A DNA stretch of 64,000 bases from Thermogutta terrifontis. Its GTDB lineage: Bacteria; Planctomycetota; Planctomycetia; Pirellulales; Thermoguttaceae. This document shows positions 1 to 64,000 of the stretch, one piece after another; position 1 is the first letter of the stretch, and every line of letters starts with the position of its first letter. The notes below the pieces were generated by a model that was given only the letters and a program-made list of their open reading frames with translations, was not told the DNA's origin and searched no databases. The translations under genes were made by a program, and so were the position numbers. The DNA is taken from positions 3,555,206-3,619,205 of the forward strand of contig NZ_CP018477.1 of assembly GCF_002277955.1 (NCBI RefSeq). The letters run 5' to 3'.

Positions 1-1
1 G

Positions 2-76
2 AACGGTGTCTGCTTCCAGGTGGTTTTTTCAGGAAAAGCAGGCACCGATCAAGAACCATTGCCGGAGCTGAAATGA
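2..76 (+). CDS. 3' end of an unidentified gene (cut by window edge)
   Basis: An open frame enters from the left edge and stops with TGA at 74-76, giving about 24 C-terminal residues that end in LPELK. A strong intrinsic terminator begins seven bases after the stop, which is what marks this as a true gene end rather than chance. Too little of the protein is visible to name it. Confidence 0.45.
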   Translation, partial: NGVCFQVVFSGKAGTDQEPLPELK

Positions 77-82
77 GAGTCC

Positions 83-115
83 GAGACGGGAGTGCTGTCT
101 CCCGTCTCATTTTTT
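83..115 (+). terminator. Rho-independent terminator
   Basis: A perfect 10-bp stem (GAGACGGGAG at 83-92 pairing with CTCCCGTCTC at 99-108) with a 6-base loop is followed by A and six T. It lies just after the stop codon of the gene entering from the left. Confidence 0.9.
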
Positions 116-435
116 ATTGAGTTAAGCCTTGCGTAAGAGAACCGGCAGCCAACCGGGACAAAGGACCGGGCAATTGGCTTAGGTGGGACTTCAAGCGGGA
201 TAGGACGAGCGCGGCCCAACTCTCGAGAAAAGGGACCTGCTGGTCAGGTCCACATTGCCGGATTGGGTCGTCGAGACGCGAGCACCCGCCAGGACCGAAG
301 CTTTTCCCGTCGGGAAAAAACTTCTTACTTTCTCCACACTCTTCGAGAAACCCTCTATTCGAACTCCGTGCAGGCCGTTATCCAGGAGCGGATGTCAGAG
401 CCAGCAGCGAAGCGAACTCCTCCGCGCCAGGCAGC
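116..435. other. Gap without a gene, with one hairpin repeat
   Basis: No convincing coding frame is seen. The only distinct element is the hairpin at 233-251, described separately. The rest looks like ordinary spacer between the terminator and the end of rimI. Confidence 0.5.
233..251. repeat. Isolated copy of the dispersed 7-5-7 hairpin
   Basis: GGACCTG, five-base loop CTGGT, then CAGGTCC: a perfect 7-bp inverted repeat. It belongs to the same family as the array at 23045-23307 and the pair at 59483-59536, which have the same geometry and a CTTGT-like loop or its reverse complement. Confidence 0.7.
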
Positions 436-951
436 TCATGCCAGATAACGTGCGATCCGATTTTTGGTTTGGCACGAGGGAACCTGCGGGATCTGGTACG
501 CCATCTGGTAGGCGTCCTCGACGGTGTCTGCGTAAAAGTTTCGCAGAATCCTGCACGCCCGGAAACCGAGCGATCGGAAGAAAAGCTGAGCAACGAGATT
601 TGTTTCGCGAACCTCAAGCAGAATCTGATGCCGCCGATGTGGCGACAGCTTGTTGATCAATCGCTCCACGAGCGCGCGACCGATTCCTCTTCGTCTCCAG
701 GCAGGGTCTACAGCCAGCGTCAGCACACGGAAATGATGAGGAGCCATCTCGTAGATCATGTAGCCGACGACCTGATTCTGGACCTCGGCCACAACGGCGA
801 TGCAATGAGGCTGATGAGTACAGGAAAGAAAATCCGATTTCGTCCAGGGGAACTCGAAGCTTTCCTCCTCGATCTTAAGAACAGTCGGTAAATCCTCCTT
901 CAACATCCAGCGAATGACAGGTCGAGTCGCCACGTCGAAATCAGTACTCAT
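436..951 (-). CDS. rimI: RimI-like protein N-acetyltransferase (GNAT)
   Basis: A 171-residue GNAT-fold acetyltransferase. RimI acetylates the N-terminal alanine of ribosomal protein S18 using acetyl-CoA. The acetyl-CoA pyrophosphate loop is visible as RRRGIGRAL (residues 86-94). It follows the beta4 strand VLTLAVDP and precedes LLEVRETN, where Glu113 sits at the place of the RimI catalytic Glu. The conserved N-terminal ExxSFxxPW pattern (residues 29-36) is typical of RimI and helps separate it from other GNATs. The start ATG at 951 has an AAGGA about 8 bases upstream. The last 20 residues extend slightly past the core fold. The gene stands alone, with the sigma factor gene upstream on the same strand about 190 bases away. 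The substrate is inferred from family resemblance only. Confidence 0.8.
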   Translation of the reverse strand: MSTDFDVATRPVIRWMLKEDLPTVLKIEEESFEFPWTKSDFLSCTHQPHCIAVVAEVQNQVVGYMIYEMAPHHFRVLTLAVDPAWRRRGIGRALVERLINKLSPHRRHQILLEVRETNLVAQLFFRSLGFRACRILRNFYADTVEDAYQMAYQIPQVPSCQTKNRIARYLA

Positions 952-1144
952 GGCAAACGTTCCTTGTCAGCCAGAGTCAGGGGAGAAAGGAAGAACTGTC
1001 CCTCTGCCGCCTTCCGCGACTGCCCTCCGTCATGCGTCACAGCTGAATAGACTATCAGAAATCAAATTGGCTGCCAAGAGAGCTTTTTTCGATTGGGAAA
1101 TTTCGACATATTGCAGAAGGTTTGAGGAGAAAATAGCCTGCGCT

Positions 1145-1747
1145 TCAGCCCCAAGAAAACCCTGCCAAACTTCGCAGTTTTTTGCGCAAGCGACTCAACC
1201 GGGCCCGCAACGGTCCCGGCTTGCAGCCAAGTTTACGTGCGATCTCCACAATCGGTAATCCTTCCAGTTGCATCCGGAACAAGTCGCGTTCCTCAGGAGT
1301 CAACTTATCCAGCAATTGGGTCAAAAGCTCTTCATTCTCCCACTGTTCGGCTGGTGCCTCGGGCGCCGACCACCGCGTCTGCTCGAGCGTGTCCTCTCCC
1401 AAACGAACCACGGGTTGCCGCCGCTGACGACGCCAGTACAGTGCCACCTTCCGTCGAATGACAGTGGCTGCCAGAGCGACGAGCTGCTCGGGCGAATCCA
1501 AATCGTACAATCCCGCTCGCAGGCCCGGGATCAACATCCGCTTCATTGACTGGACAAGGTCCAGGGTATCTACCTGGGAGCGAAGCAGCGGCCCGAGGGC
1601 CACACGCGCGATGATGTGGAACTTCGGCTCGCAGTATTCGAGAAGTTTGGCGAGGGCTTCGTCGTCTCCGTCGGCTGCCCGCTCCACCCAATCACGAAAG
1701 GGCGAGCGGGGGCTGGGTGACGATGCATGAGAAATCACATCTGCCAT
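1145..1747 (-). CDS. ECF-type RNA polymerase sigma factor
   Basis: About 200 residues from the ATG at 1747. A longer in-frame start at 1837 would add 30 residues not expected in the family. A sigma region 2-like helical segment (residues 18-75, containing DLVQSM) is followed by a basic linker (YWRRQRR). Region 4 lies at the C-terminus: LTPEERDLFRMQLEG, then the helix-turn-helix IVEIARKLGCKPGPLRARLSRLRKKL. The arrangement fits the short planctomycete sigma-70/ECF families that direct polymerase to specific promoters. No anti-sigma gene or kinase is adjacent. The gene is divergent from the ABC transporter pair at 2010-3799, so the 260-base space between them may hold promoters for both. Its target regulon cannot be read from the sequence. 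Confidence 0.8.
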   Translation of the reverse strand: MADVISHASSPSPRSPFRDWVERAADGDDEALAKLLEYCEPKFHIIARVALGPLLRSQVDTLDLVQSMKRMLIPGLRAGLYDLDSPEQLVALAATVIRRKVALYWRRQRRQPVVRLGEDTLEQTRWSAPEAPAEQWENEELLTQLLDKLTPEERDLFRMQLEGLPIVEIARKLGCKPGPLRARLSRLRKKLRSLAGFSWG

Positions 1748-2009
1748 AGCCGAGGATTCCGACGCTCGCATACCGAGCACGCAGAGGTCAACAACCACCC
1801 ACGCATTCCCGCTTTCGACCGAGCACAAAAACAACATCGAGCGAGCCTCGCGCCCGCCAGTTCTATTATAATCGAAATGTCACAACTTCCCGCAACTGTG
1901 GGGTTGCGCTGGCCAAAACTTCCACAAGCGGCCACCGTATCATCGGTCTGTGTTTCAGTCTTTGGAATTCGAGCGAGTTTTTCGAGGCGTCATTTCCCTG
2001 AGTTTGAGC

Positions 2010-2801
2010 ATGGCAATTCTGGCAGTCCGCAGGCTTTCCTTCGCGATTGCGGGACAAACAATCCTTGAAAATGTCTCCTTCGAACTTGATCGGGGTGAGT
2101 TTGTTGCCATTGTCGGACCAAATGGAGCGGGCAAAACGACGCTCCTGCGGTGCTTGGCCCTCGTTTATCGCAATTGGCAGGGGGAAATCCTTTGGCTGGG
2201 CCGACCCGCGAAAAGCGTGGGCCAACGGGAATGGGCAAGATTCGTCGCTTATTTGCCCCAGGAGGAACGGGTTGACATCCCGTATACAGTGGAGGATTTC
2301 GTCCTCATGGGGCGCTATCCGCACGGCAGCCCCTTTTCACCACCCTCTTCCCAGGACATCGAGGCAGTTCGCGAAGCCCTGGAATTAACAGGCACATGGA
2401 GTTTTCGGCATCGCGTCGTGCGAACTCTCAGCGGCGGGGAACGGCAGCGGGTCATGCTGGCCGCTGTTCTTGCGCAGCAGACCCCGGTCCTGCTCCTCGA
2501 TGAGGCCACCACCTTCCTGGATTTCCGCCACCGCGAAGAAGTCCAACGCCTTTTGGAAAAGATCAACACCCAGCGGCAGGTGGCCATCCTTGCGGTCACA
2601 CACGATGTCAACACGGCCGCACTCTTCAGTCACCGGATTGTGGCCCTGCGCGATGGTCAAGTTATATTTGACGGCCCACCGGCAACCTTTATGCAGGAAT
2701 CGATCTTGCAAAAGGTCTTCGGTTTTCGCCCGCTGCTGGTGGCTCATCCTCACTTAGGCATTCCTGTGATAGTTCCCACGCGGGGCGGAGGCGAGTCGTG
2801 A
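2010..2801 (+). CDS. ABC transporter ATPase, FecE/BtuD type
   Basis: A 263-residue ATP-binding subunit of an importer for iron chelates, haem or cobalamin. Walker A is GPNGAGKTT (residues 36-44), the signature is LSGGERQR (from residue 140), Walker B is LLLDEATT with Asp164-Glu165, and the switch His is in THD (AILAVTHDVNTAA). The order of motifs and the C-terminal FxxGPP segment fit the FepC/BtuD/HmuV group. The ATG at 2010 starts exactly at the first strand of the nucleotide-binding fold; an upstream GTG at 1950 would add 20 non-conserved residues. The stop overlaps the GTG start of the permease gene by four bases, so the two are translationally coupled. No substrate-binding protein or TonB receptor is next to it. 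The substrate is unknown; corrinoid is plausible because a cobalamin adenosyltransferase is encoded at 52.1 kb. Confidence 0.9.
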   Translation: MAILAVRRLSFAIAGQTILENVSFELDRGEFVAIVGPNGAGKTTLLRCLALVYRNWQGEILWLGRPAKSVGQREWARFVAYLPQEERVDIPYTVEDFVLMGRYPHGSPFSPPSSQDIEAVREALELTGTWSFRHRVVRTLSGGERQRVMLAAVLAQQTPVLLLDEATTFLDFRHREEVQRLLEKINTQRQVAILAVTHDVNTAALFSHRIVALRDGQVIFDGPPATFMQESILQKVFGFRPLLVAHPHLGIPVIVPTRGGGES

Positions 2802-3799
2802 AGCCGGGCCGATCTGCGCTTGTGATCATTGCCCTGGGAACACTGGTGGTGCTCAGCGTTGCGCCGCTGGCAGGCCCTCGGTGGATCGATCCCTGCATCC
2901 TCTGGAAAGGAGAAAATCCGCTGGAGGCAAGAATCCTGTGGGATATTCGCATCCCCAGAGTGCTGGTGGGTTTTCTTGCCGGGATGGGGCTCGCTGTAGG
3001 GGGCACAGCCTATCAGGCCATGTTTCGCAATCCGCTGGCAAGCCCTTTCACGCTGGGGTTGGCAAGTGGGGCCTCACTGGGCGCGGTTCTGGCCATCCAT
3101 CTCGGTTGGACCAAATTGTTATGGGGCACACCTGCCGTCACCCTCTGTGCGTTGATGGGCGCCGGTACGACTCTGGTTGTCGTTTACGGCCTGACTCGAC
3201 TGCGGGCAGAGCTTTCCGTCGCCACCATGCTGCTGGCCGGTGTTGCCATGAGCTTCCTGAATACCAGTTTAATTCTGATGCTTCAATATGCTGTCGATCC
3301 CGTGCGGGCATTCCATGCTTTTCGCTGGATGCTGGGTGGATTGGAAGGAACGCTGGGTTACCGAGACGTCCTGTGGCTGGCACCTGTGGTCGTGGCGGGG
3401 AGCTTCATTCTGTGGGTCTTGCGACGGGAGCTCAACCTTCTTTCACTGGGCGACGAATGGGCGGCGGCCCGGGGCGTTTCCCTGCCGACGGTAAAGACAT
3501 TGATTCTCTTTGTCACCGGTTTGATGGTGGCCTCCATCGTGGCGCATTGTGGACCGATTGGCTTTGTGTGCCTTATTGCCCCGCACATCAGCCGCCAGCT
3601 TGTGGGACCACAGCACACCCGGCTTGTACCTGCCGCCGCACTGCTCGGCGGGGCGTTTTTGGTGATCAGTGACACGGTGGCCCGAACCATCCTCGCTCCC
3701 GCGGAAATCCCCGTTGGTGTGATCACCGCGATTCTCGGTGGTCCGTTTTTCCTCTGGCTGCTTCTGACGCGCCCGCTTTCGTGGGAATGGGTACCATAA
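2798..3799 (+). CDS. FecCD/BtuC-family ABC permease
   Basis: A 333-residue inner-membrane permease with about ten hydrophobic segments and the hallmarks of the FecCD family: WDIRIPRVLVGFLAGMGLAVGG near residues 46-70, the AMFRNPLASPFTLGLASGASLGA loop after it, and the coupling-helix/C-terminal region GPIGFVCLIAPHISRQLVGPQH followed by EIPVGVITAILGGPFFLWLL. It forms the transmembrane channel that the upstream ATPase drives. It starts with GTG overlapping the ATPase stop (GTGA). Only one permease gene is present, so it should homodimerise as BtuC does. The 155 bases after the gene show no clear terminator. Confidence 0.9.
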   Translation: MKPGRSALVIIALGTLVVLSVAPLAGPRWIDPCILWKGENPLEARILWDIRIPRVLVGFLAGMGLAVGGTAYQAMFRNPLASPFTLGLASGASLGAVLAIHLGWTKLLWGTPAVTLCALMGAGTTLVVVYGLTRLRAELSVATMLLAGVAMSFLNTSLILMLQYAVDPVRAFHAFRWMLGGLEGTLGYRDVLWLAPVVVAGSFILWVLRRELNLLSLGDEWAAARGVSLPTVKTLILFVTGLMVASIVAHCGPIGFVCLIAPHISRQLVGPQHTRLVPAAALLGGAFLVISDTVARTILAPAEIPVGVITAILGGPFFLWLLLTRPLSWEWVP

Positions 3800-3954
3800 G
3801 AGTTCACGGCCGCCCATGAGTGTCTTTTTCCGGCCTGTCGTTGTAAAATGCCTAACGGTCTTCCCAATGGCATACTAGCAGTGCGTTGGTCGTTCGAGTG
3901 TGCTGGTTTAGTGACGGGTAAAACTCATTTCCTAACAGAGAAAGGGTGCTTGCA

Positions 3955-4959
3955 ATGGAGATGCGCTTTCTTGGTGGCACGGGTGTACGGGTCTCGGTGC
4001 TGTGTCTCGGAACCATGACCTTCGGCAAGAACCAGTGGCAGATGGGTAACATGACCTTGCCGGAGGTCAAGGAGGCAATCAAACTCTGCCTCGATGCCGG
4101 CGTCAACTTCATTGATACCGCTGACGTGTACTCCTATGGGGAATCAGAAGATCTCCTCGGGCAGGCCATCCAGGGTATTCGCAAGGACCTCATCATTGCC
4201 ACCAAAGTCCGCATGCGGATGAGCGATAAACCGAACGACATCGGTCTTTCTCGCCATCACATCCTGGAGTCGTGCGATGCCAGTCTCAAACGGCTCCGCA
4301 CCGATTATATCGATCTGTATCAGGTCCACATTTGGGATCCGGTCACGCCGCTGGAAGAGACGTTGCGGGCGCTGGACGACCTGGTCCGCTGGGGAAAGGT
4401 TCGCTACATCGGTGTCTCCAACTACGCTGCGTGGCAGATCATGAAAGCGCTGTGGGTGTCCGACAGGCACGGATGGGTACGCTTTCAATCGCTCCAAGCG
4501 CTGTACAATCTGGCGATCCGCGATATCGAAGTGGAACTGGTCCCTCTGTGCCAGGACCAGAACCTGGGCATTCTGCCCTGGAGTCCCCTGGCGTTTGGGC
4601 TGCTAAGCGGCAAATACCGGCGGAATGCTCCCATGCCTCAGGGGACGCGGATGCAGGGGCCACTCAAGGATTTTCTGCCCACTGATTGGGACCGTGTTTA
4701 CAACATCGTCGATGTGCTCGACGAAATCGCCAAGGGACATGGGGTGCCGGTAGCGGCGGTGGCTCTGGCCTGGTTAATCCAGAAGCCCGCTGTCACCTCG
4801 GTGATTATTGGTGCCCGTACCTTGGATCAACTGCGTGAAAACCTCAAAGCGGCCGAGGTCAAGCTCTCTCAAGAAGAGATGAAACGACTCGATGAAGTCA
4901 GTGCTCGGCCGATGCCGTACCCCCAGTGGATGATCGCCACAGTGGGGCAAGACAGATAA
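3955..4959 (+). CDS. Aldo/keto reductase
   Basis: A 334-residue TIM-barrel NADPH-dependent oxidoreductase of the AKR superfamily (YajO/Tas/PdxI-like group). The catalytic tetrad can be read: Asp in NFIDTADVYSYGESE, Tyr in the same segment, Lys in IIATKVRMR, and His in DLYQVHIWDP. The C-terminal NADP-binding signature SVIIGARTLDQLRENL is complete. ATG 3955 is preferred because an AAAGGG lies 8 bases upstream; a GTG at 3946 is also in frame. The gene is about 75 bases upstream of the glycosidase at 5035, and the two could be co-transcribed. The physiological substrate (sugar aldehyde or ketone) is unknown. Confidence 0.88.
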   Translation: MEMRFLGGTGVRVSVLCLGTMTFGKNQWQMGNMTLPEVKEAIKLCLDAGVNFIDTADVYSYGESEDLLGQAIQGIRKDLIIATKVRMRMSDKPNDIGLSRHHILESCDASLKRLRTDYIDLYQVHIWDPVTPLEETLRALDDLVRWGKVRYIGVSNYAAWQIMKALWVSDRHGWVRFQSLQALYNLAIRDIEVELVPLCQDQNLGILPWSPLAFGLLSGKYRRNAPMPQGTRMQGPLKDFLPTDWDRVYNIVDVLDEIAKGHGVPVAAVALAWLIQKPAVTSVIIGARTLDQLRENLKAAEVKLSQEEMKRLDEVSARPMPYPQWMIATVGQDR

Positions 4960-5034
4960 GCGATGGCGGTCTTCGGACGCAGCTATTGCCCAGCCTCGTT
5001 GCCAAGAGCGAAGACATTTTCTGGAGGTGAAGCC

Positions 5035-7305
5035 GTGCGGGACCATGATTGCGCAAGCCGCGTCGCGGTGCTCGACCGTTCAAACCAACGGTGTTCCACC
5101 CCAGTGATCCTGCCCCTGGTGATTGCGCTGGCTGTACTTCACACACAGGGGAGCCGGTGGGCAGAAAGCAGCGAGGCTCGCATCACCCAATCGCCGCAAC
5201 TTCGCTGGCTCACCCAGGACGTCAGGCGATGGCAAAAGGTGGAAGGGATCATCGATTGGCCAAAAACCTACGTCAATCCGTTCGATCCAGAAGAGGTGAC
5301 CGTTGATGTGTTGATCACCACGCCGGATGGTCGGCAACTTGTGCAGCCAGCCTTCTGGATGGAGGATTACGCCTGGCGGCAAATGGGAAGGCAGCAGGGC
5401 GGCGAGTGGTTCTACCCCCAGGGCCGGGCGGGTTGGCGCGTCCGCTTCACCCCTACACAGCCTGGACAGTACACGGCCGTTGTGAGAGTGAAAGACGCCG
5501 CTGGCCAGGCCGACTCTTCTCCCGTCTCGTTCACCTGCGCGGACGGGCCTGGGCATGGATTCCTTCGCGTTTCCCGGATAGACCCGCGCTTCCTGGCTTT
5601 TGACGACGGCACGCCGTTCTTTGCGATCGGCCAGAACCTCGCCTTCATTGGCAGCAGCAGCCAGTACTTCACGCTGAGTGGTGCGATTGAAGCATTCCAC
5701 AAATTGGCAACGCAAGGGGCCAACTATCTCCGCATCTGGACGTGTTGTGAAGATTGGGCGCTGTGCATTGAAGGGAGAAAAAGTGCCTGGGGCCGATCCT
5801 GGGCCTGGCGTCCGCCATGGATCGATCGTCCCGCGGACATTCCACCGCCTTCCTTCGCTGCCTCCAGCATTTTCGCAGGGGTACGGGGGGACAAGCTCAT
5901 CCCCATCACAGAAAAATCGCTGCAGCCCGATCCTTCCCACCGCGTGGCAGTTTTACCTAACACGCGCTACCGTCTCTCCCTTGCGGTGTGGTCTTCCCGG
6001 CCAGGTGTCACGCTCACCGTTCGCATTTTTGGTCGCGAGGTTCCGTTTTCCATCCCGGAAGGCGACACAGGAAAATGGACAATTCTCACCGCGGACGTCA
6101 TCTCCCCGGTTGATGCAGTGTGGCTGGGGCCGGTGGAGTTGGCGCTCAGTGGTACGTCGGGCATGCAATCCGCGGCTGTCTACCTGGCGGGGGTTTCGCT
6201 TCGTGATCCCGCAACAGACCGAGAACTTTTATGGGAAGCGGAACCGGGCCGTCCCGTTCTCGGTCGGTACAACCCGGTCGATGCCTTCATGCTCGATCAA
6301 CTCCTCGCGGCGGCCGAAAAGGAGGGCCTTTATTTGCAACTTTGCCTGTTGACTCGGGACCTCTACATGCACCGACTGCAGGACCCCTCGTCTCCTGAAT
6401 ACGCGGAGGCCATCGCCGACGCGAAGAGAACCTTCCGCTACGCAGTGGCCCGCTGGGGCTACTCGCCGCATGTCGCGGCGTGGGAGTACTGGAACGAAAT
6501 GGATCCCAATTTGCCCACTGACCGCTTTTATGAAGAGTTGGGCCAGTATTTGGATGAGATTGATCCCTATCATCACCTCCGGACCACGAGTACCTGGGGG
6601 CCATCACCCAAAGATTGCCGCCATCCACATCTCGAGATGGCGGAGGTCCACTATTACCTTCGTCCTGTGGACCGGGGAAGAATCCGTGACGAGGTAGCCG
6701 CTGTCATCGATCGCACGGCGTTTCTCAGAGAGCACGCTCCGAGCAAGCCGGCCATCATCGGAGAATTTGGTCTGGCCGACGACAAATGGCGTGAAGACCC
6801 TCAGATGCCCCAGGACACGGAACTTATTCACTTCCACAACTCGCTATGGGCCTCGCTGTTGTCTGGTCTTTCAGGAACCACGCTGTTCTGGTGGTGGGAC
6901 CAGCTCGACCGGATGAATGTCTATCCCCACTACGCACCAGTCGCTCGATTTGCCCAGGAAATCCGGTTTGGCAGGGAAGAACTTCGTGCGGTCGTGTGGG
7001 AAGATGAACGGTCAGGAATCCGTGTCATGGGATTGCTGGGGCAACGGACGAGCGCTTTCTGGCTCATCCGCTCCAACGGGACCTGGCTGAGCCGCGTTCG
7101 GGGTGAGGCCCCACCTCGAAAGGAACCAGCAGACGTTTCGCTTCCCGGCCTGGCTCCTGGAAAATACCGTGTGACGTGGTGGGATCCTTGGTTGGGTCAG
7201 CCCGGCGAAACCGGCACGATCACCATTTCAACTGCCCAAAACCAGGTGTGGACACCCGCGTTTGAGCGGGATATTGCCGTGGTGGTTCACGTTGGAGAGG
7301 AATAG
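5035..7305 (+). CDS. Exported cellulase-like glycoside hydrolase with DUF5060-like N-domain
   Basis: About 756 residues from the GTG at 5035, chosen because GGAGGTG lies 5 bases upstream; earlier in-frame codons lack a site. A hydrophobic stretch near residues 24-40 suggests export. Next comes an immunoglobulin-like DUF5060-type domain (WQKVEGIIDWP ... NPFDPEEVTVDV ... FWMEDY), then a TIM-barrel (GH5/GHA clan) catalytic region interrupted by a carbohydrate-binding-like insert around residues 280-400. The proposed acid/base is Glu488 in WEYWNEMDP and the nucleophile Glu577 in IIGEFG. FWWWDQLD follows as the last barrel strand. The C-terminal beta-domain ends in a YRVTWWDPWLGQ motif. The polysaccharide cleaved cannot be told from sequence; the exact GH family is uncertain. 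Confidence 0.8.
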   Translation: MRDHDCASRVAVLDRSNQRCSTPVILPLVIALAVLHTQGSRWAESSEARITQSPQLRWLTQDVRRWQKVEGIIDWPKTYVNPFDPEEVTVDVLITTPDGRQLVQPAFWMEDYAWRQMGRQQGGEWFYPQGRAGWRVRFTPTQPGQYTAVVRVKDAAGQADSSPVSFTCADGPGHGFLRVSRIDPRFLAFDDGTPFFAIGQNLAFIGSSSQYFTLSGAIEAFHKLATQGANYLRIWTCCEDWALCIEGRKSAWGRSWAWRPPWIDRPADIPPPSFAASSIFAGVRGDKLIPITEKSLQPDPSHRVAVLPNTRYRLSLAVWSSRPGVTLTVRIFGREVPFSIPEGDTGKWTILTADVISPVDAVWLGPVELALSGTSGMQSAAVYLAGVSLRDPATDRELLWEAEPGRPVLGRYNPVDAFMLDQLLAAAEKEGLYLQLCLLTRDLYMHRLQDPSSPEYAEAIADAKRTFRYAVARWGYSPHVAAWEYWNEMDPNLPTDRFYEELGQYLDEIDPYHHLRTTSTWGPSPKDCRHPHLEMAEVHYYLRPVDRGRIRDEVAAVIDRTAFLREHAPSKPAIIGEFGLADDKWREDPQMPQDTELIHFHNSLWASLLSGLSGTTLFWWWDQLDRMNVYPHYAPVARFAQEIRFGREELRAVVWEDERSGIRVMGLLGQRTSAFWLIRSNGTWLSRVRGEAPPRKEPADVSLPGLAPGKYRVTWWDPWLGQPGETGTITISTAQNQVWTPAFERDIAVVVHVGEE

Positions 7306-7337
7306 CGGGTGAAACCGCCCGGTCGTCGTCCGCCGGG

Positions 7338-8495
7338 TCATCGCCGCACATAGTCTGCCGCAAAAGATCGCTTGGGTACTTCGACCGGCTGTGGCTGGAT
7401 GTCGAACGGAATGCCGATCAGCGTCTTGGGTTTGTACCCAAGTGTGGGCATCCCGGGCACTGGTGGCGCGGGATCGGCTTTGAAGGTATCAATGATCGCC
7501 ACAATCCGGGGATCGAGCTCGATTTTTCCGTCCGGGCGACGCACGCCGAGGCTGTCAAAACTTCCCACCGTGACAATGCTGGCACCACGGTCGTGGAACT
7601 CGTAGGCCTCGTACCCTTTTTCGCGGAGGGCCAAGGTCAGCTCATGGGCCTTTCGTGCGGCCTCGGCGAGGCTGCCCCGGAACTGCTTCTCTCCCCGCTC
7701 GATGGCTCGGATCTCTTTCTGGTCGATGATCACCTCTCCGGTGAAGTGCGCCACCTGAACGGAATACCGTCCCGGACAGTTCAAAAGATTGTATTCATAC
7801 CCTTCGTTGAGCGCGAGGATGAACTTGTCCACTCCCTTGGGAGCAAAGTATTCATCCGGAAGAAGTGGATTGGTTGTAAGAAAAGCGTGTCCCATCGGGC
7901 CTTTCTGTTTCTTCTCGTTGTCGTCGGAAAGGAGCGATTGCTGAATCGTGCGGAGCGCGGCGAATGTTCGATTGGTCGGCTTTTCCGGTCTAGGTTCGAG
8001 CGCGTTCGGGCGGAAATACTTGATTTTCTGCAGCAGTTCCTGCGCACGCGGATCGTCCACGGACGGAAAATCCCCCACGAGAACAGCAACCTCGCGGACT
8101 TGCTCGCCCTGCTGATAGCGAAATTTTTTCCTGCCATTGAGATCGTCGGTCTTCAATTCGAACGTTTTTTCGTACATGTAGGCAGGGAGTTTGTACCTCC
8201 GGCGAAGCTCCAGTACCAGTTCCCGTGCTTGATCCAGGGCGTGGTCTCCGGAAAAACTGCAGGCCATGATCATCCACGGCCCGTTGTTCTCGGTTACCCA
8301 GTACTCCTTGTTTGGGTCTGCTTCCACGTTTGAGGTTGTGAATAACCGCGGGAAAGGCACCGTTGCCCAAACCGAGGAACCAGATACCCACAACCCTCCG
8401 ACCGCAACCATCACGGGCAGCCAAACAAAAACGCGAGCGCGTTCTGCCCAGGCGTGGTGCAGACGGACCGACAAGACTTCCTTGGAGTGCACCAT
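7338..8495 (-). CDS. Envelope protein with SPOR-like repeats, function unknown
   Basis: A 385-residue protein with a transmembrane or signal segment at residues 22-45 (VFVWLPVMVAVGGLWVSGSSVWA). It is convergent with the glycosidase gene and starts 8 bases after a GGAGG. The exported part contains two SPOR-like units: an aromatic-rich beta strand (GPWMIMACSFSG; YSVQVAHFTG) is followed by a helix with ALDQARELVLELR or AARKAHELTLALREKGY and then a YEAYEFHDRGASIVTVGSF strand. SPOR domains bind denuded peptidoglycan glycan strands. The C-terminus holds a Pro-rich tail with FDIQPQPVEVPKRSF. I do not recognise a named family. The SPOR relation is a by-eye inference. Confidence 0.55.
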   Translation of the reverse strand: MVHSKEVLSVRLHHAWAERARVFVWLPVMVAVGGLWVSGSSVWATVPFPRLFTTSNVEADPNKEYWVTENNGPWMIMACSFSGDHALDQARELVLELRRRYKLPAYMYEKTFELKTDDLNGRKKFRYQQGEQVREVAVLVGDFPSVDDPRAQELLQKIKYFRPNALEPRPEKPTNRTFAALRTIQQSLLSDDNEKKQKGPMGHAFLTTNPLLPDEYFAPKGVDKFILALNEGYEYNLLNCPGRYSVQVAHFTGEVIIDQKEIRAIERGEKQFRGSLAEAARKAHELTLALREKGYEAYEFHDRGASIVTVGSFDSLGVRRPDGKIELDPRIVAIIDTFKADPAPPVPGMPTLGYKPKTLIGIPFDIQPQPVEVPKRSFAADYVRR

Positions 8496-9171
8496 TTCAG
8501 TCCTCCGAACCTAACTTTCCGTCGCGGGTTATAACGTGCAAACTTGATGCAGTATGGATTTCACCAGTAGGGGAATTTCTCTGACCAAATTCCTGTAAGA
8601 TGTCTTGAATTTCAGGTTGGCGGGGCGAGTCTAGCAAAATCGGCTGGACGGGGAAAGATGTGTTTTTCGATGAAAGGAAACCGTGGAACCACAAACCTCA
8701 ACACAGTGCGAAAAAGTCATGCGCACTTCGGACGAGCCAAAACCGAGCGAGCCGCGACTGCAGCGGGGGCGGCATCGCTGCCCCGTCCGTATCGCGACCG
8801 CGCAACTTAGACAACGCTGGTAATTTGAGTGGAGGCACAAAGAGATCCACCGACAAGAGGCAACCCCATTTCCGCCTGATATAAACGACAACTCTGCCTC
8901 GGAAATGTCTTTTTCGGACAACGGCTGGGTACTCAACTCTGACCCGGGTTCTTAACGATCCCCGCCTTTTTTGGTAACGTAATGGATTACTGGCGAAGGG
9001 CCGCCGGCGTTGTTGGTGGCGGGAGGGGGTTTTGTACTCCGGGTAAGCCCGCGAGGTGGTCCGTTCTGAAAACGTGGATTTTGATCTGGGGATATGCTCC
9101 GAGTCGTCCGCCGAAGCGCGGACATAAGCTGTCCGAAATTTTGCAACCTTTCAGGAAGGAGGAGTGCGACA
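8496..9171. other. Gap without a gene, upstream of the PGK homologue
   Basis: No credible coding frame is seen in 676 bases. A short perfect hairpin (GTCCGC at 9106-9111 pairing with GCGGAC at 9118-9123) lies 50 bases before the next start codon and could be a 5'-UTR structure. An imperfect GC-rich palindrome (GGGGGCGGC ... GCTGCCCC) lies around 8765-8790. Confidence 0.5.
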
Positions 9172-10566
9172 ATGGTAGTGACCAAGGAAAAAATGGAAGC
9201 CTGGCTGCGGCGAATCCTGGGAGTAGACAAAGTTAAGTTGGGGCTTCTCGATTACATCGCTCGAATTCCTCGGGTAAAAGATCTCACTGATGTTGCCTCA
9301 GGGACTCCGGTGCTTGTTCGCGGCGACCTGGATTGCAAGCCCGGAGCCAAAGTGGGCGAAGGTGATATCCGCCTTCGCTCCATGAAGGAAACGCTCGAGA
9401 TCGGGCGAAGCCGGGGCTGGATTCAGGTGATTTTTGGTCATATTGGCCGCGATCCGCAGTTGAGCCTGGACAAAGTTTGCAAGCGGTTGGGAGAAATCCT
9501 CGGCTGTGAGATCAAGTTTATTTCCGATTGGTTCGATCCTGCCAACCTCACAATTCGTCCTGAACTCGTGGAAGCCATCAAGGCGGCCAAGCCCGGCGAC
9601 TTCATCCTGCTGGAAAACACGCGGAAATACGACATCGAACGCGTGCTGTGGAAAGCCAAGCCTGCGGACATCCCCAATCTGGCCGAAAAACTTGCCAAAG
9701 TTGCCAACGAATTTGCTGAGAAAGTCGCACGGGTGTACGTCCACGAGGCCTTTTCAGCCGGTAGTCTGGATACCTCGTCGGTCGTTGTTCCAGCGGCTAT
9801 GGACAAAGTCGCCCTGGGCGAATACGCCTATGGCGAGTTCTCGGGTCCTCTGGCGGATTGCCTCAACGCTCAGCTCGTCATCTCCAGCGGGTTGAAGATC
9901 GATAAGCTCGATGACCTCCAGGCAATGATTGATCGCGGCAAGATCCGCTGGGTCTTCACCGCGGGCTCGCTGGCGATGGGACTCATCAAGGCGGCTTACC
10001 AGTTGGAGGGCAAAGATTTCTGCATCGGAGTGCAGGAAGATCCTGCTCACAAGGATCAGCCCTATTACATTCCGCCAGAGCGGGTCGAACAGGCCAAGAA
10101 GATGATTGCGGAAGGACGGCAGAAAGGCATTCAGTTCGTCATGCCGGTGGACTTTGTCCTCCAGGATGGTCGGGTGGCCTCGACCCTCGGTCCGCAGGAC
10201 CAGCAGTTCGACGTGGGGCCTGCCACATTGGACCTCTTTGAGAAGAAAATCGGCGAGTTCCTGGAATGGGCCAAGACGCTCAACGAGCCAGCCATCGCTT
10301 TCCACAACGGTGTGTTCGGCAAGTTCGAGGATCCCCGTTTTGAGGCCGGTACCAAGCGCTTCATGGCCCAGTTGAAACGCATGAAGGATGCCGGTGTGCG
10401 TGTGTACGTGGGTGGCGGCGAAGGCGGGAAGGCCCTGGAGCTCTACGGCCAGCCCGATTGGGTGACGCACAATTTCACCGCTGGGGGAACAGTGCTCAAT
10501 GCTCTGGGAAGCGAGCCTGTTCCGTTCCTCGTTGCTTTGGAAATGGCGGCTACCAAGTCGTTTTAA
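9172..10566 (+). CDS. Divergent phosphoglycerate kinase family protein
   Basis: 464 residues from ATG 9172, with a strong AGGAAGGAGGAG site upstream. The two-domain PGK fold is recognisable from aligned motifs: FGHIGRD for the usual SHLGRP, LLENTRKY for LLENLRF, MPVDFVL for LPVDVVV, FHNGVFGKFEDPRF for WNGPMGVFE, YVGGGEGG for the GGGDS loop, and THNFTAGGTVLNAL for the C-terminal S/T-GGG hinge. PGK transfers phosphate between 1,3-bisphosphoglycerate and ADP in glycolysis. Unusual features: DLDCKPG replaces the substrate-binding DFNVP, EAFSAGSLDTS replaces DAFGTAHRAH so the conserved HRAH Arg is absent, and SSGLKIDKL replaces the GGAKVxDK nucleotide loop. It may be a functional planctomycete PGK variant or a paralogue with another substrate. 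It is monocistronic, with its own terminator. Confidence 0.75.
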   Translation: MVVTKEKMEAWLRRILGVDKVKLGLLDYIARIPRVKDLTDVASGTPVLVRGDLDCKPGAKVGEGDIRLRSMKETLEIGRSRGWIQVIFGHIGRDPQLSLDKVCKRLGEILGCEIKFISDWFDPANLTIRPELVEAIKAAKPGDFILLENTRKYDIERVLWKAKPADIPNLAEKLAKVANEFAEKVARVYVHEAFSAGSLDTSSVVVPAAMDKVALGEYAYGEFSGPLADCLNAQLVISSGLKIDKLDDLQAMIDRGKIRWVFTAGSLAMGLIKAAYQLEGKDFCIGVQEDPAHKDQPYYIPPERVEQAKKMIAEGRQKGIQFVMPVDFVLQDGRVASTLGPQDQQFDVGPATLDLFEKKIGEFLEWAKTLNEPAIAFHNGVFGKFEDPRFEAGTKRFMAQLKRMKDAGVRVYVGGGEGGKALELYGQPDWVTHNFTAGGTVLNALGSEPVPFLVALEMAATKSF

Positions 10567-10650
10567 TGGCCACTGTGCCAACCATCGGTAGTCGTTGCTG
10601 CGGCTAGCGGCGAATTCTCCTCGCGGAACGGCCCAGATCAGGCCATTTGC

Positions 10651-10679
10651 CCCCGTCCTCAGCGACGGGGTTTCTTTTT
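10651..10679 (+). terminator. Rho-independent terminator of the PGK homologue
   Basis: CCCCGTC (10651-10657) and GACGGGG (10664-10670) form a 7-bp stem with loop CTCAGC, followed by TTTCTTTTT. It lies 85 bases after the stop codon at 10566. Confidence 0.85.
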
Positions 10680-11078
10680 GTACTGATTGACCATCCTGGG
10701 GATGCGGGCGAAATGAAATAGGGATGAGTGCACTTTCGATCGGAGATTTGTGAGGGAAATTTTGATGCGCTGTCACGGGACGAAGCGAGGGGCAACGGGA
10801 TCTCAGGGAACTCAACCCGGGTGAAGTGCGTCGGAAACGGTAGGATGCGAGCTCCGGGTATACACTGGGCATTGACGAGCGATTATCAGCGTGATTGAGC
10901 TGAGCAGCTTGCGTCAGCCGAGCCGGAGTGGAATAATGCGCACCAGGCGAAACGTGGGACCTGGTGTTGGCGATAGAGCGTGCATCCTGGTCGTTGAAAT
11001 GCCATGATACTCACGCTGTGGGTGTCATGATTGCCTTGTCGTATAACTTCTGACGCTGGGAAAAGGAAGGAAACCACC
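10680..11078. other. Gap without a gene
   Basis: About 400 bases between the PGK terminator and the alpha-2-macroglobulin gene. No coding frame or clear repeat was found; it presumably carries the promoter of the downstream gene. Confidence 0.45.
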
Positions 11079-14000
11079 ATGGGAACGTCCCAGAAGAGAT
11101 GGATCGTCTTTGGCTCGTTGGCACTGCTGGCCCTCGGCACATTTGCGACCACGTCCAGCCTGTGGTATCGCACTTTGTTGTTGGGCATATTGAACGGGGA
11201 AGAAGTCATGAGACGACACAACGAGGGTGGGCAGGCACGCAAATTGTTTAAAGAGGGGCAGTTCAAAGAGGCGCTCGAGCTCTTCCAGCAGTCTCTCGCG
11301 GATCCCCAGGCCGATCCTCGGGAGGTGCCTGAAGATCTCTCCCTGGCTTGGCAATGTCTGGCGCGGCTCAATCGGGTTCATGAGATCGACGGCCTGCTGG
11401 AAAAAGCTGTCACAGTCCACAGCCGTAACTGGCGTCTGCTTCAGCGGGCGGCCGAACTGTACATGGAGCTGCCCCACATTGGAGTGATCATCGACAACGT
11501 TTTCACACGCTCTGAAGATTGGCAACGGGGAAAGGTCGTCAACTGCTGGGAGCGGGACAGGGTTCGGGCACTTCAGCTCATGCGGCAGGCAATGCCGCTC
11601 GTTGCCGAGGAACCCAACCATTCCGAGGCTGCCCAGTTCTATCGCCGTTTTGCGGATCTCATTCTTTTCGGCCGTGGGTGGGGCGACTCCTGGCGGCTCC
11701 AGGCGTTGACGAATCTTGATGAACTCCCCGATTACGAGGAAGGGTGGGGGCACGACGGCACTCCCCGCAACGCGCCGGTCGATGAACAGGGCAACCCAAT
11801 CTTTTACTCTGTTCCCAAGACTTTTGAGGATGCCCAAAACGATGGCGAGCGGTGGCGGTGGTGCCTTGTCCAGGCCAAGGAGATGGATCCCCGCTTAACT
11901 GACGAGGTGGACTTCACATTCGCGGAGTTCCTCTGGACGCAATTCGGCGTTCAAACCCTGGCGGACTACGGCTGGTTTTTTGCCAGGGTCAGCGATGAGG
12001 AAACCCCTTCACAGGAGACGGGGACGTGGGCCCTTCACACTCTAAGTGAGGATGAGACAATTGCGCGCCTGGCTATCGGCATCAAGCGTTTCAAACTCCC
12101 CGACGAATTCAACTATATCAAGATTTGGCAACAAATCGCAGGCAGGGAAAAAAGCAACTATCAGGTTGAAGCCCTGCGGCGTCTGGCGCAGGAATTCGAA
12201 AATCGTCGGCAGTATCCCAAGGCAGCTGGATACTGGAAACAGGTCGTCCAACTCACTGGCGGGGATGAACGGCAGGCAGCCCAGCAGCGGTTGGAGCAAA
12301 TTGTGGGCAACTGGGGACGGTTCGAGCCTGTCGGAACACAGCCCGCCGGTAAAGGGGCCACAGTGGAGTATCGTTTTCGCAACGGCCATGAGGTGACTTT
12401 TACTGCTTACGAGATCAAAATCGACCAACTTCTGGGGGACGTCAAAAACTATCTCAAGGGTTTACCCAGGGACCTGAACTGGGAGAATCTCGACGTCGAG
12501 AATCTGGGTTATCGGCTGCTCGCAAAATCTCAGGAGAAGTATCTCGGCTCAGTCGTCGCCACCTGGACACTGCCTCTCAAACCCAGGCCGAACCATTTTG
12601 ACAGCCGCATCACCGTCACCACACCGCTGCAAAAAGCAGGTGTGTATCTTCTCAAGGCCCAGATGAAAGAGGGCAATGAGTGTTTTGTCGTGCTTTGGGT
12701 TGCGGATACTGCCATCGCGCAAAAACCGCTCGATAACGGAACATGGTTTTACGTGGCTGACGCTGTCAGCGGCGAACCGATTCCCAAGGCTAACGTTGAG
12801 TTTTTCGGATGGCGACAGGAGTGGCCCGGTGATGGGGCGAATCGCCCTCGATTGTTAATCAAGAATTTTGCCGAGTACACAGATGCACAAGGTCAGATTG
12901 TGCTCACTGCGGATCAACTTCCCGACAATTTCCAGTGGTTGATCATTGCCCGGACTCCTGAAGGGCGTCTGGCCTACCTCGGCTTTACGGGAATCTGGAC
13001 CGGGCGCTACTACGACGCTGAGTACCGCGCCATCAAAGTTTATCCGATCACCGATCGCCCCGTTTATCGTCCCGGGCACAAGGTCCACTACAAATTCTGG
13101 ATACGGCAGGCCCAGTATGATCAACCTGACACTTCGCCATTCGCAGGACAACAGGTGACATTGCGACTGTTTGATCCGAAGGGGCAAAAGCTGTGGGAAA
13201 AGCAGGCCAAATCCGACGATTATGCGGGTGTGGAAGGGGAGTGGGAGATCCCCGCAGACGCCACTTTGGGGGTCTACCGAATCCAGATCGTCGATGCCCG
13301 ACCGGTCAATCCGCGATTCGGAGGTGCAGCCACCTTCCGTGTGGAGGAATACAAGAAGCCGGAATTCGAAGTGACCGTCCAGGCCCCCGAGAAACCGGTT
13401 GCGCTGGGGGAAAAGATCGAAGCAACCATCCAGGCGAAGTATTACTTCGGGGTGCCCGTTACGCACGCCCGGGTGAAATACAAGATTGAGCGCACAGGGT
13501 ACACAGAGCGGTGGTATCCGCCACGACCGTTTGACTGGCTTTATGGACCGGGCTACTGGTGGTTTGCGTATGACTATGTGTGGTACCCGGGATGGCATGA
13601 ATGGGGCTGTCTCCGTCCGCGGCCGTTCTGGATTCCGTGGTCGCCTGAGCCTCCTGAATTAGTCGGCGAGCAGGAGGTGACCATCGGCGAAGACGGAACG
13701 GTGAAATTCACCATCGACACGGCTCCCGCCAAGGTGCTCCATCCGGACGAGGATCATCGCTATAAGATCACGGTGGAGGTCACCGACCAATCCCGCCGGA
13801 CAATCGTCGGGACGGGTGAGATTCTCGTCACGCGGAAACCGTTCAAAGTGTACCTGTGGGTTTCCCGGGGATATTACCGAACGGGCGACGTGATCGCTGT
13901 GCATTCGTCCGCCCGCACCCCAGATGGGCGTCCGGTGCAGGGTTCCGGCCGACTCACGCTTTACCGGATCACCTATCAAGACGGGAAGCCGGCGGAAACC

Positions 14001-17000
14001 GAAGTCCGTACCTGGGACCTTCCCACCGACGAGCAGGGGATGGCGACGCTCCAGATCAAAGCCGCCGAGCCAGGGCAGTACCGCCTTGCCCATAAAGTGA
14101 CCGACTCCGAAGGGCACACGATTGAAGGCGGCTATGTGTTCACAATCATCGGGGAATCCCTCCGCGCCAGCGAAGACTTCCGTTTCAACGATCTCGAGCT
14201 TATTCCGGATAAGCCGGAGTATCGACCGGGTGAAAAAGTTCAGCTCCAGATCAATGCTAATCGGCGGAACGCGGCGGTGCTGCTGTTCATCCGACCTGCC
14301 AACGGTGTCTATCTCAAGCCCCTCATGGTTCGACTTGATGGGAAGACCGCCGTCGTCCCCATTGAAGTTCTTCCTAAGGACATGCCCAACTTCTTTGTGG
14401 AAGCGGTGACGGTCTACGATGGGCGATTATTCACGGAAACACGCGAAATTATCGTCCCGCCGGAAAAACGGGTCCTGAACGTGGATCTAATTCCTTCCAA
14501 GACCGAGTATCTACCCGATGAGCAAGCCTCCGTGCGCATCAAACTGACCGACCTGGAAGGAAATCCCTTCGTCGGTTCTACGGTGGTTGCCATTTACGAC
14601 AAGTCTGTGGAATACATTTCTGGCGGGAGTAACGTGCCGGAGATCAAGGCATTCTTCTGGAAATGGCGTCGCTCGCATCATCCACAGACAATGCATAGCC
14701 TGGCCAAAGGATCGAGCAACCTGGTGCGGCCCAACACACCGGCCATGGAAGACCTCGGCATCTTTGGCGCGACGGTTGTTGAAGAGTTGGCCGAGACGGC
14801 AGCAATGGGCCGGGGTGGTGGATTCGGGAGGCCCGGCGTTGCCTATGCACTGCAGCGTCGCATGGCAGCACCCATGGCGGAACGGATGGAGGCAAGGGCA
14901 TTCGCCGCTCCCATGGCCCCTATGGCAAAGGCCGCCAACGGTATGGCCTTGGAACAGGCCGATCGGGCTGCCGCTACTGGCGCGCCGGAAGGCGGGGAAG
15001 CCCCCATGGTGGAACCCACCGTCCGCAAAGAGTTTGCGGATACGGCCCTCTGGGTCGGGGCGCTGACCACGAGAGAAGACGGTACCGCCGAAGTGACGCT
15101 CAAAATGCCGCAGAACCTCACCACCTGGCGCGTCAAAGTTTGGGCCATGGGACACGGCACCAGAGTGGGTGAAGCAGCTACCGAGATCATCACGCGGAAA
15201 AACCTCATCATCCGCCTTCAGGCCCCGCGCTTCTTCGTCCAAACTGACGAAGTCGTGCTGTCAGCCAACGTTCACAACTATCTCAAGTCTGAAAAAACTG
15301 CGCAAGTGAAGTTGGAGCTGGAAGGGAACACCCTCCAGCCCCTCGACGAACTCGTGCGCACAGTCAAGATCGCTCCCAATGATGAAGTCCGCGTGGATTG
15401 GCGGGTCCGCGTCACCCGGGAAGGCGAAGCCGTTATTCGGATGGCCGCGCTTACCGACGAAGAATCCGATGCCATGGAAATGCGGTTCCCCGTCTACGTC
15501 CATGGCATGGACAAAATGGTGGCCTACTCGGGATGGATTCGACCGGACCAGGATCGCCTCCAGTTCAAGATTACCATCCCCGCGGAGCGGCGTCCGGAAA
15601 GCACACGCCTCGAAGTTCGGTTCTCGCCCACGCTCGCCGGTGCCATGATCGACGCCCTGCCTTATCTTGTTGACTATCCCTACGGTTGCACGGAACAGAC
15701 ACTGAATCGGTTCCTTCCGGCCGTGATTACTCAAAAGGTGCTTATCGATTTGGGCGTCGATCTCGAGAAAGTCCGTCAGAAACGCGTGAATCTGAACGCC
15801 CAGGAATTGGGTGATCCAAAGCAAAGGGCGGAACAGTGGAAACGGTTTGAACGGAATCCGGTATTTGACAAGGCCGAGCTCGATCGCATCGTGAAAGAGG
15901 GCGTCCAGCGCCTCACGGAAATGCAGCTTTCCGACGGTGGCTGGGGTTGGTTTTCTGGATGGGGTGAAAGGGCTTCTCCCCATCTGACAGCCCTCGTCGT
16001 CCACGGTCTCCAGATTGCTCAGCAGAATGACGTGGCGATAGTCCCGGGCGTGATCGAGCGGGGCGTCGACTGGCTGAAGCGGTACCAGGCAGAGCAACTT
16101 CAATTACTGCGAAATGCGGATCAAAAACGCAAGGACGTTCCCTGGAAAAGCAAGGCCGATAATCTCGACGCCTTCGTGTATATGGTGCTTGTCGATGCCG
16201 GGCTACCAAATCCGGAGATGAAAAATTATCTCTATCGCGATCGGCTCGACCTCTCCGTCTATGCTCTCGCCATGTTCGGTTTGGCTCTGGAAAAAGAGCG
16301 AGATCACGAAAAGCTGGACATGGTTCTCCGTAACATCAGCCAGTACGTGGAAAAAGACGATGAGAATCAAACAGCCTGGCTGAACCTCAGTCGCTGGAGC
16401 TGGTGGTACTGGTACGGCAGCGATATCGAGGCCATGGCCTACTATCTCAAGCTGCTGGCACGCACCGATCCCAAAGGTGAATTAGCTCCCCGGCTGGTGA
16501 AATATCTCCTCAACAATCGCAAGCATGCTACCTACTGGAATTCCACTCGAGACACGGCCCTGGTGGTCGAGGCGTTTGCCGACTTCCTTCGGGCAAGTGG
16601 CGAAATGAAGCCCAACATGACGGTCGAGGTGTGGTTCGACGGAGAACTCCGCAAGGCAGTGGAAATCACTCCGGAAACACTCTTCGACTTTGACAACACA
16701 TTCATCCTGACCGGCGAAGATTTGAAGGAAGGTGAACACACCGTGGAACTCCGTCGCAAAGGCCAGGGGCCGCTTTATGCCAATGCCTATGTGAGTTACT
16801 TTACCCTGGAGGATTTCATCCCCGCGGCCGGATTGGAGATCAAGGTCACGCGGCGTTATTACCGCCTCAAGCCGGTAACGAAGACGGCGCAGGTCTCCGG
16901 ATCGCGGGGCCAGGTCATCGATCAACGGATAGCAAAGTACGAACGTGAACCACTCGAGAATCTCGCCGAACTGAAGAGCGGTGAGCTTGTGGAGATCGAG

Positions 17001-17330
17001 CTTATCCTCGAAACGAAGAACGACTACGAATACCTCGTGTTCGAGGACATGAAACCGGCAGGATTTGAGCCGGTGGAAGTCCGATCCGGCTATACACGGG
17101 ATGCGCCGGGGGCTTACGTCGAGTTCCGGGATAATCGTGTGGTGTTCTTCTGCCGAGCATTGGAGCGCGGCCGATACAGCCTGAGTTACCGTATGCGGGC
17201 GGAAATCCCGGGCAAGTTTTCTGCCCTTCCCACCCGGGGCTACGCGATGTACGCACCCGAACTCCGGGCGAATTCGGACGAAATCAAGCTCCGCGTGATC
17301 GACGTGCCCATCGTCCCGGCAGAAAAGTAA
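11079..17330 (+). CDS. Giant membrane-anchored alpha-2-macroglobulin family protein
   Basis: 2083 residues from ATG 11079, with AAAGGAAGG upstream. An N-terminal transmembrane anchor (residues 7-30) is followed by about 400 residues of TPR-like helices, a feature absent from E. coli YfhM-type proteins. Macroglobulin domains then begin: MG2 region GTWFYVADAVSGEPIPKA near residue 550, and VYRPGHKVHYKFWIR near 660. A Met/Ala/Gly-rich low-complexity stretch around residues 1243-1314 sits where bait regions lie. It is followed by the A2M segment ADTALWVGALTT ... LTTWRVKVWAMG. The thioester motif is intact as YGCTEQTLNRFLP (Cys1537, Glu1539, Gln1540), leading into the alpha/alpha thioester barrel (LSDGGWGWFSGWG). 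Bacterial A2Ms trap proteases that reach the periplasm. No penicillin-binding protein gene (pbpC) is adjacent, unlike in enterobacteria. The gene appears monocistronic. Confidence 0.88.
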   Translation: MGTSQKRWIVFGSLALLALGTFATTSSLWYRTLLLGILNGEEVMRRHNEGGQARKLFKEGQFKEALELFQQSLADPQADPREVPEDLSLAWQCLARLNRVHEIDGLLEKAVTVHSRNWRLLQRAAELYMELPHIGVIIDNVFTRSEDWQRGKVVNCWERDRVRALQLMRQAMPLVAEEPNHSEAAQFYRRFADLILFGRGWGDSWRLQALTNLDELPDYEEGWGHDGTPRNAPVDEQGNPIFYSVPKTFEDAQNDGERWRWCLVQAKEMDPRLTDEVDFTFAEFLWTQFGVQTLADYGWFFARVSDEETPSQETGTWALHTLSEDETIARLAIGIKRFKLPDEFNYIKIWQQIAGREKSNYQVEALRRLAQEFENRRQYPKAAGYWKQVVQLTGGDERQAAQQRLEQIVGNWGRFEPVGTQPAGKGATVEYRFRNGHEVTFTAYEIKIDQLLGDVKNYLKGLPRDLNWENLDVENLGYRLLAKSQEKYLGSVVATWTLPLKPRPNHFDSRITVTTPLQKAGVYLLKAQMKEGNECFVVLWVADTAIAQKPLDNGTWFYVADAVSGEPIPKANVEFFGWRQEWPGDGANRPRLLIKNFAEYTDAQGQIVLTADQLPDNFQWLIIARTPEGRLAYLGFTGIWTGRYYDAEYRAIKVYPITDRPVYRPGHKVHYKFWIRQAQYDQPDTSPFAGQQVTLRLFDPKGQKLWEKQAKSDDYAGVEGEWEIPADATLGVYRIQIVDARPVNPRFGGAATFRVEEYKKPEFEVTVQAPEKPVALGEKIEATIQAKYYFGVPVTHARVKYKIERTGYTERWYPPRPFDWLYGPGYWWFAYDYVWYPGWHEWGCLRPRPFWIPWSPEPPELVGEQEVTIGEDGTVKFTIDTAPAKVLHPDEDHRYKITVEVTDQSRRTIVGTGEILVTRKPFKVYLWVSRGYYRTGDVIAVHSSARTPDGRPVQGSGRLTLYRITYQDGKPAETEVRTWDLPTDEQGMATLQIKAAEPGQYRLAHKVTDSEGHTIEGGYVFTIIGESLRASEDFRFNDLELIPDKPEYRPGEKVQLQINANRRNAAVLLFIRPANGVYLKPLMVRLDGKTAVVPIEVLPKDMPNFFVEAVTVYDGRLFTETREIIVPPEKRVLNVDLIPSKTEYLPDEQASVRIKLTDLEGNPFVGSTVVAIYDKSVEYISGGSNVPEIKAFFWKWRRSHHPQTMHSLAKGSSNLVRPNTPAMEDLGIFGATVVEELAETAAMGRGGGFGRPGVAYALQRRMAAPMAERMEARAFAAPMAPMAKAANGMALEQADRAAATGAPEGGEAPMVEPTVRKEFADTALWVGALTTREDGTAEVTLKMPQNLTTWRVKVWAMGHGTRVGEAATEIITRKNLIIRLQAPRFFVQTDEVVLSANVHNYLKSEKTAQVKLELEGNTLQPLDELVRTVKIAPNDEVRVDWRVRVTREGEAVIRMAALTDEESDAMEMRFPVYVHGMDKMVAYSGWIRPDQDRLQFKITIPAERRPESTRLEVRFSPTLAGAMIDALPYLVDYPYGCTEQTLNRFLPAVITQKVLIDLGVDLEKVRQKRVNLNAQELGDPKQRAEQWKRFERNPVFDKAELDRIVKEGVQRLTEMQLSDGGWGWFSGWGERASPHLTALVVHGLQIAQQNDVAIVPGVIERGVDWLKRYQAEQLQLLRNADQKRKDVPWKSKADNLDAFVYMVLVDAGLPNPEMKNYLYRDRLDLSVYALAMFGLALEKERDHEKLDMVLRNISQYVEKDDENQTAWLNLSRWSWWYWYGSDIEAMAYYLKLLARTDPKGELAPRLVKYLLNNRKHATYWNSTRDTALVVEAFADFLRASGEMKPNMTVEVWFDGELRKAVEITPETLFDFDNTFILTGEDLKEGEHTVELRRKGQGPLYANAYVSYFTLEDFIPAAGLEIKVTRRYYRLKPVTKTAQVSGSRGQVIDQRIAKYEREPLENLAELKSGELVEIELILETKNDYEYLVFEDMKPAGFEPVEVRSGYTRDAPGAYVEFRDNRVVFFCRALERGRYSLSYRMRAEIPGKFSALPTRGYAMYAPELRANSDEIKLRVIDVPIVPAEK

Positions 17331-18111
17331 TCAACCCGTACCCTTGCTTCGCTCGCTGGTAGCCCTGAGTGGTCGAAGGCCGTCGTGATCGCGATCGCCG
17401 GCCCGGTGTACCGGCTCAGTCAGTCCGTGCGGGGAGCGCCCCGCGAGACGGGCTCAACGCTGAGAAGATTTCAGAGTGGTGGGTCTGGTGGATTAAAACC
17501 CCTGGATAATGGCTCGGGGAAATTCCTCCCTTGCAAGGTAGCAGAGCTGGACTCGGGACGCCTCGGAGCAGCAAACCTGAAACCTGCCGTAAACTTTTTC
17601 CGGTAAGGGCCAAGCCATCGGCTTGACGCGCATCTTCCCTCACGCGCGTTCCCGACCTGGGGCCATTGCCACAATCATCGCAAACGATCCATGAACCACC
17701 ATCACGGCCCCAATCTGCTAAAAACGCCGGGCCTTGACACTGTGGTCCTCATCCGCCTCTCAAACAGCTTCAGCAGGGCACTCCCCCATTCCGCCGCCTG
17801 ACGCCCAACGCGAGCCCGGCACCACCTCACCCAACCGGCGGACTACCGTGTTGGACACCAATGGCGATGCCCCGGCAAAAAGCCTCTGCTTTTCGGTCCA
17901 TCCTGCGCGGAACCCTCTTTTTTCAGACTCTGCTTATATCTGCTGATTTCCACGCAGTGTGGACAATGCCAAGGATTCAGCTTGTAACAGACAAATTTGA
18001 CAGCTAAAATCTGTCAATTAGTCCTAGCTATACTGGCGTTTTGGGCCGTGGGACGCTGGACTTTTCTTTTGATCGATGGTTTCAGAGTGGCACGCCTCAG
18101 GGGGTGCGACG
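17331..18111. other. Gap without a gene
   Basis: 780 bases with several short open frames on both strands, none with domain character or a ribosome-binding site. The one structured element is the palindrome at 17997-18017. No clear terminator for the long gene upstream was found. Confidence 0.5.
17997..18017. promoter_or_regulatory. Palindrome TTGACAG-N7-CTGTCAA, possible operator
   Basis: Perfect 7-bp arms separated by seven bases (CTAAAAT), 95 bases upstream of the start at 18112. Size and symmetry fit a dimeric repressor site. A TATACT lies at 18029-18034, just downstream, so a bound protein could cover a promoter. Confidence 0.4.
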
Positions 18112-19686
18112 ATGAAAGCAGTACTCTCCTCGATTGCGAGTGCAGTTCTCGTGACGGCGAGTTGGTGGGTGGGGTGGGGGCTGTCACCCACTCTGGCTGA
18201 GTCTCGGAAGCTTGCCGATTTGCTGCACGGATTTGCCGTCCAGTTGCCCAGCACCTGGACGTGTAAGGCGGACGGCCGCGTGATTTGGTTCACGGACGGG
18301 GCACGGTTTATCGTCATTCGCGCGGCCGCTCAAGGCCAACTCCATGAAGTGATGAGGAACTGGTTCTGGGAACACCAGGCCCTGAAGACAGCCACGGGGC
18401 GTGAAGAATTCACTTTTCGGAAGCATGCTTGCGGACTGATCGTTTTGGGTGATGGTCTGGGGTTTCCATACGGGCTTGACCCGATGGCCGCTGTCAATTT
18501 TGGCCAGACAGGGACAAATCCAGATGAATATCGGGAGGTCACTGTGTGTCTCCCCGGACAGAACGGTGTGCTGCTGGTTACGTTCCTCGCCCCCCAAAAA
18601 ACTGCACGAAGAGATTGGCTGGAGATGGTGGACATCGTACGAACCGTTGAGTTTGTGCCGCCCGAGAAACTGGTGGCCTGGAGTGTCCAGACAATACTCG
18701 ATTCGGAAACGGGGGGGCCACTGGGAACCATTCACATTCCCCGGGGAGCTGAATACCGGGGCCAGACCGTCATTCTGGGAACTCAACGCCAGCCGGCCAT
18801 CTTTGTCCGGCAGGGGGAATTCTTGTTTCGTCGGGACAACATTTTGGTTCAGAGCACAGTGCTCCAAACGCAATTTGGCGGGAGTGGAACGACGATTCTC
18901 AATATCAACGGCGCGAGTTCCCTCCAACCGCAACCGATCTTTCTCACCTCTGTCGACGACGTGGAAAAGCTGGTCCTCGCTATTTGGCAGTCCGAGACGG
19001 GTCAATCCTGGTCAGTGACCAAGCGTCGAGACATCCCCGCTTCTCTGATGGAAAGGGCTATGTTTCAGCAGGGCGCCCAGATGCTAAATCAAGCTGCAAC
19101 CGTCTATGGCCGTAGCGCGACCACCAGCATGATTAAACGGGAGCTGCGTGCTGAAGCGGGGACACTTGTGCGTGAAGCGGTCCTTACGGGTTCACTTCTC
19201 CTGGCTCAGCAGGCCGATTTCATCTCCGCCAGCCAGGATTGCACGGCGAGCTTCTCCGTAATGATGAGTCAGTTCAACAGGGAGAACGAAGAGCATGATC
19301 GCGGCGTCGTGGTGGGGATTATGGCCAGCGTGCGATTTAGCCCTCACGCGGTGCTTGCCCTCCTCCAGCGGATTTCAGTTGAGAATGCTGCCCTCAACCG
19401 GATGGTTCTGGAGATGGTTCAAGAACAGGAGGAATTCAACAGTCGGATGGCGACTGCCTGGACCAACGCGTTGAGCGACCAAACGTATGCGCGGGACCCC
19501 GCGACGGGGGAGATCATGCGTCTCTACAAGCACGCGTGGGATGAGAGCGACTTCTGGCGGGATCCTGTCTGGAATACGGTTCTTGACGGTGTCGAACCGG
19601 GAAGCAAATTGGAGGATGTCCTCCGATCAGAGGGTTGGCGTCGCCTCGACCAGTCGCTTGAGGGGTTCCCGGAACAGTGGAAGTAA
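18112..19686 (+). CDS. Exported protein of unknown function
   Basis: 524 residues. The ATG at 18112 starts a clear signal peptide (MKAVLSSIASAVLVTASWW ... LAES, cleavage near residue 30); an upstream in-frame start at 18076 would bury it. The first half (residues 30-190) is a beta-rich domain with FAVQLPSTWTCKADGRVIWFTDG ... FIVIRAA, resembling the PsbP/Mog1-like stress-related fold used by small secreted or lipoprotein domains, but this is only an impression. The second half is helical with Gln/Met-rich segments (MERAMFQQGAQMLNQA, SVMMSQFNRENEEHDRG) and ends in an RDPATGEIMRLYKHAWDES segment, which resembles the region around modified cysteine-free periplasmic repeats in other bacteria. No catalytic motif was found. 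The gene is isolated by long gaps on both sides. Confidence 0.6.
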   Translation: MKAVLSSIASAVLVTASWWVGWGLSPTLAESRKLADLLHGFAVQLPSTWTCKADGRVIWFTDGARFIVIRAAAQGQLHEVMRNWFWEHQALKTATGREEFTFRKHACGLIVLGDGLGFPYGLDPMAAVNFGQTGTNPDEYREVTVCLPGQNGVLLVTFLAPQKTARRDWLEMVDIVRTVEFVPPEKLVAWSVQTILDSETGGPLGTIHIPRGAEYRGQTVILGTQRQPAIFVRQGEFLFRRDNILVQSTVLQTQFGGSGTTILNINGASSLQPQPIFLTSVDDVEKLVLAIWQSETGQSWSVTKRRDIPASLMERAMFQQGAQMLNQAATVYGRSATTSMIKRELRAEAGTLVREAVLTGSLLLAQQADFISASQDCTASFSVMMSQFNRENEEHDRGVVVGIMASVRFSPHAVLALLQRISVENAALNRMVLEMVQEQEEFNSRMATAWTNALSDQTYARDPATGEIMRLYKHAWDESDFWRDPVWNTVLDGVEPGSKLEDVLRSEGWRRLDQSLEGFPEQWK

Positions 19687-20424
19687 GTGCGGCTGAGGAC
19701 CGACGGAAAGGTCTTGGGGCTTCTGTGAGCGGCATGCGGACAAATTACTGTTGCCGTTTACTGTTGCCGTTAGTCAGAATCCTTGTCCCGGCTCCACATC
19801 AAATCGCAAAAAACTCAGGTTAACTGATTATTGTCCTCGCGGCCTCTTATTCCCGCCACTTGATTTTGCGTGGAGCAGGATCAACAGGGGCGATTGTAAA
19901 CCTGTTGGCGCAACGCTTGCGCGCTACGCCACTCAATGGATCAGATTCTCCAGGAGTTAGATTTTTTCGTCCCCCGTCTGCCGGGCTGGAGGTAAAAATT
20001 TGTCGCCCTAGTGCATGGAAGCCCATGTCCGCAGATCCTCCACGCTTGTATCCACAACGGTGGCAAGAAATCTTTCCCAGCTTGGCTTTCGCATAAAACT
20101 TGTCGATATCGCCAAAAATGGTGTTACAAGTTTCACGGGGTAGCCTCCGTGCTGAAGGCTCGGCCTTTGTCGTACGTAACCTCCTCCACCACTTTCCAGG
20201 ATATTTTTAGCTCAAAAAGTGCAAAAGTTAGACCGCGTGCCGGATTTCCCGTTTCGGACCTCGGTTCTGGCGGGGCACCCGAAAGGGAAGAACTTCACGA
20301 CGAGAACTCCCTTCTTTCTTTCCGGAAATGCGTATGATTGAAAGATCGAAGGGCTGCGAGCCGCGCGGCAAAACGGGGGCATGGTGTCAGTTGACGATCG
20401 ACAGACAAGAGCGGTGTCAGCGAG
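19687..20424. other. Gap without a gene
   Basis: 738 bases without a convincing gene. It contains a 13-bp tandem duplication at 19745-19770. Just upstream of the next gene, GGTGTCAG occurs twice (near 20382 and 20412). Nothing else was recognised. Confidence 0.5.
19745..19770. repeat. 13-bp tandem duplication
   Basis: TTACTGTTGCCGT occurs twice in perfect tandem, followed by TTAG, 60 bases after the stop of the exported protein. Probably a slippage product. Confidence 0.8.
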
Positions 20425-21159
20425 ATGGCTCAACAGAATTTCCTCACGGCTTTACCGGTTTATAACGAGGTCCGCCATATCGGGGATGTTCTTCAGAAGG
20501 TAACACGATTTTCCACAAATATTCTGGTCGTGGACGATGGATCGACAGATGGAACGGCAGAGGTTCTGCAGACATTTCCGAATGTGAGGGTGATTCGGCA
20601 TCCTGAGAACCGAGGCTACGGCGCAGCTCTGCGGACGGCATTCAGCTACGCCATTGACCAGGGTTACGAAGTGCTGGTCACAATCGACTGTGACGGGCAG
20701 CACGAGCCGCACCGCATTCCGGAGTTTGTAGCGGCGTGCACTCCCGAAGTGGATGTGGTGTCTGGCAGCCGTTATCTGAAGAGATTTCCGGGCGACTCTG
20801 AGCCGCCTCCCGATCGGCGGCGGATCAATGAGGTCATCACCGCCGAGCTGAATCGACGGTTGGGGCTCCATTTGACTGACGCCTTTTGCGGATTTAAGGC
20901 CTATCGCACGGAGGCCCTCCGGAAGTTAGATTTAACCGAAAACGGATATGCAATGCCGATCGAGTTCTGGGTGCAGGCTGTTAAACACGGGCTGCGTATT
21001 ATTGAAATACCGGTTCCCCTCATTTATCTGGAAGAAGAACGGGCATTCGGGGGGGCACTGGATCAGGCGGAAACCCGTCTGGCTGTCTATCGCGCGGTGC
21101 TGGAGCGTAGCCTGCAACGGGCGGGACTGGCGGATTTCTCCAAGACGTCGCTCATTTAG
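20425..21159 (+). CDS. GT2 family glycosyltransferase (polyprenyl-phosphate mannose/glucose synthase-like)
   Basis: A 244-residue soluble GT-A fold enzyme. LPVYNEVRHIGDVL starts the nucleotide-sugar fold, VVDDGSTDGT binds the nucleotide, and TIDCDGQHEP holds the metal-binding DxD. DAFCGFKAYRTEAL and a WVQAVKHGLRIIEIPVPLIY strand complete the dolichyl-phosphate-mannose synthase-like pattern. There is no transmembrane segment at the C-terminus, so it would act as a peripheral enzyme transferring a sugar from NDP-sugar to a lipid phosphate or similar acceptor. The gene starts at an ATG with only a weak GCGAG site. It is followed after 90 bases by the BshC-related gene on the same strand. Confidence 0.85.
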   Translation: MAQQNFLTALPVYNEVRHIGDVLQKVTRFSTNILVVDDGSTDGTAEVLQTFPNVRVIRHPENRGYGAALRTAFSYAIDQGYEVLVTIDCDGQHEPHRIPEFVAACTPEVDVVSGSRYLKRFPGDSEPPPDRRRINEVITAELNRRLGLHLTDAFCGFKAYRTEALRKLDLTENGYAMPIEFWVQAVKHGLRIIEIPVPLIYLEEERAFGGALDQAETRLAVYRAVLERSLQRAGLADFSKTSLI

Positions 21160-21248
21160 CGCGTGTTGAGGTTGGTGAGGGGTTTGCCAAGGTGGGCTGA
21201 GTTCCAACAATTCCTGGAGTGTGACCACCGCTGCTATTTTTTTGAAAG

Positions 21249-22904
21249 ATGTTGGCAACGATGAGCCTCACAATGGACAAATCGCATCACGCGAAACTGC
21301 GTGCTCCCACGGAAGACGGTGGTATTTTGCTCTGGCCGGAGTCTGCCCACTGGGGATCGCTGGCCGAAGCAAACCGCTTTGCGGTGACCAGGAAAGCGGC
21401 ACGCGTGCTTGGCTTTTCGTGGTACGAATTGGCAGCCCGCGCCCGGCAGGAGATGCTGGCCGCAGCCCGCCGCTGGACAGGAAGATATCGATCAGTCGAG
21501 TTTTCTGAGACTGGATCTGCGCATGGCTTGCCCCCTATTTACATGACGGGGCATCAGCCTGAGCTTTTTCACCCCGGAGTGTGGTTGAAAAATGCCGTGC
21601 TGCACGGTGCAGCGCAGGCCGGTTCAGCGATCGCCATTCACATGATCGTGGACAGCGACGTGCTGAAGGGCCTTGCCGTGTCTGTGCCGTCGGGAGCGCC
21701 AGAACAACCCAGGATGTCCTACATTCCCCTCGATGAAGGTCCGTGTGGCTGGCCCTATGAAGAAAGACCCGTGATTAACAGGGAAGTTTTTGGGACATTT
21801 GACTTGGCTGTGTCCCGGGAGATCCGCGGCTTGGTGCCGGATCCCCTTGTGGGTAAGTTCTGGCCGATCGTTCGCGAAAGTCTCGATGTGAGTCCGCGGT
21901 TGGCTCATGCTATCGCCGTGGCAAGACATCGTCAGGAAGAACGTTGGGGATGGCAGACGCTGGAAGTTCCCCAAAGCTGGCTGTGCCGGTTGCCGAGCTT
22001 CCTGGTCTTGGCTGCCCATATCTGGTCGGAAGCCCCGCGATTTCTTGCTCTTCACAATCGGGCAGTGGACGCGTACCGGCGGGCCCATCGTCTGCGGTCC
22101 CGATCCCATCCATTCCCACATTTGATCGAGACCGACGGTTGGATTGAAGTGCCGTTTTGGACATGGTCGTTGGACATGCCTTACCGTCAGCGGCTGTTTG
22201 CACGGCACTCTGGGAACTGCGTGGAGATATCCGATTTGGCTCACTGGTGGGGCTGTATTCCGGATGCGCGTTTGAACGATCCCGAATGGCTGGCCGATTG
22301 GGCCGCCGATTTGGAAAAGAATGGTCGCCGGATTCGGGGCCGGGCGGTAGTTACGACCCTTTGGGCCCGGTGTTTCTTGAGCGATTTTTTCATTCACGGT
22401 TTGGGTGGGGCGAAATACGACCAGGTGACGGATGCCATCATTCGCGACTTCTTAGGGATCGATCCGCCCGTCTACGCCACGGCAACAGCAACCGTGCTCC
22501 TCCCCGTGTGGCGGCCGGCGGTGGATGAGGCGGACGAACGGGCGATCCGGGTTCAGCTCCGCGACCTGGAGTTCCATCCGGAAAAACACATTTCGCTCGG
22601 AGAGTTGCCCCGGGACGCCCAGCGTTTGGTGGAGAAGCTGATCGAAGAGAAATGGCGGTGGATCAACACAGCGGTTACGCCGGAGAACGCTGCCGATCGC
22701 TACCGTCGCATACGTGAGATCAACCGTGCCCTGCAACCTTTTGTGGAGAATGAACGACAACGCCTGTTGCAACTTCTCGACGAAACGCAGCAAAAATTGA
22801 AGGTGAAGCAGATCCTGGCGGCTCGCGATTGGGCCTTTTGTCTGTACCCCGAAGATCAATTGATGAGGTTTTACGCATCTGCCATTCAAGACATTGCCGG
22901 CTAA
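21249..22904 (+). CDS. BshC-related protein, function uncertain
   Basis: A 551-residue soluble protein. Two segments resemble BshC, the putative cysteine-adding ligase of bacillithiol synthesis. One is MTGHQPELFHPGVWLKNAVL (about residues 98-117) against the TGQQ-P-LF-G nucleotide-like loop of BshC. The other is FIHGLGGAKYDQVTDAIIRDFLG near residue 380, against the F-GGPGE-Y active-site region. The C-terminus is a coiled coil (residues 480-530, IREINRALQPFVENERQRLLQLLDETQQKLK), again as in BshC. The rest diverges. No bshA or bshB homologue is adjacent, although a glycosyltransferase of another type lies just upstream. It could make a different low-molecular-weight thiol or have a new role. 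A start at 21261 is possible. Confidence 0.5.
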   Translation: MLATMSLTMDKSHHAKLRAPTEDGGILLWPESAHWGSLAEANRFAVTRKAARVLGFSWYELAARARQEMLAAARRWTGRYRSVEFSETGSAHGLPPIYMTGHQPELFHPGVWLKNAVLHGAAQAGSAIAIHMIVDSDVLKGLAVSVPSGAPEQPRMSYIPLDEGPCGWPYEERPVINREVFGTFDLAVSREIRGLVPDPLVGKFWPIVRESLDVSPRLAHAIAVARHRQEERWGWQTLEVPQSWLCRLPSFLVLAAHIWSEAPRFLALHNRAVDAYRRAHRLRSRSHPFPHLIETDGWIEVPFWTWSLDMPYRQRLFARHSGNCVEISDLAHWWGCIPDARLNDPEWLADWAADLEKNGRRIRGRAVVTTLWARCFLSDFFIHGLGGAKYDQVTDAIIRDFLGIDPPVYATATATVLLPVWRPAVDEADERAIRVQLRDLEFHPEKHISLGELPRDAQRLVEKLIEEKWRWINTAVTPENAADRYRRIREINRALQPFVENERQRLLQLLDETQQKLKVKQILAARDWAFCLYPEDQLMRFYASAIQDIAG

Positions 22905-23614
22905 AGGGAGTGTTTGATTGCCCTGGGTCTCGATAAATTCGCGGACCTGAAAGCCAGGGCGGGTCTGACATATCCCCACTTTTCCTCTGCCGACGGAGCC
23001 GGACGTCCAAGCGGGCTTGTGTAAGAGCGAGATTCAGCACGGAATGACCTGCTTGTCAGTTCCACTTTCGGAGGAGCGTGCTCGTCACGTCCACTTTCCA
23101 ACGTTGGATCATGTTTTGCGTCCCGGCGGGCACGACAAGCGTGCCCCTCCGAACGATTTCTCTGGAGAACGTGCTTGTCAATTTCGCTTTCGGAGGGACG
23201 TGCTTGTCACGTCCGCTTTCCGACGTTGGATCATGTCTTGCGTTGCGGAAGGCAGGACAAGCGTGCCTCTCCGAGCGATTTCTCCTTGGGACGTGTGTGT
23301 CAGGTCCACATTCGTAGATTTGAATAGTCCATTTGACCGGGCGGGCTCCCACTGCTCGGTTCAGTAGCTGGCTACACGGTAGGGACAATTCATGAAAACG
23401 CGTTGTGCCGTGGTGTGTCATCGGACGTAGGTCTTCGCGAAAAGGGGGGACGAGTCAGGGGGTGGGTTGCTTGACGGTGCCTTCTCGGGGAGAGTAGCAT
23501 CTTGTTGAGTTTCCTTCGCGAGAAAAACCGCTGTCCCATTTTTCCGGAAAAGAAGAGCGGGGTTTTCTCGGGAAATGTGTCGAATGTTGGCCCGTCTCCA
23601 TCGGAGGAGGAATC
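22905..23614. other. Gap holding the hairpin-repeat array
   Basis: 710 bases between the BshC-related gene and the oxidoreductase. The short open frames here are translations of the repeat and are not genes. The left part (about 22963-22985) has GGGTCTGACATATCCCCACT, whose reverse complement partly resembles the AAAAGTGGGGAATGAC at about 59593-59610, hinting at a second shared element. Confidence 0.55.
23045..23307. repeat. 122-bp tandem repeat carrying 7-5-7 hairpins
   Basis: Two full ungapped 122-base units (about 23074-23195 and 23196-23317) plus the tail of a preceding one (23045). Each unit carries three hairpins. The clearest are 23196-23214 (GGACGTG, CTTGT, CACGTCC), 23128-23146 (GGGCACG, ACAAG, CGTGCCC; reverse orientation) and 23289-23307 (one mismatch). 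Loops stay constant while both arms change together. Confidence 0.85.
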
Positions 23615-24919
23615 ATGTCGCAATTCGGGATGACGCGTCGCGAGTTCTCCCAGCTTGGCATTGGCGCTTTGGCCTGGTCGGCCGTGAGCCGTTCCCGTGT
23701 TCTGGGGGCCAATGACCGTATCCGCCTGGGCTTTATCGGAGTGGGAAATCGAGGCAGTCAGCTTTTGGACGCGTTTCTGAAGCACGAGGACATGGAAGTG
23801 GTGGTCCTCTGCGATGTCTACGAGCCCTATCTGGATCGAGCCCAGCAAAAACTACCGCGTAAAGCCGATACGACCATCGATTTTCGAAAGGTTCTCGATC
23901 GGAACGATGTGGACGGGGTGGTGATTGCAACGCCCGACCACTGGCATGCGATTCAGACAATTTGGGCATGTCGGGCAGGCAAAGACGTGTATGTGGAAAA
24001 GCCGCTTTCGATCACGGTGGTGGAAGGACGAAAGATGGTCGAAGCGGCGCGGAAATACCAGCGGATCGTTCAGGTGGGCACACATCGACGCTCTTCCAAA
24101 CTGTATGCCCAGCTGTACGAGCTCGTGCACTCCGGAAAGATTGGCAAGGTGACGGTTTCTCGGGCGTATCGGCTCAGCAACATGTATCCCAACGGAATCG
24201 GTAAAGCGGCACCCTCCGCCCCGCCACCGGGACTTCACTGGGACCTCTGGCTTGGTCCACGGCCGGAACGGCCTTTTCAGGAGACCATCGCTCCCTACAA
24301 GTTCCGTTGGTGGGACCTCTATTCGTCACAGATGGCCAATTGGGGCGTGCACTATCTGGATGCGATTCGCTGGCTGACCGACGAGTTAGCTCCGTCGTCG
24401 GTGTGTGCGATGGGGGGACGGTTTGCCGTGGATGATGACCGCACGATTCCCGATAGGATGGAAGCGGTCTTTCAATTTGCCTCGGGGCGACTGGCCATTT
24501 TTGGACAGTACGAGGCGTCGGGAGTACCTGCACTGGCCCAGGGCGAGTTGGAACTTCGCGGTACACTGGGCGCAGCGTATATCGGTGGCACGAAGTTCGA
24601 AATCATCCCTGAGCGCGGAGGGCAATTCCAGGATCCCAGCCCACGGATGGAGCCCATCCGAGTTCAAGTACCGGCCGGGGAAAATGACATGACCGTTGAC
24701 CATGCGCGGAATTTCCTGGACTGCATGAGGAGCCGCCAGCTTCCCAATGCGGACGTGGAGATCGGGCATCGTTCCACGACATGCAGCCTGATCGCCAATA
24801 TCTCGCTGGCGGTTGGTGCCCGGCTGGAATGGGACGCTGAAAAGGAGCGTTTCACGAATAACGAAGAAGCCAACCAGATGCTCCATTACGAGTACCGAAA
24901 ACCGTGGTCACTCGATTAA
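23615..24919 (+). CDS. Tat-exported Gfo/Idh/MocA family oxidoreductase
   Basis: 434 residues with GGAGGAGG 6 bases before ATG 23615. The N-terminus is a twin-arginine signal (TRREFSQLGIGALAW, residues 7-21), as is common in planctomycete members, so the enzyme should fold with its cofactor before export. The Rossmann domain has GFIGVGNRGSQLL; the family lysine is in YVEKPLS; the H-bond network is in VQVGTHRRS. The C-terminal half is the Gfo/Idh alpha/beta substrate domain, including WWDLYSSQMANWGVHYLDAIRWL. The family oxidises or reduces sugars and inositols with NAD(P). The substrate is unknown. It lies 180 bases upstream of a glycosidase gene on the same strand, suggesting sugar catabolism. 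Confidence 0.9.
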   Translation: MSQFGMTRREFSQLGIGALAWSAVSRSRVLGANDRIRLGFIGVGNRGSQLLDAFLKHEDMEVVVLCDVYEPYLDRAQQKLPRKADTTIDFRKVLDRNDVDGVVIATPDHWHAIQTIWACRAGKDVYVEKPLSITVVEGRKMVEAARKYQRIVQVGTHRRSSKLYAQLYELVHSGKIGKVTVSRAYRLSNMYPNGIGKAAPSAPPPGLHWDLWLGPRPERPFQETIAPYKFRWWDLYSSQMANWGVHYLDAIRWLTDELAPSSVCAMGGRFAVDDDRTIPDRMEAVFQFASGRLAIFGQYEASGVPALAQGELELRGTLGAAYIGGTKFEIIPERGGQFQDPSPRMEPIRVQVPAGENDMTVDHARNFLDCMRSRQLPNADVEIGHRSTTCSLIANISLAVGARLEWDAEKERFTNNEEANQMLHYEYRKPWSLD

Positions 24920-25102
24920 TAGTCGACTTTGGCAGGTAAGTGCCACTAACACAAAGACGAGTCCTTAAAAATACACGCTTGAATCGATTAAAGCACAGTA
25001 AAATGAGATCGTAAAAACACGCTGGCGGCTTCTTCTTGCATACGACACCGGTCTGAAGAAGAAAATTCCTTGTAAATCACTTTTGTCAGCGGGAGGATAT
25101 TT

Positions 25103-27286
25103 ATGTGTCAACGGGCGCGGATTATTGGACTGCTCGCTGTAACAGTTGCGGCGTCCTCGCTTTTCCAACAGGCAGGACCGTTTGCCGAGGAGTTCGCCCC
25201 CTGTCCGGTATCGTGGGACGCCGGAGACAGTTTAATCGATCTGTCGTTCCTGCTTGAAAAACCTGCCGGAAAAGACGGATTTATTACGATCAAAGACGGC
25301 CATCTGGCCGCGGCATCTGGCAAAAGAATTCGCTTCTGGGGTGTAAACTTTTCGGGGCAGGGTTGTTTGCCGCCAAAGGAACATGCGCCGATCATTGCCC
25401 GCCGGCTTGCACGCTGGGGGATCAACTGCGTGCGGTTCCACTTCTTCGACAGACCAGCGCCCAACGGTATCATCGCGGCCAATCGGGATGATACACGCCA
25501 ACTCGATCCCGAGATGCTGGATCGCCTGGACTATATTGTCTATCAGCTCAAGGAAAATGGAATCTATGTCGATTTGAATCTGAATGTTGCACGTAGTTAC
25601 AAGGCGGGCGATGGAGTCAAAGATTACGAATATCTGGGATTTGCCAAAGGTCTCACATATTTTGATCCAAGATTGCTGGAATTGCAGCGTGAGTACGCGC
25701 AACAACTCTTAACGCATCGAAATCCTTACACCGGGAATGAATATCGAAATGAGCCCGGTGTAGCACTGATCGAATTTGTTAATGAGAATTCCCTCGTCGA
25801 AGCCTGGATGGATGGGCGGCTTCAGGGGCTTAATACCCGCAAAAACCCCGGCACGTGGACGGATATTACCAAAAGTTACGCCGAGGATCTCAGCAAGCTC
25901 TACAATGAGTGGCTTCAGAAGAATGTTAGTCCAGAAGTTCGCAGACAGATTGCTGCGGAGGCCGGCGTCGGCGAAGGGGAACTCATCCCCCGGCTTCGCC
26001 CGGCGGAATTCGCCAAGGCCTCGCAATTGCGGTTTCACACCGAAGCCCAATTCTACATGGCAGTGGAAAAGGAGTATTTCCTTAGTATGAAACGCTTCTT
26101 AAAAGAGGAGCTTGGTGTAAAACAACTTCTCATTGGAAATAGCGATCATGGGCATGGACACACCGGCTATCCGATCGTGGTGGGGACGTCCCTGCTTGAT
26201 GTAGTGGACGGCCATGTGTATTGGCAGCACCCGTCGTATATTCGGGATCCGCAGACGGGACGGACGATAGGTTTCCGAATTCCAAACACGCCCATGGTGG
26301 TGGATCCTTTGCACTCCACGGTTGTTCAACTGGCGCGCACCCCAGTAGTCGGAAAACCCTACACGGTTTCGGAGGTCAATCATCCGTTTCCCCATCAATA
26401 TGCGTGCGAAGGTGTCCCCATTCTCGCTGCTTATGCAGCGTTTCAGGACTGGGATGGGATTTTCTGGTATACGCTCATGCATCAGGAAGTGGTGGGAAAA
26501 GAGCCGCGGATTGCGGGGCATTTCGATCTGGCGTTTGATCCCGTGAAAATGACGCAGCTGGCGGCGTGCAGCCTCGCGTTTATTCGGGGAGACGTGCAAA
26601 CGGCCAGGGAGGTGGTGGCCAGAACCTATACACCGGAACAGGTGCGGGAAAGTATCCGTCTGACTGGCCGTCGGGACCTTATGCCGTTTTTCACGCCGGG
26701 CTTTCCTCTCGCTTTGCCGCTCAAGCACGCCGTGCGGGTAGCTTCGTTTGACGGGCCCCCGTTTACGGAGATCCCTTTTCCGGACGAGAATCCAATTGTC
26801 GCCGATACCGGCCAAATCAAATGGTTTGTTAAAAACGGAACAGCAGGCCTTGTCGTGGTGGATAGTCCGCGGTGGAAGGCTGTCGTCGGACATCTTAAAG
26901 AGGTTCCGGACCGACCCTCACAGGTCGATGTGAAAGTGGAAAATGATTTCGCGGCCATCACCATGTGCTCGCTTGATGATCAGCCAATCGCAAGAGCTGG
27001 CCGGATTCTGGTGAGTGCTACTGCACGGGTGGAAAACACCGGGCAGAAATGGAATGCCGACCGCACGACTCTGGAGGATTGGGGAAGGGCGCCAACCGTG
27101 ATTGAGGTGGTTCGGGGCGACGTGGAAATCAAAGGATGGAGCGCGAAGCGAATTGATTGCCAACCGCTGGATGCGAACGGCAGACCCTTGGGTACGGCTT
27201 TCCAGGCGTCGCCTATGGACAATGGCTGGAGAATCACACTGGGCGGTCAACCGGCAACCTGGTATTTACTCACCGTGGAGTATTGA
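25103..27286 (+). CDS. Exported cellulase-like glycoside hydrolase
   Basis: 727 residues; GGGAGGAT precedes the ATG. A signal peptide (residues 1-28) leads to a TIM-barrel domain. IRFWGVNFSG is the first barrel strand, WGINCVRFHFFDRP the second. The acid/base candidate is Glu228 in EFVNENSL and the nucleophile candidate Glu424 in TVSEVNHPFPH, where the GH5-like clan places them. DWDGIFWYTL follows as the last barrel strand. The C-terminal 200 residues form beta domains (EIKGWSAKRIDCQPLDANGRPLG). Similar planctomycete proteins are annotated only as cellulase family or uncharacterised. The substrate is unknown. The membrane protein gene at 27363 follows after 76 bases. Confidence 0.78.
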   Translation: MCQRARIIGLLAVTVAASSLFQQAGPFAEEFAPCPVSWDAGDSLIDLSFLLEKPAGKDGFITIKDGHLAAASGKRIRFWGVNFSGQGCLPPKEHAPIIARRLARWGINCVRFHFFDRPAPNGIIAANRDDTRQLDPEMLDRLDYIVYQLKENGIYVDLNLNVARSYKAGDGVKDYEYLGFAKGLTYFDPRLLELQREYAQQLLTHRNPYTGNEYRNEPGVALIEFVNENSLVEAWMDGRLQGLNTRKNPGTWTDITKSYAEDLSKLYNEWLQKNVSPEVRRQIAAEAGVGEGELIPRLRPAEFAKASQLRFHTEAQFYMAVEKEYFLSMKRFLKEELGVKQLLIGNSDHGHGHTGYPIVVGTSLLDVVDGHVYWQHPSYIRDPQTGRTIGFRIPNTPMVVDPLHSTVVQLARTPVVGKPYTVSEVNHPFPHQYACEGVPILAAYAAFQDWDGIFWYTLMHQEVVGKEPRIAGHFDLAFDPVKMTQLAACSLAFIRGDVQTAREVVARTYTPEQVRESIRLTGRRDLMPFFTPGFPLALPLKHAVRVASFDGPPFTEIPFPDENPIVADTGQIKWFVKNGTAGLVVVDSPRWKAVVGHLKEVPDRPSQVDVKVENDFAAITMCSLDDQPIARAGRILVSATARVENTGQKWNADRTTLEDWGRAPTVIEVVRGDVEIKGWSAKRIDCQPLDANGRPLGTAFQASPMDNGWRITLGGQPATWYLLTVEY

Positions 27287-27362
27287 CCGATGAAAAGCTT
27301 TTCGTGGGCAGATTTGCCATTTGCTGATCGATGATCACAAAGCAGCCGGCCGAGAGGTCGCT

Positions 27363-27866
27363 ATGGAATCAATCCGAGAGATTCTTCGTGCGTTTTTCGT
27401 CTACGTCATGTATCCGGCCGTTGTCATCGGCCTGTTCATTTATCTTGTGTCGCTCCTGTTCTTTCTGGTCCGGTGTGCCAAAACGATGTCCGGCGCCATT
27501 CGCCGCGCGGTAGGTGGGCTGCTTCCCATCGTCATTCTCGTGTTTCTCGTTTCGAGTAATTTTCTGGATGGGGGACACCTCGCGGAATGGCTCGACCGGC
27601 TTTCCGACACCCACCGTTTTGTCCTGGGGGCAGTGGCGGCCTTTGTGATGATGGAGACGGGAAAACAACTGGGAAGGACCGACGCCAACTCCGCGGTAGC
27701 GGCTTACGCGTTTTTCGTGTCTTGCCTTCTGGCAGTGCTGTTATGGGTTGTGATGGGAGGCCTCTTGGACAAGCTGAACTGGACGCTCTTTGCCTTCATT
27801 CTTGTGGGGGGCCTCCACGTGATGTTCCGGGGGCTACCCGGCTGGTTCGACTCGCCATCCCGCTGA
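27363..27866 (+). CDS. Small integral membrane protein, unknown
   Basis: 167 residues from ATG 27363 (GAGAGG upstream); an in-frame codon at 27321 lacks a site. Four hydrophobic segments are evident: residues 7-33 (FFVYVMYPAVVIGLFIYLVSLLFFLV), 43-61, 78-95 and 110-150. A short DGGHLAEWLDRL loop separates two of them. No family was recognised. The gene follows the glycosidase closely and faces the convergent dehydrogenase gene. Confidence 0.6.
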   Translation: MESIREILRAFFVYVMYPAVVIGLFIYLVSLLFFLVRCAKTMSGAIRRAVGGLLPIVILVFLVSSNFLDGGHLAEWLDRLSDTHRFVLGAVAAFVMMETGKQLGRTDANSAVAAYAFFVSCLLAVLLWVVMGGLLDKLNWTLFAFILVGGLHVMFRGLPGWFDSPSR

Positions 27867-27915
27867 ACAGGCCGCGCGAGGAACAATCCGCCGGATCTGA
27901 CTCGAAGAAAAATTT

Positions 27916-28830
27916 TTACTGCGACGGTAGCAGCCCCGCCTGGCGTCGCACCTCGAGGGCGATGGCCGTCCAGTCCCAATCGCCGTATCCCTGAGCTAAA
28001 GCGGCAAGGTAGCGGTCACGCAGAACGCTCAAAAACGGCATCGGCGTTCTCGATTCGGTGGCCGACTGAAGGGAAAGATTGATGTCTTTGAGACCAAGCT
28101 GAAGGCGAAAGAGGGGTTCGCGGAATTGACCGCTCAGGAGGTGACGCCCATACCCTTTGTAAATGAAGCAATCAAAAAGAAACTCGGTGATTGTGTCGAA
28201 AAAGGTCTGGGGAGGCAAACCGTTCTTTTCGACAAACGCAAACGCTTCGGAAAGCGATTCCACAACCGTCGCGATAAGAAAGTTGGATGCAAGTTTGGCC
28301 ACGTGAGCGGCTTCGGGACCATCCCCCAGTTCCAGCACCTGGCGGCTGATCGCCTGAAGTAGAGGCTTCACGCGGTGGCGTGCCGCGGCCGGTCCGGATA
28401 TGTAGAACGTCTGGCGTTTTGCGGCAACGGTGTCGGGACGGCCCATTACCGGAGAAGCCAGGTAGACGCCTCCCAACTGATTGTGCTTCTCAGCCAGCAG
28501 CCGGGCTGTCCGCGGAGAAATCGTGCTCATCGACACGTGGATGTCCTGCGGACCGAGCCTTCGAAAAACCTCTCCGTCGTCAAAAATCGAAAGCAGGGCT
28601 TGATCATCCGAGACGCAGGTCATGACCAGTCCGCCCGGGACTACGGCGTCGGCGGGCGAGGTCGCTTCAATCGCTCCCTGTTCGAGAAGGGGCCGGATCT
28701 TTTCGCGTGTTCGGTTATACACTCGGACGCGATATCCCAGAGCCAGCCAGTTGGCAACCATCGCCTGGCCCATTTGGCCAATCCCGATAAAACCAAATTC
28801 CTGGTCTCCGGTCGGTTGTGCAGACGACAT
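27916..28830 (-). CDS. NAD(P)-dependent beta-hydroxyacid dehydrogenase (HIBADH/GarR family)
   Basis: 304 residues from ATG 28830, which has GGAGGAG 7 bases upstream; a start at 28875 is in frame but has no site. The N-terminal Rossmann fold has FGFIGIGQMGQAMVANWLALGYRVRVYNRT. The segment VSMSTISPRTARLLAEKH contains the substrate-binding S-T-x-S pattern, and the catalytic lysine is in AAHVAKLASNF. The C-terminal all-helical domain completes the 6-phosphogluconate/3-hydroxyisobutyrate dehydrogenase architecture. It reduces or oxidises a small hydroxy acid such as tartronate semialdehyde or hydroxyisobutyrate; which one cannot be told. A metallophosphoesterase gene lies 77 bases upstream on the same strand. 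Confidence 0.88.
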   Translation of the reverse strand: MSSAQPTGDQEFGFIGIGQMGQAMVANWLALGYRVRVYNRTREKIRPLLEQGAIEATSPADAVVPGGLVMTCVSDDQALLSIFDDGEVFRRLGPQDIHVSMSTISPRTARLLAEKHNQLGGVYLASPVMGRPDTVAAKRQTFYISGPAAARHRVKPLLQAISRQVLELGDGPEAAHVAKLASNFLIATVVESLSEAFAFVEKNGLPPQTFFDTITEFLFDCFIYKGYGRHLLSGQFREPLFRLQLGLKDINLSLQSATESRTPMPFLSVLRDRYLAALAQGYGDWDWTAIALEVRRQAGLLPSQ

Positions 28831-28907
28831 ATCGAACTCCTCCTTCCATGCGAGACGGGATCCATGACCGCCCAACGAGGTTGCTTCCCATTAAGCTCGT
28901 TAGGGAT

Positions 28908-30410
28908 TCAGCTTACTCGAATCGGCTTTGGTTCGGAACCCGACGTTTCGCTAAGAAGTGTCAGGCAGGTAAGCTCAGGAGGGCAAAAATAGCGAAGAGG
29001 AAATTCACCGCCAATCCCCCGACTCACGTACATTGTTGTGGGTGCTTTGTGGTACAATCCCTGGGCGTAGCGAATTCCGTAAGCACTAGGGGCAATGATG
29101 GGCCCCAGCCACGGCAGGCACGCCTGGCCACCATGTGTGTGCCCCGCAAGGACGAGGTGAATCTTGTTGCGAATGGCCCAGTAGAACTGATCCGGTGTAT
29201 GGGCGAGCAAAAGCCGGAAGAAGGGTGTGTCTTCTGGCAGATCAGGGTACGCCGGGGCCGGACCCAACCACGGCAATTCATTTCCGCCCACCAGAAGCTC
29301 CGTTCCATCGACGGTTAACTGTTCCACACGACCGCCGACATTTTTGAACCCGATCTCGGTAAGAGCCGTGCGAACGCTCTCAACGCCCGCGCGGAGGTCG
29401 TGATTTCCCAGAATGAAAAAAACACCGGATTTTGCTCGCAAGGGCGCGAGGACCCTTTGCGCCTGAGGTAGGCACTCCTCGCGATCGGCGATATCTCCAG
29501 TAATTACGACGAGGTCGGGTTCAAGCCGATTGCTGTTTTCCACGACGAGTTCGTAAAACTCATCAGGAATTCTTCCCACAAAATGAAGGTCGGAGAGCTG
29601 GACGATTCGCAAACCGTTGAGGGCCGGAGGCAGTTCGGGCAATGATAGGACTAGCTCAACGCGATGGCAGGCGAGGGATTCATTGCCCGGTAAAAGCAAC
29701 AAATTGCTGGGATGGGGGCGTCTGGGCGGAAGGCTCGTCGGCGTATTCTTTTGAAATGCAGATCCGGAGGGACTATGCCTATCGGAGTCCAAACGGATTC
29801 CTGTGCGACGTGTTTCCGGCGGATTCGCGTTTTGCTCCACTGCATGGGCGGAGGACACATCTGCCGGCGATTTTCGGGGCTTGCCCGGCATGGTGTCCTG
29901 GTTTCTGCCCGTTTGGGGACCAGTTACGCGGGGTAATGCCTTCCGGTGTCGCACGAGGGCGAGGAATTGGATCGCGCCAGCACGGGCCCGGGCACGAAGT
30001 CCGTTCCGAGATTTCAGGACCGGCGCAAGATCGAAAAGAAGCTCGCTTGTTGCGCCTTTCAGGACCTGGGGAGGTCGCCGCAGATTCCGCCAAACTCGCC
30101 ATCCAATGGCGAAGGGAAGAGCCAGGAAGCAGGCACCGATGTACAGATTGGCTGCCAGGGCACCATAGAGCCCAACCTGGGAGCGTTCGACATCACTTTG
30201 AGTCAGAAAAAGGAGGGGCAATTCGCCCTCCAATATCAGGGCAACTAAGGTCGTGGGGACGACAGCTCCGACCGCGACGAGAAGTGCCGTGACCCAGCTA
30301 CATATTCCGAAAGACAGCCCAAAACCGTGTAACCGATTCCACAGGGCCGCCCAAATGGTTATATGTCCGAGGACTGCCAATACCAGCAAAGATATCAGAA
30401 AAGTGGTCAT
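28908..30410 (-). CDS. Membrane-anchored metallophosphoesterase
   Basis: 500 residues from ATG 30410. A further-upstream start at 30569 would add 53 basic residues before the first membrane helix. Four hydrophobic segments fill residues 1-120, followed by a Pro/Arg-rich linker to about residue 235. The C-terminal calcineurin-like domain has all metal-binding motifs in order: LSDLHF, TGDIADR, LGNHDLR, LLAHTPDQ and LAGHTHGGQ. The arrangement matches the YaeI/YkuE group that hydrolyses phosphodiesters such as lipid or nucleotide substrates at the membrane face. The long N-terminal membrane region and linker are unusual. The dehydrogenase gene is downstream on the same strand. Confidence 0.83.
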   Translation of the reverse strand: MTTFLISLLVLAVLGHITIWAALWNRLHGFGLSFGICSWVTALLVAVGAVVPTTLVALILEGELPLLFLTQSDVERSQVGLYGALAANLYIGACFLALPFAIGWRVWRNLRRPPQVLKGATSELLFDLAPVLKSRNGLRARARAGAIQFLALVRHRKALPRVTGPQTGRNQDTMPGKPRKSPADVSSAHAVEQNANPPETRRTGIRLDSDRHSPSGSAFQKNTPTSLPPRRPHPSNLLLLPGNESLACHRVELVLSLPELPPALNGLRIVQLSDLHFVGRIPDEFYELVVENSNRLEPDLVVITGDIADREECLPQAQRVLAPLRAKSGVFFILGNHDLRAGVESVRTALTEIGFKNVGGRVEQLTVDGTELLVGGNELPWLGPAPAYPDLPEDTPFFRLLLAHTPDQFYWAIRNKIHLVLAGHTHGGQACLPWLGPIIAPSAYGIRYAQGLYHKAPTTMYVSRGIGGEFPLRYFCPPELTCLTLLSETSGSEPKPIRVS

Positions 30411-30905
30411 TCTCGCCCGGAAGTTCGTATTAAGTTTTTCCCCGCACGACGCGGAATTGCCATTCGTACGTCTAACCAGCCGCGATTCCCAGCTTATCCA
30501 TCTCTCCGTGTTCAGTTTTTTGGCCTGGGGGTCCGCGGTTTCTCCCATTCGGCGGTTTGTTCCCGCCACCTCGGAATACCGGCTTCGTTACTCGCTTCAC
30601 ACGGGGGTCAACTCGTGCTGATCCGCCACCGGTAGTAAGTTGGCTCATCCTGCGGGTAGTTGTTTCCCACCCCTATGGGCCGCGGCTGTTTAAAGCGTAT
30701 TATATACCTTCGGCGAACCGAAACGAGGCTCAGAGATTATTGAGGATCGGCCGATTGTGCGACCGGAGAGGTCCGTCCAGTTGGATGGATTCGGTCGTTT
30801 CGTCCGGACTCTCCGTCAAGTTCAACGTTGTATTACCAAACTATTGCCGCTCGTGAAAGAGCAACACATTGCAATCGGCCAATTTCGTTGCCAGGAGTCC
30901 ATCCC
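30411..30905. other. Gap without a gene, divergent promoter region
   Basis: About 495 bases between the divergent metallophosphoesterase and DUF423 genes. Small open frames lack ribosome-binding sites and domain character. An AT-rich stretch GTATTATATACC near 30696 is the only promoter-like segment seen. Confidence 0.45.
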
Positions 30906-31313
30906 GTGACTGAAAGAAGCCGTTTTTGGATAGCGTGCGGCGCGATTTTGGCGGGTTTAAGCGTTGTCCTGGCCGCGATTGCCGACCACGTCCTCAAAGG
31001 GAACTGGGGCGTGGTTGAGGCCCGGCAATTTGAACTGGCCGTAAGATATCAATTCTACCACGCCATCGCGCTTGTTCTCTGTGGACTTCTCGGACTGTGC
31101 GGAAAATTCCGCGGTCTCAGCATCGTAGCCGTTGGATTTTTGCTGGGAATAGTTGGTTTTAGTGGTGGGCTTTTCCTCAAAGTTTGCCTCCCGCAGATTA
31201 ATCTGGGCCCTGTCATTCCGGCGGGTGCAGTCCTGTGGATCATCTCCTGGGTGGGTCTGGCCGTTACTGCCGTGATACCGGTAAAAAACCGCCTGTTCGG
31301 GTCAGAAAATTAG
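30906..31313 (+). CDS. DUF423 family membrane protein
   Basis: 135 residues starting at GTG 30906, with CCAGGAG 9 bases upstream. Four transmembrane helices can be read. The family hallmarks are present: ACGAILAGLSVVLAAIADHVLK, the FELAVRYQFYHAIALVL helix, and GFSGGLFLKVC. DUF423 proteins (E. coli YgdD) are small inner-membrane proteins of unknown role. An upstream in-frame ATG (30828) would add 26 non-family residues. Confidence 0.85.
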   Translation: MTERSRFWIACGAILAGLSVVLAAIADHVLKGNWGVVEARQFELAVRYQFYHAIALVLCGLLGLCGKFRGLSIVAVGFLLGIVGFSGGLFLKVCLPQINLGPVIPAGAVLWIISWVGLAVTAVIPVKNRLFGSEN

Positions 31314-31763
31314 CCTGAAGCGGGTTCCGAGGCAATTGCCATAAGAACTGGGTGTTCGCAGTTTTCGGGTCGTCGCAGCGCGGAGAGAACGCAAAACGGG
31401 GTGGTTTTGGGTGTTAAATAGGGTAGAATTACCTTGGGCTCAGAAAAGAGTAATGAGAGCTTAGCCGTCAAAAGGGCACCAGATTTGCCTAACGCAACAA
31501 GTTGTCGTAGGACCGACTGCCGAATAGGCAGTTGACCGTAGCGAGCTTATTACCTTTCGTGCACAGGTGATGAGACGGAAATACCAGAATTCAGAGCGTT
31601 CGTGTTGTCCAGCACACGGTTCACTTTTCCAGGGGGCGAGGTTATCTGAACCTCGGCTTATCGATGGTTGTCCTTTAATCTGGTGGGGAATGAGCGATCG
31701 GCCCGGGGAGCGGGCTGGTCGATTCCTGTACCGCCTGCAAAAACACTAATTTGGAGGCAAATT
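31314..31763. other. Gap without a gene
   Basis: 450 bases before hpf. A short hairpin (ACTGCC, GAATA, GGCAGT) lies near 31517-31533. GTTGACC follows it, but no matching -10 box was found. Otherwise nothing was recognised. Confidence 0.45.
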
Positions 31764-32120
31764 ATGGAACTACACATCCAAACCCGTCGCGTCAATCTGG
31801 ACGAGGCCACGCGGGAACTGGTGGAGCGCCGTTTCATGTTCGCGCTGGACCAGTTCGATGGGTTTGTCATGAATGTCGATGTCATTTTGGAGGACGTCAA
31901 CGGCCCGCGGGGAGGAGTTGACAAGCATTGCCGGGTGTTGGCGTCCTTGCGAGGCGGTAAATACGTCAAGATTGAAGACCAGGACGCTGACCTCATCAGC
32001 GTCGTTAACAGGGCGGCGGATCGGCTCAGCCAAGTCGTCGCGCGGGAACTCGATCGCAAGCGGGACAAGAAAGGGGCCCATTCCTCGGGCAGTTTTGCGG
32101 AGGAACAGCAACCGGAGTGA
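31764..32120 (+). CDS. hpf: Short-form ribosome hibernation promoting factor (HPF/RaiA)
   Basis: 118 residues from ATG 31764, with TTGGAGG 7 bases upstream. The beta-alpha-beta-beta-beta-alpha HPF/RaiA fold is visible: MELHIQTRRVNLDEATRELVERRF, MNVDVILEDVNGPRGG, and the helix ISVVNRAADRLSQVVARELDRKRDKK. HPF binds the 30S decoding channel in starved cells and blocks tRNA and mRNA binding. The C-terminal dimerisation domain of long HPF is missing, replaced by a 15-residue Gly/Ser/Glu tail, so it would act like E. coli HPF/YfiA. The gene is 190 bases upstream of the PTPS gene. Confidence 0.85.
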   Translation: MELHIQTRRVNLDEATRELVERRFMFALDQFDGFVMNVDVILEDVNGPRGGVDKHCRVLASLRGGKYVKIEDQDADLISVVNRAADRLSQVVARELDRKRDKKGAHSSGSFAEEQQPE

Positions 32121-32309
32121 CCATCGTCACCAATATGAGCGGATGGTGATTGCAGGGGATCCGCAATCGGTTGCGTCCTCTGCGTGTTACATGGTGCTGG
32201 GTTTGGACCGGCGAGATCGGTACAGACCAGCGGGCATCAGCAGGCCAAACAATTGCCTCGCATCGATCGTATCTGCAACTGATTTCAAGCTCTGGAGAGA
32301 GTCGCTGGC

Positions 32310-32822
32310 TTGGGGGAAGGCTTCGAAATTCGCATTGGTCGTGAGGCGGTGCAATTCAGCGCCGCCCATTTTCTTGTCTTTGGGCCTGATTCGGCGGAGG
32401 CCGTTCACGGCCACGACTTCTCCGTGGAGGTGGCGGTGACGGGCAACTTGTTGGACCCAGGCTGGGTCATGGATTTTCTCGTTCTTCATCGGTTTGTCCA
32501 AGAAATCGTTGAGCCGCTGGATCACAAGGTTCTCCTGCCCGCCAAGAACCCCTGGCTACGCCTGGAAATGCTGGGCGATGAGCTCGTTCGGGCATCCCTG
32601 GGGAAATGGTCTTGGCAGTTCCCAGCCGTCCATTGCTTCCTGCTGCCGGTGTGCAACGTAACGGCCGAGCTCCTAGCCCAATATATCGGTGGGATTTTAA
32701 AGGGGCGAATCGAAGCAGAGCTTCCCGGGAGCATGGAACGCCTGCGGGTGGAAGTGTTTGAAACACCTCACTATTCCGCGCGGTGGACTTACGTTCGCCA
32801 GGAGGGCGAGTCGAGGTGCTGA
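32310..32822 (+). CDS. 6-pyruvoyltetrahydropterin synthase family protein, PTPS-III type (candidate folate enzyme)
   Basis: 170 residues. The likely start is TTG 32310, with GGAGAGA about 9 bases upstream. Zinc ligands are His20 (FSAAHF) and His33/His35 (VHGHDF). PLDHKVL and the CNVTAELLAQYI helix, followed by VEVFETP, complete the PTPS/QueD fold. The position of the catalytic Cys in QueD and PTPS is not Cys: the motif reads Glu30-Ala-Val-His-Gly-His, the ExxHGH signature known for PTPS-III. PTPS-III makes 6-hydroxymethyl-dihydropterin from dihydroneopterin triphosphate, replacing FolB in bacteria such as planctomycetes. The alternative is QueD for queuosine synthesis, which needs the missing Cys. 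The family is clear; the substrate is inferred. Confidence 0.78.
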   Translation: MGEGFEIRIGREAVQFSAAHFLVFGPDSAEAVHGHDFSVEVAVTGNLLDPGWVMDFLVLHRFVQEIVEPLDHKVLLPAKNPWLRLEMLGDELVRASLGKWSWQFPAVHCFLLPVCNVTAELLAQYIGGILKGRIEAELPGSMERLRVEVFETPHYSARWTYVRQEGESRC

Positions 32823-32848
32823 GCCTCGGACGCTGCTCAATCAGCCCA

Positions 32849-34042
32849 TCAAAGGACACGACAGATAAAACACTTGAGGTAGTTTGTTTCGCGGCACGTG
32901 ACGCTGACAGGATGGTCGGCACCGGCGCCTCGCTGTTCGAGGACCTGAATATCGCGCCGTGTCTGCTGGGCCACACCGAAAATGACGTTGAAGAAATCTT
33001 CCCGGGTCACGTATCCGGAGCAACTGCACGTGATAAGGTATCCGCCCGGGGGAATAAGCTCTACTGCCATCCGATTCAAAAAGTGATAGGCGCGGAGGGC
33101 TTCGGGAAGCTTTGCCTTTCCGGAGGCAAATTTAGGTGGATCCAGGATCACCACATCGAAGCGTTCACCGCGTTCCCGGAGTTCCTTGAGAACCTGAAAC
33201 GCGTCTCCCACCTCGAAACGTGTTCGGGGCACAGCGTTGTGTTCCGCATTGGCCCGGGCAAGAATAATGGCTTTTTCGCTGCTATCATAGCCCCACACTT
33301 CTCTGGCCCGTCCCAGTTTCGCTGCACACAGAGCGAATCCCCCGGTGTAGCAGAACATATCAAGGACACGTTTATCCCGTGTCCACTGGGCTGCCACCCG
33401 CCGGTTCTCTCGCTGATCCAGGTAGAAGCCAGTTTTCTGGCCCATGAGAAGGTCCACGCCGTACTGGATTCCATGCTCCTCAATCAAGATGGGACCATCG
33501 GGAACGGTTCCATGCACGGCGCGCTCGATGGTCAAGCCCTCCTGCTCTCGCACTTCCGGGTCGCAGCAGTGCACAATTCCGCGAGGTTTGATCACCTCTT
33601 CCAGGATTTCCAGTAGTTCGGAAGACCGCTGCTCCAACCCGAGGGCATTTGTTTGAACCACCAAATACGGGCCGTATTTGTCCACAATCAGGCCGCTTAA
33701 CCCGTCTGCCTCGCTGAAAACCAGTCGCGCCGCCCCTTGTGGTGTGATCAGACCCAGTTCGTTACGAAGAGTCACGGCCCTGTGAATGCGATCACGCCAG
33801 AACTCGCGGTTCAGCGGGACATCCTGCCATGTGTAGAGGCGGACGCGGATCTGGCTCCGGCTGTTGTACAGTCCTCGCGCGATGAACCGCCCATCCCGTG
33901 TGACAAGGTCAACGATTCCCCCATCGGGAGGGTTGCCTTCGACAAGCTCGACAGCGGTTGCTCGGACCCAGGGGTGGCGTTCCACAAACGGCCGCAAGCG
34001 ATCCTGTCGGACGATGATTTTCCCGGTGACCTCCGTATTCAT
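32849..34042 (-). CDS. rlmI: 23S rRNA (cytosine1962-C5)-methyltransferase RlmI-like
   Basis: 397 residues with ATG at 34042. The N-terminal PUA-like domain (residues 5-75: KIIVRQDRLRPFVERHPWV ... GLYNSRSQIRVRLY) precedes an EEHI-type domain. The SAM fold includes VLDMFCYTGGFALCAAKLG (motif I), EVWGYDSSEKAIILARANAEHN and the catalytic region VVILDPPKFASG. The conserved Cys of the m5C methyltransferases is represented in ITCSCSGYV. RlmI (YccW) transfers a methyl group from SAM to C1962 in helix 70 of 23S rRNA. The gene converges with the PTPS gene (27 bases apart). It is the last intact gene before the IS630-bracketed island. Confidence 0.85.
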   Translation of the reverse strand: MNTEVTGKIIVRQDRLRPFVERHPWVRATAVELVEGNPPDGGIVDLVTRDGRFIARGLYNSRSQIRVRLYTWQDVPLNREFWRDRIHRAVTLRNELGLITPQGAARLVFSEADGLSGLIVDKYGPYLVVQTNALGLEQRSSELLEILEEVIKPRGIVHCCDPEVREQEGLTIERAVHGTVPDGPILIEEHGIQYGVDLLMGQKTGFYLDQRENRRVAAQWTRDKRVLDMFCYTGGFALCAAKLGRAREVWGYDSSEKAIILARANAEHNAVPRTRFEVGDAFQVLKELRERGERFDVVILDPPKFASGKAKLPEALRAYHFLNRMAVELIPPGGYLITCSCSGYVTREDFFNVIFGVAQQTRRDIQVLEQRGAGADHPVSVTCRETNYLKCFICRVL

Positions 34043-34432
34043 AGCGTGAATCTCGATTCATAAACCGGATCATTTACCTCATTGGTTGAAATACGATTCG
34101 ATTATGCCACAACTTGGAAACGAAAGAAGGCCAGGAGATTGGGCATTACGGTCGCCCTTTAGACTTCCGGAGATGGAAAAAGCGTTTCCAGGTAGATCAT
34201 GTGGTCCTCGCAGATCTAATGCCCCTTCCGGTTCGGGAGTCTCGCGTTTTTGGAACGGGCAAGAATTGATCTTGGAGAATTCCCGGAGTTTGGACAAAAA
34301 GAGTCCCGCGTCACGTTGTTCAAAAAGACTCTCAATGACGTTGAGACCAAAAAATGGACAAGGTTCATGTTCGCCCGATCAACTGCTACGAATGACAAGA
34401 GCTCCATAGAATGAAACGACAATTGTCCAATC
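34043..34432. other. Gap without a gene, upstream of the truncated transposase
   Basis: 390 bases. The open frame here does not resemble the N-terminal helix-turn-helix region of an IS630 transposase, so the missing half of that gene is not found in this stretch. A 5-bp hairpin (CTCAA, TGACG, TTGAG) lies near 34333. Confidence 0.45.
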
Positions 34433-34984
34433 ATGTCAATAGCCGTCACGCACGGATTGTGCTGCTTTCCGCCGGCGGGGTTCGCAACCGCGAAAATGGC
34501 CAAACGGGTCGAGCGACTGCGAGCCACCTATTGCCGCACCGGTAGAGTTCGCCATTTCCTGGCAGCCTACGACCTGGAAACGGGTATGTTGTTGGGCCGG
34601 TTCTACAGCCGAAAAACCTGGATCGAGTTCTTGCGATTTCTCCGGTGGCTCCGGCGGCGTTACCCGCAGAGCGAAACGTTACACATCGTGATGGACAACT
34701 ACAGTCCCCATCTGAAGGAAGAGGTCTGGGCATGGGTCCGGGCGAACAATGTGAAGTTTTACCTTACCCCGTCCAATGCCTCATGGCTGAATCGGATCGA
34801 GTGCCAGTTCACGGGGCTGAAGAAGTTTGCCCTGGACAATAGCGACTATCGGAGTCATAAAGAACAGGAGCAAGCCATCCGGAGGTATTTGGCTTGGCGC
34901 AACGGCCGCCGCGCGATAGCCGCCGAGCCCTGGCGCTCGTCCCTCCGGAAAAACACGACATCCACTCGCCGCGTAGCAGCCTAA
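34433..34984 (+). pseudogene. IS630-family transposase, C-terminal remnant
   Basis: About 183 residues, of which homology begins around nucleotide 34500 (AKRVERLRATYCRTGRVRHF). The C-terminal catalytic half of an IS630/Tc1-like DDE transposase is recognisable: FLAAYDLETGMLLG, LHIVMDNYSPHLKEEVWAW (second Asp region) and FYLTPSNASWLNRIECQFTGLKKF (last catalytic Glu). Full-length proteins have about 340-360 residues, so the N-terminal DNA-binding half and the first catalytic Asp are absent. No terminal inverted repeats were identified. It forms the left border of the island to 39338. Confidence 0.8.
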
Positions 34985-35237
34985 AACGCGCGAAACTGTT
35001 CAACTGGAAAGGGCAGTAGGACTACAGCGACGACTTAGTAAACTCATACGGACAGCCGTGCGGGCTGCTCATACAAGCACGGGTGCATCACTCCAGTGCA
35101 TTCGACGGTGAACCTTGGAATCTATTGTGAAAGGAATTGACATGTTGGCTTGACTCCCCTTGCTGGGTCGGGTTCTCTCGCGGAGAGTCACGACCCGCTG
35201 AGTCTCGAAAAGACTTGCAGAACGTCTTTCAGCCGGG

Positions 35238-36920
35238 TCAATGCTGGGTTTCAAGAGTCTTTTTGACCAGTTCAATCCGGGCGGCAAGAAGCTGTCGTTT
35301 CTCGGCCAGATCGGCGTAGTGCCACCATGTGGCGATGGCAACACTCGTGGCGACTGCCACCAGGGCAACTCCCCCCGTCAACACCACGGCACCGCCCGTC
35401 ACTCCCAAGCCGCCGGCGGCAATTGATCCGCCCCCAAACCAGGCGAGGGTGGCGTTGGTGGCCGCAGCTCCAGAAAGGCTGGCAATCGCCGTACCTGTGC
35501 TCGCCGTACCGAATGTGCTCACCGCCCACCACGCAGCTGCGCCTGTCGCCACACCCACAACCGCTCCGCCGGTATTGATAACAGCCAGGCGATAGGCGGT
35601 CCGCTGGTCGATATACCCCAGTGCATATTCGACGCAGGGGAAGGCAATCCCTGCTACGAGCATTCCGGCTCCTGCACTCACCACGACTGATCCGCCAATC
35701 CCGGCCAGTCCGCTGGCCTGTGCCAATTGTTGCCCGATCTCTGTCCTTGTCAGAAGGGTGACCGCCTGCGTAGCCGTGTAGTCGGCGGCCATGCCCACAC
35801 CCGCCCCCATCAGAGCCATGCTGCCAACCCGTTTGATGTCCACCGTTCGTTCGGTGAAAAACTCAGCGAGCATTTCCATGCCACCTGTGGCCACCCCGGT
35901 CACAGCCCCGGTTGCCAAGAGGTGGCTACCCAGTCCAACCCGCGCATTCCATCGCTCCTGATTGACGATCCAACGCCAGGTCTCCGCCGGTTGCCTACAG
36001 TACTCATCGACGAGCAGCGAAACGGCGTGGCCTGAGTAACCCAGCTTCCTCAACGAGCCCGTGATCGCCTGGCGAAGCGACCTTTGAATACCCAAAGGAA
36101 GCTCGTCGAATGGCCCCTCGCAGACGACCCTGCCGCCGATAGTAATCTTGTGGGCTACCTGATCCACGGAATAACGGGCGATGGTTCCCCGATAGCGCAG
36201 CCTCCCCTCGCCGACCGCGGAACAGTGATCCCCGATCTTATAGAGGGCTCGGCGGACTTGATCCACTCCCGGATCGCCTCCGTCCACCGAGTAAGCCACC
36301 CGCCCTGGATGGTCCTGCCACAAATACACATTTCGGCCTTTCTCCAGGGGCAACTGGATGACCTCCGTGCCGGCTCCGGGCAGCCTATCACTCCACACAA
36401 GCCCGCCGGTGGACACCTCTTGCGCCAGCTTGCGATAAAGGGTGCTGGTGGTCCTCATGTGGCTTCTGACCCAATCTTCCGACATCTGCGGCCCTACAGC
36501 CGTCCGACCCAACTGCGAGGTCCCGAACTTCGACTCGACCACCAGGGTATCGAGGATTTCCCCATTCGGTCCGAGTTTGACGAACAGCAGGTCGATTCCC
36601 GATCGGCCAATCCGCGCCGGTGTTACGGCCTGCCAACCCGTTTCCTCAAACCAACCCCTCAAAACGAGCTTCTCGAAGATTTGCTCCGCCAAGTCACCTT
36701 TGAAGTGGGGAAGATATTGGCGGGGCTCACCGGAGAACAGGGCGGGGCCGATAACGGGGTGGGTGGCTCGCCATGCCCCTACCGCAGCCCCAGAGACCAT
36801 CTGGGTGGTGAGAAGCAGAGTGCTGTGCTTGGTCACACAGGGGGGAGGAGTCGCTTGGCCACCTTGTTCGACCTCCACTCCCGCAAGCAATCCCAGCATG
36901 AGAATACCAGCAAAAGGCAT
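35238..36920 (-). CDS. Unusual membrane protein with a PD-(D/E)XK nuclease-like domain
   Basis: 560 residues; AGGAG lies 8 bases before ATG 36920. A signal-like hydrophobic start (residues 4-14) is followed by a region with the spacing of a restriction-endonuclease fold: Glu79/Glu83 in a helix (DLAEQIFEKLVLRG), Asp110 in GRSGIDLLFVKL, and Glu129-x-Lys131 in TLVVESKFG. Residues 140-330 look globular and mixed. Residues about 345-545 are almost wholly Gly/Ala-rich hydrophobic segments (LMGAGVGMAADYT, IGGSVVVSAGAGMLVAGIA, SLSGAAATNATLAWFGGGSIAAGG), like glycine-zipper membrane helices. No named family is known to me. It lies 32 bases downstream of the helical envelope gene and probably shares its transcript. 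Exported nuclease, toxin or defence effector are all possible; none is shown. Confidence 0.6.
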   Translation of the reverse strand: MPFAGILMLGLLAGVEVEQGGQATPPPCVTKHSTLLLTTQMVSGAAVGAWRATHPVIGPALFSGEPRQYLPHFKGDLAEQIFEKLVLRGWFEETGWQAVTPARIGRSGIDLLFVKLGPNGEILDTLVVESKFGTSQLGRTAVGPQMSEDWVRSHMRTTSTLYRKLAQEVSTGGLVWSDRLPGAGTEVIQLPLEKGRNVYLWQDHPGRVAYSVDGGDPGVDQVRRALYKIGDHCSAVGEGRLRYRGTIARYSVDQVAHKITIGGRVVCEGPFDELPLGIQRSLRQAITGSLRKLGYSGHAVSLLVDEYCRQPAETWRWIVNQERWNARVGLGSHLLATGAVTGVATGGMEMLAEFFTERTVDIKRVGSMALMGAGVGMAADYTATQAVTLLTRTEIGQQLAQASGLAGIGGSVVVSAGAGMLVAGIAFPCVEYALGYIDQRTAYRLAVINTGGAVVGVATGAAAWWAVSTFGTASTGTAIASLSGAAATNATLAWFGGGSIAAGGLGVTGGAVVLTGGVALVAVATSVAIATWWHYADLAEKRQLLAARIELVKKTLETQH

Positions 36921-36952
36921 CTTTGTTCTCCTGTCAGTCCAACAAGACCTAC

Positions 36953-38554
36953 CTAAAAATCCCGATACGTCTTCTTTTCTTTTTCCAGCATACCCTTGAG
37001 AACGTACATCTTGGTTCCCTGCCTTTCCAGGTCGGTTGATCTCACCTTCCCGAGTTCGCCGAAAATTGTTTCAAAGGCCTCGCTATAACACCGCCGGGTT
37101 TCGAACGTCAGCAGGGACTCATCAATCTCGCCCAACTGGTCAATGAGGGCTTCTCCAAACTTGACCTCGTTGTCGTTAAGCCATCCTTTGTTCTTTTCAA
37201 ACATTTCCAGGGCCAACTTGATTTTCTGGAGGGCCCACTGGCAGTACCGATTCTGCCGGACCTTGCTGATCCGTTCAGCCTCTTTACTCAAACCTTCGAG
37301 TTGACTCACAGCCTTTTCACGGACCTGAAAGTCACTCAGAAGCGGGATCATCGCCTGAATCTCTCGCATCAAGGCTTCTAGATCCTCCAGTTTGCGAGTA
37401 CAAGCCGCATCTGCTTCAATTTCCTTCGGTGGTTCCCATTTTTTGATGTCATCGATCCGCGATTCGATCGATCTATCCTTCAAGAACTCGCTCCATGCCT
37501 TTTCAGAACTTTCCTTGGCCTGGAGGTTGGAAACCTCGAGCGCCGCCTCGCTCAACTGCCTGGCGAGGTGTCTGACCTCCTCGGCCAGCGCGGGTGGCAG
37601 CACCGCCTTCAGGGCCGTCAACTCCCGCAGTGTCAACTCGGCTTGCTGCAAAATCATTGCCGAGACCGTCGGCGAAGACTCACCCTTTGCATCACTTAAG
37701 TATTCGTTCACGATGCTTTTGCCACGATGGAAAGCCAGGACGGCTTGCAGGACCTTGAGATGATCCTCCAACCACTTAACCGCCTGTTCGTCCCCCGGTG
37801 CAGCATTCGCTCGGGCAACGGGCAAGAGGGGTTCCCATTCCCGCAATTGCTTTTCCGCAGCTTCGGGCGACTCCGGAACTGCCGGGGGTTGCCCGGCCAT
37901 CAGCTTCTGTTTCAGTTCTTCCCATTTTTGGTTGTCGCCGCCAGAAGTGACCGAGGTGTATTCTTTCTCTCGCAGGCTTTCCGCCCACTTTTGATACTCC
38001 GTGGCTTTAGCAACGACTGTTTCCACGAACTTCCAATCGACTTGCAAGGCCTGTCCGTAGAAGAGCGAGGCGAGCTTTTCCAACAGCTCGGCCGCCTCAG
38101 ATCTTTTGCCCTCCTTTTCTTTGCCCGAAGCGATCTCTTTGACAAGCGCACCATACTCTAACAGCACGTGGGCATTTGTTGGGTCCGCGTTGATGACATT
38201 GAGATAGTAATACGTGGCCAACTCATGCCGCCCCTGGCTGCGGAGCAGTCTGGCCATATCCAGGGCAGTTGCCGCCTCCATGGATGTTCTCGGCAAACCT
38301 CCAGGAGTTCGATCGGTGGAAACCATCTTGGGCTCCAACTCGCCCGAAGAGGTTGCCAGCTGTCCCCGACGGGCCTCACCAAGTGTCTGTGCAGAGGCTG
38401 CTCGCCTCTCCTCAGCGGAGGAGTCTCTGGCCGGTCCTGTGGCCCGCAACTCACATCCGGTACCAAAGAGTCCGCAGATTCCTACCACCAGTGTCCCTAG
38501 AATGAACGGCCCGATAGCCAGCCGTGTGGCTCGAAGCGCGATGTATGCGACCAT
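36953..38554 (-). CDS. Helical TPR-like envelope protein, unknown
   Basis: 533 residues from ATG 38554, preceded by AAAAAAGGGGAAATC. One hydrophobic segment at residues 11-32 ends in LFGTGC, a poor lipobox, so it may be a lipoprotein or an anchored protein. A TPR-like pair of helices (ATALDMARLLRSQGRHELATYYYLNVINADPTNAHVLLEYG) is followed by long, highly charged helical regions, including a likely coiled coil near residues 320-480. It lies directly upstream of the PD-(D/E)XK-like gene (32 bases), and they are the only two genes between the IS630 remnants. No enzymatic motif was found. It may be the partner, sensor or anchor of the downstream protein. Confidence 0.6.
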   Translation of the reverse strand: MVAYIALRATRLAIGPFILGTLVVGICGLFGTGCELRATGPARDSSAEERRAASAQTLGEARRGQLATSSGELEPKMVSTDRTPGGLPRTSMEAATALDMARLLRSQGRHELATYYYLNVINADPTNAHVLLEYGALVKEIASGKEKEGKRSEAAELLEKLASLFYGQALQVDWKFVETVVAKATEYQKWAESLREKEYTSVTSGGDNQKWEELKQKLMAGQPPAVPESPEAAEKQLREWEPLLPVARANAAPGDEQAVKWLEDHLKVLQAVLAFHRGKSIVNEYLSDAKGESSPTVSAMILQQAELTLRELTALKAVLPPALAEEVRHLARQLSEAALEVSNLQAKESSEKAWSEFLKDRSIESRIDDIKKWEPPKEIEADAACTRKLEDLEALMREIQAMIPLLSDFQVREKAVSQLEGLSKEAERISKVRQNRYCQWALQKIKLALEMFEKNKGWLNDNEVKFGEALIDQLGEIDESLLTFETRRCYSEAFETIFGELGKVRSTDLERQGTKMYVLKGMLEKEKKTYRDF

Positions 38555-38640
38555 GATTTCCCCTTTTTTCTTTTGGTCCCGGCGCGACCGTCGGCCCGTT
38601 GCCATTCGGCATCCCTCGAGCTAACTTACTGCACCATAAC

Positions 38641-38672
38641 ACACCACTGATTAAAAACACCACTGATTAAAA
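38641..38672. repeat. 16-bp tandem duplication
   Basis: ACACCACTGATTAAAA occurs twice in perfect tandem upstream of the helical envelope gene and next to the right-hand transposase remnant. It might be an insertion scar or part of the promoter region. Confidence 0.8.
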
Positions 38673-38727
38673 GGCCTTACGAACGCAAACAATTATAATA
38701 CGATCAATGAAAAACGCTAGCGCTCGG

Positions 38728-39338
38728 TCACAGGGTACTTTTGGGATCTACGGACTTCAGTTTGCGGCGGGCATCTTCCGCGGTCATTTGCCAGTCGACG
38801 CCGCGCTGCCGAGCGTTGAGGTCTACCGACCACGCCGCAATTTCCTCCTGAAGAAGACGTAACTCTCCCACACGACGCCCCGCTAGACACTGCCGGGTCA
38901 AACAGCCGAGCTCGCACTCCGCCACGTTCAGCCAACTGCCGTGTTTCGGCGTGTAAACAAACTCAATGCGACGAACGTACTGACGAGCCCGCTCCGCTGG
39001 GAACACCTCGTAAAACGCCCCTTTCGTGTGCGTGTTCAGGTTGTCGCAGATCAGCGTGATCCGCTCACAGTCCGCGTAACGCCCGTCCAAAAGCGCCGCC
39101 ACCTCTGTCGCTCAGTCGGTCTTGGTCCTAAAAACTGACGAACCTTTTCCACCGTCTGCCGCCAACACCCGAACGCTTCGGCAATGTGTTGGTCCGTCCA
39201 GGCCGGACCGTCCGCGTCCGCCTTCAGCAGAATCTGAGCGCGACGGACCTTCTGGCTCGTTGCCTTCAGCTTGCGAATGACCTCCTGGCATTTCTGACGT
39301 TCTTCCTCGGTCAGCCGGACAGTATACTTTTTTCGCAT
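38728..39338 (-). pseudogene. IS630-family transposase, internally deleted and frameshifted
   Basis: The N-terminal part starts at ATG 39338 with the IS630 helix-turn-helix (LTEEERQKCQEVIRKLKAT ... AQILLKADADG ... DQHIAEAFGC). After about 80 residues the frame moves, around 39100, into a C-terminal DDE piece (LICDNLNTHTKGAFYEVFP, EFVYTPKHGSWLNVAECELG). Roughly 150 residues with the first catalytic Asp are missing between them, so it cannot encode an active enzyme. It differs in sequence from the remnant at 34433-34984, so two distinct IS630 relatives bracket the island, not two copies of one element. Confidence 0.85.
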
Positions 39339-39573
39339 GGCAACCCTTCTTAGCGAAACGGAACGGAAACGACCATGGATCCTACGCGATCCCGCCCACC
39401 ACAATCCCAATATGTTCCTTTGACGCAGCAGTAGGTCGGGCCCACACGGAAAGATGGGCAGCAGCGGCGGCTCGGTCGCCCTGGCGAGTTTTTTTCGCTG
39501 GTTCCCGTGGATGGACATTGCCCCAAACGAAGAATTCTGGGGCGTCTTCTATCCGGCTTTGTGACCGCGGTGC

Positions 39574-40935
39574 TTACGCCGTATTGGAGAGATAATCCTG
39601 AGACGCATCTGTGGCTTCCGCAGCTTGGTGCATCAGCTCGGTCAGGCTGCCCAGGCTTTTGATCTCGCCGGCAATGGATGGCGCCGCAAAGACACGCACC
39701 CGTTTGACGTAGTGGTCGAATTGCTCCTGCGCCAGCGCTCGCACGACGGGGGACACTTCGCTCAACGGGCGGTAGGTCGCCTCCTTAGGGAAAAATACAT
39801 CCACCCGGAATTCGATTTCCTTGTGAACCGGCGGAGCATCAACGAGAACCTGATGTGAAGAGACGGGGATCCCCAGCTTTCTGCTGAGCAACTCCGCCAG
39901 GTGATGTGCGCAGGCGACGAGCCAGCGGTAAGGACGCCCCGCTATTCGCCGATAAACATCATCGCCGTCAAAATAGTGAAACTGCGCAATCCGCTTGTAC
40001 AGGGTGCGGACCGGTCCAAAAAGTCCGTTGAGGATCTCGGCGGTCTTGGACTGTCCGGCAGACTGTCGCAGGCTTTCGATAAACTCCCATTCCCCCGCCG
40101 AAAAAAGAGCCTCGAGGTCGAGCCGATCCTTCAACTCAAAAAAACTCCGTTGGAGCATCGCCGTGGCGGATCGAACGGCATGGTGCCAATAGACCTCGCT
40201 GAACATGACATATCGGGCAAAGACCATGAGCTCGGCGGCTGTTTTCCCTTTTTCAGTAATGGCCAGGCCGTCACCCCGTTCATTCAAACAAAGGCTCCCC
40301 ACCAGCCGTTGCTGGTCAAAAAAACGGCCGTATGGCACCCCAGCATGAAGGCTGTCTCGGAAAAGATAATCCATTTTGTCCACATCGAGCGGTCCGGAAA
40401 GAATGTTCTGTAAAAGGCTTGACACGCCATCCGCGCGATGCTTCGCAACGAGGTTCAGCACGTCGTCGGGTTGCAGACCCCAGTCGCGTTCCAGGAGCAG
40501 CGCTACCGGCTCGTCCCGCAAGAACCTGGCCACAAACGCTTCATGGGGTGGGACGTCCGGCAGGCCGAGATCCTCGATAGCGTGGCAGAATGGCCAGTGT
40601 CCCAAATCGTGGAGCAGGGCGGCAACGATCAGTTTTTCGCCTTCGTGAGGCGTCACCTGGGCGCGAAACCGGGGATCGTGCGAAAGGTGCTTCAGGACCA
40701 AAAGCGCGAGGCGATACACTCCCAGGCTGTGCTCGAATCGGGTGTGATTGGCAGCTGGATAAACGAGGGAGACCAGTCCCAGTTGTGTAATCCGCGCCAA
40801 CCGACGGAAAGCCGCTGTATCGATCAGGCGGCGAACGCGGTCGGTAATCGGGACGTCCAGTTCCGGCGGAATGCGAATCAGTTGCCGCCGTGAATCGAGC
40901 GCCATCAGTTCGGGGATTTCCTCCCAACGAGCCAT
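39574..40935 (-). CDS. HD-domain phosphohydrolase (dGTPase/SAMHD1-like)
   Basis: 453 residues from ATG 40935. The start of the conserved domain, VPITDRVRRLIDTAAFRRLARITQLG, is followed by the metal-binding HD residues: His in HTRFEHSLG, His-Asp in LLHDLGHWPFCHAIE and Asp in GPLDVDKMDYLFRDS. This pattern is that of the deoxynucleoside triphosphate triphosphohydrolase-like group (B. subtilis YwfO relatives and SAMHD1), which removes triphosphate from dNTPs or related nucleotides. The C-terminus has the mixed helical domain found in YwfO-type proteins. It is transcribed divergently from the TPR/ExbB cluster. Nucleotide preference is unknown. Confidence 0.85.
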   Translation of the reverse strand: MARWEEIPELMALDSRRQLIRIPPELDVPITDRVRRLIDTAAFRRLARITQLGLVSLVYPAANHTRFEHSLGVYRLALLVLKHLSHDPRFRAQVTPHEGEKLIVAALLHDLGHWPFCHAIEDLGLPDVPPHEAFVARFLRDEPVALLLERDWGLQPDDVLNLVAKHRADGVSSLLQNILSGPLDVDKMDYLFRDSLHAGVPYGRFFDQQRLVGSLCLNERGDGLAITEKGKTAAELMVFARYVMFSEVYWHHAVRSATAMLQRSFFELKDRLDLEALFSAGEWEFIESLRQSAGQSKTAEILNGLFGPVRTLYKRIAQFHYFDGDDVYRRIAGRPYRWLVACAHHLAELLSRKLGIPVSSHQVLVDAPPVHKEIEFRVDVFFPKEATYRPLSEVSPVVRALAQEQFDHYVKRVRVFAAPSIAGEIKSLGSLTELMHQAAEATDASQDYLSNTA

Positions 40936-41321
40936 CGTTTCGTCCTCGCCGCAAGAGACAGCAACTCGCCCCTTTTTCCATCGTCCACGATGGATGAAAG
41001 AAGTCACACGTGGGGATTCGGCTATTGTCACCGGAACATTCGTTCGGAAAAAAGGCCACGCGACAACTCAGGTTTTCATTCTGACATTTTTACGGCCTGC
41101 TCGGGAGCGACCTGGTTCGTTCGTGGGGAGGGATTCTATGCCCTGTACAGGTCGTTCCGGAGCGAGACGACGGGATTCAAATCGGACGCCCATGACGCAG
41201 TTGAGGGAGTGGCTTTTCTACCACCACCAGATGTGGTAGTAAGAAATAGGGAGCCGAATCTGCCCTCTCTTTTTTGTAATTGCGTTTTCCGCCGCAGGAA
41301 CTAGGAATGGAGGCGGAGGAT
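40936..41321. other. Divergent gap between HD protein and TPR cluster
   Basis: 386 bases with no gene. TCTACCACCACCAGATGTGGTAGT near 41216-41240 contains CTACCACC/ATGTGGTAG, an imperfect palindrome that could be an operator for the divergent promoters. No clear -35/-10 pair was found. Confidence 0.4.
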
Positions 41322-44300
41322 ATGCTGTTGAGGAGAATCTGTCTGGCGCTCGTCATCGGCCTGATGGTAGGTGGCAAGGCCAGTGAGGCGTTGAGCCAGG
41401 AGTCGGATATACACCGGCGTTTTCTGGAAGCTCTCAAACTCCGGGGGTATTTCGACACGGCCGTGGAATATCTTGACATGCTGGCTGGTGATCCCTCATG
41501 CCCTCCGGAATTGAAGGAGATGATCGACTACGAGGCGGGCAAGGCGCTGCTGGGGGCAGCGCAGGCCTCACGGGTAGCCCAGACGCGCGAACAGCTTCTG
41601 ACGGCCGCAGTCGCCCGGCTCAAAAAGTTTGTTCAGGAACATCCCCAGCATCCCGCGGTGCCCGAGGCAACCGCCGAGATGGCCCAGGCCCTCATTGAGC
41701 GAGCGAAGGGGCTTCTGGCCACAACTGAAGGAAAAAGCGATCAGGAGGCCGAGCCCGCGCGTATGGAAGCTCGCAAACTCATCGAACAGGCGCGGCAGGA
41801 GTTCGAGGTGTTCAAGAAAGCGGCCTATGATCGGGCCAAGGAGTTTGAAAATAAGGTCATCGACCGGGCCAATGCGGCGCTGGTCAAGGAGCGGGATGAA
41901 GCGAGGGCCACGTATCTGAAGTCCCTGATTTATTCGGTGGGGGCTCTCTACCAACTCGCGCAAACCTATCCGCCGTCCAGTAAAGAGCGGAGCGACCTTC
42001 TCAAACAGGCGGCCGCCGAATACGAAAAAATCTTCAACAAGTACCAAAACTACGCAGCCGGAATCTATGCCCGATTCTACGAAGGTATTTGCTACCAGGA
42101 ATTGGGCCAGGACATGCAGGCGGCCGACATCTTCAAGGAAACGTTGACCGTGCCCGGTGATTCGCCCGAGGTGCAGCGCCTTCGCACGGAAGCACTCGCA
42201 CGCCTGATTCAAATTTATCGGAAGAATAACAACCACCAGGCAGCGGTGGAAGCCGCCGTGCAATGGGAAGAGTCGGTGCGTCCCGATGTCCGCGATTCAG
42301 AATGGGGGCTCAACCTGTTATATGAAGCGGCACTTTCAGCGCTGGAATTGGCCCAGGCGGCAGATAAGGCGAAAGACGCACGATCAGCACAACAGCACCG
42401 CGCCACCGCTCGGCGTTTCCTGGAAATCGTATCCCGGGCCCCCGGTCCGCGTCGGTTGGACGCTCAGTCGAAGCTCGCCGAACTCACCGGGGTTCAGGAG
42501 AATTTAAGCGTCCAGGATGTCCAGACGTACGCCGATGCAAAAGCCCGTGGCGAGCTGGCCTGGGGACGGTTCCTCGGATTGATGGCCCAACTTCAAAAAG
42601 GAGAAGGGGATGCCAAGCAGCTTCGCGACGAAGCGACAAAAGCGAGAGATCTGGCGATCACGTTTTATCGAAAGGCGCTGGGGCTTTACAAGAATCAGCC
42701 CCTCGAGGAAGTGAACCTGATGCGATTCCAGATGGTTTTTCTGCTCTGGGATGCCGGGCGCTATGAGGACGCGGCGGTTCTGGGGGAATTTCTTGCCCGC
42801 CGGTATCCCCAGAGTGCTGGTTCACAAAAGGCTGCCGAAATTGCTGTCAAAGCCTTGCGCAATCTCTTCATCGAGGCACGCAAGCATGGACAACCGGCGG
42901 ATGCTGAGCTGAGCCAAATGCAGTCCCTGGCCGAGTATGTGTTGAGCCAGTGGCCGGACCAACCAGAGTCCGGAGAATGCGTTCTGACACTCCTGGAGAG
43001 CTTTCTGGATCTCGATCAGCTTGAGGAGGCCAAAGCGTTCTTGAATCGGCTTCCCGAGAATTCACCCAGTCGTGCCCGGGCAGAATTGCGGATCGGTCAG
43101 GTTTTGTGGATGCAGTACGCGAAAGCTGCAACGGGGCGTGAGGAAGGAACCGCTCAGGCGGATACGCAGGCCCTGCTTGCGGACGCCCAAAAATATCTCG
43201 AGCAGGGCGTCCAACGAATTCGCGCCAACACGCAGGGAGTGACGGTTGATTACTTCCTCGAATACTCGGTGTGGCTCCTCGCTCAGCTTTATGTTAACAC
43301 CGGGCGGACAGATGATGCCATTAAACCTCTGGAGGATCCCACGATTGGCCCCCTGGCTTTGATGCGCAGCAACCACAGCGCGGTGAGTTTGCCGAAATTC
43401 AAGGAAGAAATTCTCAAGACCGCCCTGCGGGCTTACGTGGGAGCTCAGAATTTGGAAAAGGCATTTCAAATTCGTGATGAGCTGGAAAAACTGGTGGCAG
43501 GGAGCAATGATGCCGAGGCGACACGACGTCTGACCCTGGTGTACGTGGGGTTGGGTAGGCAACTGGAGGAACAACTGACCCGGCTTCGCAATGAGGGGAA
43601 GACCGAAGAAGTGGATAAAGTGTTGAAGGGCTTCACGGCGTTTCTCGAGGCCATTCAGGAGCGCTCGGAAAGCGTCGATTTTCGGGCCCTGAACTGGGTT
43701 GCCGAGACATTTCTCGGACTTGCCAAGGGACTGGATCCAGGAGGTCCCACTGTCCCCGAACAGGCCAAGGAGTACTACACCAAAGCCATGCGGACATACC
43801 TTGAGTTGATTGATAAGTGTCAGAAAGATCCGCAGTTTGGTCCCCCAGACGCGACGACTGCTCTTAAGGTGAGGCTGGCCAGTGCGCTGCGTGGTCTTCG
43901 TTTGTACGATAAGGCTTTGGCCATCATCATCAATGTGATTGACAAGGAGGGAAAAGAGAATCGACTGGATGCTCAGCTTGAAGCCGCCCAAATTTATCAG
44001 GAATGGGCCGAGCAGCCGGGTAAGGAAGAGTATTACGAGTACGCGATTCGCGGGGGGTATGAAAAGAACGGGCGGTATCTCATTTGGGGATGGGGTGGAA
44101 TCGCTCGCCGGGTCGCGGTCAACTACGCAAAATATCAGGACATTTTTCATCAAGCCCGATATAATCTCGCTTTATGCCGATTCAAGCTGGCGCAGAAGCA
44201 GACGGGTCCAAAGCGCCAGGAACTCCTCAAGCAAGCCGTGCTCGACATTCAGCGTACTTACCTTCTTTATCCAGAAATGGGCGGCAAGGAATGGTATGCC

Positions 44301-44408
44301 CGATATGATAAGCTGGCCCGGACGATTCAGCAGATGCTGGGAGAAAAAAGCCCGCAGGGATTGCGAGCTTTTGAAGGGGAGACCAAGGCAAAAACCACCG
44401 CGTCCTGA
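41322..44408 (+). CDS. Large exported TPR protein of the ExbB/ExbD cluster
   Basis: 1028 residues. ATG 41322 follows GGAGG with 8-base spacing and begins a signal peptide (MLLRRICLALVIGLMVGGKA). The body is nearly all alpha-helical repeats in TPR style, for example YFDTAVEYLDMLAGDPSCPPEL near residue 45 and QNYAAGIYARFYEGICYQELGQDMQAADIF near 245, on to LFLEARK-like helices and QARYNLALCRFKLAQ at the end. No enzymatic motif was found. It is the first of five genes running to 47654, with 91 bases before the next. It likely forms a periplasmic scaffold or peptidoglycan-associated partner for the proton channel encoded downstream; this rests on context only. Confidence 0.78.
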   Translation: MLLRRICLALVIGLMVGGKASEALSQESDIHRRFLEALKLRGYFDTAVEYLDMLAGDPSCPPELKEMIDYEAGKALLGAAQASRVAQTREQLLTAAVARLKKFVQEHPQHPAVPEATAEMAQALIERAKGLLATTEGKSDQEAEPARMEARKLIEQARQEFEVFKKAAYDRAKEFENKVIDRANAALVKERDEARATYLKSLIYSVGALYQLAQTYPPSSKERSDLLKQAAAEYEKIFNKYQNYAAGIYARFYEGICYQELGQDMQAADIFKETLTVPGDSPEVQRLRTEALARLIQIYRKNNNHQAAVEAAVQWEESVRPDVRDSEWGLNLLYEAALSALELAQAADKAKDARSAQQHRATARRFLEIVSRAPGPRRLDAQSKLAELTGVQENLSVQDVQTYADAKARGELAWGRFLGLMAQLQKGEGDAKQLRDEATKARDLAITFYRKALGLYKNQPLEEVNLMRFQMVFLLWDAGRYEDAAVLGEFLARRYPQSAGSQKAAEIAVKALRNLFIEARKHGQPADAELSQMQSLAEYVLSQWPDQPESGECVLTLLESFLDLDQLEEAKAFLNRLPENSPSRARAELRIGQVLWMQYAKAATGREEGTAQADTQALLADAQKYLEQGVQRIRANTQGVTVDYFLEYSVWLLAQLYVNTGRTDDAIKPLEDPTIGPLALMRSNHSAVSLPKFKEEILKTALRAYVGAQNLEKAFQIRDELEKLVAGSNDAEATRRLTLVYVGLGRQLEEQLTRLRNEGKTEEVDKVLKGFTAFLEAIQERSESVDFRALNWVAETFLGLAKGLDPGGPTVPEQAKEYYTKAMRTYLELIDKCQKDPQFGPPDATTALKVRLASALRGLRLYDKALAIIINVIDKEGKENRLDAQLEAAQIYQEWAEQPGKEEYYEYAIRGGYEKNGRYLIWGWGGIARRVAVNYAKYQDIFHQARYNLALCRFKLAQKQTGPKRQELLKQAVLDIQRTYLLYPEMGGKEWYARYDKLARTIQQMLGEKSPQGLRAFEGETKAKTTAS

Positions 44409-44499
44409 GAGCGTTGTTTCCAAGGAGGTCCCGTACAGGTAGAAAGGCCAACGGAAAAACGTGCATAAGCATGATTTAAGTATTCGGGAGCGTTCCGCC

Positions 44500-45534
44500 A
44501 TGCGTGATGCGTTCAAAAAGACGGCCATCTTCTTCGTAATCGGTGCGATGTCCCTCTTGGGGAGTGTGACCGCCCGGGGGGATGTCGTACGGGTGGGGAG
44601 TGAGACAATCCGAGGAAAAGTCACTCGCATGACGCAAACAGAGGTCGTCGTTGATCAGGGGACAACGTCTCGCACCATCAGTGTCAATCAAATTCAATCC
44701 ATCGAATGGGATGGAGAGCCGGCGCTTCTCAAGTCGGTGCGGGCGGCATTCGAAGTTTCTCGCTACGAGGACGTCACGAGTATCCTCGATAAAATCAAAG
44801 TCGATGATTCGACACGACCAGAGGTTCGGCAGGATATTGAATTCTATCGTGCAGCCGCCGCGGCACATCTTGCGCTTGCAGGTTCCGGTTCGATCGACGA
44901 TGCGGGTAAATTAGTGGCGAACTTCGTCATCAATTACCCCAACAATTATCACTACTGGGAGGCGACCCGCTTGGTCGCTGAGTTGCTCCGAGCGAAGGGG
45001 AGTGTCGATAAGGCGGTCGAATACTATCAGTTGATTGCTCAGGCCCCCTGGCCGGAATACAAGGCGCAGGCGGGTGCGGCCATCGGCTGGGCTTATCTGG
45101 AAGCCAAAAAAACGGATGAAGCCGAAAAAGCCTTTGATCAGGTCATTTCCTTGCAAATTTCTGGAGATGACACGCCCAAGCTGTTGGCCATCATTGGCAA
45201 GGCGAGATGTCTCGTCGCTAAAGGACAGACGGATCAGGCCATTTCTATGATTCAGGAAATTCTCAAACGGCCCGATCTGGTAGAAAACGCCGAGACCATG
45301 GGCCGGGCTTATACCGCGCTGGGGCTGGCGTATCGGCAGGCGGGACAGATCAAGCAGGCGATCATGGCGTTCCTTCATGTGGATTTGATTTACTTTCGCC
45401 ACGCGCCCTCTCACATCGAGGCACTCCAAAATCTGGTGCAACTGTGGCCGCAAGTCCAGCATCCCGAACGCGCGGCTGAGGCTGCACGAGTGCTGAAGGA
45501 ACAATATGGGCGAGAGGTAACTGTCACCAACTGA
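44500..45534 (+). CDS. Exported TPR protein of the ExbB/ExbD cluster
   Basis: 344 residues from ATG 44500 (GGGAG upstream). A signal peptide (residues 5-27) leads into a small SH3-like beta domain: DVVRVGSETIRGKVTRMTQTEVVVDQG ... IEWDGE (residues 28-75). The rest is TPR helices, from SVRAAFEVSRYEDVTSILDKI to ALGLAYRQAGQIKQAIMAFLHVDLIYF. The N-terminal beta module resembles domains that bind other envelope proteins, but no family is assigned. It is the second gene of the cluster; the ExbB gene follows after 259 bases that hold a large inverted repeat. Confidence 0.75.
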   Translation: MRDAFKKTAIFFVIGAMSLLGSVTARGDVVRVGSETIRGKVTRMTQTEVVVDQGTTSRTISVNQIQSIEWDGEPALLKSVRAAFEVSRYEDVTSILDKIKVDDSTRPEVRQDIEFYRAAAAAHLALAGSGSIDDAGKLVANFVINYPNNYHYWEATRLVAELLRAKGSVDKAVEYYQLIAQAPWPEYKAQAGAAIGWAYLEAKKTDEAEKAFDQVISLQISGDDTPKLLAIIGKARCLVAKGQTDQAISMIQEILKRPDLVENAETMGRAYTALGLAYRQAGQIKQAIMAFLHVDLIYFRHAPSHIEALQNLVQLWPQVQHPERAAEAARVLKEQYGREVTVTN

Positions 45535-45636
45535 CCGAGTGTTGCGCCTGGCCCAGAGGAGACGGGTTTCCGTGACTGTGGATTGGGGGGAGCCGTGTTT
45601 ACTCTCTGAATCGAGGTTGTGTAAACTGGATCAATA

Positions 45637-45704
45637 ACCGTGATGACGCCAAGGTTAGACGGAAAAAGACGCTGCGGCTGGCCCGCCGTCCCTGTCATCA
45701 CGGT
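45637..45704. promoter_or_regulatory. Long inverted repeat in front of exbB, likely RNA structure
   Basis: ACCGTGATGAC (45637-45647) pairs perfectly with GTCATCACGGT (45694-45704), 11 bp. Inside, GACGG (45658-45662) pairs with CCGTC (45686-45690), giving an extended stem with internal loops. There is no T-run, so it is not a standard terminator. It could be a processing or stability element that sets the ratio of channel to TPR proteins, or the footprint of an inserted short element. Confidence 0.55.
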
Positions 45705-45793
45705 CGTTTCGCCGAAAGAGTATCCGGAACAGAGGTTTCCAGAGGTGTTCTATCGGATGTGCCAGGTCCAATAAGCCAGTGACGGAGGATTTC

Positions 45794-46636
45794 ATGCGAC
45801 AGGGTTTCTTCTCGACGTGGACCGGGGCAGTTGTGGCGACACTTGCCGGTCTGACGCTGTTTTTAGGGGTGGTGCCATACTTTCCCAGGTTTGTGGAGCG
45901 GGTCGCTGCGGCTGAGGAGGCGGCACCGGCAGATGATCAGTTGCCCGAAGCGGCCCCCGCGGCACAGGGGGCAGGCGCCCCGGAGACCGAGGCAAGACCC
46001 CAGGAAAAATCCGTGCTGCGTTGGTTTTTTGAGTCCCTTGGCTGGACATACACGCTGGCTTTTTTGACGATCTCCTTCTCCTTCGTGGCCCTTTTGGTCA
46101 TGAATCTGGTGTCGTGCCGTCGAGAGGCAGTGATGCCGTCCGCCCTGATCGATGGCTTCGAGACACTTTTTAACGAGAAAAAATTTCAGGAAGCCTATGA
46201 ACTGGCCAAAAACGATGATTCGTTCCTCGGGCAGGTGCTTTCGGCGGGGCTCGCCAAGCTGTCAGCAGGTTATTCCCAGGCCATTGAGGCGATGCAGGAA
46301 GTCGGTGAAGAGCAGGCCATGCGAATGGAGCACCGATTGAGCTACATCGGTCTGATTGGCACGATCAGCCCGATGGTGGGACTTCTGGGAACCGTGGACG
46401 GTATGGTGCGATCGTTCAGCGTTATCGCCAACAGCACCACGACACCAAAGCCGTCCGAACTGGCTCGGGGTATTTCCACCGCGCTCATCACCACACTGGT
46501 GGGCTTGATCATCGCCATTCCCGCCATCATTGCGTACGGTTTCCTGCGGAACCGTATTGCCCGACTGGTGCTCGAAGTAGGAATTGTGAGCGAAGGTCTC
46601 ATGTCCCGATTCTCGACCGCTGCACCTCGCAAGTGA
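45794..46636 (+). CDS. MotA/TolQ/ExbB proton channel protein
   Basis: 280 residues from ATG 45794, with GGAGG 5 bases upstream. An N-terminal signal or transmembrane helix (residues 8-30) is followed by an acidic Ala/Pro-rich periplasmic linker of about 45 residues. Then come the three ExbB-type helices: LAFLTISFSFVALLVMNLV, LSYIGLIGTISPMVGLLGTVDGMVRSF and GISTALITTLVGLIIAIPAIIAYGFLRN. The cytoplasmic stretch between the first two carries the LIDGFETLFNEKKFQEAYELAK segment typical of the family. With ExbD-type partners, such proteins form a proton-driven motor. The two ExbD genes follow. Confidence 0.9.
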   Translation: MRQGFFSTWTGAVVATLAGLTLFLGVVPYFPRFVERVAAAEEAAPADDQLPEAAPAAQGAGAPETEARPQEKSVLRWFFESLGWTYTLAFLTISFSFVALLVMNLVSCRREAVMPSALIDGFETLFNEKKFQEAYELAKNDDSFLGQVLSAGLAKLSAGYSQAIEAMQEVGEEQAMRMEHRLSYIGLIGTISPMVGLLGTVDGMVRSFSVIANSTTTPKPSELARGISTALITTLVGLIIAIPAIIAYGFLRNRIARLVLEVGIVSEGLMSRFSTAAPRK

Positions 46637-46717
46637 TGAGGGATTTTTGACGCGGCAGAGCGGTTGACAACCGGATCCAGCCGAGGTGGAGGGCGGCTTT
46701 AAGCGGAGTGGTTGCTC

Positions 46718-47158
46718 ATGCGATACAAAAGAGGTCGCCAAATTCCAGACGCTGAAGGCGACATGACGCCGATGATCGATATGACGTTTCAGTTGATCGC
46801 CTTCTTTATGATTTTGATAAACTTTTCGGAAGGCGATCAGAATCAACTGATTCGGCTTCCCGCCAGCGAATTGGCCAAGCCACCCGACACTGCCCCTGCC
46901 TGGCCCATCACGCTTCAGATGACCGCTCGGGGGACCGTCTTCTACGGGGTGGATGAGTTCACAATGGAGAACCTCCGACCTGTGTTGGAGGTGGAGAAGG
47001 AACTGATTTCTCGCCGGGGCGGCGACTTCCGCAACACGACGATCATCATTCGAGCAGACCGCTACGCCAAGACTGGCCGTGTCCAGGAGTTGATCCGGCT
47101 GTGTCAAACTGTGGGATTTGAAAAATTTACCCTCCGCGCAAAGCAGGAGAGTCCATAG
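46718..47158 (+). CDS. ExbD/TolR-type biopolymer transport protein
   Basis: 146 residues from ATG 46718, with GGAGTGG upstream. It is a single-pass protein. The transmembrane helix holds the conserved proton-binding Asp in DMTPMIDMTFQLIAFFMIL, followed by a periplasmic ExbD fold (VFYGVDEFTMENLRPVLEVEKEL, TTIIIRADRYAKTGRVQELIRL). It pairs with the upstream ExbB. One base separates its stop from the start of the next ExbD gene. Confidence 0.9.
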   Translation: MRYKRGRQIPDAEGDMTPMIDMTFQLIAFFMILINFSEGDQNQLIRLPASELAKPPDTAPAWPITLQMTARGTVFYGVDEFTMENLRPVLEVEKELISRRGGDFRNTTIIIRADRYAKTGRVQELIRLCQTVGFEKFTLRAKQESP

Positions 47159-47159
47159 C

Positions 47160-47654
47160 ATGAAGTTCCGTGGATCCGGCAAACATACCGGGGGAAAGAT
47201 CGAGCTGATGATGACGCCGATGATCGACGTCGTCTTTCAGCTTCTGACGTTCTTCATCATGACATTCAAGATCACGGCCCCTGAAGGCGACTTCTTCATC
47301 AAGATGCCGCAAGCCGCGCCCAGTGCCGGGGTGCCGTCGGACCTGCAGTTACCGCCGATCAAGGTCCGTATGACCGCGGGGGCTGGAGGCGAGCTCGCTG
47401 GGCTGTTTCTGGCGGAACGACGACTCTCGAGTTTTGCCGAACTCCGTGATCAGGTCCGCGCTCTGGTGGGGGACGCTTCCGGACCCGGAGGAGCGGGCGA
47501 TGCCGAGGTGGAGCTGGATTGCGATTACGACCTCCGCTACGAGTATGTAATTCGAGCCATAACCGCGGTCTCGGGCTACATTGGCCCGGATGGTCAAATC
47601 GTCCGAATGGTTGAGAAAATCAAGTTCGCGCCGCCTCACAAAGAAGGATCGTGA
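47160..47654 (+). CDS. Second ExbD/TolR-type biopolymer transport protein
   Basis: 164 residues from ATG 47160, one base after the previous stop. The transmembrane Asp is in MMTPMIDVVFQLLTFFIMTF. The periplasmic part has a long Gly-rich insertion (VGDASGPGGAGDAEVELDC) before the final strand-helix YEYVIRAITAVSGYIGPDG. Its sequence differs greatly from the first ExbD, so the channel probably contains two distinct rod subunits rather than one. Confidence 0.9.
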   Translation: MKFRGSGKHTGGKIELMMTPMIDVVFQLLTFFIMTFKITAPEGDFFIKMPQAAPSAGVPSDLQLPPIKVRMTAGAGGELAGLFLAERRLSSFAELRDQVRALVGDASGPGGAGDAEVELDCDYDLRYEYVIRAITAVSGYIGPDGQIVRMVEKIKFAPPHKEGS

Positions 47655-47704
47655 GGTGCGTCTGGTGTTCCGCGGGGAATTACTTATCCTATGACAATGC
47701 CCAG

Positions 47705-47724
47705 AAAGGGTAGTTTCCCTTTTT
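47705..47724. terminator. Weak Rho-independent terminator after the ExbD cluster
   Basis: AAAGGG (47705-47710) pairs with CCCTTT (47717-47722) across a TAGTTT loop; the T-run TTTTT ends at 47724. A short, AT-rich stem between convergent genes; it may serve both sides. Confidence 0.4.
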
Positions 47725-47864
47725 AACAGGTTTCCGCCAAAAATTAGGAAATCTTTCCCCCTACTCCCAAATGCTTGCACCGCGGCTGCTTTGACTGTGA
47801 GTCAACTTCAGTTACCCGCATTCTCTTCAGATTGCCAACTGGCTTTGCCGCTCAAAACGGTGGA

Positions 47865-48803
47865 TCAACCCCGCGGATGGAAGCGTTTGTGAATCGCCTT
47901 CAGGCGTGTGTAATCGACGTGCGTGTAGATCTGTGTGGTAGCGATCGAGGCATGTCCAAGCATTTCCTGGACGACGCGGAGGTCGGCACCCCCGGCGAGA
48001 AGGTGGGTGGCGAAACTGTGCCGCAGCGTGTGAGGACTAATATCCGGTGGCAGACCTGCCCGAAGGGCGTAGAACTTGAGAAGCTCCCAAATACGCTCAC
48101 GGCGAAGCCGCTTCCCCCGGTATGATACAAAGGCCCAGGGAGGGGAGGGCACGACATTCTTAACCAGGAGGGGACGCTCACGTGCCATGTAATACTCAAA
48201 GGCTTCGATGGCCCGCTGCCCCAGCGGGACCACCCGCTGCTTATTGCCTTTGCCCCGACAGATGCAGTATCTATCGTTCAGGTGAACGTCCTCCAGTTTG
48301 AGCTGGGCGACTTCGCTCACCCGGCAGCCTGTCGCGTAGAGGAATTCCAGGATGGCCCGATTGCGCAGGAAACACTTGTCATAGGGCCGGGGACTGGCCA
48401 GTAACGCCTCAACCTGTTGAGGAGAAAGCACGCTGGGCACCCGCTCCCAGACTTGAGGACTGTTGAGCAGCTCGGCGTGATTGTGCTGAAGAATCCCTTC
48501 CAGTTGCAAGTAGCGGAGGAAAAGACGCAGGGAAACGAGATGCCGAGCGAGGGAGGTCGGGGCCAAACCCCGCTCATGCAGCCAGCCCACATAGTCCGAG
48601 AGGTCCTGAATGCCGAGCGAAGCGATACTCCGCCCGCCCAGCCATTCGGTGAACCGGCGAATATCCCGGGCGTAGGCTTTCACGGTATTCTCTGCGAGGT
48701 GGCATTCGGCCGACAGATAGTGAGCGAAGGCGTCCTGCCAAGCTATGGTGAGACGCTGAGAGTCGGGACGCTGGGGAGTCAGCTTTCTCCGTGCGGGGCT
48801 CAT
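47865..48803 (-). CDS. Tyrosine recombinase XerC/XerD
   Basis: 312 residues. The N-terminal SAM-like DNA-binding region (residues 18-110, FAHYLSAECHLAENTVKAYARDI) precedes the catalytic domain, which has every active-site residue: Arg161 (GCRVSEVAQL), Lys185, His258 and Arg261 (PHTLRHSFATH), His284 (LGHASIATTQ) and Tyr293 (IYTHV). Length and motif spacing match XerC/XerD, which resolve chromosome dimers at dif. Whether it is XerC or XerD cannot be decided here. The first 15 residues are a basic extension. No dif-like site was seen in the window. Confidence 0.88.
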   Translation of the reverse strand: MSPARRKLTPQRPDSQRLTIAWQDAFAHYLSAECHLAENTVKAYARDIRRFTEWLGGRSIASLGIQDLSDYVGWLHERGLAPTSLARHLVSLRLFLRYLQLEGILQHNHAELLNSPQVWERVPSVLSPQQVEALLASPRPYDKCFLRNRAILEFLYATGCRVSEVAQLKLEDVHLNDRYCICRGKGNKQRVVPLGQRAIEAFEYYMARERPLLVKNVVPSPPWAFVSYRGKRLRRERIWELLKFYALRAGLPPDISPHTLRHSFATHLLAGGADLRVVQEMLGHASIATTQIYTHVDYTRLKAIHKRFHPRG

Positions 48804-48984
48804 CGGCGGGAGCCAAACATCCGGCGCAAACGGCAGACCAATGATTTAGAAAGACGTCGCCTGATCACGGATTTCGGCAAATTGAGTGGTTGAATCTCGC
48901 CGGCGCCAGACGGCTCGATAGGACTGATAGGTCCGGTATTTTCTGCCCAAATCGCGGAATCTGCAGCGGCATCCTCGATGCGGG

Positions 48985-49680
48985 TTACACGTAGCACCCT
49001 TCATCCATGCCGAGATACATCTTCAGCTCTTCGAAACGTCTGGCGTAGTACTCGGTGGAAGAATGCACGTGTTCCGCTTCTGTTATGAATCGGATCTGCT
49101 CGTCATTGGGAATTCCGTGACCCTTGAGGATCCGTTCAAACGAGCGGAGATCCGATCCGTAGCAGATGAGGAGCTTGTGCTCGTCGAACTGGACTTCCAG
49201 GGGAATATCCGGGTTAAGAACTGCCACGCCGGTACAACCGTCGTTAAGAAGTAGATCTTCGAATTCCCAGAGGACACTCTTCAGTACCGGCATGTCGATG
49301 TCTTCGCGGTAGAGGTCGTGATGGCCCGGCCGATCGCGGTTGTGACTCGTTTCGAGGACTACATCCACCTCATCACCCAGTGGGTCGAGTAGCTCCATGA
49401 ACGTGTCGAAAAGCCGTTCTTTCGACACGGACGCCATGAGGACGGGAATGACCGTTTTCCCGTTGTCGCTGCGGTAGATATCGTGGCGATATCCCTCGCG
49501 GGGAACCACCTGGAGGTCGTAGGAAGGGCGAATGGCATCGGTGAGGGTGAAGTTGCCGTATTTGGCGATGCGGAGATGGGCTTCCAGCTCCTCCTCGCTC
49601 AGATGTTCGAAGCTGCTCCGGAGTTGTGCCTGAGAGCCTTCACGTAAGACGTTTCTGATGAATTTCTTAAGGAAGCCCAT
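48985..49680 (-). CDS. Conserved planctomycete-type cytosolic protein, unknown
   Basis: 231 residues from ATG 49680; an upstream in-frame start at 49719 is less likely. No signal peptide or membrane helix. The N-terminus is a short amphipathic segment (GFLKKFIRNVLREGS), followed by an acidic alpha/beta domain with VVLETSHNRDRPGHHDLYREDIDMPVLKSVLWEFEDLLLNDG and LICYGSDLRSFERILKGHGIP. The conserved His/Asp-rich NRDRPGHHDLYRED segment looks like a possible metal or active site. No family known to me fits. It is divergent from the transglutaminase gene. Confidence 0.6.
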   Translation of the reverse strand: MGFLKKFIRNVLREGSQAQLRSSFEHLSEEELEAHLRIAKYGNFTLTDAIRPSYDLQVVPREGYRHDIYRSDNGKTVIPVLMASVSKERLFDTFMELLDPLGDEVDVVLETSHNRDRPGHHDLYREDIDMPVLKSVLWEFEDLLLNDGCTGVAVLNPDIPLEVQFDEHKLLICYGSDLRSFERILKGHGIPNDEQIRFITEAEHVHSSTEYYARRFEELKMYLGMDEGCYV

Positions 49681-50273
49681 CGCTGCGTTGCACCCTCGTA
49701 TTTCCGGAAAATCTTGCACAATCTGCTGTTGCTGAAGTCGTAGGTCTCCAAATCAACTCCGGGAATACCGGCACCGCTCCTGGTCATCTGTTGTGGGATT
49801 CCTGTTCCCCCGCCTTTAACCTAGTACATTTTTTGACGGGACCTGGTGCTGTTCCCTCCCAATCCCAGCATCTTTTTTGTCGTGAACCCCCTATAATCTG
49901 CCCTTCCTCGAACTCCGCGAATAATCGCGGTGAAAAGCCCTGCGGAATCCAGGCCGTTGAGCGGCGGCCACCGCTATCGCCGCATGCCTGGTGGCATTCC
50001 GCGACGAGTTCTCTAGAGGAACTCTAGCATTAAAATTGATAGCGTGCGGCCGCGAGATGGCATTCCCGATCGCATTTCGCAGGCGTGTTGTACGCGGCAT
50101 ACCGTACGGAAAAGCTCGGTAACGTGAGAAGTTCGCATCGAAGGGCTAAGGAAAACCGAACGGGCCAATTGTGCGCAGGTCGGCGCAACACGGCTCTTTA
50201 CCTTTCCTGGGGAAACGTTTGAGATTTGCCGGGGCTTTGGGTGGCGCTCTTGCGAAAGTTTTTTGAGGCAGAC
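49681..50273. other. Divergent gap with a palindrome
   Basis: 593 bases, no gene. A perfect inverted repeat, GAGTTC (50006-50011) and GAACTC (50019-50024) with TCTAGAG between, lies within it and could be an operator or mRNA hairpin. Nothing else was recognised. Confidence 0.5.
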
Positions 50274-51881
50274 ATGCGTAATCGTGCTGAGAAACCGCCG
50301 CGCGGAATGCCCACTGCAATCAAGAATTGGTGCGGTCGCGTTGTAGGGGAACCCAGGCCGTGGGTTTTCCTCATGATGATTTGCCTGTTGATTGAAGTAA
50401 TCCCCGTCGGGTGCGTCGGCCAGGCCCAGCCCTCGGCGGCATCAGCCAGGACCGCACAGACTCCGGCAGGTTCGAAACCCTCTCAACAGGCGCGGGAGTT
50501 GTGGTATTTGCAATCGCTGTTTGGCGAGACTGTTGGTTACGAGCGAATTTCCGTGCGATCCGTGGACGATCCATCGCCGGCCTTTCGCAAGGTAGAAGGA
50601 GAAGTGGTGCTCCGCGTGAAGAGAATGGGAACCCCGGTTTCGGTAGTGACGCGGTACCGAGCCCTGGAAACGTGTGAGGGTCATCCCCGCGAGTTCACAG
50701 TCACGGTCGAACAGGGCAAAGCCCTCGCGGAATACCGCGGTCGAGTTGATGGCAAGCAACTGGTGGTGGAAACGATCGTGGCGGGAAGAACGGCTCAACA
50801 AACTTTTGATCTTCCGAAGGACTGCCGAGGCTTTCTGGGACTTCAAGACTGCCTTTGGGAAAAACCCATGCAGCCCCACGAAGTCCGGGAGTTTTCCTGC
50901 CTTATGCTGGGAGTGAACGGAGTGTGCTGGGCGAAGGCCCACTCCCGCGATTTCGAGGTCATTCAGCTTCCGGAAGGTAAATCCCGAGTTCTCCGGATAG
51001 AAATTACGTACACGTTGCCAGGCAAACAAAGAATAGAACAGACTGTTTGGGTCGATTCCTCAGGCACGATTGTCAAACAGCGGATGGACTCCCCTCCGGT
51101 GGATGCTGTCCTTGTGACCAGGGAGCGTGCTTTACAGGAAAGGTTTTCTTCTTTGGACCTCATTGAGGACATTCGCATTCCAGCTCGTGCGCCGGAAGAT
51201 TTGAGAGGAGCACGTCGCGCAGTGTATCACATAAAGGGGCAGATCGAAGGACTCGCCGAACTTTTGGCGAGTGGAACCAATCAGCAGGTCCGACCGTTAG
51301 CCGAAGGTGTTGTGGAGTTAACGGTGACACTTCGGCGGCCCCGCGGTATCACGGGAAGTTGTGCTGAGCAGGCGACGCGTGACGAGATGGAGCCCAATTT
51401 ATGGATTCAATCCGATGCATCCCAAATCCGTACCATTGCCGAATCATTTGCTAAAAATGCCAACGAACCTTCCGAGTTGGCTGTCGCGTTGGAGCGCTAT
51501 GTCTTCCAAACTGTGAAGAACCGAGATTACAATCAAACGTTTCTTTCCGCACTCGATGTGCTGAACACGAAAGAGGGTGATTGCACGGAGCACGCCGTGT
51601 TGCTGGCCGCGCTGGCCCGGGCCTGTAATATTCCATCGCGGGTGGCAGTGGGGCTCGTGCACCACCGGGATGCGTTTTATTACCACATGTGGACGGAATT
51701 ACTTGTTAATGGTTGCTGGATAGGTTTCGACGCCACGAGGGGGTATGGAGGCATTGATGTCGGCTATATCAAATTCGGACATGATTCACTGGCCGGGGCC
51801 GACGCCATGGCTGCCTTTCTGCCCATGACGAAACTTCTTGGTCAAATCAGGATCGAGATTGTCAAACTGGAGCGTGACTGA
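50274..51881 (+). CDS. Exported transglutaminase-like protein
   Basis: 535 residues from ATG 50274 (GAGG upstream), with a hydrophobic segment near residues 30-48 ending in PVGC, so a lipoprotein or signal-anchored protein is likely. About 330 residues of beta-rich domain precede the transglutaminase core. The catalytic triad reads Cys437 in GDCTEHAVLLAALARAC, His in YYHMWTELLVNGCW and Asp in GFDATRGYGG. Bacterial members usually act as papain-like proteases or amidases rather than crosslinkers. The gene is preceded by a 593-base gap and followed after 240 bases by the cobalamin adenosyltransferase. Target unknown. Confidence 0.8.
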   Translation: MRNRAEKPPRGMPTAIKNWCGRVVGEPRPWVFLMMICLLIEVIPVGCVGQAQPSAASARTAQTPAGSKPSQQARELWYLQSLFGETVGYERISVRSVDDPSPAFRKVEGEVVLRVKRMGTPVSVVTRYRALETCEGHPREFTVTVEQGKALAEYRGRVDGKQLVVETIVAGRTAQQTFDLPKDCRGFLGLQDCLWEKPMQPHEVREFSCLMLGVNGVCWAKAHSRDFEVIQLPEGKSRVLRIEITYTLPGKQRIEQTVWVDSSGTIVKQRMDSPPVDAVLVTRERALQERFSSLDLIEDIRIPARAPEDLRGARRAVYHIKGQIEGLAELLASGTNQQVRPLAEGVVELTVTLRRPRGITGSCAEQATRDEMEPNLWIQSDASQIRTIAESFAKNANEPSELAVALERYVFQTVKNRDYNQTFLSALDVLNTKEGDCTEHAVLLAALARACNIPSRVAVGLVHHRDAFYYHMWTELLVNGCWIGFDATRGYGGIDVGYIKFGHDSLAGADAMAAFLPMTKLLGQIRIEIVKLERD

Positions 51882-52121
51882 TGGCCTGGTCTTATTGCGC
51901 CCCGGGGGCAGATCCATCGTACGTAGTGAGGCAAGGGGAGGCGGCAATGTTCACGTGTTTCACGTGGGCTGAGCCAGTTTAATAGACCTGACCGTGCGGC
52001 GCAATTGCGAGCAAATCTGAGAATGGCGACGGTAGGATCGTTGAGTCATGTGGGTGAAAGTAAATGGGGCCAAAGGCAGATGTTCAATTGACCGTTCTTG
52101 AGTGAAGGAGTGAGATCTTTG

Positions 52122-52697
52122 ATGGGAGCCAAAATCTACACACGCTCGGGAGATTCCGGCGAGACCGGTCTTTACCGAGGTCCACGCGTGGGAAAGGATT
52201 GCTTGCGGATCGAGACCTGTGGGACCATCGATGAACTCAACTCTGCGATCGGACTTATTCGAGCAGAGAGGATCCCCCCACGTGCGGACGCGCTTTTAGC
52301 CACAATCCAGAACTGGCTTTTTGAGCTGGGAGCCGAGGTCGCGACTCCTGATCCCCAGCGTCAGGGCACGCAATATATCACGCCGGAATATGTCCGCGAG
52401 CTCGAGGAAGCCATCGATCAGCTCGACGCCGAACTACCGCCCCTCGATCGGTTTATTTTGCCGGGGGGAGAGCGTGCGGGAGCGCTGACGCATTTTGCCC
52501 GGGCTGTGTGCCGGCGAGCCGAGAGGCGTTTGGTTGCCCTCGTTCGGGAAGGGCTCGAATTGGGAACGCCGCTTTCGCCGGTTGTGCTGGCATTCATCAA
52601 TCGTCTCGGTGATTTTCTCTTCGTGCTGGCCCGGTGGCTCAATCACCAGGCGGGCGTGGTGGAACATCCCTGGGAACCACCCCCGCGAAAAGCATGA
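52122..52697 (+). CDS. PduO-type cob(I)alamin adenosyltransferase
   Basis: 191 residues from ATG 52122; GTG 52110 or an earlier codon at 52098 are also in frame and the ribosome-binding site (GAAGGAG) is better for them. The ATP-binding N-terminus KIYTRSGDSGETGLYRG and the core helices VCRRAERRLVALV and FINRLGDFLFVLARWLNHQAG identify the family. The enzyme adenosylates cob(I)alamin to make coenzyme B12. It fits a cell that takes up or makes corrinoids; the ABC importer at 2-3.8 kb could supply it. No B12 riboswitch was seen near either gene. Confidence 0.9.
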   Translation: MGAKIYTRSGDSGETGLYRGPRVGKDCLRIETCGTIDELNSAIGLIRAERIPPRADALLATIQNWLFELGAEVATPDPQRQGTQYITPEYVRELEEAIDQLDAELPPLDRFILPGGERAGALTHFARAVCRRAERRLVALVREGLELGTPLSPVVLAFINRLGDFLFVLARWLNHQAGVVEHPWEPPPRKA

Positions 52698-53182
52698 GGG
52701 AGCCCAGTCACACACCGCTTTTTCTGACGCCAAGAATCTGTATGCCGATGACGTGTGCATTGCCTGCGCAAAATCAGTGCAATAGGACCTTGTTGGCCGA
52801 CTGAAACGCCGCATTTGATTGCGCATTTTGGCAATCTCCGGCTCGAAAATATCACGGATTTAGGAGTGTATAGCAACCTCGTCCTCTTGCGTGATAAGAA
52901 TCTGCGCATCTGTGCTTAACAAATGGGCAGGCGTCGTGCCGGTGATGTGGACCGCCTTATGTTTGGGATGGTGGATCCCGAATTCTTGCTCGCCCCCGCG
53001 AGTATTTCGCCCGGAATGTAACATTCGACGGGCCAATGACTTGCGCAGGTCGCTCGAACAGTGACGAGCTTGCACAAGGAAAATTAGTCGGCATTTTCCC
53101 GTCGATGGGCACAGCGGTTGCAAATCCCCTCTTGCGAAAAACGATGTGCTGTGTTTCGACCTCAGCAGGAAAGGTGATCGGG
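52698..53182. other. Gap without a gene, upstream of amt
   Basis: 485 bases. Parts are open in frame with the ammonium transporter, but they lack start signals and domain content. An NtrC-type -24/-12 promoter (GG-N10-GC) was not evident. Confidence 0.45.
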
Positions 53183-54622
53183 GTGATTCGAACAGTCTGT
53201 GCGCTTGTTCTGGCAGTGGCCAGTTGGTTTTGTCTGTGCGTTGATCGCCCGTTGATGGCGGAGATAGCTGAGGGGGACAGGCCGTTCCAGTCCCTCTCGG
53301 TGGATGAGCGGTTGGAAATCCTGGCCCAATCATCCCTTGCCCGCGACGACGAGGGGAAGATCACCTCCGCGAACCTTCGTGGAGAAGTAGACCTTTTGTG
53401 GATGTGCATTGCGGCTTTTCTGGTGTTTGCCATGCAGGCCGGTTTTGCCTGTGTGGAAATCGGCTTCACTCGGGCAAAGAATGCAGCCAATATCCTAATG
53501 AAGAATTTGCTCGATTTCTGTGTGGGGAGTTTGCTGTTTTGGGCTGTCGGTTTCGGCCTGATGTTCGGGAAAAGTAATGGATTGTTCGGCACTTCGCACT
53601 TCTTTTTCCATGGGGAGAAGAGTTACGACTGGGGGTTTCTCATTTTCCAAACGGTGTTCTGCGCGACAGCCGCCACTATTGTGAGTGGTGCCGTGGCGGA
53701 ACGGATCCATTTTCACGCTTATCTCATCTATTCCGCAGTCATCAGTGCCCTGACGTATCCAATTTTTGGAAGCTGGGTCTGGGGAGCGGCTTATCAGGGG
53801 ACGAGTTGGCTGGGGAACATGGGATTTCACGATTTTGCTGGCTCCACAGTGGTGCACTCGATTGGTGGTTGGGCCGCCCTGGCTGGAGCCCTGGTGCTTG
53901 GGCCGCGGCTCGGAAAATACAGGGCAGGACGAATTGTTCCGATTCCTGGTCACAACATTCCGCTGGCCGGGCTGGGGGTCTTTATTCTCTGGCTGGGATG
54001 GTTCGGATTTAATCCGGGGAGCACGCTGAGCATTGGCGGCGGGCATTTTGCTTACGTGGCCGTCACCACGAATCTCGCCGCTTCGGCAGGAGCTATCGGT
54101 GCACTGATTGTCTCGTGGTTGTGGTTTAAAAAGCCAGATCCGTCTTTCGCGTTAAACGGCGCGCTGGCGGGACTGGTGGCGATCACGGCAGGTTGCGACG
54201 TCATCCCAGCGTCGTATTCAGTTCTCACGGGAGCGGTGGCGGGAGGCCTCGTCGTGATTTCTGCGGTCCTCCTCGACCGAGCAGGGCTCGATGACCCTGT
54301 AGGCGCGGTCTCTGTTCACGGGGTGTGCGGGGCGTGGGGGACACTGGCGGTCGGGCTCTTTGCGACAGAAGGTGGCCTCCTGACGACCGGCGAGGTTCAT
54401 TCGCTCCTGGTACAATTGCTGGGAATCTTGGTGGCCTTCCTGTGGTCGTTTCTCACGTCTCTGGCGCTCTTTCTCGGAATCAAGTACACGGTCGGCCTGC
54501 GGGTGGACCGAGAAACGGAGTTGCGAGGTCTGGATATCACCGAACACGGCTTGTTCGCTTATCCCGAGCAGTTTGTCATCGAGACCGGTCCTACAGAGGT
54601 GGTTGGGAATCTGGGAAAATGA
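53183..54622 (+). CDS. amt: Ammonium transporter Amt
   Basis: 479 residues if GTG 53183 is the start, which has AGGAAAGG 8 bases upstream and leads directly into a signal peptide (VIRTVCALVLAVASW). Longer starts at 53036, 53105 and 53144 are in frame without ribosome-binding sites. After a 40-residue exported N-terminal stretch, eleven Amt helices can be followed: FAMQAGFACVEIGFTRAKNAANILMKNLLDF, the DFAGSTVVHSIGGWAALAGA pore helix, and GHNIPLAGLGVFILWLGWFGFNPGS. The twin His pair sits in the HSIGG and VHGVCGAWG segments. It conducts ammonium across the membrane. It is followed by glnB and glnD, which makes a nitrogen-sensing module. Confidence 0.9.
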   Translation: MIRTVCALVLAVASWFCLCVDRPLMAEIAEGDRPFQSLSVDERLEILAQSSLARDDEGKITSANLRGEVDLLWMCIAAFLVFAMQAGFACVEIGFTRAKNAANILMKNLLDFCVGSLLFWAVGFGLMFGKSNGLFGTSHFFFHGEKSYDWGFLIFQTVFCATAATIVSGAVAERIHFHAYLIYSAVISALTYPIFGSWVWGAAYQGTSWLGNMGFHDFAGSTVVHSIGGWAALAGALVLGPRLGKYRAGRIVPIPGHNIPLAGLGVFILWLGWFGFNPGSTLSIGGGHFAYVAVTTNLAASAGAIGALIVSWLWFKKPDPSFALNGALAGLVAITAGCDVIPASYSVLTGAVAGGLVVISAVLLDRAGLDDPVGAVSVHGVCGAWGTLAVGLFATEGGLLTTGEVHSLLVQLLGILVAFLWSFLTSLALFLGIKYTVGLRVDRETELRGLDITEHGLFAYPEQFVIETGPTEVVGNLGK

Positions 54623-54665
54623 TGTCATCGACGCTCGAGCGCCAAGTGGCATCCTTGTCGCGTGA

Positions 54666-55022
<357 letters not shown>

Positions 55023-55197
55023 GTTGCGTTACTGAAACGTATCTCCACTCCACCTTGCAAAATCCTGCTACAGGGAATGACGCGTTTTCGCCGTGCGAAT
55101 GCGTTTAGGAAAGATCGGCTCGTTTGCGGCGTTACTCCCGACAAGGGGCCAATAAAAGAGCAAAGGATCTTTGCTGTCGGTGTAGCGGCTCTTTCCC

Positions 55198-57780
55198 GTG
55201 ATTCATCCACTTATCGCGCAACTTCGCGAACAACTGTGGAACGACACACTCTCGATAGCAAGCGAATGCTTGAATAGGAAATCAGGTGTGTCGGTGGGAC
55301 GCCGACTGGCGGCGCTCTGGGAGAGCGTGGTCACCAGGATGTGGGCCCACGAATGGGAGGTGGCCGGCGCCGACGAAAAATCCACGGGCGGCTATGCGCT
55401 GTTGGCTCTGGGGGGATTCGGCCGGAGTATCGTTGCACCCTACTCGGATATCGACCTTTTGCTCTTCACACCTGGTCGCGCATCGCCTGTTCTGCGGACT
55501 GTTTCTGCCGGTTTCTACCGGGACGTATTCGACCTGGGTTGGCAGGTCGGGTTCTCTGCCCATACTAGCAGAACGGTTACTCGCCACATTCTGAAAGATC
55601 CTCAGTTTCTCACGGCCGTGCTCCAGGCCCGATTGCTCTGCGGAGATCTCGACGTTTTCCGGCACTTTCACCAGCTGCTGGAACGAACTGTCCGGCGGTA
55701 TGGGGACCAGCTTCTTAAGGACGTGGTGCGGGCACGAGATGTCGAACGGGAACGATACGGGCAGACGGTGTACATTCTTCAGCCAAATGTCAAGCGTTCC
55801 CCCGGGGGGCTACGCGATCTGCAACTGGTTCACTGGGTGCAGCGGTTCGGGGAACTGGGAGTCGAACTCTCCGAGGTGGCCACATTGGACTCCGAGGACG
55901 CGGCAGCTCTGAGTGAGGCGGAAGACTTTCTCTGGGCCGTCCGGCAGTGGCTGCACTGGCGTGCGGGGAGAGCTCATGACGCTCTCACGCGAAGTGATCA
56001 GTGGCAACTGGCAACGACGTGGGGCTATTCCGGAGAACACAACCTTCTCCCTGCGGAGGTTTTCATGCGGGACTACTTCCGTAAGACCGAGCACGTATTC
56101 GCTGTGGCCCAGCGTTTTTCCGAATGTGCCCGGTCGTCTCAACGAAGACGAAACTTCCTGGTAACCTGGTCCCAGAACGGCTATCTTGTAGAACGTGGTG
56201 AGTCCCTCGTGATCACGGCGGCAGGCCAGGAGGCGCTTGCTCGGGGCTGGGAAGTGCTCTTGGAACTCCTGGAAACCAGCCAGCGTGTGAATCGGCCGTT
56301 GGACTGGACGGTCTGGGACACCATCCGTCGCCATGTGTGCGCTCTGAGCAGCCCGATTCCACCGGAGATTTTCCGTCGCTTCGCAGGGCTTTTTGAATCT
56401 CCACACCAGCTTGCTCATGTTCTGCGAGGTCTTCATAAGGTACGATTGCTCGAGCGATTTATCCCGGCGTTCGAACATACGCGGGGCCTGCTCCAGTTCA
56501 ATCAGTACCATCATTACACGGTGGATGAACACAGTCTCCGGGCAGTGGAAGCAGCAACCGCCCTGGCGGATACCTCCGGATTACTAGGGGATACTTATCG
56601 GCGGATTGCCCAGAAGAAAATCCTTCATCTCGCGCTCCTCCTGCATGATTTGGGCAAAGGGCTAGGCTCCGATCATTGCGAAACGGGTCGCGCTATTGCG
56701 CGGGAGGTAGGAGAACGTCTGGCTCTTTCCGATGAGGAGCAGAATGTCCTGGAGTATCTGGTTGGCTCTCACCTGCGGATGAATCATCTCTCATTACGCC
56801 GCGACATCAGCGATGAGCAGCTTGTTGTCCAGTTTGCCACGGAAGTGGGATCGCCAGAGATTCTTCAGATGCTGTACGTGCTCACGGCAGCGGACCTTAT
56901 GGCGGTGTCTCCGGACAATTGGACGGCGTGGAAGGCAGATCTCCTGGCAGAGCTATTTCAGAGGACAGCGCGGTACATCTCCGACTCGGGTGACATTATT
57001 CTTCGGGAAAATGATCTGGAAGACCGCCGTCGGGCCGTTGCCTGTGCATTGGGTGAGGATGCCCGTAAGCCGTTTTTCAGCCGACAATTGGCGGAACTGC
57101 CGGGAGGACTGCTTCTTGCTGAAGATGTGACGAGCGTGGTTTCCGATCTGCGATGGCTGGCTTCGCTGGGTGATACGCCAGTTGATATTCGAGTTCAGTA
57201 TCGTCCCGATAGCGACACTCTGTTATGGAATATCGCCACTCGGGAAAACGTGGCACGCGGTGTTTTTCACAGGTTGACGGGGGCGTTATCGAGCCAGGGG
57301 CTGGAAATCCTTGCCGCCCAGATTTATACCCTGGCCGACGGGTGGATTCTAGACAAATATGTTGTTCGTGATCCGAATTATCAGGGTGAACCACCTCCGG
57401 AGCGCATCGACGAAATTAACGAGGTTATTCGCCAGTCACTCACCCAACCGGAATTTCAGCCGGTCTTCGTTCGGCGGTGGGAGGTGGGTCGGCAGGCCCT
57501 GGCCGGTGTTCCTCCCGCACGAGTTCGCGTTGAATTCGACAATCATTCCCATTCTGAATTCACGATCATTGAGATTTTCGCCAACGACCGCCCTGGACTA
57601 CTCTACGAAGTCTCGAGGTTTCTTTACCAGGAGAAGTGCTTCATCTGGCGAGCGAAAATCGGAACATTTCTCGATCAGGTGGTGGACGTGTTCTACGTGA
57701 CCGATCAGGAGGGGCAAAAGATCGTTTCCAGTGAAAAGCTGGGACACATGCGGAGCGGGCTACTGGCAGTGATCCAGTGA
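55198..57780 (+). CDS. glnD: GlnD: PII uridylyltransferase/uridylyl-removing enzyme
   Basis: 860 residues. The nucleotidyltransferase motif is GGFGRSIVAPYSDIDLLLF, with the metal-binding Asp84 and Asp86. The central HD domain has HDLGKGLGSDHCETGRAIAREVG (around residue 484). The C-terminus carries two ACT domains, the last at FTIIEIFANDRPGLLYEVSRFLYQ. GlnD uridylylates and deuridylylates PII in answer to glutamine, which binds the ACT domains. The start GTG 55198 has no good ribosome-binding site; a GTG at 55288 is in frame but would cut into the N-terminal helical region. Positioned after amt-glnB on the same strand. Length is in the usual 850-900 range. Confidence 0.92.
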   Translation: MIHPLIAQLREQLWNDTLSIASECLNRKSGVSVGRRLAALWESVVTRMWAHEWEVAGADEKSTGGYALLALGGFGRSIVAPYSDIDLLLFTPGRASPVLRTVSAGFYRDVFDLGWQVGFSAHTSRTVTRHILKDPQFLTAVLQARLLCGDLDVFRHFHQLLERTVRRYGDQLLKDVVRARDVERERYGQTVYILQPNVKRSPGGLRDLQLVHWVQRFGELGVELSEVATLDSEDAAALSEAEDFLWAVRQWLHWRAGRAHDALTRSDQWQLATTWGYSGEHNLLPAEVFMRDYFRKTEHVFAVAQRFSECARSSQRRRNFLVTWSQNGYLVERGESLVITAAGQEALARGWEVLLELLETSQRVNRPLDWTVWDTIRRHVCALSSPIPPEIFRRFAGLFESPHQLAHVLRGLHKVRLLERFIPAFEHTRGLLQFNQYHHYTVDEHSLRAVEAATALADTSGLLGDTYRRIAQKKILHLALLLHDLGKGLGSDHCETGRAIAREVGERLALSDEEQNVLEYLVGSHLRMNHLSLRRDISDEQLVVQFATEVGSPEILQMLYVLTAADLMAVSPDNWTAWKADLLAELFQRTARYISDSGDIILRENDLEDRRRAVACALGEDARKPFFSRQLAELPGGLLLAEDVTSVVSDLRWLASLGDTPVDIRVQYRPDSDTLLWNIATRENVARGVFHRLTGALSSQGLEILAAQIYTLADGWILDKYVVRDPNYQGEPPPERIDEINEVIRQSLTQPEFQPVFVRRWEVGRQALAGVPPARVRVEFDNHSHSEFTIIEIFANDRPGLLYEVSRFLYQEKCFIWRAKIGTFLDQVVDVFYVTDQEGQKIVSSEKLGHMRSGLLAVIQ

Positions 57781-57792
57781 ACCTCGCCGCGA

Positions 57793-58299
57793 TCAGCCCG
57801 ATGGCGACGCTGCACGTGACGTTCCGGATGTCCCCGAGCCTTCGCAGGGTGTCCACCGAGAAAGGAATCGACATCCCACGAGAATCTTGGGAACCGGCTG
57901 GCCTAAGTCCGGAAGATCTTCCTCTTCGAAGACATCCTCTGCCTCCTGGAGGACGATATCTCCGTTGGGGTAGAGGAGAACCGGGGCATAATGGGCGACC
58001 TCGGCCAGCACGTAAATCCTTTTTTGCGGGCACTTGAGCTCGACCACTAGCTTGCGAAACGGCGGAGGCTCATCGAGGAAGAACGCAATGCCCCCCTTGT
58101 TGAGATCGAAGCAGCGGACGGTGATAAAGTCACCTTCGCTGGGCGACTTGTCCACCCACGGGGCGATGCGTTGTTCGGTATCGAACTCCATCCGCGGGCG
58201 AATCCGCCGTTCTTGAAGGGAACGCGCGTCGGAGCGCATCAATATGCGGTTCACCAGTTCGTAGAAACCCGCATCGCTTTGCGCTTCGAACGTCGGCAT
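57793..58299 (-). CDS. PilZ-domain protein, possible c-di-GMP receptor
   Basis: 168 residues from ATG 58299 (a GTG at 58302 is also possible). The PilZ pattern is visible as RRIRPRMEFDTEQRIAP (RxxxR-like element, residues 31-47), then CFDLNKGGIAFFLDEPPPFRKLVVEL (D/NxSxxG-like segment) and a closing ILVGCRFLSRW strand. PilZ domains bind cyclic di-GMP at such residues. Here the D-x-S-x-x-G motif reads DLNKGG, so binding may be weaker or lost. The gene overlaps no neighbour and lies 12 bases from the end of glnD, convergent. Confidence 0.7.
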   Translation of the reverse strand: MPTFEAQSDAGFYELVNRILMRSDARSLQERRIRPRMEFDTEQRIAPWVDKSPSEGDFITVRCFDLNKGGIAFFLDEPPPFRKLVVELKCPQKRIYVLAEVAHYAPVLLYPNGDIVLQEAEDVFEEEDLPDLGQPVPKILVGCRFLSRWTPCEGSGTSGTSRAASPSG

Positions 58300-58495
58300 C
58301 ACCGGTTTCCCCGCAAATAGCTCTTACCCATTGGCGGGGGATCGCCAAACCACCTACGGCCTGAAACGGGTCTCGGCGATACCCCTCAACATTGTCTAGC
58401 TTACGGGGCGGCAAAAGTCAAAAAACTTTGCCAAATTGGGATACAAACCGGCGATAGGCGATGCCCGTCCGTGCGTCAAAAAGTTGTCTCGACCC

Positions 58496-59368
58496 TCAGC
58501 TGCTCTCCCGCGACGTGTGAAAAAGGGATCGCAAATAGCGTGCATTTTCGCGGTAGCAATCGACGATGGACCGTCCTTTGACGGTGGCGGCCTCAAGGAT
58601 GAGCCAGTCTGTATAGCCGATTTCCTGAAGGACGTCACGAATCTTTGGGAAGTCGATGGGACCTTGTCCGAGGAGATGGTCATACTCCTTGGTGTGGACC
58701 TGACAAATCCGTTCTCGACCGAGCCGGCGTAATTCAGCGAAAATGTCGTAACCGGCGTAGTGCATGTTTGCGACATCGTAGTACACCTGCACGGCTGGTG
58801 ATCCCACAGCATCCAGGATTTTGAGGTGGTCATCGACGTTGAGCATGCTTTCGATGCCCAGAATGACGCCCGCTTTCTCAGCCTTGGGGGCCAATCGCTT
58901 CAGCCTCCGAATCACTTCCGCCTGCAGGTCGGGTTGGTTCCGGATGTCTCCTTTACCGAAAAACGCGAGGAGTACGATTTTCTGGCCCATAGCCGCCATT
59001 ACGTCGATGCAGTCTGACACCCATTCTTCGGTTCGCGGGTCGCTGGCAAAGGGGATACTGTTGAGGATCCCCATGGCCAGGGACGCGATCTTCACGCCAG
59101 TTCGCCGGGAGGCCTCCTGGTATTGCTGGCGAACCTCCGGCTTGCGGAGATCGAACTCCTCACCGGGGGACCCGAAGCTGACCTGAACCCCATCCAGACC
59201 GATTTCCTTGGCCACTTCGAACGCGCGAGGGGTTTGTCGTGCCCCCAGAGACCAATCGCACGCCCCGATCGGATAGGCTGGGGCTGATTCGGCGAACGCC
59301 CGGTGGCCAGTAAACCGCCACGCAACGGCCCCACACAAACCGAGCATCAATCGACGTGAAATCCGCAT
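58496..59368 (-). CDS. Exported TIM-barrel sugar phosphate isomerase/epimerase family protein
   Basis: 290 residues. The N-terminus (MRISRRLMLGLCGAVAW) looks like a twin-arginine export signal. The xylose-isomerase-like barrel follows: VAKEIGLDGVQVSFG, LRKPEVRQQYQEASRRTGVKIASLAMG, ILGIESMLNVDDHLKILDAVGSPAVQVYYDVANMHYAG (metal-binding Glu/Asp/His region) and ICQVHTKEYDHLLGQGPIDFPKI. Members isomerise or epimerise sugars and often accompany Gfo/Idh enzymes such as the one at 23.6 kb. The substrate is not known. AAAGGG lies 7 bases before the ATG. Confidence 0.85.
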   Translation of the reverse strand: MRISRRLMLGLCGAVAWRFTGHRAFAESAPAYPIGACDWSLGARQTPRAFEVAKEIGLDGVQVSFGSPGEEFDLRKPEVRQQYQEASRRTGVKIASLAMGILNSIPFASDPRTEEWVSDCIDVMAAMGQKIVLLAFFGKGDIRNQPDLQAEVIRRLKRLAPKAEKAGVILGIESMLNVDDHLKILDAVGSPAVQVYYDVANMHYAGYDIFAELRRLGRERICQVHTKEYDHLLGQGPIDFPKIRDVLQEIGYTDWLILEAATVKGRSIVDCYRENARYLRSLFHTSRESS

Positions 59369-59626
59369 CGTTCAACCCTTTCAATTGGAGCGAAATAATG
59401 ATTCTCCTGCGATCGGTCTTGGAACGCGTATCAGTGTAGCGTTAACGGACAGCAGGGACCACCCGGCCTGCCCTCCAGATACGGACCTGACAAGCAGGTC
59501 CCTCCGAATATGGACATGACACGCGCGTCCCTCCGGGCTGAAGCTTGCACCTGCCGCCGGTGTTGTGGAGGTCCGTGCCACTTTCCAGCAGCAGAAAAGT
59601 GGGGAATGACTCACTCGTCGGGCGAC
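59369..59626. other. Spacer with hairpin repeats between the TIM-barrel gene and cimA leader
   Basis: Contains the two hairpin repeats at 59483-59536 and no coding frame that can be supported. Confidence 0.5.
59483..59536. repeat. Two tandem copies of the 7-5-7 hairpin repeat, reversed
   Basis: GGACCTG, ACAAG, CAGGTCC (59483-59501) is a perfect hairpin and the reverse complement of the GGACCTG-CTTGT-CAGGTCC form. A second, decayed unit (GGACATG, ACACG, CGCGTCC) starts 29 bases later at 59512. Each is followed by CTCCG. Confidence 0.75.
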
Positions 59627-59654
59627 TTGCCGATTCGGCACGGTGGGTTATACT
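59627..59654 (+). promoter_or_regulatory. Sigma-70-like promoter of the cimA leader
   Basis: TTGCCG (59627-59632) and TATACT (59649-59654) with a 16-base spacer. Transcription would start near 59661, just before the leader ribosome-binding site at 59673, giving a roughly 200-base leader up to the terminator. Confidence 0.5.
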
Positions 59655-59686
59655 TTAAGGAGTTACCACGCCAGGAGTTGAAAACC

Positions 59687-59779
59687 GTGTCTGCGAGTCA
59701 ACCCCTCTCAGCCGTTGATTATCCGCGCTGCGACGTCCTGAGCGTCGCCGCTCGGATTATTGGCATTATTATTGGCTGA
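59687..59779 (+). CDS. Isoleucine-rich attenuator leader peptide
   Basis: A 30-codon frame starting at GTG 59687, with AGGAG (59673-59677) 9 bases upstream. It ends ...AARIIGIIIG followed by TGA. Five of the last seven residues are Ile, all coded by ATT (59756-59761 and 59765-59773). It has the size, position and amino-acid bias of ilv/leu-type leader peptides, in front of a gene for the isoleucine pathway. Within it, GCGACG (59730-59735) and CGTCGC (59743-59748) form a hairpin suited to make polymerase pause. It has no other plausible coding role. Confidence 0.8.
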   Translation: MSASQPLSAVDYPRCDVLSVAARIIGIIIG

Positions 59780-59783
59780 GCAG

Positions 59784-59861
59784 GGGGACCGTGGGCCGGT
59801 AGTTTTTCAGAAACATCCCAAAGCCCTGAGGTCCCCAAAAACCTCGGGGCTTTTCGTTTTT
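59784..59861 (+). promoter_or_regulatory. Isoleucine-responsive transcription attenuator (antiterminator/terminator switch)
   Basis: GGGGACC (59784-59790, five bases after the leader stop) can pair perfectly with GGTCCCC (59830-59836). That pairing uses bases 59830-59832, which belong to the left arm of the terminator at 59823-59861, so the two structures exclude each other. A ribosome stalled on the Ile codons for lack of Ile-tRNA leaves 59784-59790 free and the antiterminator forms; a ribosome reaching the stop codon covers it and the terminator forms. This is the classic attenuation logic. Confidence 0.8.
59823..59861 (+). terminator. Intrinsic terminator of the cimA leader
   Basis: GCCCTGAGGT (59823-59832) pairs with ACCTCGGGGC (59841-59850) over ten pairs with one G-U; loop CCCCAAAA; T-run TTTTCGTTTTT follows. 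It lies about 100 bases before the cimA start. Confidence 0.9.
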
Positions 59862-59962
59862 GCCCACCGATCAAAACAAATCAACGAGAACCCACAAATT
59901 CCCAAGATTTTTTACGTTGCGTTTTGACACGGCCAATCAGCAGAAAGACCAGGAGAGACCTT

Positions 59963-61576
59963 ATGCGGAGGATTGAGATCTACGACACGACGCTCCGGGA
60001 CGGGGCGCAGGGGGAGGGGGTGAGTTTCTCGGCTTACGACAAGCTCCTGTTGACACGGCGGCTCAATGAGCTGGGATTTGATTACATTGAAGGGGGGTAT
60101 CCGGCCTCAAACGATAAGGACTTCGAGTACTTCCAGAAAGTGGCACAAATCCCCCTCGATAGATCTACCGTCGTGGCTTTCGGGATGACCCGACGGAAGG
60201 GTCTCGACGTGGCCCAGGATTCGGGGATTAAGTCCCTTCTTGAGGCGGGCACGAAAGTGGTCACGATCGTGGGAAAAGCCTCGGCTTTTCAGGCGGAGCA
60301 GGTCCTTCGCACAACCCGCGAAGAGAACCTCGCAATGATTACCGATACAATCAGTTATATTCGCTCCCAGGGACGGGAAGTAATCTTTGACGCCGAGCAC
60401 TTTTTCGACGGCTACAAATACGACAGCGACTACGCGCTGACAGCGGTGCGTTTAGCTGCGGAAGCTGGTGCTAAAATGGTCGTTCTGTGCGACACCAATG
60501 GGGGCAGTATGCCCGAGGAAGTAGCGGAAATCACAAGGAAGGTGGTGGAGCTGTTGCCGGTCCCGGTGGGTATCCATTGCCACAACGATTGCGATGTGGC
60601 GGTTGCTAACTCGCTCGCGGCCGTGGATGCAGGGGCAAGCCAGGTCCAGGGGACAATCAATGGCTTCGGGGAACGCTGCGGGAATGCCGACCTGATCTCC
60701 GTCATTGCAAACTTGCGACTGAAAAAAGGGTACGAGGTGCTGACGCCCGACGCCCTTCGCCATCTGACGGCCCTCTCCCGATTCGTTTACGAAATGGTGA
60801 ATATGCCCTATCGAAACAATCAGCCATACGTCGGAAGGAGCGCTTTTGCCCACAAAGGGGGGATGCACGTTAGTGGTGTTTCCCGAGTTCCCCAGAGTTA
60901 TGAGCACATTGACCCGCAATTAGTAGGAAATGAACGCCGAATCCTTGTCAGTGAGTTGTCGGGGCGCTCAAACATCATGGCGGCCACGGCAAAATTGAAT
61001 ATTCAGGCGGACCCAAAACTACTGGAGAGGATTCTGGCCAAGGTGGTGGCGAGAGAACATGCCGGGTACCAGTACGAGGCGGCCCAGGGATCTTTCGACC
61101 TCTTGGTCAAACAGTGCCTCGGGACGTTCAAGCCGCACTTTGAGCGACTGGCCTATCGCGTTAATATCGAAACAGAGAGTGACGGCCGCATTGTGACTGA
61201 GGCCACTGTGAAAATTCGGGTAGGAAACGAAATCCGCCACGAGGTGGCCGAGGGCGATGGCCCCGTGAATGCCCTTGACGCGGCGATGCGGAAAGCGCTC
61301 AATGGGACCTTCCCCAATCTTGCCAAAATGCATCTGGTGGATTACAAGGTGCGGGTCATCAACTCAGAAGCGGGGACCGCGGCTGGTGTGCGGGTAATGA
61401 TTGAAAGCCGCGATGAGACCGATTCCTGGGGCACGGTCGGGGTAAGCGAAAATATCATCGAGGCAAGTTGGATTGCTCTCGCCGATAGCTACGAGTACAA
61501 ACTCTGCAAGGACGAGGAACGAGAACAGCAGGCAAGGGAAAAGGTGGAAAATGTCGGAGCAAGCCGCGAACGGTAA
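59963..61576 (+). CDS. cimA: (R)-citramalate synthase
   Basis: 537 residues from ATG 59963, with AGGAGAGAC upstream; a start at 59924 is in frame but lies beyond the ribosome-binding site. The HMGL-like barrel opens with IYDTTLRDGAQGEGVSFSAYDKL, and AGAKMVVLCDTNGG and GIHCHNDCDVAVAN supply metal-binding His residues. The C-terminal LeuA regulatory dimer domain is at VNIETESDGRIVTEATVKIRVG. The DTTLRDGAQGEGVSFS form and the ending YKVRVINSEAGTAAGVRV are characteristic of citramalate synthases rather than 2-isopropylmalate synthase. CimA joins pyruvate and acetyl-CoA to give citramalate on the way to isoleucine. The Ile-type leader upstream supports this assignment. Its last 26 bases overlap the valS start. 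Confidence 0.9.
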   Translation: MRRIEIYDTTLRDGAQGEGVSFSAYDKLLLTRRLNELGFDYIEGGYPASNDKDFEYFQKVAQIPLDRSTVVAFGMTRRKGLDVAQDSGIKSLLEAGTKVVTIVGKASAFQAEQVLRTTREENLAMITDTISYIRSQGREVIFDAEHFFDGYKYDSDYALTAVRLAAEAGAKMVVLCDTNGGSMPEEVAEITRKVVELLPVPVGIHCHNDCDVAVANSLAAVDAGASQVQGTINGFGERCGNADLISVIANLRLKKGYEVLTPDALRHLTALSRFVYEMVNMPYRNNQPYVGRSAFAHKGGMHVSGVSRVPQSYEHIDPQLVGNERRILVSELSGRSNIMAATAKLNIQADPKLLERILAKVVAREHAGYQYEAAQGSFDLLVKQCLGTFKPHFERLAYRVNIETESDGRIVTEATVKIRVGNEIRHEVAEGDGPVNALDAAMRKALNGTFPNLAKMHLVDYKVRVINSEAGTAAGVRVMIESRDETDSWGTVGVSENIIEASWIALADSYEYKLCKDEEREQQAREKVENVGASRER

Positions 61577-64000
61577 TCAGACATCCAGTTTCATGAAGGA
61601 TCTGACAAAGCAGTACGACCCCAAGGTGGCCGAATCACGGTGGTATCCTTTTTGGGAGTCGCGCGGGTATTTTCATGCTGATCCGGATCCCAGTCGCACG
61701 CCCTATACCATCGTCATTCCGCCACCGAACGTTACTGGTGCACTTCATCTCGGCCATGCCCTCAACAATACACTTCAAGATATTCTCATTCGCATGAAGC
61801 GGATGCAGGGTTTTAATGCCCTGTGGATTCCCGGGACCGACCATGCGGGAATTGCCACCCAGGCGGTTGTGGAGCGTCGGCTTCTGGCCGAAGAAGGCAA
61901 GACGCGCCACGACGTGGGGCGGGAAGGACTGGTGGCGAGAATTTGGGCCTGGAAGGACGCCTACGAAAAAAGGATCCTGGATCAGCTCAAGCGGATGGGC
62001 TGCAGTTGTGATTGGCGGCGGACACGTTTTACCCTCGATCCCATTTGTGCGCGGGCGGTACGCCATACCTTCTTCCGCCTCTTTCGGGATGGACTCATCT
62101 ATCGGGGGCGACGCCTGGTGAATTGGGATACGCTTTTGCAGACGGCCGTTGCTGACGACGAAGTGTTCCACGAGCCGGTGCCCGGCCATTTCTGGTATTT
62201 CCGGTATCCCGTCATTGATCCTCAACCCGGCGAGCCGCAATATGTGACGGTGGCGACGACCCGACCCGAAACAATGCTCGGCGACACCGCGGTGGCCGTC
62301 CATCCCGATCCAGAAGCGGCCCTGGATAAGGCTGAGCGCGAGTTGCGGAAGCGGCTTAGCACGGCCGGTGAAAAGGAGCGCATCGAGCTGGAACGTGAAC
62401 TGGAGGATCTGCGAAAGCGGCGGCAGACACTCCTGCCCACACTCCTCAAATTGCGAGATATGGCCCGAGCGGGCCGAAAAGTGCTGCTCCCCCTGCAGAA
62501 CCGTCCGATTCCGCTCATCACCGATATTTGGGCCAAACCGGAAATGGGAACCGGTTGCGTGAAGATCACTCCCGCTCACGATCCCAACGACTACGAAGTG
62601 GCGCTGCGGCACAATTTGCCGATGATCAATATCCTCAACCTCGACGGGACGCTCAACGAAAACGCGGGCGCTTACAAGGGGCAGACAATCATGGAGGCCC
62701 GACAGAACGTGGTGGCGGACCTGGAGAAGCTCGGACTGGTTGAAAAGGTCGAAGAGCGGATCATCGACCTGGCCCACTCAGATCGGTCCAAGACCCCGAT
62801 CGAACCCCTGCTCACCGATCAGTGGTTCGTGAAGATGGAACGCCTGGCCCAGATGGCCATGGATGCGGTCATCGAGGGGCGGGTCCGGATAATTCCACCC
62901 CGCTACGCGAAAACATATCTCGACTGGCTCAGTGAAAAGCGGGACTGGCCGATAAGCCGGCAACTCTGGTGGGGCCATCAGATCCCTATCTGGTACTGCG
63001 ATACCGCCACCGAGAAAGAGTTGGAGGCCGCATTCGCGGGACGGGATGACGTGGTATGGCGCTGGGATGAGGAACATCGCCAGTGGCTTATCTGTGCCCT
63101 GGAAGATCTCCCTGCAGACGCTGTTCCCGGTCACACATTGCGTCGGGAGGAAGACGTACTGGACACGTGGTTCAGCTCCGCGCTGTGGCCGCACTCCACT
63201 CTCGGCTGGCCGGAAGATACGCCCGAGCTTCGCTATTTCTATCCCACGAACACGCTGGTGACCAGCCGAGACATCATCACGCTTTGGGTGGCGCGGATGG
63301 TGCTGGCCGGGCTTTACAACGTCGGAGAAGTTCCCTTCAGAGATGTGTACATTCACCCCAAAATCCTGGACGGTTACGGGGAAGGAATGTCCAAGTCCAA
63401 GGGGAATGGTGTTGATCCCGTGGACGTGATGGAAAAATTCGGGGCGGATGCGCTCCGCTACGGCCTGGCGTATCTGACCACGGAAACGCAGGACATCCGC
63501 ATGCCGGTGAGTTTCGAGTGCCCGCACTGCGGCCAGCTCATCGAGCAGACCCGCGAGAATAGAATTCTCCCGCGCATCACGTGCCCGCATTGTAAAAAAC
63601 CGTTCGCCACGCAATGGGCGGAAAAACCGGAGGACAAGGCCCTGCCGCGCGGCCCGGTCGTGAGTGAAAGGTTTGAACTGGCCCGCAATTTTTGTAACAA
63701 ACTGTGGAATGCGTCGCGGTTTGTCCTTCTCAACCTGGAAGGCTTTTCCCCGGGGACGGTGCGGCCAGACGAAATGTTGTTGGAAGATCGCTGGTTGCTG
63801 AGCCGCCTGGCGACGGTGGTCCAGCAGGTCACGGATCATCTGGAGAATTATCGCTTTTCGGATGCGGCGCGGACCCTCTACGATTTTGCCTGGGACGAAT
63901 TCTGCAGTTTCTATGTGGAAATGGTTAAGGTTCGGCTGCAAGCTGCGGAAAGCCGACCGCCGGCGCAGCGGCTGCTCGTCCACGGACTCGACACACTGCT
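61551..64000 (+). CDS. valS: Valyl-tRNA synthetase (truncated by window end)
   Basis: Open from ATG 61551 (AAGGTGG upstream) to the window edge: 816 residues of an expected 900-1000. It overlaps cimA by 26 bases, so the two genes are probably co-translated. The HIGH motif is HLGH at residues 66-69, in PPPNVTGALHLGHALNNT. The editing domain carries a coiled insertion (AELERELEDLRKRRQTL-like, residues 245-295). The catalytic domain ends with GMSKS at residues 612-616, with Gly in place of the first Lys of KMSKS. Unusually, a zinc ribbon follows before the anticodon-binding domain: Cys657, Cys660, Cys678 and Cys681. LARNFCNKLWNASRF then starts the helical anticodon domain. It charges tRNA-Val with valine. 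Co-location with cimA suggests shared control by amino-acid supply. Confidence 0.92.
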   Translation, partial: MSEQAANGNQTSSFMKDLTKQYDPKVAESRWYPFWESRGYFHADPDPSRTPYTIVIPPPNVTGALHLGHALNNTLQDILIRMKRMQGFNALWIPGTDHAGIATQAVVERRLLAEEGKTRHDVGREGLVARIWAWKDAYEKRILDQLKRMGCSCDWRRTRFTLDPICARAVRHTFFRLFRDGLIYRGRRLVNWDTLLQTAVADDEVFHEPVPGHFWYFRYPVIDPQPGEPQYVTVATTRPETMLGDTAVAVHPDPEAALDKAERELRKRLSTAGEKERIELERELEDLRKRRQTLLPTLLKLRDMARAGRKVLLPLQNRPIPLITDIWAKPEMGTGCVKITPAHDPNDYEVALRHNLPMINILNLDGTLNENAGAYKGQTIMEARQNVVADLEKLGLVEKVEERIIDLAHSDRSKTPIEPLLTDQWFVKMERLAQMAMDAVIEGRVRIIPPRYAKTYLDWLSEKRDWPISRQLWWGHQIPIWYCDTATEKELEAAFAGRDDVVWRWDEEHRQWLICALEDLPADAVPGHTLRREEDVLDTWFSSALWPHSTLGWPEDTPELRYFYPTNTLVTSRDIITLWVARMVLAGLYNVGEVPFRDVYIHPKILDGYGEGMSKSKGNGVDPVDVMEKFGADALRYGLAYLTTETQDIRMPVSFECPHCGQLIEQTRENRILPRITCPHCKKPFATQWAEKPEDKALPRGPVVSERFELARNFCNKLWNASRFVLLNLEGFSPGTVRPDEMLLEDRWLLSRLATVVQQVTDHLENYRFSDAARTLYDFAWDEFCSFYVEMVKVRLQAAESRPPAQRLLVHGLDTL

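Follow-up and report, generated by a model that had tools for sequence, protein, structure and literature searches.

Which signal decides whether the gene for citramalate synthase, cimA, is transcribed in Thermogutta terrifontis, and does the valyl-tRNA synthetase gene valS behind it obey the same signal? Both genes lie near the end of the window, the 64,000-nt stretch of DNA analysed here, which belongs to a genome consisting of a single contig of 4,810,751 bases. According to the earlier note, the region before cimA is an isoleucine attenuator made of a promoter candidate, an AGGAG site, a 30-codon ORF ending in Ile codons, an antiterminator, and a terminator. All of these parts are present in the sequence, and the reading itself gains support from comparison, namely from similar leaders in relatives and from covarying arms. 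Judged at this comparative level, the leader is very likely a classical ribosome-mediated transcription attenuator, as it combines a leader ORF with a Shine-Dalgarno site, a run of end-product codons, an intrinsic terminator, an antiterminator sharing bases with the terminator, and a strand 1:2 stem. Coordinates are collected in Table 1.

Table 1. Features of the cimA leader and the genes behind it (positions in the window).
Feature	Coordinates	Strand	Basis
Sigma-70-like promoter candidate, TTGCCG-N16-TATACT	59627-59654	+	sequence; also in near relative L084
-35 candidate, TTGCCG	59627-59632	+	sequence
-10 candidate, TATACT (spacer of 16 nt)	59649-59654	+	sequence
Shine-Dalgarno site of leader ORF, AGGAG, 9 nt 5' of GTG	59673-59677	+	sequence; also in L084
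Predicted leader peptide ORF MSASQPLSAVDYPRCDVLSVAARIIGIIIG, GTG start, TGA stop, 30 codons	59687-59779	+	sequence; Ile-rich leader ORFs in relatives
Control codons ATT ATT GGC ATT ATT ATT	59756-59773	+	sequence; single match in genome; ATT preference in leaders
Strand 1, partner of strand 2 (hairpin 59730-59748 at the tip of the 1:2 structure)	59702-59713	+	MFE fold; swap test in relatives
Strand 2 (antiterminator 5' arm at 59784-59790 and 59793-59796; paired with strand 1 at 59774-59786)	59774-59796	+	fold; covariation in relatives
Strand 3, arm shared by antiterminator (3' side, 59823-59826 and 59830-59836) and terminator (5' side, 59820-59832)	59820-59836	+	fold; covariation
Strand 4 and T-run of intrinsic terminator	59841-59861	+	dG -22.2, z -6.5; covariation in relatives
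cimA, citramalate synthase	59963-61576	+	NCBIfam TIGR00977, 692.6 bits (cutoff 450)
valS, valine--tRNA ligase	61551-64000, runs beyond the window	+	NCBIfam NF004349, 925.8 bits (cutoff 704)

The two genes overlap by 26 nt, and 183 nt separate the leader stop from cimA, with the terminator in between. The gene 5' of the leader (58496-59368, minus strand) is divergent, so the terminator cannot belong to it and serves nothing else on the plus strand; its product resembles sugar-phosphate epimerases and isomerases, with scores under every listed NCBIfam cutoff. Regarding the promoter candidate, scoring the best -35/-10 match out of 12 gives a mean of 9.41 across 51 leader loci, compared with 7.63 in shuffles.

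The leader ORF ends with ATT ATT GGC ATT ATT ATT GGC, i.e., five of its last seven codons are ATT. Its GTG start was selected by the AGGAG site, while the automatic procedure picked an upstream ATG giving 87 codons; automatic start choice is unreliable in general, as it returns 27-36 codons for 38 of 59 leaders and yet 87 for the leader of the window. The Ile run is not a chance feature. The pattern ATHATHNNNATHATHATH has a single match on both strands of the 4.8-Mb genome, which is this run, and at least 4 Ile in 9 codons are found in 1 of 32 comparably placed ORFs before terminators in the window (the leader ORF itself) and, for the flanks of 19 loci with planctomycete labels, in 1 of 120 ORFs of this kind. 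The last two Val codons of the leader precede the Ile run, so Ile is likely the main signal sensed here.

As for RNA structure, the terminator stem (59820-59832 with 59841-59853) is far more stable than shuffled sequences, and the fold of the whole leader (59661-59862) has a z-score of -6.8, compared with -2.7 for the antiterminator stretch 59780-59840. The antiterminator consists of two blocks: GGGGACC (59784-59790), complementary to GGTCCCC (59830-59836), and GGGC (59793-59796) facing GCCC (59823-59826), the latter added in this analysis. The pause hairpin proposed earlier at 59730-59748 does exist, but it does not stand on its own (z -1.1, not unusual) and instead forms the tip of a larger structure in which 59702-59713 pairs with 59774-59786. 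With this 1:2 stem and the second antiterminator block added, the leader has strands 1, 2, 3, and 4 of the classical design.

The predicted switch would work as follows. The leader peptide would be translated while RNA polymerase runs ahead. With ample charged Ile-tRNA (plus Val-tRNA in leaders carrying Val codons), the ribosome would get to the stop codon at 59777 and cover strand 2, the 3:4 terminator would form, and transcription would end before cimA. When charged tRNA is scarce, the ribosome would stall on the ATT run (59756-59773) with its leading edge short of 59784-59790, leaving strand 2 free to pair with strand 3, so that no terminator forms and cimA is transcribed; the overlapping valS would very likely be carried on the same RNA. 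If the leader is not translated at all, the 1:2 stem would hold strand 2 and termination would be the default. The spacing between the last Ile codon (59771), the stop, and the antiterminator arm would fit coverage of the arm by a ribosome at the stop codon and not by one at the control codons, assuming a typical ribosome footprint. The 3' end of strand 1 is 43 nt upstream of the first Ile codon, hence a stalled ribosome would not cover this strand, unlike in the Escherichia coli trp leader, where the stalled ribosome covers strand 1; the 1:2 stem could re-form around the stalled ribosome. Since many relatives in the class keep this design, these bacteria very probably sense amino-acid shortage through the speed of translation and switch the operon on in response.

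To assess conservation, cimA relatives were taken from a named collection and from whole genomes within the family, order, and class of T. terrifontis. The strongest terminator of each upstream region was selected without regard to ORFs, an ORF end was sought 45-100 nt before the T-run, and the stretch before the terminator was shuffled as a control. In a loose scan, 98 of 126 upstream regions contain a hairpin resembling a terminator. Among 89 terminator-bearing regions (of which L005 and L194, both negative, seem to be one record entered twice), 58 have a leader with at least 3 Ile in 9 codons, compared with a mean of 1.1 in shuffles. The same test yields 26 regions for Val (2.6 in shuffles), 19 for Ala (6.2), and 17 for Gly (5.8), with the remaining amino acids lower. 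For 45 of the 59 Ile leaders, the distance from leader stop to T-run is 55-70 nt. The peptides diverge except for their Ile/Val stretch and the tail, whose coding sequence also serves as antiterminator arm. Comparison supports both the leader and the identity of its control codons.

The element is scored as positive in 62 of 123 loci of the order, representing 16 of 19 families, with 28 of 70 in the family of the window (6 unscorable) and 34 of 53 in the other families (1 unscorable); loci at the level of order and class were hand-picked for spread among the matches listed, so these figures are not unbiased prevalences, and loci with short sequence or without the cimA motif are left out of some counts. 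Retention of the Ile run in relatives, whose loss was to count against the attenuator according to the earlier note, is thus clear from the excess over shuffles but not universal. While cimA is kept, the element is absent from all scorable loci of genus g21 (one of its 8 loci being unscorable) and genus g25 (7 loci), both of family f1, as well as from family f21 (0 of 15; L246-L259 and L265), where 2 loci have a terminator. Beyond the order, family f22 shows at least 3 Ile in 13 of 16 terminator-bearing regions. In family f23 (L226-L245), which belongs to another order, at least 3 Val are found in 13 of 15 leaders and at least 3 Ile in just 4 of 15; being Val-rich and not Ile-rich, these leaders indicate that the control amino acid moved between Ile and Val. 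The sensed amino acid thus seems to have shifted between the two across the class, and the putative sensor, taken over the whole class, reads Ile plus Val, with several clades having no element. Among the 80 named loci, a terminator together with an Ile/Val leader is found in 8, of which 7 are labelled as planctomycetes and 1 (L074) as Anaerolineae. The latter is the sole candidate for an Ile-rich leader with terminator outside the planctomycete-labelled loci and may be due to chance.

Codon choice in the leaders is also distinctive. ATT accounts for 169 of 223 Ile codons in leaders, compared with 304 of 1383 in the corresponding cimA genes; in the window, the run uses ATT for each of its five Ile codons, and the cimA gene behind it contains 13 ATT and 16 ATC. 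As a wobble-read codon, ATT could lengthen stalling.

According to visual inspection of alignment A1, most aligned leaders of the order contain approximately ATT ATT ATT, four further codons, and CGGCCG-stop-GGGC. This last stretch runs across the leader stop and serves as the 5' arm of the antiterminator, facing GCCCTGAGGCC, the terminator 5' arm. The window differs in having the leader stop upstream of the arm, with a similar geometry (last Ile codon at 59771, arm from 59784). Compensatory changes are seen in L172 (CGACCG/CGGTCG) and in the Gimesia-labelled L008 and L009 (CTTGAGG/CCTCAGG). A1 comprises 60 of 66 unique leaders, excluding L008, L009, and L010 (other groups) and L148, L149, and L176 (other layout). 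RNAalifold returned the terminator alone, as expected for mutually exclusive structures, and the antiterminator was for that reason evaluated as a named structure and by arm swapping. On A1, standard pairs make up 81.9% of the antiterminator, in which 32 cells show changes on both sides (14.6 in shuffles), and the corresponding figures for the terminator are 88.8% and 34 (10.3 in shuffles), whereas slid versions reach at most 58.7% and 58.0% pairing, respectively. Two of the five antiterminator measures on A1 (pairs changed on both sides and further pair types) do not exceed shuffles.

In the alignment-free swap test, in which the arms of each locus are compared with those of other loci, strand 2:3 pairing scores z -7.2 over 66 loci and z -7.5 over 28 further loci, a set of its own drawn from families f22 and f23 of other orders; leaders were admitted to both sets only when Ile- or Ile/Val-rich, so the tests concern the leaders found and not all genomes, and the z values cannot be read as exact probabilities given the common descent of the sequences. 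For 39 of the 66 loci, 2:3 pairing ranks in the best 5% of their own shuffles (the arm of the window itself was cut short by the script). That the two arms covary in relatives, as the earlier note expected of a genuine attenuator, is borne out by the A1 counts and by both swap sets, and comparison in this way favours mutually exclusive arms. As for strand 1:2, the swap test gives z -5.5 over 57 loci with limits that were widened after seeing the window fold and are thus tuned; a first test with narrower limits was weak (z -0.34), and comparison with shuffled strand 1 likewise gives a weak mean (z -0.63), with 13 of 57 loci ranking in the best 5%. This part of the classical set thus appears less firmly established than the other testable features.

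Other readings of the same region differ in what controls the terminator or in which genes respond. If a metabolite-binding riboswitch, a T-box, or a protein-bound leader were in charge and the ORF incidental, the terminator and the alternative pairing would look the same, and the unusually stable fold of the whole leader would fit as well. Such a switch, however, does not need what is conserved here, namely codon identity, the choice of ATT, and the distance to the leader stop, nor would it need Ile/Val, Leu, and aromatic leaders that each match the pathway behind them (see below). The Rfam searches at E ≤5 over 59000-60500 gave a single match, to a viral pseudoknot, which lies within cimA on the opposite strand and fails to reach its own threshold, and at gathering score the only match in 12 sources is a tRNA in L112, with no leader family and no T-box. 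This explanation is consequently regarded as very improbable. Even less credit is given to an ORF that couples translation to cimA or encodes a small functional protein, with termination unregulated. PMC4833913 does report a peak in leader-gene frequency shortly before structural genes in several phyla including Planctomycetes; against this reading, the leader stop here is separated from cimA by 183 nt with a terminator between them, and the peptides differ outside the Ile/Val stretch and the antiterminator-arm tail.

A more serious competitor to joint control of cimA and valS is that the attenuator controls cimA only, with valS having a promoter inside cimA and the gene order being coincidental. 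We consider this rather unlikely, and valS probably is under the same switch as cimA. valS was counted as next when a tblastn match fell between 120 nt upstream and 600 nt downstream of the cimA stop and no less than 140 nt of sequence could be searched, limits at which more distant copies may be missed; by this measure, 97 of the 170 loci with sufficient sequence have valS immediately after cimA. The cimA-only reading can point to 27 of 90 leader loci where valS does not directly follow and to 32 of 77 leaderless loci where it does. These same raw counts, which ignore kinship, nevertheless associate leaders with valS adjacency (63 of 90 versus 32 of 77), and the overlap of the two genes in the window also argues for joint control. 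The best evidence for valS being under the switch is that Val codons follow valS. At least 2 Val in 9 codons are present in 54 of 63 valS-linked leaders versus 9 of 27 unlinked ones, and among the 27 nearest pairs differing in valS the linked leader is richer in Val in 22, poorer in 3, and equal in 2. Linkage changes at least 21 times on the cimA tree. Using its supported branches, leaders with at least 2 Val go with valS in 6.7 and against it in 0.1 of 12 independent pairs (median p 0.016, range 0.008-0.22), with p-values of 0.375 for at least 1 Val and 0.0625 for at least 3 Val; the Ile count shows no link with valS in this test (p 0.73). The suggestion in the earlier note that valS is probably controlled too is thus strengthened by gene order and Val codons, with the tree result at p 0.016 for one of three thresholds. 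The pattern fits a leader that would sense Val-tRNA where valS is in the operon.

Compared with known systems, the closest are the ilvGMEDA, ilvBN, leu, and thr leaders of Proteobacteria, which are attenuators based on a run of codons in a leader peptide, the ilv leaders reading several amino acids. The cimA leader is like them in having a run of end-product codons, alternative strands, and a terminator, placed there before a branched-chain or threonine operon. It differs in belonging to another phylum, in controlling a citramalate synthase and presumably a tRNA synthetase, in matching no Rfam leader family, and in the antiterminator arm, which, by eye, spans the leader stop in most aligned planctomycete leaders of the order. 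T-box leaders bind tRNA directly and do not need leader translation. Like the predicted cimA switch, they sense tRNA charging through a terminator and an antiterminator; the cimA leader, however, has no T-box match in Rfam. T-boxes control genes for aminoacyl-tRNA synthetases and amino-acid metabolism (PMC2494555).

In Actinobacteria, short ORFs with Ile, Val, or Leu codons before terminators have been described in front of ilvB and leuA in PMC1262725 and PMC11857589, the former calling the exact mode of ilvB regulation unclear; the cimA leader is alike in these ORFs, while the genes and the phylum differ. The leader peptides of hisS and hisZ in bacilli, as outlined in PMC2965389, resemble it in preceding an aminoacyl-tRNA synthetase gene, but they use His codons, occur in Firmicutes, and lack the cimA-valS arrangement, in which the synthetase is second in the operon. 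That 2010 survey states that, to its authors' knowledge, leader-peptide systems had previously been shown just in Proteobacteria and Actinobacteria, atypical ermC aside, and adds Firmicutes. No report of amino-acid attenuators in Planctomycetota is found among the matches listed in our literature search, whose scope leaves most subscription literature and bioRxiv preprints outside. Thus, the mechanism is known, but no report was found for this phylum and these downstream genes.

Further leaders of this kind appear before other biosynthetic genes. A covariance model, R1, was built from A1. Its best match in the genome of the window is the cimA locus (E 5.8e-10), partly by construction since the window contributes one of its 60 rows. 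In ten other genomes R1 finds a match at E ≤0.1 in 9, and it also matches upstream regions of leuA and DAHP synthase genes. At least 5 Leu in 9 codons before a terminator are present in 17 of 20 hand-picked upstream regions of leuA-like genes of the family (L271-L290), including a near relative of the window genome, and the window genome itself has the Leu leader MKNICANLSLGLLLLPPT (L002) with a strong terminator approximately 600 nt before leuA (assigned by NCBIfam). Of the 10 other genomes, 7 have aromatic leaders such as YYWFYF, followed by a terminator and a DAHP synthase gene, and the window genome carries WSYYRFYF before its DAHP synthase gene (L293, G000:C1:2290333-2290405). The gene behind the aromatic leader is identified as DAHP synthase by NCBIfam in L293, L306, and L313, and by its start sequence in L303, L307, L309, L312, and L314. 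These leaders are candidate attenuators reading Trp, Tyr, and Phe codons together. In each of the three leader types (Ile/Val, Leu, and aromatic), the codons correspond to the end product of the downstream genes, with the Leu and aromatic counts given as such, without a shuffle control. The upstream regions of ilvB and trpE in the window genome contain no clear matching leader.

On balance we favour the view that Planctomycetia run a network of ribosome-mediated attenuators (Ile/Val for cimA-valS, Leu for leuA, and Tyr/Trp/Phe for DAHP synthase), in which cimA leader codons co-evolve with the operon, Val appearing and disappearing with valS, so that one leader would read the charging of both Ile-tRNA and Val-tRNA and put a synthetase and a biosynthetic enzyme under common control. 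If well supported, such a set in Planctomycetota would extend the known range of the mechanism, and leader codons changing along with the genes behind them offer a natural experiment. T. terrifontis has a closed genome and published RNA-seq, as stated in PMC5673643, which makes the idea testable soon. In addition, R1 has a weak match (E 0.011) elsewhere in the same genome (L292, G000:C1:1616363-1616416, minus strand), with no clear control codons and a strong terminator.
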